Shown: positions 1-29,552 of the stretch, one piece after another
How positions within the stretch are numbered: the first letter of the stretch is position 1
Layout: every line of letters begins with the position of its first letter
Virus record (IMG/VR): IMGVR_UViG_3300048839_001209
Location: 1 to 29,552 of that record
Origin: a virus
Strand: one strand, 5' to 3'
DNA length: 29,552 nucleotides
The notes under the pieces: model-generated
Databases searched by the model: none
What the model was told of the DNA's origin: nothing
What the model saw: only the letters and a program-made list of their open reading frames with translations
Position numbers and translations under genes: made by a program

Positions 1-1666
1 CTTGGAGCAAAATCTTGGTTGGCAGTTTGCGATTGAACGTGGAGCCGAAGTTGATGTTGACCGACTTGTACGTCCAAATGATGGTCTCATTGGACCAGTT
101 GTTTGGTGTCGTGAGGATGTCGATTCTCGGGTCGGTGTCGTACTCTGACGAGTGCTTGAGCACAAAGCCGCGGGTGTCGCCGCGATACAAAAACCCACCG
201 AAGAACCCTACGGCGGTCGGTCTGAAACTATCTCCCGACCAAGTGGTGAAAGTGCTCTTTGCTGAAACTCCCCAACGCATGTCAAGAACCACAAGGGAAT
301 CATTGTCGAGGTTAGCGGAATTGCGCTGAACTCCCCAATACACTCGGCGGTCTTTTTCGTTGAAGGTCCCGGTGATGCGGTTGGCTTGAGTTTGGGAATC
401 AAGGATGCTACGGTAGCGGGTGTTGTTGCTGTCTGAGATTTTGAAAACCTGATACCCGTCGCTGGCGTAGAATCCGTCTTGTCCGGCCCAGAGAACAAAG
501 TTCTCGGCTTGGACAATGGAGAGATTAGAAACACAGCCAGCGGTGTCACTGATGCGAATAGGACGAATGCTACCGCGGCCAAAGCGGTCAAAGCCTTGCT
601 CAAGGCGGTAAATATAGCGCTTGCAGAAAACAAGTGGAATGGATTTCGTCGAGCTAAGACCTGTGATTTTATCTTCAAGGTCCACGAAAAAATCGCCAGG
701 CACAGCGCCAGGCGCGCTTGGGACACTCTGACGAACACGGAACTCGAAGTCCTCGGTTCCTTCTCGGGTGGAAGCATAGTACCCGGTATTGTTCACGACA
801 TGGACGAACTTCGCAAGCGGCGGCGGTTCAAAATCCACGGTTCCATCGTCGGTGTAAAGCACCAACCCATTTTCCTGGGCGAAGTCGTCGCTCACGTTGT
901 CATTGAACGTGGTCACTCCGTTGGCGACTTCACCGATTTTGTAGAACGTCTCCCCGCCGTCAACCGTGCGGTAAATGAAAATCTTGACGTTCGCCAAATC
1001 GTAATTGCCGTCGGTTCCGTTTGAGAGAACCGGAATCCCGGACACTTGGTTTGGAGTAACCGCGGGGTCGCCGGAATTAAGTAGCTGCACCACTGTGGTT
1101 GGACCGAAATCCTGGAACTCTTGATTGCCCACCATGTAGGTCAGGTGGAAGTGAAACGCGTAGGCGTAGGCCCTTGTTCCAACAGCACCGGCTGTGAGGA
1201 TGGGGTCCGTCGCCAGATAATCGAAGCCGTGGGCGATGACTTTGTAAACCCCGTTTTCGTCTTTATAAACCTTCACAGGTTTAGAATAGGCGTCGTTGGT
1301 GATGTAGAAGTGATTGTTCCACTGGGCAAAGGAAACCGTGTTGGTTTCATCGCCCGCTGACAAGACCTCAAAATTGCTCGGTCCCCGGAGAATGGAGTAG
1401 GCGTCAGGATTCCGGTAGAAAAGCTGGCGCCCTGAGTTCACGAACAGTTTGTCGTTGTTGGCGTAATTTATCAGCGCGCCAATTCGGGCGACGCCTGCCG
1501 GAATTTGGCCAAAGTCCACATTATCCACGACCGAGCCGTCGCGCGAATCCAGCAGGCCATCCGAAGTGATGGTGAAGTTGTCCAGTTCAGCCGCGGCGTC
1601 GTAGACTTGCTCGAACGTGTCATCAGTGATGCCCTTCGAGAAACTGAAAACCTCGAAGGGATTCAT
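1..1666 (-). CDS. Large beta-rich virion protein, possibly P22 gp10-like DNA-stabilisation/tail protein (3' end cut by window edge)
   Basis: This is a continuous open frame on the minus strand from an ATG at 1666 to the left edge, about 555 codons without a stop. A TTG at 1681, directly after the previous stop, is an alternative start. The protein begins MNPFEVFSFSKGITDD and is rich in beta-type sequence (IYRTVDGGETFYKIGEV, AENFVLWAGQDGFYASDG). A 'W-x-G-x-[DE]-G-F-Y-x-S-D-G' segment followed by a 'V-x-K-I-S' stretch is typical, from memory, of phage beta-propeller-like tail and packaged-DNA-stabilisation proteins such as P22 gp10. The gene is the last visible one of the late operon. Gp10-like function is inferred from sequence feel and from the P22-like head module; a different tail-tube or fibre role is possible. 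That the gene is real is nearly certain. Confidence 0.75.
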   Translation of the reverse strand, partial: MNPFEVFSFSKGITDDTFEQVYDAAAELDNFTITSDGLLDSRDGSVVDNVDFGQIPAGVARIGALINYANNDKLFVNSGRQLFYRNPDAYSILRGPSNFEVLSAGDETNTVSFAQWNNHFYITNDAYSKPVKVYKDENGVYKVIAHGFDYLATDPILTAGAVGTRAYAYAFHFHLTYMVGNQEFQDFGPTTVVQLLNSGDPAVTPNQVSGIPVLSNGTDGNYDLANVKIFIYRTVDGGETFYKIGEVANGVTTFNDNVSDDFAQENGLVLYTDDGTVDFEPPPLAKFVHVVNNTGYYASTREGTEDFEFRVRQSVPSAPGAVPGDFFVDLEDKITGLSSTKSIPLVFCKRYIYRLEQGFDRFGRGSIRPIRISDTAGCVSNLSIVQAENFVLWAGQDGFYASDGYQVFKISDSNNTRYRSILDSQTQANRITGTFNEKDRRVYWGVQRNSANLDNDSLVVLDMRWGVSAKSTFTTWSGDSFRPTAVGFFGGFLYRGDTRGFVLKHSSEYDTDPRIDILTTPNNWSNETIIWTYKSVNINFGSTFNRKLPTKILLQ

Positions 1667-1681
1667 TGCGCTTTCAGCCAA

Positions 1682-2062
1682 TTATCCCCCGTACACGGCC
1701 ACGAAATCTTGAGTCGGGTCCGTCGTGTAAACGTAAAACTGTGTTGCCGAAAACCGCTCAACCGTCGGGTAAATCATTTCGCCCGTACTTTTCCGGAAGG
1801 AAATGTAGCAGGTGTTGTAATTGAACCCGGCGACCATGGTCACAAGCTGACGGTAATGCCCTGTTGGCCCAAAGGCAACCCATCCCGCCGCCAAAATGGT
1901 TTGCGAAATCCCCTGGAGCGATTGGGCGGTGAGCGCGGGTGAGTTCACACCATCGTGGTTGTGGTCATTGACCCTCTGGATATTTTCCTCAAGCGCTTGG
2001 AATAAGGGCGTGCCCTTGTCCCCGGCCTGGGGTTTTTTGTAGCCATACGAAAGCGTGAGCAT
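1682..2062 (-). CDS. Small virion-associated protein of unknown function
   Basis: 126 residues, starting at an ATG preceded by an AAGGGGG ribosome-binding site with good spacing. The N-terminal part contains AGDKGTPLFQALEENIQRVNDHNHDG (residues about 13-38). A 'D-x-G-x-x-L-F-x-A-L-E-x-N-I-x-R-x-N-D-H-N-H-D-G' segment of this kind is familiar from small phage tail or fibre-associated proteins, where it tends to sit at the N terminus. The rest is beta-type with many aromatic residues (CYISFRKSTG, FYVYTTDPTQDF). The gene lies between the lysis genes and the large beta-rich protein in the same operon, and its stop abuts the alternative TTG start of the next gene. A virion role is inferred from context; no enzyme motif is visible. 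Confidence 0.7.
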   Translation of the reverse strand: MLTLSYGYKKPQAGDKGTPLFQALEENIQRVNDHNHDGVNSPALTAQSLQGISQTILAAGWVAFGPTGHYRQLVTMVAGFNYNTCYISFRKSTGEMIYPTVERFSATQFYVYTTDPTQDFVAVYGG

Positions 2063-2071
2063 GAGGCCCCC

Positions 2072-2305
2072 TTATTTTTTCGTGGTCGCTTCGACCTTCA
2101 CCGGCTCCGCAGGCGCCGGTTCCTTGATTTCGATTTTCGGAAGTTCAACGACTTCCTTGGTTGAGCAAAACTGCTCTTTCAAATCGGAGTTTGCCACTCC
2201 AAGAACAAGCGCAATCAGCGCGCCCACGATACCCAAAATCCAAGCGCCGATTTTCTTTGTGGGAAGAATCATTCTAACGATTCCCCAAATTTTCGCGAAA
2301 CTCAT
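2072..2305 (-). CDS. Small single-pass membrane protein of the lysis region
   Basis: 77 residues. Residues about 18-39 (IGAWILGIVGALIALVLGV) form one clear membrane helix, preceded by basic residues (PTKK). After it comes a charged stretch and a proline- and lysine-rich tail (EIKEPAPAEPVKVEATTKK). The ATG overlaps the stop of the preceding gene (ATGA), so translation is probably coupled. It is the second small membrane protein downstream of the endolysin, which suggests a lysis accessory (antiholin, second holin or spanin-like subunit). The single helix with an extended Pro-rich tail does not discriminate among these. The function is inferred from position only. Confidence 0.65.
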   Translation of the reverse strand: MSFAKIWGIVRMILPTKKIGAWILGIVGALIALVLGVANSDLKEQFCSTKEVVELPKIEIKEPAPAEPVKVEATTKK

Positions 2306-2556
2306 ACCTGTGCCCCCTTAGTGTTCGTATCACGAATTTCCCGTCGGATTTCCCGAATGGCCTCGTGAGCCGCATTGATGTCTTTTGTGTGTTCCGTTTC
2401 TACAACCGTTACCCTGGAATCAAGTTTGGCGATAAACCAAACGACCCGCCCGATGCCGTAGAAAATCGTCACTACCGTGCCAATGTTGGCGAGCACCAAG
2501 GTGCCGATAATCACGTACCAACTGGTGGGGATTTGCGCGATTGCTTGCTCAGCCAT
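2302..2556 (-). CDS. Putative holin: membrane-anchored coiled-coil protein
   Basis: 84 residues. An N-terminal hydrophobic stretch (residues about 13-43, WYVIIGTLVLANIGTVVTIF then a short polar turn and VVWFIAKL) gives one long or two short membrane helices. A charged helical tail follows (VETEHTKDINAAHEAIREIR), predicted to form a coiled coil. Short phage membrane proteins with this layout immediately next to an endolysin are commonly holins or holin-like proteins. The ATG lies inside the 3' end of the endolysin gene (8-nt overlap) and the stop overlaps the next start, so the three genes form a coupled cassette. Holin function is inferred from topology and neighbourhood. Confidence 0.65.
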   Translation of the reverse strand: MAEQAIAQIPTSWYVIIGTLVLANIGTVVTIFYGIGRVVWFIAKLDSRVTVVETEHTKDINAAHEAIREIRREIRDTNTKGAQV

Positions 2557-2980
2557 TTGTCACCCACAGAGGATAATTCGGTAGCACGATTGCCACGATG
2601 TCTTTTCGGTGAGTGTAGGGCCGCACACGAACCGAGGCACCAGTCTTTGCGGCTTCCTGGGCGTTGGTCGTGGCGTGCCCCCCGCCGCCAGCCTCAATGA
2701 TTTGATACTCGCTCAAACATAAAGAGACATGGGAAATGGCCTGCTTTGATGTCCCATAGAACACCAGGGCGCCAGCTTTTGGGTTATTGAGCGGAATGCC
2801 GCCTTGGACGAGAAGGGTGTCATAAAGCCCACGCGCGGTCTGGTCTCCTTTGGGGTCGGCGCCAACTGATTGCAGCACATGCTGGACGAACCCCGAGCAA
2901 TCGAACCCTTGAGGCGAGTTCCCGCCCCAAACATACGGCACACCGATAAAGCGCATGGCGTAATCAAGCAAGGGTTTCAC
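2549..2980 (-). CDS. NlpC/P60-family peptidoglycan hydrolase (endolysin)
   Basis: 143 residues with the full NlpC/P60 cysteine-peptidase core. The segment VPYVWGGNSPQGFDCSGFV carries the catalytic Cys28, ISHVSLCL carries His84, and a Gly-rich EAGGGGHATT carries His102 as the likely third residue. This family cuts D-gamma-glutamyl-diaminopimelate type bonds in cell-wall peptides. There is no signal peptide and no binding domain, as expected for a holin-dependent endolysin. The start is a GTG with an AAGGAG site four bases upstream, overlapping the glycosyltransferase stop by 17 nt. Putative holin genes follow directly. An alternative is a tail-associated wall hydrolase used at entry, but the position next to membrane proteins favours lysis. 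Confidence 0.88.
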   Translation of the reverse strand: MKPLLDYAMRFIGVPYVWGGNSPQGFDCSGFVQHVLQSVGADPKGDQTARGLYDTLLVQGGIPLNNPKAGALVFYGTSKQAISHVSLCLSEYQIIEAGGGGHATTNAQEAAKTGASVRVRPYTHRKDIVAIVLPNYPLWVTNG

Positions 2981-3968
2981 GCCACTCCTTATCCGTGTGA
3001 ACGGGTTCTTCCCGGTAACGCTGCACAGACCAGGCGGCCCACTCGGCCATTTCGATTGGCTCAGGCAACCAGGACTTTAAAAGCTCCGGGTCGCATTGGT
3101 CCACGGTCACGTCGTTGGCTTTGTTCGGCAAATGGTCAAGGTGCTCCCATATTCCGCCCCGGCCAAGGTTCTTCATTCGCCAGGACCACTCACCCATACG
3201 CCAATGAGAAATATAATCAGGATGCTTGCAAGTAGCCACGAATCCGATGAAGGCATGGCCGCTGGCTCCAATGTGAATGGGACTGGAGTCATTGGTCAAA
3301 ATCACTTTCGCTTGTTGTAGCAGGTAAACCATCCCGTTTAGGTCGAGTTGGTTTCTCAAGTCTACACAACCTTCAGTGTTCACGTCCACAGTTCCCCTGG
3401 CATCGTCCAAGTCTTTTCCGATGATTACCGGAATAAAGCCAAAACCCCTAAGACAAACTAAAACCTCGTCCCACCATTCTTTGGGGAAGGTCTTTGATGG
3501 CCAGTGTTTTCCGGGGTGAACCACAACGCTGGCATCCGGTATGGCAATGGGAGTGGAGTAAAGTTTCACTTCCTTCGAGGCGATGGGAAGTGTGCAGCGA
3601 AAGGCCGAGAGTGCGGGAAAGTCCACGCAGTTGATAATGCAATGGTTGAGGAAACTCCAGGCGATGTCGCGCTGGTCGCAAATCGTTTGAAAGGTGAGGT
3701 ACTTGTCGTAGGCCGGTTGCTCTTGTTCAAGATCGAAAACGCGCTTGAATTTCAAATGCCTAAAAACTTCCGGCACGTAGGTCGCAAGGCTCAGTTCCGC
3801 CTTGTCGCCGAATTGCTCAAGCGCATAGCGTAGAGTCGGTTCCGCACACACTTGGTCGCCGAGCCCGCCCCAGGTGGTAATCAGCAAATTCTTTTCCGTT
3901 CCGTTCTTGAGCGCCTTAAACGCGCGGAACGCCGGAATCATGTGGGCCGGGACGACGATTTGGTCCAT
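2964..3968 (-). CDS. Glycosyltransferase family 9 (heptosyltransferase-like)
   Basis: 334 residues from the ATG at 3968, which overlaps the stop of the RCC1 gene (TAATG). An ATG at 3980 adds four residues but lacks a ribosome-binding site. Family 9 signatures are visible. They are a Gly-rich N-terminal loop (TWGGLGDQV, residues about 32-40), the second-domain motif VVVHPGKHWPSKTFP, the segment VILTNDSSPIHIGAS that matches the nucleotide-sugar-binding T-x-D-S-x-x-x-H-x-A region, and a trailing GxWEHLD. Family 9 enzymes include the ADP-heptose:LPS transferases of Gram-negative bacteria. Here the gene sits in the late operon between a virion propeller protein and the endolysin. It could modify host surface glycan or glycosylate a virion protein. 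The donor sugar cannot be read from the sequence. Confidence 0.85.
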   Translation of the reverse strand: MDQIVVPAHMIPAFRAFKALKNGTEKNLLITTWGGLGDQVCAEPTLRYALEQFGDKAELSLATYVPEVFRHLKFKRVFDLEQEQPAYDKYLTFQTICDQRDIAWSFLNHCIINCVDFPALSAFRCTLPIASKEVKLYSTPIAIPDASVVVHPGKHWPSKTFPKEWWDEVLVCLRGFGFIPVIIGKDLDDARGTVDVNTEGCVDLRNQLDLNGMVYLLQQAKVILTNDSSPIHIGASGHAFIGFVATCKHPDYISHWRMGEWSWRMKNLGRGGIWEHLDHLPNKANDVTVDQCDPELLKSWLPEPIEMAEWAAWSVQRYREEPVHTDKEWRETLA

Positions 3969-5491
3969 TACCCCACCCATTGGAATTCAACGCGTTTGCA
4001 AAACTGCGACGATGACAAACCCAATTCCCCAATCACAATGGGGCCTGGAGTGTAGGCGATGGTGATGGTATCCCCAGGGGTAACATCGACCTCATGGACT
4101 TCGGATTTAACCTCGGGCCTTTTCCACCAAATATTTCCGTCGGTGGTTGGGCCTACGATATTTGGTCCCAGCACTTGTTGTGGCGCCGAGAATCTTAAAG
4201 TCCCGGAATTTATCCCCAGGTTTCCAGCCGCCGTGTTCTCGCCCCAGCCGTAGCGGGTTCCAAACTTCGTGACCGCTTCGACGAAACTCCCTTGCAGCGG
4301 CTTGACCAAACACTCAACGATGTCGGCGGAACCGATTGAGAACACCAACGTCGGCACTGATTTCTTAGCCACGTCGTTGGTACCAAGAACCGGGAACAGC
4401 GTTTCCTGGTGTCCCCAGGCGTAGAGCCTTCGGTCGTTACCGATGGCGTAGGCCGATTGGCCCGCGGCATAGGCTTTCCAGGTGCCAACGGAACTTAAAC
4501 CAGTGACGGCAACCGGCGAGCTTTTGGGGAAGATGTTTCCCTGGCCCAGTTGGCCCGCAGTGTTCAGTCCCCAAGCATAAAGGGTTCCGTCTTTGGTGAG
4601 GCCCATGGAGAAATCAGTTCCCGCCATGATGTCGCGAAACTTCAAACCCCCAATCACGGCGACCGGCGAGCTTCGAGTTTGAATGGCGTTGTCACCAAGT
4701 TGGCCCGAAGTTCCCATTCCCCATGCGTAAATATCCCCGCTTTTGGTGAGACCAAGCGTGTGGTGAAGGGGCACAGCACCGCTTTGCGCGCACCGCTCGA
4801 TCTTCACGAAATCAAGGGCGCCTAACACCAATGTCGGTGTACTTTGTGAGCCCAAGATGCCGTTACCTAAACTTCCGGTTCCGTCGTAGCCCCAACCCCA
4901 CATTTGCCCGTCGCTATCTTTGGCGAATATGCCGACGGCGGAAAAGGTTTGTTGGTCGGGCCAAAAATCCGTGAAGGTGTGGCCACTAACCAGAGTCGGT
5001 GTGGACCTTGAGGCCACATCACCAGTTCCCAGTTGGCCGTGCTCGTTTCGCCCCCAGGCGTAAAGCTCACCGTTTTCTTTGAGGCCGTAGCAGGTATTAA
5101 CACCGCGATAGATTTTCTTGAACACATGCCCGCCGGAGACGAGGGTCGGAACGGACCTAGTGGCCACGTCGCCCACACCAAGTTGTCCGTGGGAATTGGT
5201 TCCCCAGTTGATGAACTGCCCATCGGCACGGTGGAACGGGGCCTTCATGATGCCGGTGAAAAAGCTGATATTTACCGGCGACAAGCGACTGGTGTTGGTA
5301 CCGTCGCCCACTTGAGCCGCGCCCCATGAGTACATGTCGCCGAATTGATCGAGGCCGTTGGTGGGGAAGAATGCATCGTCGTCGAAGTTTTCCTGGAACA
5401 CCACTCGAAGCTTGTTCACACCGGCAGGTACCGTGAACTGGTCGCTTGTGGAGCCCTGGCGAGCGAATACCTTTTTGACGAGATTCTTCAT
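3968..5491 (-). CDS. RCC1-repeat beta-propeller virion protein (putative adhesin)
   Basis: 507 residues, ATG with an AAGGGG site upstream. The body (residues about 50-430) is built of some seven to eight RCC1-type repeats of about 50 residues. Each carries a 'Y-x-W-G-x-N-x-x-G-Q-L-G-x-G' core and a following 'S-x-P-T-L-V' or 'S-S-P-V-A-V' strand; examples are LYAWGRNEHGQLGTGD and LYAWGLNTAGQLGQGN. RCC1 repeats form a seven-bladed propeller. A short N-terminal domain (VKKVFARQGSTSDQFTVPAGVNKLRVVF) and a C-terminal beta domain (EVDVTPGDTITIAYTPG) flank it; both resemble modules seen in phage fibre proteins. Placement within the tail-fibre block suggests a surface-exposed receptor-binding or decoration role, which is an inference. 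The fold assignment itself is firm. Confidence 0.88.
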   Translation of the reverse strand: MKNLVKKVFARQGSTSDQFTVPAGVNKLRVVFQENFDDDAFFPTNGLDQFGDMYSWGAAQVGDGTNTSRLSPVNISFFTGIMKAPFHRADGQFINWGTNSHGQLGVGDVATRSVPTLVSGGHVFKKIYRGVNTCYGLKENGELYAWGRNEHGQLGTGDVASRSTPTLVSGHTFTDFWPDQQTFSAVGIFAKDSDGQMWGWGYDGTGSLGNGILGSQSTPTLVLGALDFVKIERCAQSGAVPLHHTLGLTKSGDIYAWGMGTSGQLGDNAIQTRSSPVAVIGGLKFRDIMAGTDFSMGLTKDGTLYAWGLNTAGQLGQGNIFPKSSPVAVTGLSSVGTWKAYAAGQSAYAIGNDRRLYAWGHQETLFPVLGTNDVAKKSVPTLVFSIGSADIVECLVKPLQGSFVEAVTKFGTRYGWGENTAAGNLGINSGTLRFSAPQQVLGPNIVGPTTDGNIWWKRPEVKSEVHEVDVTPGDTITIAYTPGPIVIGELGLSSSQFCKRVEFQWVG

Positions 5492-5501
5492 TTACAGCCC
5501 C

Positions 5502-6239
5502 TTATGCGAAGTAGTAGTTCGTGCCGTCCGAAAACAAGGACCAGTTACCCCATGCGGCCCGAAGCTCATAGTCCGCGGCCAACCCTTCGATCTTCACCGC
5601 CGGGTTGGGTCTAGTCAATGTGACCGGGAAATTCTCAAGTTCGCCTAAGAAATCTTTGACCGTGAGCAGGAAGTTGGCCGCTGGTGTGGGAAGCTCCACA
5701 TTGAATGAGCCCCCACTGGAATCGAGCATCAGGATACGGCGATTGTCGCCGCTCGTGAGAACGAGGTTGGTATTAACCACGAGAACACCAAGGGCGCCAA
5801 AGCCCCCGCTTGAGCCCGCGATGGAAAGCCAAGTGGCCCCGTTGTCGTATTGGACCTCAAGCAAATCGGTGACAAAGATCAATCGCCCTGGGTTTCCAGG
5901 GGCGGGTTTACCGGCATCGGTGTAGTTTTCTAGGCGGGAGGAAAGTTGGGCCAGGGCTGATGCCGACAGGGTCCCCTCAGGGGTGACGTTTCCTCCCTGG
6001 AGTAATTGAAGGACACTCGCAGAGGCCCGGTTCAAACGGACATTCTCGTTCGCGGTTCCGGAATTCCCGATAGCGAGCTTGTCGTCGTTTCGGAGCAAGG
6101 CCCGCTTTATCGTGCCGTCGTCGGTTTTGATTCGGTTTTCGGTTGTGTTGCGCCACACCCGCCCTGCGACGTTGGAGCTTGGGTCCGAGGCCAGGTTTTC
6201 GAGTGACGCCTCTTGAAGCTCGCCGTAGAACTTCGGCAT
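5502..6239 (-). CDS. Tail-fibre-type virion protein
   Basis: 245 residues from the ATG at 6239 (MPKFYGELQEASLENL), which has an AGGGG site six bases upstream. An in-frame start at 6275 would add twelve residues but lacks such a site. The N-terminal motif SNVAGRVWRNTTENRIKTDD resembles the short 'G-x-x-[WY]-x-N-T-x-x-x-x-x-x-x-D-G' segments of phage fibre proteins. It is followed by KRALLRNDDKLAIGNSGTA and a helical VLQLLQGG region. The C-terminal half is beta-rich (FGALGVLVVNTNLVLTSGDN, WGNWSLFSDGTNYYFA) and looks like a carbohydrate-recognition or trimerisation tip. No enzyme motif is visible. It is separated from the next upstream fibre gene by a 121-nt gap containing hairpins. Fibre assignment is by composition and position. 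Confidence 0.72.
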   Translation of the reverse strand: MPKFYGELQEASLENLASDPSSNVAGRVWRNTTENRIKTDDGTIKRALLRNDDKLAIGNSGTANENVRLNRASASVLQLLQGGNVTPEGTLSASALAQLSSRLENYTDAGKPAPGNPGRLIFVTDLLEVQYDNGATWLSIAGSSGGFGALGVLVVNTNLVLTSGDNRRILMLDSSGGSFNVELPTPAANFLLTVKDFLGELENFPVTLTRPNPAVKIEGLAADYELRAAWGNWSLFSDGTNYYFA

Positions 6240-6360
6240 TTTCTTCCCCTTTTTTACGGGCGGTGAGCCCCGCAAGTTAAATTGTTCGGGCGGTTGCTTG
6301 TTAAGTCAAGCGGTCCGTCCGTGGACCTAAGCAGCGTCCCTGCTTAAGCCCATTTTAGCA
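6240..6360 (-). other. Non-coding gap within the late operon with two hairpins
   Basis: This 121-nt gap between two fibre genes contains two adjacent stem-loops. TAAGCAG (6328-6334) pairs with CTGCTTA (6340-6346) over a 5-nt loop, and GGTCC (6312-6316) pairs with GGACC (6323-6327) over a 6-nt loop. No U-run follows either on the minus strand, so a classical intrinsic terminator is not supported. An RNA-processing site, attenuator or transcript-stabilising element is possible. The ribosome-binding site of the downstream gene lies at its left end (near 6246-6250). Confidence 0.45.
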
Positions 6361-7605
6361 TTACGCCAACACAACCGTCGTACCATTTACATAAGCTTTT
6401 AATTGGGTCGAGGTCGTGTTGTACCAAATCTCACCATTTTCAGGACTGCCCGGGTCTGCGCTTAAGCGCGGCACCACGATACCTCTACCCGTGCTCGCGA
6501 AATCATGCTTTTCCGCCGTGGCGTCGTAACTAATTCCTGAATCGCCAAAGAGTGACAGGACGTTTCCGGTGTTTGACCAAATCTGAGCGACATACAAAAG
6601 ACCCCAGGCCATAGAGCCAGTTCCAAGATTGAACACTGTGTCCTGGCTTGGGAGTAGGTGCGAGCCCACTGGTGCATTAGTGAAATCCACGGTGAGGGCA
6701 TTTAGGACAATGCTTCCACGCGTGCCGCCAGTAACAGTTCCCGTATTAAGGGAAATGTTTCCTGAGCCCGCGGTTCCGGTTCCCGTTCGAACTGTGATTG
6801 AGCCCGACGAGCCGGAAGTTCCGTTACCAGTACCAAGCTGAATGGCGCCCGACGCCGAGGCGTTTGCCGTGTACTGAACCATTGATGCTGTGGAGCTAGT
6901 GGTGCGAATTCTAAACGACCCAGGCGAACCAGACCCAAACGGTGAGCCAGCATCCGTAAAGCCATGGGCGATTTGGAATGTTCCGCTGTTGAACCTGACC
7001 CCAGAGCTAACCCCGGAACCCAAAAATATCGAGGCCCAAGTGTTGGTTGTGTCCCCAAGATTTCGGGTCCCAGAGGGAAGTAGGTCTTGGTTTATGGATG
7101 TAGTCGCAAGGTTTGAAAGGGCTGTGTTGGCGCCGCCTGCCGAAGCCCAGGACAATAAACCAGCACCATCAGTGGAGAGAACTTGCCCGCTGGTGCCGTC
7201 CGTCGCGGGAAGAACATATGTTTGGGTCGCCGCCAACGTGTCCGGCGACTTCAGACCTACATAAAAACCCTCGTTCTTGTCCCAAAGGCGCAAGGTCGGA
7301 GCAACCACGCCGTTATAGGATTTGAGCGCGAAAACCTCATCAGTACACCACATGAAAACTTCGCCGCCGTCGGCATCGAGCATGAGTGATGTGGCGCTGA
7401 CGATGTCCGTGAAATACGCGGTCTGAGCATGAATCTCCGAAAACCGCAAAAGCGTCGAACCTAAGGTGTACGCTACGTCGGTGTCTGGAATGATGTTCGC
7501 ATTAACTGGTGTGGCCCAGGTTATGCCGCCCCCACCGCCGCCGGACGAGCCGCCAAGGGGGGATTGAATTGTACCGCCACGGTCCGACCGATCAAGAATC
7601 CCCAT
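6361..7605 (-). CDS. Repetitive tail-fibre protein
   Basis: 414 residues, ATG preceded by AGAGGGGG. After a Gly/Ser linker near residues 16-28 come two similar modules. Each includes a 'D-x-x-x-[NT]-L-G-x-[GT]-x-x-x-W/F-x-x-[IL]' signature of phage fibre proteins: DVAYTLGSTLLRFSEIHAQ, NLGDTTNTWASIFLGSG and FNLGTGSMAWGLLYVAQIW. Between them lies a Gly/Ser/Thr-rich shaft (GNGTSGSSGSITVRTGTG). The C terminus (SADPGSPENGEIWYNTTSTQ then LKAYVNG) is a very common end module of phage fibre proteins. Expected role: part of the host-recognition fibre or spike. The gene precedes a further fibre gene in the same operon. No chaperone-peptidase domain is visible. Confidence 0.82.
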   Translation of the reverse strand: MGILDRSDRGGTIQSPLGGSSGGGGGGITWATPVNANIIPDTDVAYTLGSTLLRFSEIHAQTAYFTDIVSATSLMLDADGGEVFMWCTDEVFALKSYNGVVAPTLRLWDKNEGFYVGLKSPDTLAATQTYVLPATDGTSGQVLSTDGAGLLSWASAGGANTALSNLATTSINQDLLPSGTRNLGDTTNTWASIFLGSGVSSGVRFNSGTFQIAHGFTDAGSPFGSGSPGSFRIRTTSSTASMVQYTANASASGAIQLGTGNGTSGSSGSITVRTGTGTAGSGNISLNTGTVTGGTRGSIVLNALTVDFTNAPVGSHLLPSQDTVFNLGTGSMAWGLLYVAQIWSNTGNVLSLFGDSGISYDATAEKHDFASTGRGIVVPRLSADPGSPENGEIWYNTTSTQLKAYVNGTTVVLA

Positions 7606-7620
7606 TGAATCCCCCTCTTT

Positions 7621-7854
7621 TTAGATGTCCCAGGCCGAGTTCCAAGTGGCCAATTCTTCCTTCATGCCCACAACGCGCTCACTAGCGCCGTCGTAGGTGT
7701 AGGTGGTTTTGATCGCAGGGCCGCCGTTGGCAGCGTTGGCCAAGGCCTCGTAGTTGTACTGAAGGCGATTGGAACCATCATACTCCCGGTGGACTTTGAT
7801 GATTTCCCGACCGAGCGTTTGCAGTAACTCGTCAGCGTTTGTATCCTGACCCAT
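7621..7854 (-). CDS. Small hypothetical protein of the fibre block
   Basis: 77 residues. The ATG directly follows the stop of the upstream membrane-protein gene, with a GGGGGG tract upstream serving as ribosome-binding site. The sequence has a helical N-terminal half (DELLQTLGREIIKVHREYDG) and a polar C-terminal half (IKTTYTYDGASERVVGMKEE). Phrases like TYTYDGASERVVGMKE are reminiscent of small phage structural proteins that carry a short beta-hairpin plus helix, but I do not recognise a family. A virion or assembly role is suggested only by its position between a membrane protein and a fibre gene. Confidence 0.6.
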   Translation of the reverse strand: MGQDTNADELLQTLGREIIKVHREYDGSNRLQYNYEALANAANGGPAIKTTYTYDGASERVVGMKEELATWNSAWDI

Positions 7855-8133
7855 TTAAGACCCCCCGCCTGTACCTTTATTAGAATCGTCCACAGTTCCA
7901 TGCACAAAGTCACTTATTTTCTCAGTTGTTTTTGTGTCCGACATTCGCCAAAATAAATGGCCACAAATTATCCCCATCATGAACGTAAAAATCGGATACT
8001 TATAAGACCACTCGATCATGGTGTGGCTGATCGACGACTCGACCCCGCCAGTCATGATTGCATAAACGTCCCATCCGGCGATAACCAAAACTGTTAACAC
8101 GATGAATAAAACGGTTAGCTTTTTCTTCGTCAC
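7855..8133 (-). CDS. Two-helix membrane protein (possible holin)
   Basis: 92 residues with two hydrophobic segments: residues about 5-27 (LTVLFIVLTVLVIAGWDVYA) and 47-64 (YPIFTFMMGIICGHLFW). They are separated by a polar loop (TGGVESSISHTMIEWSYK), and a hydrophilic, Gly-ending tail follows. The loop pattern 'V-E-x-S-I-S-H-x-x-I-E-W-S-Y-K-Y-P' seems familiar from small phage membrane proteins, some annotated as holins. The start is GTG overlapping the previous stop (GTGA), with AAGG upstream. It is distant from the endolysin cassette, so it may be a second holin or an unrelated membrane protein. Codon composition here is more AT-rich than in the head genes. Confidence 0.65.
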   Translation of the reverse strand: MTKKKLTVLFIVLTVLVIAGWDVYAIMTGGVESSISHTMIEWSYKYPIFTFMMGIICGHLFWRMSDTKTTEKISDFVHGTVDDSNKGTGGGS

Positions 8134-8549
8134 TCCAAAACCTTTTCCCTGTCGTAATTAACAGCCATCCAAACATTGTTTTCGCCAACAGAGTGATAAA
8201 TAACGCGAAGAATAAGTCCAGCAACAAGCTTCGCAGGATACGAAGACCGTGGAATTGGCTGTTGAACAACAGTTGGGTCCAAATACCAGTCGGTTATGAA
8301 CTGAGCGACAACAACGTATCCACCCTGGCCGTCGGGGGCCAGCACTTGAAAATCAACCTTGTCGCCCTGGGCTGCATTTTGCGCCAAAAAAACTCCGCCT
8401 GTCATGAGAACGTCGTCTGAAAGCGTCAGGTCAAGATTTGTTGTTTGCCCAGCAACAGCAACGCCAGAAGCGCCCTTGCAGTCCTTAAATAGCTTCGTCT
8501 TATTGAAGAAGTTTATGTTTTCTGGGTCAAACTTCGTATTCTGCGGCAT
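8130..8549 (-). CDS. Virion protein of unknown function
   Basis: 139 residues. The ATG shares one base with the previous stop (TAATG). The protein opens MPQNTKFDPENINFFNKTKL and continues as a beta-rich domain (TTNLDLTLSDDVLMTGGVFL, DKVDFQVLAPDGQGGYVVVA). It ends with a strand pair (LVAGLILRVIYHSVG, VWMAVNYD). The pattern of an internal 'Y-P-A-K-L-V-A-G-L-x-L-R-V' strand with flanking polar loops suits a small jelly-roll or immunoglobulin-like decoration or fibre protein. No catalytic motif or transmembrane segment is seen. It belongs to an AT-richer block (about 7855-9990) of fibre-type genes. Confidence 0.65.
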   Translation of the reverse strand: MPQNTKFDPENINFFNKTKLFKDCKGASGVAVAGQTTNLDLTLSDDVLMTGGVFLAQNAAQGDKVDFQVLAPDGQGGYVVVAQFITDWYLDPTVVQQPIPRSSYPAKLVAGLILRVIYHSVGENNVWMAVNYDREKVLE

Positions 8550-9277
8550 TAGCTATTTTCCTCGGTAAAAACAATTTCAATATCGAAAGTTCCATTAGTC
8601 GAGTTTGTTAATTGCTTGATGTGGATGCCCTCATTAGCGTTTAGCGTGATCGGCTTCCAGCGCCCCTGGTCTCGATAGTGCGGAATAGTATTGTGCGCCG
8701 TATGCTCGTTCGTCTCGTTATCTTGAGGACCAGGCCCCCACTCATCCGATGACCAAAGCCATCGACTGTAAGTGGCACCTTCGCTCGTAACGCTTCCACC
8801 AGTTCGTGCCGTAACACTCCCGTTCAAAGAATCAGAAGAATCAAAAGAAGTTGGAGTAACCGTACTTCCTGCGCTGTGGTTCACAATTTTATTAAGCTGA
8901 AACTCTGCAACGACACCTGTTAAGCTCGATGTCTGCACGTTCTTAATCCAAATCTCTCGGATACAAACCTTAACCGCTGACCCCGATGCGTTCACGAGAG
9001 AAAGCATCGACTTCCCGTTTCCGATTTGAGCGCCTTGAGCGCGAGCAACAAATGTTTTTGGTTTTACTTCGGTGAAAACAACCTTAAGCGAGTCGCTTGT
9101 GTTTCCAATAATGGTGCCGTCAGAGCCGCCGCGAATACGAGTTTGTTGATTGCCGTCGGTCAGCTTCGTATCAATAGATGAAAGACTGGAATTTCCAGTC
9201 GTTTGCAAAGCACTCGTCGCCAACGTGGGCGACGAGTTATCAGACACTTCTATTTCTACTTGCGGGTTATCCGCCAT
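8549..9277 (-). CDS. Fibre-type virion protein
   Basis: 242 residues, ATG with AAGGA seven bases upstream. The N terminus (MADNPQVEIEVSDNSSPTLA) is polar. It is followed by SSIDTKLTDGNQQTRIRGG, a motif familiar from phage proteins that carry a 'D-T-K-L-x-D/T-x-x-Q-x-T-x-I' collar. The remainder is beta-rich (KTFVARAQGAQIGNGKSMLS, VKVCIREIWIKNVQ), with a Ser/Thr/Gly-rich middle and a closing FDIEIVFTEENS strand. The gene pairs with the next upstream gene (10-nt gap), whose N-terminal half has related repeats. A tail-fibre or capsid-decoration function is inferred; no enzymatic signature is visible. Confidence 0.68.
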   Translation of the reverse strand: MADNPQVEIEVSDNSSPTLATSALQTTGNSSLSSIDTKLTDGNQQTRIRGGSDGTIIGNTSDSLKVVFTEVKPKTFVARAQGAQIGNGKSMLSLVNASGSAVKVCIREIWIKNVQTSSLTGVVAEFQLNKIVNHSAGSTVTPTSFDSSDSLNGSVTARTGGSVTSEGATYSRWLWSSDEWGPGPQDNETNEHTAHNTIPHYRDQGRWKPITLNANEGIHIKQLTNSTNGTFDIEIVFTEENS

Positions 9278-9287
9278 TCGCTATTCC

Positions 9288-9989
9288 TTACGGCAATTCA
9301 ATGCTCGCGATTGTAGCGCGGAAATCAGACAACGCATTAAGATTCTGAGCGCGAATCTTAAGTTGTTGAGTGCCTGAGGCTCCGGCTGTGATAATCATGT
9401 TTTCAAGTTTTGCGAAATTTGTGAACTGACCAGGGCCGCACAAAAATTCAGCCAAAACAGTAGTCGTCGCATCGTCAACTTGAACCACTTGGAAAATCGC
9501 ATCACGAAAACACGACACAAGCGCCTCAATACCCTTGTACATTGTGCTGGCGGTAAGAGTAAGAACCGCAACGTCAGTAAGCGACGCATTTCCAGCCGCA
9601 GTACCACGCGCGTAAACTTCCGTTCCAGCGTCGAATGTAACGGGAACCGCACCAGCCGCATTTAATTGCGGAGCAACAAGATCGCCGCTTGAATCTTTGA
9701 ATCCAAGAACGGGAACCGCGTCGCCAGGTGCCTGACCTTCTTGCTTAACAGGAATTTCAACGAGGTTTCCCGCGTTGTCCTTCGCAGCAAGTGTCGGCAC
9801 CGCATCCCCAGGCGCATCGCCTGACTGTTTAACGGGAGCGGCAATCGCGTTGCCGGAACCGTCTTTGAACGCGAATCCGAGTGCGCCGTTTTTCCCTGCT
9901 ACGGCTTCACCTTGTTGAACCGAGCGAAGTGCTAGGCCCTCGCCCGACGCGCCCTCTAAACTCGGAAAACTCTCACGTACATCGGCCAT
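9288..9989 (-). CDS. Virion protein with three internal ~28-residue repeats
   Basis: 233 residues, ATG with AAGGGGG upstream. Residues about 39-119 contain three tandem copies of a roughly 28-residue unit. The unit has the form 'F-K-D-x-[SA]-G-[ND]-x-x-x-x-P-V-K-Q-x-G-x-A-P-G-D-A-V-P-x-L'; the third copy is degenerate. Each unit likely contributes one beta-hairpin to a shaft. A beta-rich C-terminal domain follows (DVAVLTLTASTMYKGIEALV, DATTTVLAEFLCGPGQF), ending in QLKIRAQNLNALSDFRATIA. Internal repeat expansion is usual in phage fibres and decoration proteins, and the location among fibre genes agrees. The specific role is unknown. Confidence 0.7.
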   Translation of the reverse strand: MADVRESFPSLEGASGEGLALRSVQQGEAVAGKNGALGFAFKDGSGNAIAAPVKQSGDAPGDAVPTLAAKDNAGNLVEIPVKQEGQAPGDAVPVLGFKDSSGDLVAPQLNAAGAVPVTFDAGTEVYARGTAAGNASLTDVAVLTLTASTMYKGIEALVSCFRDAIFQVVQVDDATTTVLAEFLCGPGQFTNFAKLENMIITAGASGTQQLKIRAQNLNALSDFRATIASIELP

Positions 9990-10002
9990 CTTAATCCCCC
10001 TT

Positions 10003-10587
10003 TTAGGCTGTTATGGGCCTTCGCAATGCCATCATGTGCGCGCCCACCGTTACATCGGGTGAACCAGTTCTGCGCATGAGCACAACTTCAATCAAGTCAC
10101 CAGCCACAAACTCTCTGGACGGATACCAAATAAATTCGGCTGACGGTCTTGAGGCGCCCGTCCTTAAATCGGCAATGCTCACGCCGTTCTTGAAGACCAA
10201 AAACATGGCTTCCTGACGACACGAGACGTTAAGTCTGTTGAGGAAAACGGTTTCAAACGAATCCACTGTGTAACTAAAAATCGTGTGCGGACCGACTCCT
10301 ATTGGGACATCGGCATAGTCAAAAAAAAATTCCTCGTCGTTCGTAGCGGCGTTGGGGAACCACCCTTTGATAATATCCACCGCGTCACTTAGGACGATGA
10401 TGTCGTTGCCGCCATCGTTTAAGATTAGCCGCACATCAGCAAGTGCGCGAAGCACGTCGGAGCTTGCCGCAAATTGAGAATAATCCTGGGGTGGAATTGT
10501 GTAGTTCGAGTTTCCTGGAATCGAGACCCCAACGTCGAAAAGATCAACAGAATTTATTGGGTCGGGGTTACGCAGGATTTTACTCAT
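10003..10587 (-). CDS. Virion protein of unknown function
   Basis: 194 residues, ATG overlapping the previous stop (ATGA) with a GGGGG tract five to eight bases upstream. The N-terminal part (DVGVSIPGNSNYTIPPQDYS) leads to a helical segment (FAASSDVLRALADVRLILND) and then GGNDIIVLSDAVDIIKGWFP. This 'I-P-P-x-D-Y-x-x-x-x-x-S-x-D-V-x-x-x-x-x-x-x-x-L-x-V-N-D-G' architecture is seen in small phage structural proteins. The C-terminal domain is beta-rich (RLNVSCRQEAMFLVFKNG, VAGDLIEVVLMRRTG). It is probably a head-decoration, head-completion or fibre component. I do not recognise a named family. Confidence 0.68.
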   Translation of the reverse strand: MSKILRNPDPINSVDLFDVGVSIPGNSNYTIPPQDYSQFAASSDVLRALADVRLILNDGGNDIIVLSDAVDIIKGWFPNAATNDEEFFFDYADVPIGVGPHTIFSYTVDSFETVFLNRLNVSCRQEAMFLVFKNGVSIADLRTGASRPSAEFIWYPSREFVAGDLIEVVLMRRTGSPDVTVGAHMMALRRPITA

Positions 10588-11330
10588 ATCGAGGTCCCCC
10601 GCAGCACAAGTGACACCTTCAAGTTTTTCGTCGTCCCCGTCTCCAAGCGGCAGGCAAGCTGCACATTTGAAGTCGGTGTTGGGTAAACGACCGGGAAGTT
10701 TAGCTCCACTCTTTTCGGCCCACCGCTGGTAATATTAAAGCTCCCAAGCGACAAAAGGCCAACTCCATTTCCCTCATGCTGATAGATGCCGACCGTGTAA
10801 TCGGATTCTTCCTCGGTGCCAACCGCGGCTTGAATAACCGCGCCGTTACCGAACAAAACCGGAACCCCAACGACATTTGACGGAATCCCCTCTGAAGTGA
10901 GCCAAAACCCAGGGGTCTTGGTGTTCACGGCGCCAAACACGAAACCGGGGCTTGCAGGCCCCACAATATCGCCAGGCGCCACAAAGGGCAGACTTGCGGC
11001 CAATCGGTTTTTGATTTGATTTTTTAGTTTGCCAGCGAGAAACCGGATTCGTACCGGGCCTTCGGTTGAGACATACATATTCTCAAGATCGAAGTCCTTG
11101 TAGCGGAAATAGAAGTTGTAGTTCCCTTCCGCCGCCAGCGGGATAATGTCAGCCGGAATGAACGTGAGGCCGTGACGAATCTTGAATGAGTCGAACTCAC
11201 CAGGGATGGTCACGTCGTAAAGTTGGAAGTCGCCTTCAAACCAAATCTGTTCATTCAGGAATCGGTTAATCCTAAAGAAGTTCTCCCGAACGTGCGGGTC
11301 TTCAATGTCCTTTAGGATTAATTCAATCAC
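10584..11330 (-). CDS. Virion structural protein downstream of the coat gene
   Basis: 248 residues. The start is a GTG at 11330 with GAGGG nine bases upstream. The N terminus (LKDIEDPHVRENFFRINRFL) is helical. A beta domain follows, with KIRHGLTFIPADIIPL and YNFYFRYKDFDLENMYVST. The segment 'F-x-I-R-H-x-L-x-F-x-P-x-D-I-I' recurs in structural proteins of podovirus-like phages in my experience, though without an agreed function. The second half is Gly- and Val-rich (GPASPGFVFGAVNTKTPGFW, VELNFPVVYPTPTSNVQL). Being first after the coat gene and separated from it by a hairpin, it could be a head-completion or decoration protein, or the first fibre gene. Confidence 0.68.
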   Translation of the reverse strand: MIELILKDIEDPHVRENFFRINRFLNEQIWFEGDFQLYDVTIPGEFDSFKIRHGLTFIPADIIPLAAEGNYNFYFRYKDFDLENMYVSTEGPVRIRFLAGKLKNQIKNRLAASLPFVAPGDIVGPASPGFVFGAVNTKTPGFWLTSEGIPSNVVGVPVLFGNGAVIQAAVGTEEESDYTVGIYQHEGNGVGLLSLGSFNITSGGPKRVELNFPVVYPTPTSNVQLACRLETGTTKNLKVSLVLRGTSI

Positions 11331-11360
11331 TCAATGATGCCCTCTTGGAAATATCGGTGA

Positions 11361-11384
11361 GGCTCCCCCATAAAAGAGGGAGCC
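11361..11384 (-). terminator. GC-rich hairpin between the coat gene and the next gene
   Basis: GGCTCCC (11361-11367) and GGGAGCC (11378-11384) form a perfect 7-bp stem with a 10-nt loop, 14 nt beyond the coat stop. On the minus strand no U-run follows, so this is at best a weak terminator. Such hairpins after coat genes often act as partial terminators or RNase-processing and stability elements that let coat mRNA accumulate. That role is inferred. Confidence 0.55.
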
Positions 11385-11397
11385 CCACATTTTCGGA

Positions 11398-12639
11398 TTA
11401 GTAGTTCGGGATGCCGTACATGACGGCGTTCTTCCACGGAGCCGTACAGACCAGGTCTCCGAAAAGACAGTGGTCCAGGATGTAGAAGTAGCCCGAGGTC
11501 TCACGAACTTCGTAATACTCTTTGCCGTCCGGCGCCTTGCGACGCTTGAACATGCCGTTCGAGTAGAACTTAATCGAGGACCAATCCAGATAGAAGATTT
11601 TGTCATCTTCCATTTCCTGGATGCCCACCAACGTGATGACCTGTCCGGAGACAGAACCAACCTCGATGGTGTCCCAACCGTACACGCTGACCTTGCGTGA
11701 GTTCGGGACCACGTTGAACGGACCCTTTTGAGTTTCCAACAACTTCAGGCACGAGCCGAAGTGTTTGAAGCTCATCAGGACTTCCGGTGCCTTGCCGCCT
11801 TTGGCAAGCTGCATCCGCTTCACATACCCGTCGAAAATCTTCGCGAGGATGTTGGAAGCCGACACGCCGGTTCCGTCGATTTGCACCGACTGGAGGAAGT
11901 CGTGGTCCACTTTGTTTTGGCCGAACAAAGTAGACGTACCGCCGTTTGCGGGCGACAACAACTGACTTCCCAGCGACGTCATACCAGCGGTATTCGCACC
12001 GGGGTGGTAGACTTTCGCCGCCTGGGCCACGGTGTAGGCCGACACGTCCGCCGCAGCACCGCCACGGGTAGCCGAAACCGTGATGGTCTCGTCATACACG
12101 TTGACGTTGATGACGTAATACGTCGCCGCCGCCGTGTTGCCGTCGATGAGGACGATTTTTTGGTCCTTCGTGAAGCGGTCGATTCGGCTCACGCCGAGAA
12201 CACCGCCGACCGTTCCATCCACGGTGACAACCGCAAAATGGGGGCCGCCCAACAAGTGGGTGGACACGACCATTTTGAAGTACATCATCATGGAGTCGAT
12301 TTGGTCGGGAAGGATTTTCAGGAACGTGGATTCCGGAATCTTCCCGTCGTGTTCCATGAGGTCACGGTGGTTGAACAGAAGTGTACCCCACACTTCGGGT
12401 TGGGTCGTGATTGACCCGCGGATGTACTTGTACTTCGCGATGTCGTTTTGCGCGGCCAATTGGCCGAACTCAATCGACGACGCGTGCTGGCCCTGGAACG
12501 GAACGATAAGCTCACCGCCCTTCCAGTTTTCGATTTGCTCAGCCTTTTGCATCAAGTAGTCCCGCTTGATGAATTCCTGCTTAAGCAGGTCGAGCGGGAG
12601 ATACTGATTGAGCATTGACTGAAAATCCCGATTCGTCAT
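11398..12639 (-). CDS. Major capsid (coat) protein
   Basis: 413 residues, ATG with AAGGAG ten bases upstream. It lies directly after the scaffold gene in the canonical terminase-portal-scaffold-coat order, and its length suits an HK97-fold coat protein. The N terminus (QYLPLDLLKQEFIKRDYLMQ) is helical. It is followed by WKGGELIVPFQGQHASSIEF, TQPEVWGTLLFNHRDLMEHD and a long amphipathic spine-like helix region (LPDQIDSMMMYFKMVVSTHL). An insertion-like beta section (VSRIDRFTKDQKIVLIDGNT) precedes a central helix with SASNILAKIFDGYVKRM. The terminus is beta-rich (GWDTIEVGSVSGQVITLVGI, IFYLDWSSIKFYSNGMFKR). It would assemble the icosahedral shell around the scaffold. Confidence 0.88.
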   Translation of the reverse strand: MTNRDFQSMLNQYLPLDLLKQEFIKRDYLMQKAEQIENWKGGELIVPFQGQHASSIEFGQLAAQNDIAKYKYIRGSITTQPEVWGTLLFNHRDLMEHDGKIPESTFLKILPDQIDSMMMYFKMVVSTHLLGGPHFAVVTVDGTVGGVLGVSRIDRFTKDQKIVLIDGNTAAATYYVINVNVYDETITVSATRGGAAADVSAYTVAQAAKVYHPGANTAGMTSLGSQLLSPANGGTSTLFGQNKVDHDFLQSVQIDGTGVSASNILAKIFDGYVKRMQLAKGGKAPEVLMSFKHFGSCLKLLETQKGPFNVVPNSRKVSVYGWDTIEVGSVSGQVITLVGIQEMEDDKIFYLDWSSIKFYSNGMFKRRKAPDGKEYYEVRETSGYFYILDHCLFGDLVCTAPWKNAVMYGIPNY

Positions 12640-12667
12640 CTCTCAATTCTCCTTAAAAACGACGACT

Positions 12668-13720
12668 TCAGCCGTTGGCGGCGTCCATCTCACGCGCCAT
12701 TTGTCTGAGGTCATCAATTGATTTTGGCGACTTCTTAACGGGCGAAGTGCCTCTGCCCTGTACGGCGGGAATCACAGGTTTGGCCGTCACTTGCGGTGTC
12801 GGCGCTGTTTGGCCCGGTGCTTGCGGCGCCACAGCTTGCGGCTGTGTGCCGGGCTCTAACAACTTCCCGTATTTTTGAAGGACTTGCGCGACCGCCTGTT
12901 CCGCCGATAAGTCCTGTCCTGTTGCATGGAAAGCCGAAACCGCCTCTTGAACCACAAGGTCCCGAAAGGCGCCAAGTTGACCCATACGTGAATCCCACTG
13001 GCTTGCGGCCTGGGCCACGTCGGGGCGCGCGAGAGTGAGGTCAAGCTGCACAGTCCTGGCTTGGACCGCATGACTCTCAAACTGTTGCTCCAACTCCGAC
13101 TTTTCCATTTCCAAATCATACGCCCTGGCGCGTTCCTGAGCTTGCGACTCAAGGGCTTGGCGCTGTTCGGGCGTCATGTTTTCCATTTCCAATTTTCGAG
13201 AGACCCAGTCGAAAATCTTTTGCTCCGGGATTCTCAAGCTCCCGAAGAAATTGTCCAAGTCGCCTTTATTCAGGAAGGTCATCACGCGGCGGACATCGCG
13301 GTCCAACGCCTGGTGTTCCTGCAACACGTTTTGGAATTCGCCTTGGGTTGACTCGTAGCGCGCTTTGATGTCGTCAAAGGCCATTGTCTTCGTGAATAGG
13401 TCTTTGACCTTTTTCTCCGAATCCGCGTCTTTGATGAGCGGGCGCCAGAACTCATCGAGTTCATGCTCTTTGCCGAACGCCTTGTACTTGAAATTCGGCT
13501 GGTAGGCTGGCGGCACCACCGCGGGCGTACCGTCGGCGTTAACCGGCGGCGCGGCTTGCGCTTCCGGCGTTGGCGCAGCGGCGGCCTGTGGGTTTGGTGT
13601 CTCCGTTGCCGCTGGCATCGTTACCGGCGGTGACGAGCTTTCAGGTGTCACACTTTGAGCGGCGCTTGCGGCGGGCGCTCCCGTGGTGACTGCGGGTTCT
13701 GACGAATTGCTTGTCGTCAT
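12668..13720 (-). CDS. Scaffolding protein
   Basis: 350 residues with strongly biased composition. Residues 1-70 are Ala/Pro/Thr-rich and disordered. The middle (about 75-260) is highly charged and helical (KVKDLFTKTMAFDDIKARYE, MENMTPEQRQALESQAQERA). The C-terminal third is another Ala/Pro/Gln linker, ending in a basic helix (KKSPKSIDDLRQMAREMDAA) suited to binding coat protein. The start overlaps the portal stop (ATGA) and the coat gene follows. This architecture and position match P22 gp8-like scaffolds, which direct coat assembly and leave the procapsid. No protease domain is visible, so release would not be by self-cleavage. Confidence 0.85.
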   Translation of the reverse strand: MTTSNSSEPAVTTGAPAASAAQSVTPESSSPPVTMPAATETPNPQAAAAPTPEAQAAPPVNADGTPAVVPPAYQPNFKYKAFGKEHELDEFWRPLIKDADSEKKVKDLFTKTMAFDDIKARYESTQGEFQNVLQEHQALDRDVRRVMTFLNKGDLDNFFGSLRIPEQKIFDWVSRKLEMENMTPEQRQALESQAQERARAYDLEMEKSELEQQFESHAVQARTVQLDLTLARPDVAQAASQWDSRMGQLGAFRDLVVQEAVSAFHATGQDLSAEQAVAQVLQKYGKLLEPGTQPQAVAPQAPGQTAPTPQVTAKPVIPAVQGRGTSPVKKSPKSIDDLRQMAREMDAANG

Positions 13721-15840
13721 TGCAGTAATCCCCCTTGTTGCGCAACATCACCGCCTCCCCCCATGGGCGACTGTGGTTGTTGCGTTGCTACTCGCCGAGA
13801 AATCTCGGCTTGAACTTGTCGAGTTTGAAGCTGTAATTGTTCTTGGCTTGAGCCCTGCTCGGCAAGTCTTTTAATTAGCCAATCGAGGGATTCCGCTGGA
13901 ACCGTCGCCCGAATTGAGCGTGAGGGTTGGTTAGGGTCAGGAATGTAATAGTCGCATTTGATGGCGGCGCCCGATGCCGGGATAAATTCGTTTTGAGCGG
14001 CCTTGATAGCTTCAATTTTTTGGGCCTCAAGGTCTTCGTACATGGCTACCGTTTGCTCATAGCGTGCCTGAATATCAGGGCTCAAGAGCCGGTAATCGAA
14101 TTGCTTTTGGCGGGCCGATAGGCGCTTAAGAATATATTCACCATTGTCGTTCTTGGAAATCGGGGGTTCCTCGCCTCGGTCAAGCGCCAATATAATATTG
14201 GTCGCGGCATCGTAGTCGAGAGTGAGGTCGGAGAAACTTTCCTCGTGGTTCGCAAACGGCATTTGCTTGATGATTTTCCCGATGTCGTCCTTTTGGAGAT
14301 TGGGGCCAACGTACTGGAGAATGTGATTGAGCACAAGATGACGCCCCATCATAGTGGTTGGGTCCTCACTCATCGGCTCTATCTTGATTTGATAACAAAG
14401 CGGTTCCTGGGACTTGAACTCGGCGATATTGATGTATTCAGCCTTTCCAATAGCGGGAATGAGCATGTTTTCATCGAAGTAGTGCTTCGCAAGTTCCAAA
14501 TAGGTTTTGCACACGTTGACCAGGAAGTTCTCGAACTTCTCAGCGTAAAGCGAAAATTGCTTTTTCTCTCTGATCGAACGATAAAGGCTCGCGAACGCAT
14601 CCCCGCCCTCTTTTTCCGCCATTTCCTCAGTGACACCTGCGACCTGATACATTTCCGTGATTTGCGAGGTCATGTAGTCGAGGAACTGCGCGCCCGCTCG
14701 GCCTTCAAGCACGGTCGGCGCCTGGCCGGTAACAAACATCGTGCGAATACCTGGAAGGTTCGGTCCGCTCGTTACCTTGGCACCGTTTTGAAGGATGACC
14801 TTGTCGTCGCCGAGCGTGACTTGGTGTTCGGCCATCTTCGAGGCCGAGCGGTTGATTTCATATTGGTAGGGGCGAAGTTGTTTGATGAGGGAGCGATGCC
14901 GAGGAGTGGTTTGGATTTCGTCCATGCCTTCATAGACGATGGGAAATACCCCAAAGGGCAGTTCCCCCTCTGCCAAAATCACTTCACCAGTGGTAATGGC
15001 AAACCACCCGTTGGGGTACTCATAGCATGGCCGAAAGTAGAACTCTTTGACAAGAGCCTGCTTTTCAGACTTGGTATAATTACTCCGGGCGCCATCAAAC
15101 ACGAAAAACGTGTCATCTTGAGTGGCCTGAATCTTCTTTCGCTTTTCCTCATCATCGCCAACCAACGACTTAAGCTCATCAATGTCCACCATTTTGCGAA
15201 TGGCGAGCCAGCGAGCTTCGGCTATGGTTTTCGCTTCCACAGGCCGAATGAGGTTGAATCCCAAAATTCTCTCGAAAACCAAGGCGCCTGAGAACACAGC
15301 CTTGCCGCTGGATTTGGGCTGGCCCTTTTCGTCCAACACGCCTTGGCCCATTTCATCGACCTCTTGTTCGTAGCCGATGAAACGCCCTGCGTGCGGGTCC
15401 CAAAAAACCTTCGTGGCACATTCACCAATCTCGGTGAAGTCCTTGCACCAGGAATGAACCTTCATTTTGAGGCCCTGTTCGACCTTGGCGAACTCCCATA
15501 CGGCCTTGTTGAGTTCGGCGGCCTTTTGGTCTTGAAGCTCTTTTGGGTTGTTTGGGGTCGGCGTCACACCAGGCGCTTGCGCGAGAATTTGGTTCTGGTA
15601 AACACGGATGATTTTGTGGATGTGGTTCTTGGTGAGGCGAAGTTTCTGGTCGTTGTAAAGCTCTTTGGATTCGCGGATGCGATTCCACCACTTTGAGTTC
15701 TTTTTCGAGTAGTGCTCACCCGATGCCAATAAGATGTTCGAGCGCTGTTCAGCAAAGAGATCGCCATCGACCGCCTCGCCATCCGTGAACATCTTATTTA
15801 ATTGGTCAATTCTGGGTTTCTGCGCTTGCTCGTCTGTCAC
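13717..15840 (-). CDS. P22-like portal protein
   Basis: About 707 residues from a GTG at 15840 with a GGGGG tract six bases upstream. A TTG at 15855 would add five residues but overlaps that site. The length is close to P22 gp1 (725 residues). N-terminal features include EQRSNILLASGEHYSKKNSKWWNRIRESK and NHIHKIIRVYQNQILAQAPG. The middle has the wing and stem-like segments (EFYFRPCYEYPNGWFAITTG, IKQLRPYQYEINRSASKMAE), then VAGVTEEMAEKEGGDAFASL. The C terminus is a helical, Gln-rich barrel-like tail (LAEQGSSQEQLQLQTRQVQA). The portal is the dodecameric DNA-entry channel at one capsid vertex and docks the terminase. The family assignment rests on overall pattern and operon order. Confidence 0.9.
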   Translation of the reverse strand: MTDEQAQKPRIDQLNKMFTDGEAVDGDLFAEQRSNILLASGEHYSKKNSKWWNRIRESKELYNDQKLRLTKNHIHKIIRVYQNQILAQAPGVTPTPNNPKELQDQKAAELNKAVWEFAKVEQGLKMKVHSWCKDFTEIGECATKVFWDPHAGRFIGYEQEVDEMGQGVLDEKGQPKSSGKAVFSGALVFERILGFNLIRPVEAKTIAEARWLAIRKMVDIDELKSLVGDDEEKRKKIQATQDDTFFVFDGARSNYTKSEKQALVKEFYFRPCYEYPNGWFAITTGEVILAEGELPFGVFPIVYEGMDEIQTTPRHRSLIKQLRPYQYEINRSASKMAEHQVTLGDDKVILQNGAKVTSGPNLPGIRTMFVTGQAPTVLEGRAGAQFLDYMTSQITEMYQVAGVTEEMAEKEGGDAFASLYRSIREKKQFSLYAEKFENFLVNVCKTYLELAKHYFDENMLIPAIGKAEYINIAEFKSQEPLCYQIKIEPMSEDPTTMMGRHLVLNHILQYVGPNLQKDDIGKIIKQMPFANHEESFSDLTLDYDAATNIILALDRGEEPPISKNDNGEYILKRLSARQKQFDYRLLSPDIQARYEQTVAMYEDLEAQKIEAIKAAQNEFIPASGAAIKCDYYIPDPNQPSRSIRATVPAESLDWLIKRLAEQGSSQEQLQLQTRQVQAEISRRVATQQPQSPMGGGGDVAQQGGLLQ

Positions 15841-16138
15841 CCAATTCCCCCTCAATCAGCATTCGCTCATAAAGCGCCGGATTCTCGATTTGCAATAAAT
15901 CGAGACGGTCCTCGGCTGACTCCAAGTTCTCGCGAACTAAGGTGTCCGAGGCGGCCTCTTTAAGCTCTGCTTCGGTTGGGGGGTGGATTTCACTCTCAAC
16001 CCTTTTCGTTTGCCGGTCTTCAACCCGGCAAAACTGCACGGAAATATCACCGATCTTCAACTCAGTGACTCCCGCCGATTTGCAAGCTTTCAGTATGCGG
16101 ACCAATTCTTCCGCGGTGTATTTTTGCTCACCACTCAC
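15806..16138 (-). CDS. Small protein between terminase and portal
   Basis: 110 residues from a GTG at 16138 (VSGEQKYTAEELVRILKACK), with GGAG nine bases upstream; the start lies in the last codons of the terminase gene. An ATG at 16192 would add 18 residues but needs a 65-nt overlap, unusual for this operon. It has two helical parts. The first is ELVRILKACKSAGVTELKIG followed by a short strand DISVQFCRVED. The second is acidic (EAELKEAASDTLVRENLESA then RLDLLQIENPALYERMLIEG). The end overlaps the portal start. A 'L-x-I-E-N-P-x-x-Y-E' segment is common in small proteins of phage head operons. The function is unknown; a packaging or head-assembly helper is plausible. Confidence 0.72.
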   Translation of the reverse strand: MSGEQKYTAEELVRILKACKSAGVTELKIGDISVQFCRVEDRQTKRVESEIHPPTEAELKEAASDTLVRENLESAEDRLDLLQIENPALYERMLIEGELGDRRASAETQN

Positions 16139-17684
16139 TTCCTGATGCTCCGCTGAGTTCGTTCCAAAAGTCAAATTCTTCGCTAATTTCATCGGTCTTC
16201 CGCTCGCCGCCCATGAACCACTCCCGGCGTTTCTGGGCCTCGGTCAGTTCAACCTTGGGCTTGCGTTCCGCTGCCAATTCATCATCGACTTTGGTAGTGA
16301 GTTCGATGTCGGAGAAGTCCCAAGGCACCGCCATGGCGGCATAGCGCAACGCATCGACCAAATCGTCGGATGCCTTTTTCTTGTCGATGTCCGTCGGTAG
16401 CGTGCAAATCTCATGGACCAACTTATCCAACTCCGGGTCGCCCCGTTGGATTTTGAGCATTCCGTTCTTGAACAAGGTGTTCAAAAGCCCGAAGCCAGCG
16501 TCCCGACCCTTGTCGGCGGGGATGAAACTCTCGCCCACCCGGCTCGCGACCGTAAAAAAGTCCTTCGCTGCCCAATCATAGGACTGGGCCGCCATCGGGA
16601 TTTTGCCCTTAAGCTCCCGGTACTTGTCGAGTATGTCGGACGCCGCAGTCGGAACCCCATCGCCGCGCCAGCCGCGCACCACCCGCCCCTGTTTATAGTC
16701 CGGGCTCACCGCGATTATCACCATGGCCGCCGGATGGCCCGACTGTCCGCCGGAGCCTGGGTCCACGCCGCCGTAAAACACCCAGGACGACGGCATTGGA
16801 TGAGGCTCGGACATATTCCGCTCCAGGCTAAAGGATTCAAGCCTGAGGCCATGGGAGCGCACAAACCGCCCATACACCCGGCGCTGGACTTCAGCTTCCG
16901 TGGGGCAGTTCTGTTTGGCCGCCTCGATCTTTTTGTCGGTCCAGGGACTTGGTGTGCCGTCATCATAGACTTGAGAGTCATAGAGGCTCGCTTGAATCTT
17001 CAGGGCGTCCGGATGTTTCTCGTCGGCCTTGGTCGGCGGCTCCATGGTCATTTGCCAGTGCAATTGACCAAGGGTTGCGGTGAACACCATCAGGAAGTGC
17101 CCTTCCGTGGCATTGGTTCTGGCTTTGAGTTCCGGCAAATATTCGACCGGCATTTCCTCGTCGGCGGTGACGTGATAAACACTCGCCGTTTGCAGGTCCT
17201 TTGCTTTCATTGAATAGGACTTGAATTGAATCTGCACGCCAGTGTTGAACCGGATTTTGGAAATGTACCCCTTGTCGTATTCTTCCTCCCAGCCAAATTG
17301 CGGATGGTTTTTGAACTCGTTTTTCGGCATGAGGGTCGGAAGCCACGCCGTCTCCCACGCGGTTTGCGCGACGGGGATGGTTGGGTAGAAGTACCAAAAC
17401 AAATTCGGCACACGGCCCTTCGGGAGATTTGGCCACATCGTCGGCCAAAGCGAAGGGTCCGTTGCCAACCTTATGTTTTTACGAATGGCGATGGTGGACT
17501 TCCCCACTTGGTTAGCGGAGCACACGAAAATTTCCCGGTTGGTCGAAAGCCAAACTTTTTTCTGCCACGGGTAGAACTTGAACCCGTACAAATGCGGCAA
17601 CCCATCGTGGATGCGCTGAAGTTCCTCAAGCTGTTTTAATTCGGCAAGCTTGCGCTCGTATTCCTCTTTTGACCAATCACTCAT
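16128..17684 (-). CDS. Large terminase subunit (packaging ATPase and nuclease)
   Basis: 518 residues from the ATG at 17684, with GGTGAG five bases upstream; a GTG at 17690 is an alternative. The ATPase domain has a Walker A-like loop (CSANQVGKST, residues about 55-64) and a Walker B segment (VYHVTADEEMP, about 169-179). The nuclease domain begins with the Asp-containing strand WVFYGGVDPGSGG (near residue 310) and contains DDLVDALRYAAMAVPW (near 455), with the usual acidic residue. Terminase cuts concatemeric DNA and drives it through the portal into the head. An 'S-A-N-Q-x-G-K-S' loop is typical of the P22-like/headful group. The start overlaps the small-terminase stop by 8 nt. Confidence 0.93.
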   Translation of the reverse strand: MSDWSKEEYERKLAELKQLEELQRIHDGLPHLYGFKFYPWQKKVWLSTNREIFVCSANQVGKSTIAIRKNIRLATDPSLWPTMWPNLPKGRVPNLFWYFYPTIPVAQTAWETAWLPTLMPKNEFKNHPQFGWEEEYDKGYISKIRFNTGVQIQFKSYSMKAKDLQTASVYHVTADEEMPVEYLPELKARTNATEGHFLMVFTATLGQLHWQMTMEPPTKADEKHPDALKIQASLYDSQVYDDGTPSPWTDKKIEAAKQNCPTEAEVQRRVYGRFVRSHGLRLESFSLERNMSEPHPMPSSWVFYGGVDPGSGGQSGHPAAMVIIAVSPDYKQGRVVRGWRGDGVPTAASDILDKYRELKGKIPMAAQSYDWAAKDFFTVASRVGESFIPADKGRDAGFGLLNTLFKNGMLKIQRGDPELDKLVHEICTLPTDIDKKKASDDLVDALRYAAMAVPWDFSDIELTTKVDDELAAERKPKVELTEAQKRREWFMGGERKTDEISEEFDFWNELSGASGSEW

Positions 17685-18324
17685 CGTCACTCACCGGAGT
17701 CACATCCTTAATCGGCGCCGGATTAAGAAGTTTGGTTTTCAACTCGTTGAGTTTTTCCTCAATAGCTTTTGGGTCAATGGGGTCGGTGTTGTTTTTCGCG
17801 TTCACGTCCACATTGAGGTTCTTGGATTCAATTCTCTGAACCACCGGCCCAAGATGACGGTCGGCGAGCATTTGGAATGCCTTCAAGATTGTCGGTGCCG
17901 ATTTCTCCGTTACTGGCATGTTCAAGATGCCATCGCGCACCTTTTGAAATGCGAAATGGTAGGCTTCCTCGATGATTGCTTGGTTGTCGATAGGCGGCGA
18001 AATCAACCAGGCGATGCGCGCCGGGTTTTTAATAAGCTCGTTGTAGAAATAAGGGTCCGAGCAAACCCCTCCATATATATCGACCATTTTGAGACGCATG
18101 GTCCCCGCCTTCTCGACCTCATAGAACTTGGTCCAAAGCTGTTTCTTCATGGCGTAATCCATGGGGGTTTTGCGAAAAAGTTTCCCCAGTTCAGCCTCGT
18201 CCTTTAAATGGTACTCCGGCGGCAGTTCGTTGATGGCTCGCATGATGCGGCTATCCTCTTTAAAACAGGACAGTAATTGGTCACGACGACTTTGGACTTC
18301 CAAGTCAGTTGATGCTTCCCCCAC
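17677..18324 (-). CDS. Small terminase subunit
   Basis: 215 residues from a GTG at 18324, preceded by AAGGGG at suitable distance. It is the first gene of the late operon and directly precedes the large terminase. The sequence is mainly helical (LKDEAELGKLFRKTPMDYAM, TKFYEVEKAGTMRLKMVDIY), with IIEEAYHFAFQKVRDGILNM and ILKAFQMLADRHLG. The C-terminal tail is charged and Pro/Asp-rich (IDPKAIEEKLNELKTKLLNP). Small terminases form rings that recognise the pac or cos site and regulate the large subunit. The assignment comes from position, size and the helical layout; the DNA-binding motif itself cannot be pinpointed by eye. Confidence 0.8.
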   Translation of the reverse strand: MGEASTDLEVQSRRDQLLSCFKEDSRIMRAINELPPEYHLKDEAELGKLFRKTPMDYAMKKQLWTKFYEVEKAGTMRLKMVDIYGGVCSDPYFYNELIKNPARIAWLISPPIDNQAIIEEAYHFAFQKVRDGILNMPVTEKSAPTILKAFQMLADRHLGPVVQRIESKNLNVDVNAKNNTDPIDPKAIEEKLNELKTKLLNPAPIKDVTPVSDDE

Positions 18325-18442
18325 TAATATTTACCCCTTTAACAAGCCTATCCATTTTACCTTGGATATTGCAATGGGAGCGAGTTTAGGCTATCCGGTC
18401 AAGCACTAAAGGGTTCCTAAACTTAAAAAAGAGAGGTCTGCC
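18325..18442. promoter_or_regulatory. Divergent control region between late operon and plus-strand operon
   Basis: This 118-nt region separates the leftward terminase gene from the rightward TnpA-like gene. It holds an inverted repeat TATCCA(18349-18354)/TGGATA(18363-18368). It also holds an octamer AGTTTAGG (18383-18390) mirrored by CCTAAACT (18416-18423), and a CACTAAAGGG (18404-18413) identical to the core of T3-type phage promoters. On the minus strand, TAAAAT within AAGGTAAAATGG (18355-18360 on plus) could be a -10. A GAGAGG site precedes the plus-strand ATG. Which element drives which operon cannot be settled by reading. Confidence 0.6.
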
Positions 18443-18721
18443 ATGAACGCCAATGAAAAGGCAAAAACCATTATTGCCAGCCATAAGGCCGGTGAGGGTT
18501 CTATCAAAGAACTCTGTAAAAAGCACGCAATGAATCCGGCTTATTTCTACCAAGTCCGGAAAAAGCTCGCGCCCAAGTCCAAAAAGGTGAAGGTCATCAA
18601 AAAGCGCAAGTACACCAAGCGCGCCAAAATGATGGACATCCCCCTCGTCTCCGAGGCGCCGACCAAATACTACATCGTGGTGTGCGAATCCGCTGATGCG
18701 GTTAGAAAACTCGTGGGGTAG
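18443..18721 (+). CDS. IS66 TnpA-like HTH DNA-binding protein
   Basis: 92 residues, ATG with GAGAGG six bases upstream. Residues about 5-42 form a helix-turn-helix of the transposase OrfA type (KAKTIIASHKAGEGSIKELC, then KKHAMNPAYFYQVRKKL), matching the 'G-x-S-[IV]-x-E-[LV]-x-x-x-x-x-[MV]-N-x-x-x-x-x-x-[WV]-R-x-x' pattern. A very basic linker follows (KSKKVKVIKKRKYTKRAK). The C-terminal YYIVVCESADAVRKLVG could correspond to the short strand-helix module that ends IS66 TnpA proteins. The next gene resembles IS66 TnpB, which strengthens the reading. No DDE transposase follows and I see no terminal inverted repeats, so it is more likely a phage regulator of transposon origin than part of an active IS. 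Confidence 0.75.
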   Translation: MNANEKAKTIIASHKAGEGSIKELCKKHAMNPAYFYQVRKKLAPKSKKVKVIKKRKYTKRAKMMDIPLVSEAPTKYYIVVCESADAVRKLVG

Positions 18722-18725
18722 TCAC

Positions 18726-19034
18726 ATGAAACTTGCGAGAGTGTTTTTAGAAACCGACATGCGAATGGGTTTTCAGGGGCTTCACCGCCTCTTGAGCAAA
18801 AACCAAATAAGCCCGATGAATCTCAACCCGGAACACTACTACGTGTTCATGAACCGTGCGCGCACCAAGTTCAAAGTTATCAGTGGGCACTATCTCGTGT
18901 ACTTCAATAACGGCAAGCGCCTCATCCCGCTCGAAGCCATTCAGTACCTACCGAAAAACTTCGGCGGCACACAGCTTGAAATGTCCGAGGCCATCAGGAA
19001 AGTGGTCCTGAAGCAAGTTAGGCACGAACAATGA
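18726..19034 (+). CDS. IS66 Orf2 (TnpB)-like protein
   Basis: 102 residues from the ATG at 18726, four bases after the preceding stop; a start at 18696 is possible but overlaps that gene. The segment ETDMRMGFQGLHRLL (residues about 9-23) and the later YYVFMNRARTKFKVI match the two hallmarks of IS66 Orf2/TnpB ('D-M-R-x-G-x-x-G-L' and 'V-F-x-N-R-x-x-x-x-[KF]-[KL]'). The length is close to the usual 110-120 residues. Downstream of the hallmarks the sequence departs from the family (HYLVYFNNGKRLIPLEAIQY). TnpB is an accessory protein of IS66 transposition with an unresolved biochemical role. Here it is coupled to a TnpA-like gene and followed by a small membrane protein, not TnpC. Confidence 0.72.
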   Translation: MKLARVFLETDMRMGFQGLHRLLSKNQISPMNLNPEHYYVFMNRARTKFKVISGHYLVYFNNGKRLIPLEAIQYLPKNFGGTQLEMSEAIRKVVLKQVRHEQ

Positions 19035-19189
19035 ACTTGGAAGCGCTGAACGAAATTCTTCAGTGGTCACTTATCCTGCTGGCTTTACGGGCCCTGTGGG
19101 TTGTGGTTCCATCCGTAGCAGACCTTCAAAAATTAGCGCTCGAAAATTCCCGGCTTGAGCGCCTAAGGAAACATCTTGGAAAAGACTAA
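19031..19189 (+). CDS. Small membrane protein with charged helical tail
   Basis: 52 residues. The ATG overlaps the TnpB-like stop (ATGA). Residues about 11-31 (QWSLILLALRALWVVVPSVA) form a hydrophobic segment interrupted by one arginine. An amphipathic, charged helix follows (LQKLALENSRLERLRKHLGK) that could form a coiled coil. This size and topology suit a phage inner-membrane accessory protein or a small bitopic regulator. It is the first of three tiny membrane-type genes in this operon. No homologue is recognised. Confidence 0.6.
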   Translation: MNLEALNEILQWSLILLALRALWVVVPSVADLQKLALENSRLERLRKHLGKD

Positions 19190-19394
19190 ACCGTCTTTAT
19201 GGGGAGGGCCGGGTTCAATCAAATGGACGGACCCAAGCCTCAAATGGCTCGTATTCTACAACGAACTCACGGACGTGCTCGTTGTCGGCTGTTTAGTTCG
19301 TGACATGTGGTACATGGAATCGGACCATGGCTACAACTACTACTTCCCCGAGGAACTTGGACACACGGGGCATGTGAAGCTGGGGGAACTTTGA
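19176..19394 (+). CDS. Hypothetical protein
   Basis: 72 residues from a TTG at 19176 with AGGAAA five bases upstream, overlapping the previous gene by 14 nt. The composition is rich in Trp, Tyr, Gly and Asp (KPSLWGGPGSIKWTDPSLKW, RDMWYMESDHGYNYYFPEEL) with a central hydrophobic strand (LTDVLVVGCLV). It looks like a small folded cytoplasmic domain with exposed aromatic residues. No motif is recognised. The strong ribosome-binding site and the start-stop coupling on both sides support a real gene. Confidence 0.6.
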   Translation: MEKTKPSLWGGPGSIKWTDPSLKWLVFYNELTDVLVVGCLVRDMWYMESDHGYNYYFPEELGHTGHVKLGEL

Positions 19395-19636
19395 GCGCAA
19401 AGGTCTATGAGGGTAAAGGTGGTGAGGTCAACTTCGGATGCGAAGAAATCAACGGCCTCTACACTCCCTTTATTCAAATCACCACTTCGTTTGGAAAAAC
19501 AATTAAACTCAGCGCCGATTGCGGCGTGGAAAGCATTGAAGATGGACGACGATTCTGTGAATTCATTTTCGGAGCCGTTTCAAGACCAAGAGGCGAAATC
19601 CGCCGATTCCCTGACGGAGAACCTCATGACGCCTAA
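19391..19636 (+). CDS. Hypothetical protein with a TTG start
   Basis: 81 residues from a TTG at 19391 that overlaps the previous stop (TTGA), with GGGGGA about four bases upstream. It reads SAKVYEGKGGEVNFGCEEIN, then LYTPFIQITTSFGKTIKLS and CGVESIEDGRRFCEFIFGAV. This is a plausible small beta-sheet domain followed by a helix, and the residue choice is that of a real protein. A competing frame that starts at 19407 covers the same DNA, but its first 45 residues are basic and low in hydrophobic order. Its likely real start is further downstream. The function is unknown. Confidence 0.62.
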   Translation: MSAKVYEGKGGEVNFGCEEINGLYTPFIQITTSFGKTIKLSADCGVESIEDGRRFCEFIFGAVSRPRGEIRRFPDGEPHDA

Positions 19637-20099
19637 CTCTGACGCCATGAAAAGCATCATTGAGAACACCCGGCAGTTCTTAAAGGTCGGCGAAACCCTA
19701 CTTCCCACCTTTTTCGTCGGCAACGGCCAAAATGTGAGCGTGCTTGGCGTGCAGTGGGCGACCGAACAAGACAAAGATATCGCCGCGGCTGGTGTTAAGC
19801 GGTTGGCGAAGGAAATGAGCGCCATTTTCGTGCTCTTTGTGGCTGAAACATGGATGCTATCCGAGGATGCGGCCAATGATTTCATGAAAAACCCGAAAAA
19901 GTACAAGTCCGTTGCCGAGCATCCGGGGGCCGAGGAAGTGGTGTATTTCACACTGGAAACCAAGACAAAAACGTGGTTTGCCAGTGCTCCCATCCTCAAA
20001 GACCGCGAACTTGGCGAAGTTACCTGGCGACTTCAAGACCAGGGCGCTGCAAAAGGGCGATTCACCGACTTTCTGGTCGATAAACCAGTGATGCACTGA
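19626..20099 (+). CDS. Hypothetical cytoplasmic protein
   Basis: 157 residues from the ATG at 19626, which has GGAG six bases upstream and overlaps the preceding stop by 11 nt. Upstream in-frame starts at 19542 and 19407 are possible but lack comparable support. The protein alternates helices and strands (MKSIIENTRQFLKVGETLLP, VGNGQNVSVLGVQWATEQDK). The middle, AKEMSAIFVLFVAETWMLSE, leads to DFMKNPKKYKSVAEHPGAEE and then VVYFTLETKTKTWFASAPIL. A pattern of 'V-x-x-F-V-x-E-x-W' plus 'S-x-x-P-x-x-x-E-x-V-x-F-x-x-E' followed by a 'W-x-x-x-A-x-I' strand resembles small phage proteins annotated only as hypothetical. No catalytic residues stand out. Confidence 0.68.
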   Translation: MTPNSDAMKSIIENTRQFLKVGETLLPTFFVGNGQNVSVLGVQWATEQDKDIAAAGVKRLAKEMSAIFVLFVAETWMLSEDAANDFMKNPKKYKSVAEHPGAEEVVYFTLETKTKTWFASAPILKDRELGEVTWRLQDQGAAKGRFTDFLVDKPVMH

Positions 20100-20266
20100 T
20101 GGAAAACCCGTATATTCGCGCCTTATTTTGGATTTTCCTCACCATCGCTTTGATTTTGATAATTAGCTGCGCCACAAAAAAGCCGGAATGCACGTTCGTG
20201 TGCGCCGACCCACACGACATTCCCGGTTCCTGCGCGTGCGCGGAAGAAATGATGGGGGAAAAATGA
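20099..20266 (+). CDS. Small Cys-rich lipoprotein
   Basis: 55 residues; the ATG overlaps the previous stop (TGATG). The N terminus (NPYIRALFWIFLTIALILII) ends in a lipobox-like IISC (Cys24). Five further cysteines lie in the mature part (CTFVC, CAC). This predicts a lipid-anchored envelope protein that is exported and held by the acylated Cys24. Small lipoproteins of this size in phages include outer spanin subunits and surface-exclusion factors. Neither can be assigned here, and the high Cys content is unusual for a spanin. It is followed by another tiny membrane protein, to which it is coupled by a 4-nt overlap. Confidence 0.62.
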   Translation: MENPYIRALFWIFLTIALILIISCATKKPECTFVCADPHDIPGSCACAEEMMGEK

Positions 20267-20373
20267 CCATAGCTACCTGGGCCGCCGCGATACTCGCACT
20301 TTTCATTTTGGTCTTTGGGCTTTTGGCCGTTTCATGTTTAATTAAGGAAATGTGGGAAAGGCTGTTTAAGTGA
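20263..20373 (+). CDS. Tiny single-pass membrane protein
   Basis: 36 residues, beginning at an ATG overlapping the previous stop (ATGA) with GGGGGA a few bases upstream. Residues 5-24 (TWAAAILALFILVFGLLAVS) form one hydrophobic helix. A short, amphipathic cytoplasmic-type tail follows (CLIKEMWERLFK). The stop overlaps the next start. A longer in-frame reading from 20188 would invade the lipoprotein gene and is rejected. Its role is unknown; it may act with the upstream lipoprotein as a membrane pair. Confidence 0.58.
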   Translation: MTIATWAAAILALFILVFGLLAVSCLIKEMWERLFK

Positions 20374-20720
20374 AAGTTGATGGTGTCAGACACCGCTTCA
20401 GCAGGCGACGGTTCGCCATTCATGGCGGCGATATTATGGTGGAACTTTTCTGGCACGCCGGATACCGAACTACCGGCGCATTGGTTCTCCACAAGCCCAC
20501 CGGCAAATGGGACGTGGTATTCGGTCGGCTGGGAAATAAAGCCAACCGCCCGATCATCAGCAAGGTCCGCCAACTCTCGATTTGGCTCGCTCACCCGGAA
20601 GTACAAAAGGTCTCAAAGCGCCTACTCGGTCGCAAGGCTTTCCGAAAAAACGAGGCATTGATGTGGGTTAAGGAAATCGACCCTAACCCGCATAATATGC
20701 CTGGTCCCGATCATACCTAG
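20370..20720 (+). CDS. Paralogous family member A (unknown function)
   Basis: 116 residues from a GTG at 20370 overlapping the previous stop (GTGA), with GGAAAGG upstream. Residues 24-52 (VELFWHAGYRTTGALVLHKP then TGKWDVVFG) resemble residues 45-73 of the protein encoded at 21668-22249 (VETFWHYGHNARGIELHHKE then SGRCEMLIG). Residues 74-88 (AHPEVQKVSKRLLGR) continue the match (DPDLQKRIDRLEGK). The shared pattern is a short beta-meander with 'G-x(4)-H-K-x-[TS]-G-[KR]', then a helix starting '[DH]-P-[ED]-[LV]-Q-K'. The family sits on both strands. Its 3' end overlaps the convergent zinc-protein gene by 38 nt. No known domain is recognised. Confidence 0.68.
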   Translation: MKVDGVRHRFSRRRFAIHGGDIMVELFWHAGYRTTGALVLHKPTGKWDVVFGRLGNKANRPIISKVRQLSIWLAHPEVQKVSKRLLGRKAFRKNEALMWVKEIDPNPHNMPGPDHT

Positions 20721-20871
20721 TTCCCTTGCTCGTTAAGTGAAATCCGTTACAGCGTTTGCAGTGATACGCCCTTAGGCCAATCATCCGGCCCCGTTTATCG
20801 GCGTCATAGAAATTCTTAAAGCGGTCCTTAGCGCAGCGCGCTTTGCGCCGGAACTTTTGAAAATTTCCCAT
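20683..20871 (-). CDS. Small zinc-binding phage protein
   Basis: 62 residues. A very basic N-terminal half (NFQKFRRKARCAKDRFKNFY) leads to AYHCKRCNGFHLTS, in which Cys38, Cys41 and His45 can bind zinc. The 'Y-x-C-x-x-C-x-x-[FW]-H-[LI]-[TG]-S' segment is a common one in tiny phage and plasmid proteins of unknown function. Strong positive charge suggests nucleic-acid binding. No ribosome-binding site is evident before the ATG, so the start is less certain. It is the last gene of the leftward early-type operon and overlaps the convergent plus-strand gene. Confidence 0.65.
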   Translation of the reverse strand: MGNFQKFRRKARCAKDRFKNFYDADKRGRMIGLRAYHCKRCNGFHLTSKGTRYDRDQAYYAG

Positions 20872-21166
20872 GGAAAAATTAAATCAAAGTCCCCTGAATT
20901 GCACAAGGGGCGGACGTTAACCACACCCAATTGGAAGCCGTGCCCTGATTGTTCTCCCGTGTGGCCGGGGGCAAGATGACTAGCGGGCATCGTCCTTGCG
21001 ATTCTTTCCAGCGGTTGGGGGTCGGCGCCGTCCTACCAACTTGGTCCAGTAGAGTGACGGATTTGACTTTCCCACATCATTACCCTTCAATCAAGGGGTG
21101 CGTTGCCGTCCCTAATCGAAGGTGGTTGGAGGGGACAAGGTTAACCGGCTCACCATCACGCACACC
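20872..21166. other. Non-coding interval downstream of the recombinase gene (candidate attachment or regulatory site)
   Basis: About 295 nt without a convincing gene. I see no tRNA-like T-loop on either strand. Several short inverted repeats are present: ACCAA-C-TTGGT (21035-21045), CCCTT(21083-21087)/AAGGG(21093-21097), and CCCCT(20891-20895)/AGGGG(20906-20910). An attP core often lies next to an integrase gene, so this is the first place to look, but nothing proves it. It may also carry the leader of the small zinc-protein gene. Confidence 0.4.
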
Positions 21167-21667
21167 CTAGCCCACCAACACTTTGCGGAGTTCCTCTTGG
21201 GAGTAAACGAAATCGACGTACACCATGGTGTTGCGCAAATCTTTGTGACCAAGGGCCAACTGCACGAGTCGGATGTCGCGGGTTCGTTTGTACAATTCCA
21301 CCGCAAAGGTATGCCGAATGGAGTGGAACTTTTTCCCGTTTGGGGAAAACTGGTCCCAGATTTGATGCAATCTCGAATACGTGATGTCGAATGGTTTCTC
21401 CCCCTCAAGTTTCACGATGGCATTATATAGCGACTTAGGTAGTGGCAGCGTTCGGTCCCGTGAGCCCTTTAATCCACGGATATACACAGCCTTTTCCACA
21501 TCATCGAGGTCGGCCTTGGTGATTGCCAGAATCTCAGAGGCCCTGGCCCCGGTCGCAAACGCCAATTGAATAATAATTTGGTCGCGATTCTCCAACCCCT
21601 TGGTCATGGCTCTTAGCCTTTTGGCCTCGTCGGGGTCTAAGAATTTATCCTTGGTGAGTGCCAACAT
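21167..21667 (-). CDS. Catalytic-domain-only tyrosine recombinase
   Basis: 166 residues, ATG immediately after the upstream stop with GGGGGA six to seven bases before. All tyrosine-recombinase catalytic residues are visible. They are Arg42 (ATGARASEIL), Lys67 (IRGLKGSRDRTLPL), His115 and Arg118 (HSIRHTF), His141 (LALGHKDLRNT) and Tyr150 (MVYVDF). The N terminus carries no SAM-like core-binding or arm-binding domain, so the protein is about half the usual phage integrase length. Such short forms include FimB/FimE-type invertases and stand-alone resolvases. It may act with a partner, or invert or resolve DNA locally instead of integrating the genome. The gene lies at the end of a leftward early-type operon. 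Confidence 0.88.
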   Translation of the reverse strand: MLALTKDKFLDPDEAKRLRAMTKGLENRDQIIIQLAFATGARASEILAITKADLDDVEKAVYIRGLKGSRDRTLPLPKSLYNAIVKLEGEKPFDITYSRLHQIWDQFSPNGKKFHSIRHTFAVELYKRTRDIRLVQLALGHKDLRNTMVYVDFVYSQEELRKVLVG

Positions 21668-22249
21668 CTATTTGTCCCCCTCGAACTTTCCCAAAATGTA
21701 ATCCCTGATTTGTTGAAACGTCCGCGGTTTCGACGGCTCCTGTTTCTTCGTGGCCCCGCCCCCTACAAGGCTCACGCCCATCCCGTACACCAGGGAATCA
21801 TGAATGTGGCTTTGTAACTGCGCCTGCTGCATCTTGGCCGCTGAGACAGACAGTCCGGAAATCCTCGCCGCGTGTTGCTGAATCACCTGCTGTTGCCTCG
21901 CTAGAATTTCCTCTAGAGAGTCGGGGCGTTCTTTTCCCTCCAGCCGATCAATGCGCTTTTGTAAATCCGGGTCCTTGAGTTTGGCGGCCACAAGCCTTGC
22001 GTACTGCCAAAGCTCCCGCCTGGTCCCCTTGCCAATGAGCATTTCACAGCGACCCGACTCTTTGTGGTGAAGCTCGATGCCGCGTGCATTGTGACCATAA
22101 TGCCAAAATGTTTCCACGTAGAACTCTTTGAGGTTCCAAAGCTTCCGCCGCTTCCGATACTTCAACGATTTGCCGTCGCTCTTTGGCCTTAGGCCGTGAA
22201 TATCGACGTCCGACTGAACCCCCATCCCAGTCAATAAGGTGTTAGACAT
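21668..22249 (-). CDS. Paralogous family member B with coiled-coil extension
   Basis: 193 residues; the ATG lies inside the 3' end of member C (8-nt overlap). Residues 45-105 carry the family core (VETFWHYGHNARGIELHHKE, SGRCEMLIG, DPDLQKRIDRLEG). A Gln-rich, probably coiled-coil segment follows (SLEEILARQQQVIQQHAARI, MQQAQLQSHIHDSL), then a Gly-rich hinge and a C-terminal helix IRDYILGKFEGDK. The last residues resemble the end of member C (LLKKFEGEKDV), so the tails are related too. The N terminus is basic (KSLKYRKRRKLWNLK). It is encoded directly upstream of the recombinase with no gap, so the two proteins may work together. The function is unknown. Confidence 0.7.
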   Translation of the reverse strand: MSNTLLTGMGVQSDVDIHGLRPKSDGKSLKYRKRRKLWNLKEFYVETFWHYGHNARGIELHHKESGRCEMLIGKGTRRELWQYARLVAAKLKDPDLQKRIDRLEGKERPDSLEEILARQQQVIQQHAARISGLSVSAAKMQQAQLQSHIHDSLVYGMGVSLVGGGATKKQEPSKPRTFQQIRDYILGKFEGDK

Positions 22250-22604
22250 CCTTTTCCCCCTCGAACTTCTTAAGCAAGTGATCGGTTTTCATGAGTTCCG
22301 CTTCAAGCAATCGGCTTGGGATGTACTCGCCGATCAATTTCCCGAAATCCAGCCCGGTTCGCGATGGTCCGTCGAAGCGGTTCATGACTTGGATAATCCG
22401 TGGGTCCTTGAATATTGCGCACTGGAGCCTGATTTCCTTCACAAGCTGGCGTTTGGTGTTGGCGTACACGATTTTATATTTGCCCGTGTGCTCATAGTGA
22501 ACCTCGGCTCCATAGACTTGGTTTTCCCAAGTTAACTTGAGATTCGTGTCCCACCAGGCGATGACCAGGAAATCCTTGATGCGAAATTGGCGGCGTTTAA
22601 TCAT
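22242..22604 (-). CDS. Paralogous family member C
   Basis: 120 residues from the ATG at 22604, which overlaps the previous stop (ATGA) with GGGAAG upstream. An in-frame start at 22637 would overlap more and is not preferred. The core 'V-Y-G-A-E-V-H-Y-E-H-T-G-K-Y-K-I-V-Y' followed by DPRIIQVMNRFDG (residues 67-79) matches the 'G-x(4)-H-K-x-[TS]-G-[KR]' and 'D-P-[DE]' core of members A and B. The basic N terminus (MIKRRQFRIKDF) is followed by two Trp residues (AWWDTN). The C-terminal helix ends in KKFEGEKDV. This is the most diverged of the three copies. No function is recognised. Confidence 0.68.
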   Translation of the reverse strand: MIKRRQFRIKDFLVIAWWDTNLKLTWENQVYGAEVHYEHTGKYKIVYANTKRQLVKEIRLQCAIFKDPRIIQVMNRFDGPSRTGLDFGKLIGEYIPSRLLEAELMKTDHLLKKFEGEKDV

Positions 22605-23014
22605 TTCTTTTTCTTCCCACACTCGTTGCCTACCCACTTCATAAACCGTCGCCGGTCGTTGTCATCAAGCGCACGGTAAAACGGACGCAGTAAACCAATT
22701 GCCCGCACAATATTTTCATGCGGTTTTTTAATCTTCATTTCCTTTTGCCGGTCCGCCCTGATTTGGCGACACACGAGCTTTTGGGCTTCGTATTCCTTTT
22801 CTTCCTTGTCAGTTGGCTTCCAGTCTTCAACCTCAACTTCCTTTGGCATCTTGGCCATTTTGTCGTCGTGGGTAATCTCATAGACGTGACCAAACCAAAC
22901 GCGCTTGCGCCCCACCCAGTACATTTCCTCACCATCGCGAGTCTTGAACAATTGGCGAATTGTGCCCATGAATCCGGGGCGCTCCCCGTGGTACATCACA
23001 AGTTTGTGTTTCAT
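22601..23014 (-). CDS. Hypothetical protein
   Basis: 137 residues from the ATG at 23014, which overlaps the preceding stop (ATGA). The longer frame from 23080 would read through an unrelated part of the upstream gene. The N-terminal part (HKLVMYHGERPGFMGTIRQL then DGEEMYWVGRKRVWFGHVYE) is beta-rich. The rest is highly charged and helical (VEDWKPTDKEEKEYEAQKLV, ALDDNDRRRFMKWVGNECGK). The 'E-E-M-Y-W-V-G-R-K-R-V-W-F-G-H-V-Y-E-I' stretch resembles a small SH3-like fold, and the basic C-terminal tail suggests nucleic-acid contact. Both points are inferences. The function is unknown. Confidence 0.65.
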   Translation of the reverse strand: MKHKLVMYHGERPGFMGTIRQLFKTRDGEEMYWVGRKRVWFGHVYEITHDDKMAKMPKEVEVEDWKPTDKEEKEYEAQKLVCRQIRADRQKEMKIKKPHENIVRAIGLLRPFYRALDDNDRRRFMKWVGNECGKKKK

Positions 23015-23439
23015 CGCCGCCCCTTGAAGTGCTCCCACTCGTCGAGCACTTGCTTGATGGTTTCCGCCATGTGGCCCCACGGATTCGAGGCAAACGGATT
23101 CGTCGAGGCCAAGTACCGAAGGAAATGCACGAGCCGCGATTCCGCGTGCTCCAACACAGTCGCCGCCCCTTCCTGAAAGCCCTTGATGTAATCGACACTC
23201 TGTCTCACGGTTCCGTCGTCGGCGGCATCAACATAGTTGGCCTTCACGCCATAGCGGAGCATTTCGTAGAGGGTACTCCCGTGATCGGCGAAATTGTGAG
23301 GATGCGTGGACACGTCGATTACATAGGGATGTGGTCCAAGCGGAACCTGGATTCTGTGGGCCGCTGGTCCCGCCCTTAGCCGCTCAGTGTGGTACACATG
23401 CCCGGTGTTTGGGTTCTTAAAGTCGATGCGTATTTCCAC
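23011..23439 (-). CDS. Hypothetical protein
   Basis: 142 residues from a GTG at 23439 sharing one base with the upstream stop (TAGTG), with a GGGGGAG site. The N terminus is beta-type (MEIRIDFKNPNTGHVYHTER, RIQVPLGPHPYVIDVSTHPH). The C-terminal half is helical (QSVDYIKGFQEGAATVLEHA, TIKQVLDEWEHFKGRR) with several His residues. No motif was recognised with confidence. It is one of a run of small, mutually overlapping genes (24811 to 20683), typical of early or accessory phage genes. Confidence 0.65.
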   Translation of the reverse strand: MEIRIDFKNPNTGHVYHTERLRAGPAAHRIQVPLGPHPYVIDVSTHPHNFADHGSTLYEMLRYGVKANYVDAADDGTVRQSVDYIKGFQEGAATVLEHAESRLVHFLRYLASTNPFASNPWGHMAETIKQVLDEWEHFKGRR

Positions 23440-23735
23440 TAATCTCCCCCCATAACTTTAGCGAGCGCGGCCTGCATATCCTCAATCACCCCAATCGAAA
23501 TCTCGCCGTCCCACATTTCGATTTCCTTTAATGCTCGCTGTATGGCCTCAAACAAATCGGGCGCTGCCGCGATGAGGCGGGCGTCGGCTTCGCGCAATAC
23601 ATCGGCAGTGTAGACGCCGACTTGATTGCCAGGCCAATTGTGTTCGCCAGGCCCTGTCTCTGTTCCAACCAAGAACCCATTAGCATCTTTACTCCAGCGG
23701 TATATCCACGGCCCCGGCGTGTGCTTTTGTTTCAT
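23439..23735 (-). CDS. Conserved phage protein of the HTPGPW family
   Basis: 98 residues from the ATG at 23735, which overlaps the previous stop (ATGA). A longer frame from 23834 lies in the upstream gene and is discounted. The N-terminal HTPGPWIYRW and the central EADARLIAAAPDLFEAI are the two hallmarks of a very widespread small phage/prophage family. A 'A-x-A-R-L-I-A-A-A-P-[DE]-[LM]' segment always follows its 'T-P-G-P-W' start. The function of that family is not known to me. A Gly/Asn-rich loop lies between the hallmarks (GTETGPGEHNWPGNQVG). The C terminus is a helix (IEDMQAALAKVMGG). Confidence 0.8.
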   Translation of the reverse strand: MKQKHTPGPWIYRWSKDANGFLVGTETGPGEHNWPGNQVGVYTADVLREADARLIAAAPDLFEAIQRALKEIEMWDGEISIGVIEDMQAALAKVMGGD

Positions 23736-23962
23736 GGTCCACCCCGTTTGAAAATCCGGTCCAACCAAGTGCGCTTTATAAGTTTGTACCCCCGCTTCTG
23801 ACAATCCCAGCACGGTTGTAGAATCCCATGCCACAGTTCAATAACCGCCTTTTTCTCGCGGCACACGGCGCAAAAATAATTGTGGTCCATCGCTGGGCCG
23901 CAATTTCGATAAACAAAAACTGCGGGCTCAATGACCTCGTTGTACCCGGCTTCGCGAATCAT
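23732..23962 (-). CDS. Zinc-ribbon protein
   Basis: 76 residues. Two CxxC pairs, Cys31/Cys34 (FCAVCREKK) and Cys51/Cys54 (PCWDCQKRG), are 17 residues apart and can bind one zinc ion in a ribbon fold. Between them is IELWHGILQ. The flanks are charged and the C terminus is basic (GYKLIKRTWLDRIFKRGG), compatible with nucleic-acid binding or protein docking. The ATG directly follows the preceding stop. Small zinc-ribbon proteins are common in phage early regions, but no specific function can be assigned. Confidence 0.65.
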   Translation of the reverse strand: MIREAGYNEVIEPAVFVYRNCGPAMDHNYFCAVCREKKAVIELWHGILQPCWDCQKRGYKLIKRTWLDRIFKRGGP

Positions 23963-24250
23963 CTATAACCCCCACCTGTGACACTTGCGTCGGTAGAATT
24001 CCTTTACCATGAACGCGCACGACTCATTGGCCGGGAGCTTTTCGCACGTCGGGAGAACTCGCGTCCGTGCGTCCTTGGCGTTCTTCACGCACCAATCGAG
24101 GTCCCAGGCTTCCTCTTGTTCGCGCATCGCCGCCTCAAAGGCCCGATCTTGAGCCTGGCGTTGAAGCTCCGTCGTTTGCTCGTCGATGGCGTTCGTGAGG
24201 CCACTCCCCCACGCGGACACTGGGATTAAAAGTGCAATAATGAACTTCAT
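23963..24250 (-). CDS. Secreted Cys-containing protein
   Basis: 95 residues; the ATG overlaps the preceding stop (ATGA). The N-terminal MKFIIALLIPVSAWGSG is a signal peptide with a likely cleavage after Ala13 or Gly15. The mature part has a charged helical segment with many Gln and Glu residues (AIDEQTTELQRQAQDRAFEA). It then carries four cysteines (WCVKN, PTCEK, SCAF, KCHRW) that could form two disulfides outside the cytoplasm. This looks like a periplasmic protein with a coiled-coil stem. It may be a lysis-control, superinfection-exclusion or spanin-type protein; none is proven. Confidence 0.65.
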   Translation of the reverse strand: MKFIIALLIPVSAWGSGLTNAIDEQTTELQRQAQDRAFEAAMREQEEAWDLDWCVKNAKDARTRVLPTCEKLPANESCAFMVKEFYRRKCHRWGL

Positions 24251-24576
24251 TCGCTGTCCTCTTGAACGGCGTGGTGGTCATGCTCGCCCATCGAATCGGC
24301 GTTGAGCCATTCGTTCACAGCTTCAGGACTGCCCCAAGCGGCTCTTGGCATCGCCCACATAAGGAACTGCCCCCACTCCGCAATTGCGTGGATATTGATG
24401 TGATCGGCCCTTGCGACCGCGCCAGCCAAATCGTTTTCCAATACCGCGGTCAAGAACCCGCCCGGCTCCACAAAGTCGAACACATAATTCAACACGCCGT
24501 CGTGCATGTGCTCCGGTATCAAGTGAATGTGTTTATTGATACGGGCTTTAACGATTTCTCGGGTCCGTGGGTCCAT
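24247..24576 (-). CDS. Conserved small phage protein
   Basis: 109 residues from the ATG at 24576 with AAGGA six bases upstream. Longer frames (24582 and 24735) lack support. The sequence IPEHMHDGVLNYVFDFVEPG followed by GFLTAVLENDLAGAVARADH and a WGSPEAVNEWLN tail matches a very widespread phage family. Its consensus, as I recall it, is 'I-P-x-H-x-H-x-x-[LI]-x-x-Y-[VI]-x-x-x-x-x-x-G-x-F-L-x-A-V-L-x-N-D-L'. Its biochemical role is unknown; it is typical of early, non-structural operons. The start lies inside the 3' end of the upstream gene (29-nt overlap). Confidence 0.78.
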   Translation of the reverse strand: MDPRTREIVKARINKHIHLIPEHMHDGVLNYVFDFVEPGGFLTAVLENDLAGAVARADHINIHAIAEWGQFLMWAMPRAAWGSPEAVNEWLNADSMGEHDHHAVQEDSE

Positions 24577-24811
24577 TGTCATTCCTTTCGTTTGAAACTT
24601 GGGTCCATAGTTCAACAAGCCTCTGAAGTTCTTCCTCACTCTCGGCCCGGAGATACGCGGCTGCAAATTTCTGCGCGATAAAATCCCGGATGTGATGGCG
24701 AGTGCGACTGACGACATCGCAAAGCGGACCCACACAAAGCGCTCGGTAAATTGCCTCGTCGAGCGACTTCGGGGTTGGGGATAAAGTTTGGTTGTTTGAT
24801 AGTTTGTTCAT
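24548..24811 (-). CDS. Hypothetical protein, first gene of the leftward early-type operon
   Basis: 87 residues, ATG with only a weak upstream ribosome-binding site. The middle (YRALCVGPLCDVVSRTRHHI) has two cysteines, and the C-terminal half is helical and acidic (IAQKFAAAYLRAESEEELQR). It ends as an arginine-rich stretch (NERNDNGPTDPRNR). No family is recognised. Being the first gene after the divergent intergenic region, it may be the first product from the leftward early promoter. The start overlaps the AACTCAAGTA repeat (24812-24821). Confidence 0.58.
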   Translation of the reverse strand: MNKLSNNQTLSPTPKSLDEAIYRALCVGPLCDVVSRTRHHIRDFIAQKFAAAYLRAESEEELQRLVELWTQVSNERNDNGPTDPRNR

Positions 24812-25277
24812 AACTCAAGTACCAATGTAACCGAGAATCCGGGGATTTGCGAGCCCGTGCGTCAAGATGGGAACAATCTTCATATTTTTAAAATTTTTGC
24901 GGGGGCGCTGGGAAGGTAAAATTTAACTCCAAGCGACACCCTACCCCCTGGTGTCTCAAATAGCGAAATCCCTGAATGAAGCGCAACAGAATGAGAAACG
25001 ACCAGCAATGAAACACCTTATAATGTTATAACCAACCAATTAACCAATGATACCAATGACTTGACCCTTGAGGATTGACGCCAAAGCTCAAGCGGATACG
25101 TGGGCATTGGTTCCCGCGAGCGCGCGCCGGTCCCGCGCGTGGGCGCCGAGACGGTCTCCCGCAAAATATTCACGTCCTAAACTCAAGTATTGACGCCATG
25201 CATCCGATACAATACCGATGGGTAATTCAATCCATCAAAAGAGCCATGGCGTGGCCTTGTAACGCTGGAGTATCAGA
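24812..25277. promoter_or_regulatory. Divergent intergenic region with AT-rich and structured blocks
   Basis: 466 nt between divergent operons with no convincing gene. It contains an AT-rich tract (24885-24899, TTTTTAAAATTTTTG) and a TTATAA-TG-TTATAA element (25018-25031). ACCAATG-type repeats lie at 24821-24827, 25043-25050 and 25052-25059. Two direct copies of ATTGACGCCA lie at 25074-25083 and 25189-25198, and two of AACTCAAGTA at 24812-24821 and 25180-25189. A GC block (25115-25160) has CGCGCG(25121-25126)/CGCGCG(25134-25139) and GAGAC-G-GTCTC (25148-25158). A TTGACG sits in each ATTGACGCCA copy, but neither has a good -10 at 17 nt. It could be an early control region or an origin of replication. 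Confidence 0.6.
25031..25060 (+). repeat. ACCAATGA-type short repeats
   Basis: The stretch contains ACCAA (25031-25035), then ACCAATGA (25043-25050) and ACCAATGA (25052-25059), with a further ACCAATG at 24821-24827. Regular short direct repeats next to an AT-rich element can be binding sites of an initiator or repressor. The number of copies is small, so this is suggestive only. Confidence 0.4.
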
Positions 25278-26282
25278 ATGAGACCATCAGAGCTTAAGGC
25301 ATTGATCGGAGACCGATTCAAGGCTGGAATCAAGCGCCCGTTGCTTGTCGAATCAAGTCCAGGCATCGGCAAAACCCAAATCGCCTCACAAGTCGCCACG
25401 GAATTGGGTATTGGGTTCCAGGCGATTCACGCGCCATTGCTCCAACCGGAAGATTACGGGTTCCCGGTAATCACAAGCGACAAGACCAGCGTGAATTTTG
25501 TTGTCGCAAAAGACAAGTTTCCCATTGAGGGGTCCGCCGTCGCTGAGACTGGAATCTTCTTAATTGACGAATTGTCTCAAGCGGACAATTCCGCGCAAAA
25601 GATTCTAGCTAACCTAATTCAAGAGCGGGAGATTCACGGGCAGCGCCTTAAGCCTAATTGGTTGGTCATCGCAACCGGCAACCGTCTCATTGACCGTGCC
25701 GGAGCTAACCGTCTCTTGTCTCATCTTAAGAATCGTCTCACAACGGTTGAGCTTGAGGCATCAATTGATGACTGGTCCCAATGGGCCATTGAGAATGGCG
25801 TCAAGTCGGAAGTAATCGCATTCCTGAGATTCCGCCCGGAATTGCTCAATGCTTTTGACCCGCAAAATGATATCAATGCCACGCCTCGGTCATGGGTCGA
25901 GGGAGTCAACGCCGCATTGGGAGTCATTACTCCCGCGCTTGAAATGGAAGTATTCAAGGGAGACGTGGGCGAGGGAGCGGCAGCGGAATTTTGCGGATTC
26001 CTTAAGGTCTACCGGAAGCTTCCGTCTCCCGATTCCATCATGCTCAACCCGGCAAAAGCTGAGATACCAAAAGATCCCGCGACTCTTTACGCGCTTTGCG
26101 GCGCCTTGGCCCACAAGACCAGCGCGGACAATTTTGGTCGTATCATGACTTATGTGGGTCGAATGGCGCCGGAATTTACCGTCTTGTATGTGAGGGACGC
26201 CATCCGTCGCAAAGCTGAGATACAAGCGACAAAAGAATTCATTGACTGGGCATCGGGTCCCGGCGCGAAGCTTTTGTCCTAA
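25278..26282 (+). CDS. MoxR-type AAA+ ATPase
   Basis: 334 residues, ATG with GGAG seven bases upstream. Walker A is ESSPGIGKT (residues 25-33). Walker B is IFLIDELSQA (93-102) followed by an AAA+ box-like ILANLIQEREIHG, and sensor 1 is VIATGNR (130-136). Further down are NRLLSHLKNRLTTVEL (the arginine-containing box) and NATPRSWVEGVNAAL. The MoxR/CobS branch uses ATP to remodel or insert metal or proteins, usually with a von Willebrand-type partner. Here the DUF3150-like and metallopeptidase/VWA-like genes follow in the same operon. This is a firm family assignment; the substrate is unknown. A role in host take-over or phage assembly is inferred. Confidence 0.9.
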   Translation: MRPSELKALIGDRFKAGIKRPLLVESSPGIGKTQIASQVATELGIGFQAIHAPLLQPEDYGFPVITSDKTSVNFVVAKDKFPIEGSAVAETGIFLIDELSQADNSAQKILANLIQEREIHGQRLKPNWLVIATGNRLIDRAGANRLLSHLKNRLTTVELEASIDDWSQWAIENGVKSEVIAFLRFRPELLNAFDPQNDINATPRSWVEGVNAALGVITPALEMEVFKGDVGEGAAAEFCGFLKVYRKLPSPDSIMLNPAKAEIPKDPATLYALCGALAHKTSADNFGRIMTYVGRMAPEFTVLYVRDAIRRKAEIQATKEFIDWASGPGAKLLS

Positions 26283-26310
26283 ACTGAAACACTTTACAGG
26301 GAGTATCAAA

Positions 26311-27156
26311 ATGAGTCTAAAAACCAATGCATTACTCGTATCCGTCAATATCACTCAATGGACGGGTCGAAAATTCGACAAGCGCGCAACCGGCACGGTT
26401 GAGGCAACCCACGCAACGGACCAAGGTGTGGGCAATTTCACTAAAAAATTGCTTCCGGGCGCCGCTGAATTGGAAGCAATCCAAAGCGCCGCCTGGGCGT
26501 TGCGAAAATTCTTTTATGAGAATACGCTTCCATGGGCGGCGGATGGCGCGCGTATCGTCTCAAGTCAAAATTACTTTCCTTTCACTCAGGAATTTAGGAA
26601 GCGCAAAGCGGAATTTGACGCCCACGTTGCGGCATTCCTAACCGAATACCCGCGATTACAAGACGCCGCCCGACGGAAGTTAGGCGACTTGTTTAGTGAA
26701 TCGGAATACCCGGAGATTACCAGGCTAGCCGCAAAATTCCGTTGCGAAATGGCCATTTTCCCGGTCCCTGATATCGGAGACTTCCGCGTTGAAATCAGCG
26801 ACGCGGAAAAACAAGTATTCCTAGATTCCATGGCACGGGTCGAGCGGGACGCGCTGAACGATTGCTACAAGCGATTACTTGACGTGGTTAGCAAGGCAGC
26901 GGAGCGACTCAAGCAACCCGATGCCGTATTCCGGGAATCTCTGATTGGGAATATCGTTGAGCTTGTGGAATTGCTCCCGCGACTCAACCCAATTGATGAC
27001 CCAAAGCTTGAGGCGTTGCGAGCGGAAGTCCAGTCCGTAGTTAGCAAAGTCTCAGCGGAATCAATTCGGGCATCGGAAACCACGCGCGCCGATACGGCAA
27101 AACAATTGGAAGACATCGCTTCCAAAATGGACGCTTTCATGGGCGGTGCTCAATGA
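26311..27156 (+). CDS. DUF3150-like protein
   Basis: 281 residues, ATG with GGGAG seven bases upstream. Sequence features agree with DUF3150: NALLVSVNITQWTGRKFDKR, then THATDQGVGNFTKKLL, LRKFFYENTLPWAADGARI, FTQEFRKRKAEFDAHVAAFL, and a C-terminal coiled-coil-like helix (ALRAEVQSVVSKVSAESIRA). Proteins of this family are habitually encoded between a MoxR-type ATPase and a VWA-like metallopeptidase, as here. Biochemical function is not established. The operon spacing is tight: 28 nt after the ATPase and a 4-nt overlap with the next gene. Confidence 0.8.
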   Translation: MSLKTNALLVSVNITQWTGRKFDKRATGTVEATHATDQGVGNFTKKLLPGAAELEAIQSAAWALRKFFYENTLPWAADGARIVSSQNYFPFTQEFRKRKAEFDAHVAAFLTEYPRLQDAARRKLGDLFSESEYPEITRLAAKFRCEMAIFPVPDIGDFRVEISDAEKQVFLDSMARVERDALNDCYKRLLDVVSKAAERLKQPDAVFRESLIGNIVELVELLPRLNPIDDPKLEALRAEVQSVVSKVSAESIRASETTRADTAKQLEDIASKMDAFMGGAQ

Positions 27157-28289
27157 GTCAAGTCAATTACATGACCAAAGCCAAAGCTCAATTGATACTT
27201 GACCATCCGTTTTTCGCCTCAATTCTTTTGGGTATGACCATGGCGGAAGACACGTCAATTCCGACCATGGCAACCGATGGCGAGTCAATTCGGTTCAACC
27301 CGGAATGGGTCGCAACCCTTAAGCTCAATGAATTGACTTTCGTGCTCGCCCACGAAGTCATGCATTGCGTATTCCAACACATGACCCGACGGAATCACCG
27401 CGACCCTAACAAATGGAACATCGCTGGAGATTACGTAATCAATGACGTGCTCGTTAAAGAGCGCGTGGGCGCCATGCCTCACGGCGGGTTGCTCAACCCA
27501 CAATTGGTCATTGATGGTAATGGAACGACTGAGGGAGTTTATAACTTGCTCCCTGAGCCGCCGCCAAAACAAGACGGCTCAAGCGGAGACCATCCGGGAG
27601 CGGGTCAACCGGGCGGCGCGATGGACCAAGTAATGGACGCGGGTCAAGACCAGGCAACCAATTCCCAAAAGGAAGCGGAAATGCGGGTCCGAATCTGTCA
27701 AGCGCGCAACGCTGCCAAAATGGCCGGGAAACTCAGCGCCGGACTTGAGCGGTTAGTCTCCGATCTTGTCCAGCCACGCGTTGACTGGCGCGCGGTTTTG
27801 CGTCGATTCCTAACCACGCGAGCCAAAATCGACTTGTCTTATGCGAGACCAAAGCGCCGCTTTCTAGCCGATGACTTGTATCTTCCGGGACTAACCGGCG
27901 AGCGACTAGGCCGGATTGCCGTTGCCGTCGATTGCTCAGGGTCAATTGATGACAAGACGCTAGCGGAATTCAGCGCGGAGATTAAGGCCATCGCGGAAGA
28001 TACGCAACCCGAAGCAATTGAAATCGTCTATTTTGATTCGGAGATTTTGCGGCGGGACGTGTTTGAGCAAGGTCAAGCGGTTGAGATTCACGCCATGGGC
28101 GGCGGCGGTACCGCGTTCAGTCCGATATTCGAGGCGCTGATGGAAGTCCCGCCCATTGCTTGTGTCGTACTGACGGACTTGTGTTGTGATGACTTTGGTC
28201 CCGCGCCGGAATATCCGGTCTTGTGGGCGTCAACCCATGACGGCGAGGCGCCATTCGGCGAAATCGTCTTAATGCGAGACAGGAGGTAA
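27153..28289 (+). CDS. Putative metallopeptidase with VWA-like domain (DUF2201-type)
   Basis: 378 residues. The N-terminal domain has the zinc-protease motif HEVMH (residues 67-71, in ELTFVLAHEVMHCVFQH). This is followed by WNIAGDYVINDVL, which supplies a likely third ligand. A low-complexity Gly/Pro/Gln linker (residues about 135-175) leads to a VWA-like domain. That domain carries the metal-ion-dependent adhesion site: Asp260-x-Ser262-x-Ser264 (VAVDCSGSIDD), Thr320 (GGGGTAFSP) and Asp342 (VVLTDLCCDDFG). Such proteins pair with MoxR ATPases. The ATG overlaps the DUF3150-like stop (ATGA). Whether the protease is active cannot be decided by sequence alone, but the zinc motif is intact. Confidence 0.88.
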   Translation: MSQVNYMTKAKAQLILDHPFFASILLGMTMAEDTSIPTMATDGESIRFNPEWVATLKLNELTFVLAHEVMHCVFQHMTRRNHRDPNKWNIAGDYVINDVLVKERVGAMPHGGLLNPQLVIDGNGTTEGVYNLLPEPPPKQDGSSGDHPGAGQPGGAMDQVMDAGQDQATNSQKEAEMRVRICQARNAAKMAGKLSAGLERLVSDLVQPRVDWRAVLRRFLTTRAKIDLSYARPKRRFLADDLYLPGLTGERLGRIAVAVDCSGSIDDKTLAEFSAEIKAIAEDTQPEAIEIVYFDSEILRRDVFEQGQAVEIHAMGGGGTAFSPIFEALMEVPPIACVVLTDLCCDDFGPAPEYPVLWASTHDGEAPFGEIVLMRDRR

Positions 28290-28291
28290 TT

Positions 28292-28882
28292 ATGTCTTAT
28301 TTTTATGCGCATAACAGCGTGAGCAATACCCTTAAATGGCGCCCACGGCTCAAAATTTGGAAGTCCGGGGCGCTCTTGTGGGACCCGGAACGTGAGGAAG
28401 CATGGTCCTACAATTGGTGTTTTGCAAAACGTATCAATGGCAAAATGGTATTCAATGAATACCGATATTCCAACACCACGACCCGTCATCAATCGGAGAT
28501 TCATTCGTTCTTTAGGTCCCACAAGATCAAAATCGACCTAACCGTCAATTGCCATGGTTGCCTTAAGAACGATTCCGGCGCCGGACCGCAAGCGGTTGAA
28601 CGCGCCATCCGTGGCGCTGCCGATACGGGAGACTTCCGCGACGCGCGTGCAATTGCTCGCGTCTTCCGCGTCCCGTTCAGTCGGGCGGTAATTGACCAAG
28701 TCATTGAGACCATGGAAGTCGAGCTTTGCGACGCGTATCTTGAGCGCGCATTCCAATACCAGGAAGACAAGCTCAACGCCATTTTGGAGCGCCTCGGGGA
28801 GCCCACGTATTACCCAACCCACGCGGCGGGACCAAATGACGCCGCTCAACCCACAAGCGAGGTATTCCCATGGGGCGCTTAA
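28292..28882 (+). CDS. Hypothetical protein of the ATPase module
   Basis: 196 residues, ATG with a near-perfect AGGAGG site. Two parts are visible. The N-terminal half is beta-rich and aromatic (SYFYAHNSVSNTLKWRPRLK, WSYNWCFAKRINGKMVFNEY). The C-terminal half is helical (GPQAVERAIRGAADTGDFRD, VELCDAYLERAFQYQEDKLN) and ends in a Pro/Ala-rich tail. Two cysteines occur in CHGC (VNCHGCLKND), a possible metal site. It is translated three bases after the VWA-like gene stop, which implies it belongs to the module. I know of no characterised relatives. Confidence 0.62.
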   Translation: MSYFYAHNSVSNTLKWRPRLKIWKSGALLWDPEREEAWSYNWCFAKRINGKMVFNEYRYSNTTTRHQSEIHSFFRSHKIKIDLTVNCHGCLKNDSGAGPQAVERAIRGAADTGDFRDARAIARVFRVPFSRAVIDQVIETMEVELCDAYLERAFQYQEDKLNAILERLGEPTYYPTHAAGPNDAAQPTSEVFPWGA

Positions 28883-29082
28883 TATCCAGGAAGCAATTGA
28901 TTACCGAATTGGAAGCTGAGACCGATTCACTCCGCGCCATTTTGGCAGTCCCGGAAGCAATCGACGCGCTTTGCGCTCCCGGCGTATTCGGACCAGGATA
29001 CCGGGGCGCTTGTGAGTCGCGACTTAAGGAATTGACCCGAATCATTCGACTAGCAAAGCGAGGTACAAAATGCGCCGCCTAG
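28870..29082 (+). CDS. Small hypothetical protein of the ATPase module
   Basis: 70 residues, ATG inside the end of the preceding gene (13-nt overlap) with GAGG seven bases upstream. It is helical throughout (KQLITELEAETDSLRAILAV, SRLKELTRIIRLAKRGTK), with a Pro/Gly loop and Cys residues in the middle (ALCAPGVFGPGYRGAC). No known domain is recognised. Strong ribosome-binding site, codon use similar to its neighbours and tight spacing support a real gene. Confidence 0.6.
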   Translation: MGRLISRKQLITELEAETDSLRAILAVPEAIDALCAPGVFGPGYRGACESRLKELTRIIRLAKRGTKCAA

Positions 29083-29276
29083 CCGTCATGGCGCTAGCGA
29101 TTTTGGCTTGTGGGTCATGCGCGACCCCGCCGGAAGCGCCGCCGCCCGTCCCGACCCTAACCGATCAATCGACCAGGCTTTGCGACCAACGGACCGGAAT
29201 ATGCGTCCATTGCACGACCTACCCAATCCGGAATCTTGACGGGTCGCTGAGCCATTACCAGGAAATATGCCGATGA
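29070..29276 (+). CDS. Small Cys-rich envelope protein (possible lipoprotein)
   Basis: 68 residues, ATG with GAGG six bases upstream. The N terminus MRRLAVMALAILACGSCATPP is a signal peptide with a lipobox-like ILAC, so Cys14 is the likely lipidation site; Cys17 is an alternative. The mature chain has a Pro-rich start (PPEAPPPVPTL) and a Cys cluster (LCDQRTGICVHC, then EICR). Export to the envelope is likely for a Gram-negative host. It overlaps the previous gene by 13 nt and closes the visible module. The function is unknown. Confidence 0.6.
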   Translation: MRRLAVMALAILACGSCATPPEAPPPVPTLTDQSTRLCDQRTGICVHCTTYPIRNLDGSLSHYQEICR

Positions 29277-29524
29277 CCAATGCCCGCCGTTCAACCCGAC
29301 CCGTCCAGCGTGGCGGGCGGGTCCTAACCGAGACGCCAAAACCTGAGGCGTTCCAGTCCGGAGCGCAGCGGTCCGATACGGACCAATCCGGGATTTCCCG
29401 TTTTGGGGCGGCGACCTGCATACCTGCATATTTATGCGCGCGTTCCTATGGAACTCCCACGCGCGGAAACCCCTTTACTCTCTTTGACAAAGTTTTTGGG
29501 GCCGAGCCCCGAAAGGAAAAACCG
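29277..29524 (+). other. Structured, apparently non-coding stretch before the last gene
   Basis: 248 nt with dense symmetric elements. These are GGTCCG-ATA-CGGACC (29370-29384), a tandem octamer CCTGCATA twice (29415-29430), GTTCC-TAT-GGAAC (29442-29454) enclosed by CGCGC/GCGCG arms (29437-29441 and 29461-29465), and GGGGC-CGA-GCCCC (29498-29510). A frame opening at 29273 has no stop here, but its composition is unlike the neighbouring genes. A structured leader, control region or origin element is more likely than a gene. Confidence 0.5.
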
Positions 29525-29552
29525 ATGAGAACTTTTCCTTTGAAAGCCATTT
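29525..29552 (+). CDS. Start of a further gene, cut by the window edge
   Basis: An ATG at 29525 is preceded by AAAGGA at an eight-base distance (29511-29517 region), a good ribosome-binding site. Only nine codons are visible (MRTFPLKAI), so no identification is possible. A longer in-frame start at 29273 exists, but the 84 residues it would add look non-coding. The gene probably belongs to the same plus-strand operon or begins a new one after the structured stretch. Confidence 0.5.

Follow-up and report, generated by a model that had tools for sequence, protein, structure and literature searches.

The window analysed here, a stretch of 29,552 nucleotides from the IMG/VR virus record IMGVR_UViG_3300048839_001209, carries two small plus-strand genes that resemble tnpA and tnpB of IS66 elements. 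Both open reading frames were confirmed at their coordinates: the tnpA-like gene (18443-18721) encodes a basic protein of 92 amino acids with a net charge of about +16, and the tnpB-like gene (18726-19034), a homologue of IS66 Orf2, encodes 102 amino acids with a net charge of about +9. An alternative tnpB start is possible at 18696; the conserved start is the ATG at 18726. An earlier, sequence-only reading of this DNA had placed the two genes in IS66 order and almost abutting, at the head of an operon that diverges from the small-terminase gene and continues with a 52-residue membrane protein, and this layout was confirmed. The gap between the genes is 4 nt. The third gene (19031-19189, plus strand) encodes a 52-residue product with one hydrophobic segment and no family match, which was not detected in relatives by tblastn. 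On the minus strand lie the putative terS gene (17677-18324), which has no family match and is named from its position beside terL, and terL itself (16128-17690), which matches Terminase_6C and phrog_2. A short tyrosine recombinase of 166 amino acids, comprising the catalytic domain only, is encoded at 21167-21667 on the minus strand and is conserved nearby in relatives.

By profile comparison, the homology of the second protein to IS66 Orf2 is firm. It scores 28.4 bits (E 1.6e-6) against PF05717 (TnpB_IS66), over the curated Pfam cut-off of 26.6, in a match limited to profile positions 9-51 of 101. Against the NCBIfam model IS66_TnpB (NF033819) it reaches 27.5 bits, under the equivalog cut-off of 50, and on such scores it is a homologue rather than an equivalog. 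In nucleotide searches the PF05717 cut-off was passed only by the window and its near-identical contig, with relatives scoring 18.7-21.6 bits. When compared with a profile of 12 true IS66 TnpBs, all six phage TnpBs identified in this work outscored the entire set of 1,200 shuffled sequences. Profile-profile comparison with hhalign gave E-values of 4.7e-9 to 1.3e-10 and aligned 71 columns, reaching near the C-terminus, at E 1e-10; these values, like that for TnpA below, come from single-pair comparisons and are hence optimistic, the shuffle test being the stricter check. The AlphaFold model of TnpB is of moderate quality (pLDDT 77; models of both proteins were built from four sequences). It had no match at E < 0.001 in the PDB and viral structure libraries, and among solved structures none was related to TnpB by sequence.

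The first protein is a less clear case. Its description as carrying an OrfA-type helix-turn-helix (HTH) stood as regards the HTH, since AlphaFold2 predicts an N-terminal three-helix unit with helices at residues 3-15, 21-27 and 32-42 and a pLDDT of 84-89 across residues 1-40. This HTH segment (residues 3-42) is encoded at 18449-18568 on the plus strand, overlaps the stretch aligned to PF01527 (residues 10-53), and is followed by a C-terminal segment of the form D/E-I-P-L ... V/I-V-x-C ... helix. The family assignment fell short of both curated cut-offs, at 19.1 bits against 24.1 for PF01527 and 20.0 bits against 28 for the IS66 TnpA model NF047593; of the two Pfam matches that the sequence-only reading proposed to check, that of TnpB lies above its cut-off and that of TnpA below. 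The best named matches are IS66 TnpA-type models, which, all being below cut-off, are suggestive. Aligned with an IS66 TnpA profile, the HTH gave an hhalign E-value of 1.1e-7, and this profile match gets weaker once distant phage members are added. Because the shuffle test was passed by six of six TnpBs and clearly beaten by only one of the six phage TnpAs, we regard TnpB homology as firm and TnpA homology as probable and leaning on gene order. That order is constant: at all six phage loci an HTH gene lies directly upstream of tnpB and is coupled to it, and each locus encodes two basic proteins. Five of the loci show a gene overlap of 4 or 14 nt, the window pair instead being separated by its 4 nt, and an overlap was also found in all IS66 elements examined.

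The phage TnpBs combine retained IS66 motifs with features of their own. Both Orf2/TnpB hallmarks noted from the sequence were located in the alignments, D-M-R-x-G-F-x-G-L at residues 11-19 (18756-18782, plus strand) and F-M-N-R-x4-F-K at residues 41-50 (18846-18875, plus strand). The D-M-R and F-x-N-R...K motifs are present, with small changes, in four of the six phage TnpBs, and DMR has become HMG in the phages designated G014 and G015. Common to all six is an (A/L)QYLPxxFGG block with an invariant core, in the window A-I-Q-Y-L-P-K-N-F-G-G at residues 71-81 (18936-18968, plus strand). Conversely, all six lack a K-R-x-E-x-G-x-F-x-W-P block, in which K, R, E and P never vary among the 12 IS66 TnpBs aligned. 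Relative to IS66, the phage proteins have an N-terminus 8 residues shorter and a longer C-terminal part. An IQ-TREE phylogeny splits the six from the IS66 TnpBs by a long branch with support of 100/100. This is most simply explained by a single capture of the pair by phages, although a tree that is unrooted and short allows other readings. The G014 protein looks intermediate, as it retains F-I-N-R-R-G-D-K-L-K-V-L, close to IS66.

These comparisons bear on whether the pair derives from IS66 at all, or is an unrelated HTH protein beside a small basic protein whose resemblance arose by chance or convergence. Such an origin would explain why TnpA stays below the curated cut-offs and why the TnpB match spans half of the profile while the rest differs. 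It does not fit a TnpB that exceeds both the Pfam cut-off and all shuffles and aligns over 71 columns, the IS66-like motif of G014, or a gene order and overlap like those of IS66, and we consider it very improbable.

No transposase accompanies the pair. The DDE transposase TnpC (PF03050) was absent from the window and from genomes G001-G010, G014 and G015, in a search that was positive in control genomes. A second contig, IMGVR_UViG_3300048838_001349, overlaps the window at both ends with 99.9-100% identity, from which the virus genome appears to be circular or permuted and about 46.5 kb long. Together the two sequences cover this apparently circular genome, and all of it was searched for PF03050. 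Known IS66 elements have inverted repeats of 22-35 bp and 8-bp target duplications (PMC3281130). Repeat searches around the pair gave no plausible IS end: the best flanking repeats (18035-18048 and 19254-19267) were dismissed since the left arm lies within the intact, conserved terS gene. The sequence-only reading had reported neither TnpC nor visible terminal inverted repeats at the locus, and in both respects it was right.

The same arrangement recurs in related phages. In the window, G002 (locus L012) and G003 (locus L011), the pair comes first in an operon that diverges from terS, and identities among the three are 64-70% for TnpB, 65-70% for terS, 74-75% for terL and 34-38% for TnpA. Codon positions 1 and 2 of tnpB are conserved far above the saturated position 3, to the same degree as in terS and terL; we give no dN/dS value because dS is saturated. 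Beyond the pair the operon differs among these phages, except that each gave a weak match for one small gene. In a fourth relative (L006/L007), which shares their terminase and intergenic region, the pair is missing: the first product of the operon is a 32-residue membrane peptide, and a different HTH protein (HTH_23) comes next. In L006, where these two are encoded at 1900-2235, the peptide (MNLDWSQILIGLAILALAI...) resembles the start of the window ORF at 19031-19189, and the HTH protein has 53 amino acids. More distant relatives (L009, L010) encode XRE-type HTH proteins upstream of terS.

The canonical IS66 gene order without TnpC could be what is left of an IS66 insertion in decay. Decay is at odds with intact frames in six diverged phages and protein conservation at the level of the terminase, as well as with the lack of ends, the separate phage clade with its distinctive block and the shared location in three phages. 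We therefore reject a decaying insertion on the grounds of conservation and of the absence of ends and TnpC, and its remaining probability is very low.

The 118-bp divergent region between terS and tnpA (18325-18442) is conserved in the four related phages. It contains a palindrome, ATTGCAAT (18368-18375), that is invariant in all four, including the one without the pair, and a plus-strand box, GTCAANNACTAAAGG (18398-18412), that is largely conserved, with up to 2 differences, and has no second exact copy in the window. Neither is supported as a TnpA operator, since the relative without tnpAB has both; for the same reason, a role as basic elements of the promoters is likelier than one as sites for TnpA. 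Judged by eye only, ATTGCAAT could be a -35-like element common to both directions. A scan of 18200-21300 for sigma-70 consensus promoters found none, and no operator specific to tnpAB carriers was found.

Phage genomes with the pair and without TnpC, which the sequence-only reading had suggested looking for, were found in five cases: G002, G003, G004, G014 and G015. The last three have little else in common with the window phage. A profile-based scan identified G004 (L025), whose TnpB is 45-48% identical, and a scan for the QYLPxxFGG block identified G015 (L062, TnpB 40%) and G014 (L060, TnpB 29%). In each of the three the HTH-type gene overlaps the tnpB start by 4 nt, TnpC is lacking, and the pair adjoins no terminase. 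In G004 an exonuclease VIII gene flanks the pair on one side and an integrase gene on the other, and the operon also includes RusA and DnaD-like genes; in G014 the neighbouring genes are those for SSB, an Erf-like annealing protein and an O-like replication protein; and in G015 the surrounding genes are unnamed, an exonuclease being encoded some 9 kb away. Because the collection was scanned through short exact peptides, the pair may be more widespread than seen here. Scans of bacterial genomes with the phage TnpB alignments, which detect only short near-exact peptides, found no relative. Among GenBank phages and plasmids there was no close TnpB relative, the best plasmid matches being two ordinary IS66 TnpBs at 36%.

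Such surroundings raise the alternative that the pair, instead of regulating transcription, assists phage DNA recombination, replication or packaging, for example as an architectural or loading protein for a recombinase, an annealing protein or the terminase. The exonuclease VIII, integrase, RusA and DnaD-like genes of G004 point this way, as do the Erf-like, SSB and O-like genes of G014 and, in the window group, a location between terminase and tyrosine recombinase; IS66 TnpA and TnpB are, moreover, themselves part of a DNA transaction system. However, the relative without tnpAB has the recombinase just the same (the 21167-21667 protein has 52-54% identity in G002, G003 and G006, whether tnpAB is present or not), no partner gene is constant over the four phage types, and regulators too are found in early operons. 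We consider an accessory role of this kind rather unlikely, though it is the chief alternative to a transcription regulator.

Several other features of these genomes were recorded. The window encodes, on the minus strand at 3968-5491, a 507-residue protein of RCC1 repeats (PF00415, PF25390, E down to 9e-57), in a region of small, repetitive genes of structural type; a phage is an unusual place for RCC1 propellers. Also on the minus strand, at 2549-3980, an NlpC/P60 peptidase gene overlaps a glycosyltransferase family 9 gene; G014, a phage otherwise unrelated, also encodes a relative of this glycosyltransferase, at 54%. On the plus strand at 25278-28289, genes for an AAA (MoxR-like) ATPase, a 304-amino-acid protein and a DUF2201 metallopeptidase/VWA protein follow in a row; they are conserved in G002 (82, 67 and 68% identity) and resemble the cellular MoxR-VWA module. 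L011 has a long TA/GY-rich tandem repeat (3607-4078, minus strand) whose overlapping frames give repeated GYGNGY or TATATA peptides.

Ordinary IS66 elements also enter phages. A canonical IS66 TnpB query from a Marinobacter plasmid finds 26 GenBank phage records, in 24 of which tblastn places TnpC on the same strand just downstream; Pfam identifies it in a 25th, and the 26th record stops about 240 bases past TnpB. The loci inspected follow the usual A-B-C order, in full or as B-C only. In a further alternative, the phage pair would interfere with IS66 by imitating TnpA/TnpB while making no working contact with TnpC, either blocking insertion into the phage genome or stealing the host element's transposase. 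Entry of IS66 into phages (TnpB then TnpC in 25 of the 26 records) is consistent with this. So is the pattern of retention, in which DMR and F-x-N-R are kept and the near-invariant IS66 block, conceivably the TnpC contact, is lost, as might be expected of a dominant-negative form. But interference of this kind does not need the fixed place before the terminase seen in three phages, and we judge it improbable.

Overall, six distinct phages, belonging to four unrelated kinds, have conserved and co-inherited the pair, and none has a transposase. The proposal that phages have co-opted these accessory genes is strongly supported by their place in three related phages, their recurrence in three unrelated ones, the absence of TnpC, a phage clade with its own conserved block, and intact coding under protein-level constraint, and we are confident that the pair is an IS66-derived, TnpC-free TnpA/TnpB domesticated by phages. 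What it does is a more tentative matter. Our best explanation as a whole, to which we give somewhat less than even confidence, is that the domesticated proteins act together as a two-protein DNA-binding regulator. The overlapping or abutting genes would fix the TnpA:TnpB ratio, and the two proteins may form a complex that contacts DNA through the TnpA HTH and regulates phage transcription at an early stage. In the window lineage such a complex could act at the divergent tnpA/terS region, controlling its own expression and the timing of the packaging operon. Regulation of transcription, taken on its own as the function, is possible rather than probable; we take it as the most likely role because of the HTH, the first-gene position and the other HTH proteins in the corresponding operon of relatives. 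The context of the pair is of early type in two unrelated lineages, and in the window lineage it is fixed at a divergent promoter region. The sequence-only reading had suggested a regulator of the late operon, a role that is unlikely to be general given the non-terminase contexts of G004, G014 and G015; the conserved promoter elements also persist without the pair.

A broader proposal, which we rate as rather unlikely, is that this phage-specific, TnpC-independent TnpA/TnpB family constitutes an independent module for handling DNA, one that passes from phage to unrelated phage and would serve in recombination, replication, gene control or anti-IS66 activity. If so, TnpA and TnpB would have an activity of their own, which IS66 transposition merely uses. 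A phage family that keeps the pair without the transposase uncouples TnpA/TnpB activity from transposition, and its TnpBs show which part is dispensable (the KRxE/WP block) and which positions are not (G-L, F-x-N and K). These small proteins are suited to a direct binding test. This would be domestication of transposon accessory proteins, not of a transposase, and in viruses. In keeping with the earlier statement that no description of such a pair in phages was known, none was found for the pair without TnpC among open-licence papers.

How does the phage pair compare with known systems? IS66 is a very common IS family, in which TnpA and TnpB would be needed together with TnpC for transposition. 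The phage pair shares with IS66-family TnpA/TnpB the A-B order, abutting or overlapping genes, small basic proteins and the DMR-x-G-F-x-G-L and F-x-N-R...K motifs, and differs in lacking TnpC, element ends and the KRxE/WP block, in having QYLPxxFGG and in forming its own clade. One survey considered extra ORFs of this sort to have a probable part in the regulation of transposition (PMC3281130). The IS66 insertions of Pseudomonas phage Marin, Escherichia phages 4A7 and phiv205-1, and Leptospira phage LnoZ_CZ214 likewise place TnpB homologues in phage genomes, but there TnpC is directly next and the element looks recently inserted and complete, whereas the window pair is without TnpC and an old phage gene module. 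The RNA-guided nuclease TnpB of IS200/IS605 and IS607 has the name alone in common with the window protein, which has about 100 residues and matches PF05717; identity with the IS605 protein was ruled out by size and family. The two are mixed up in the record of phage Marin (OR683406.1), where the IS66 TnpB at L046 2501-2845 is labelled 'transposon-associated TnpB endonuclease'. Defence-system models gave no convincing match. The HTH regulators of relatives (HTH_23 in L006/L007, XRE-type in L009 and L010) are, like the window TnpA, encoded upstream of and divergent from terS, but they are not homologous to it, have no TnpB partner and are not the first gene.
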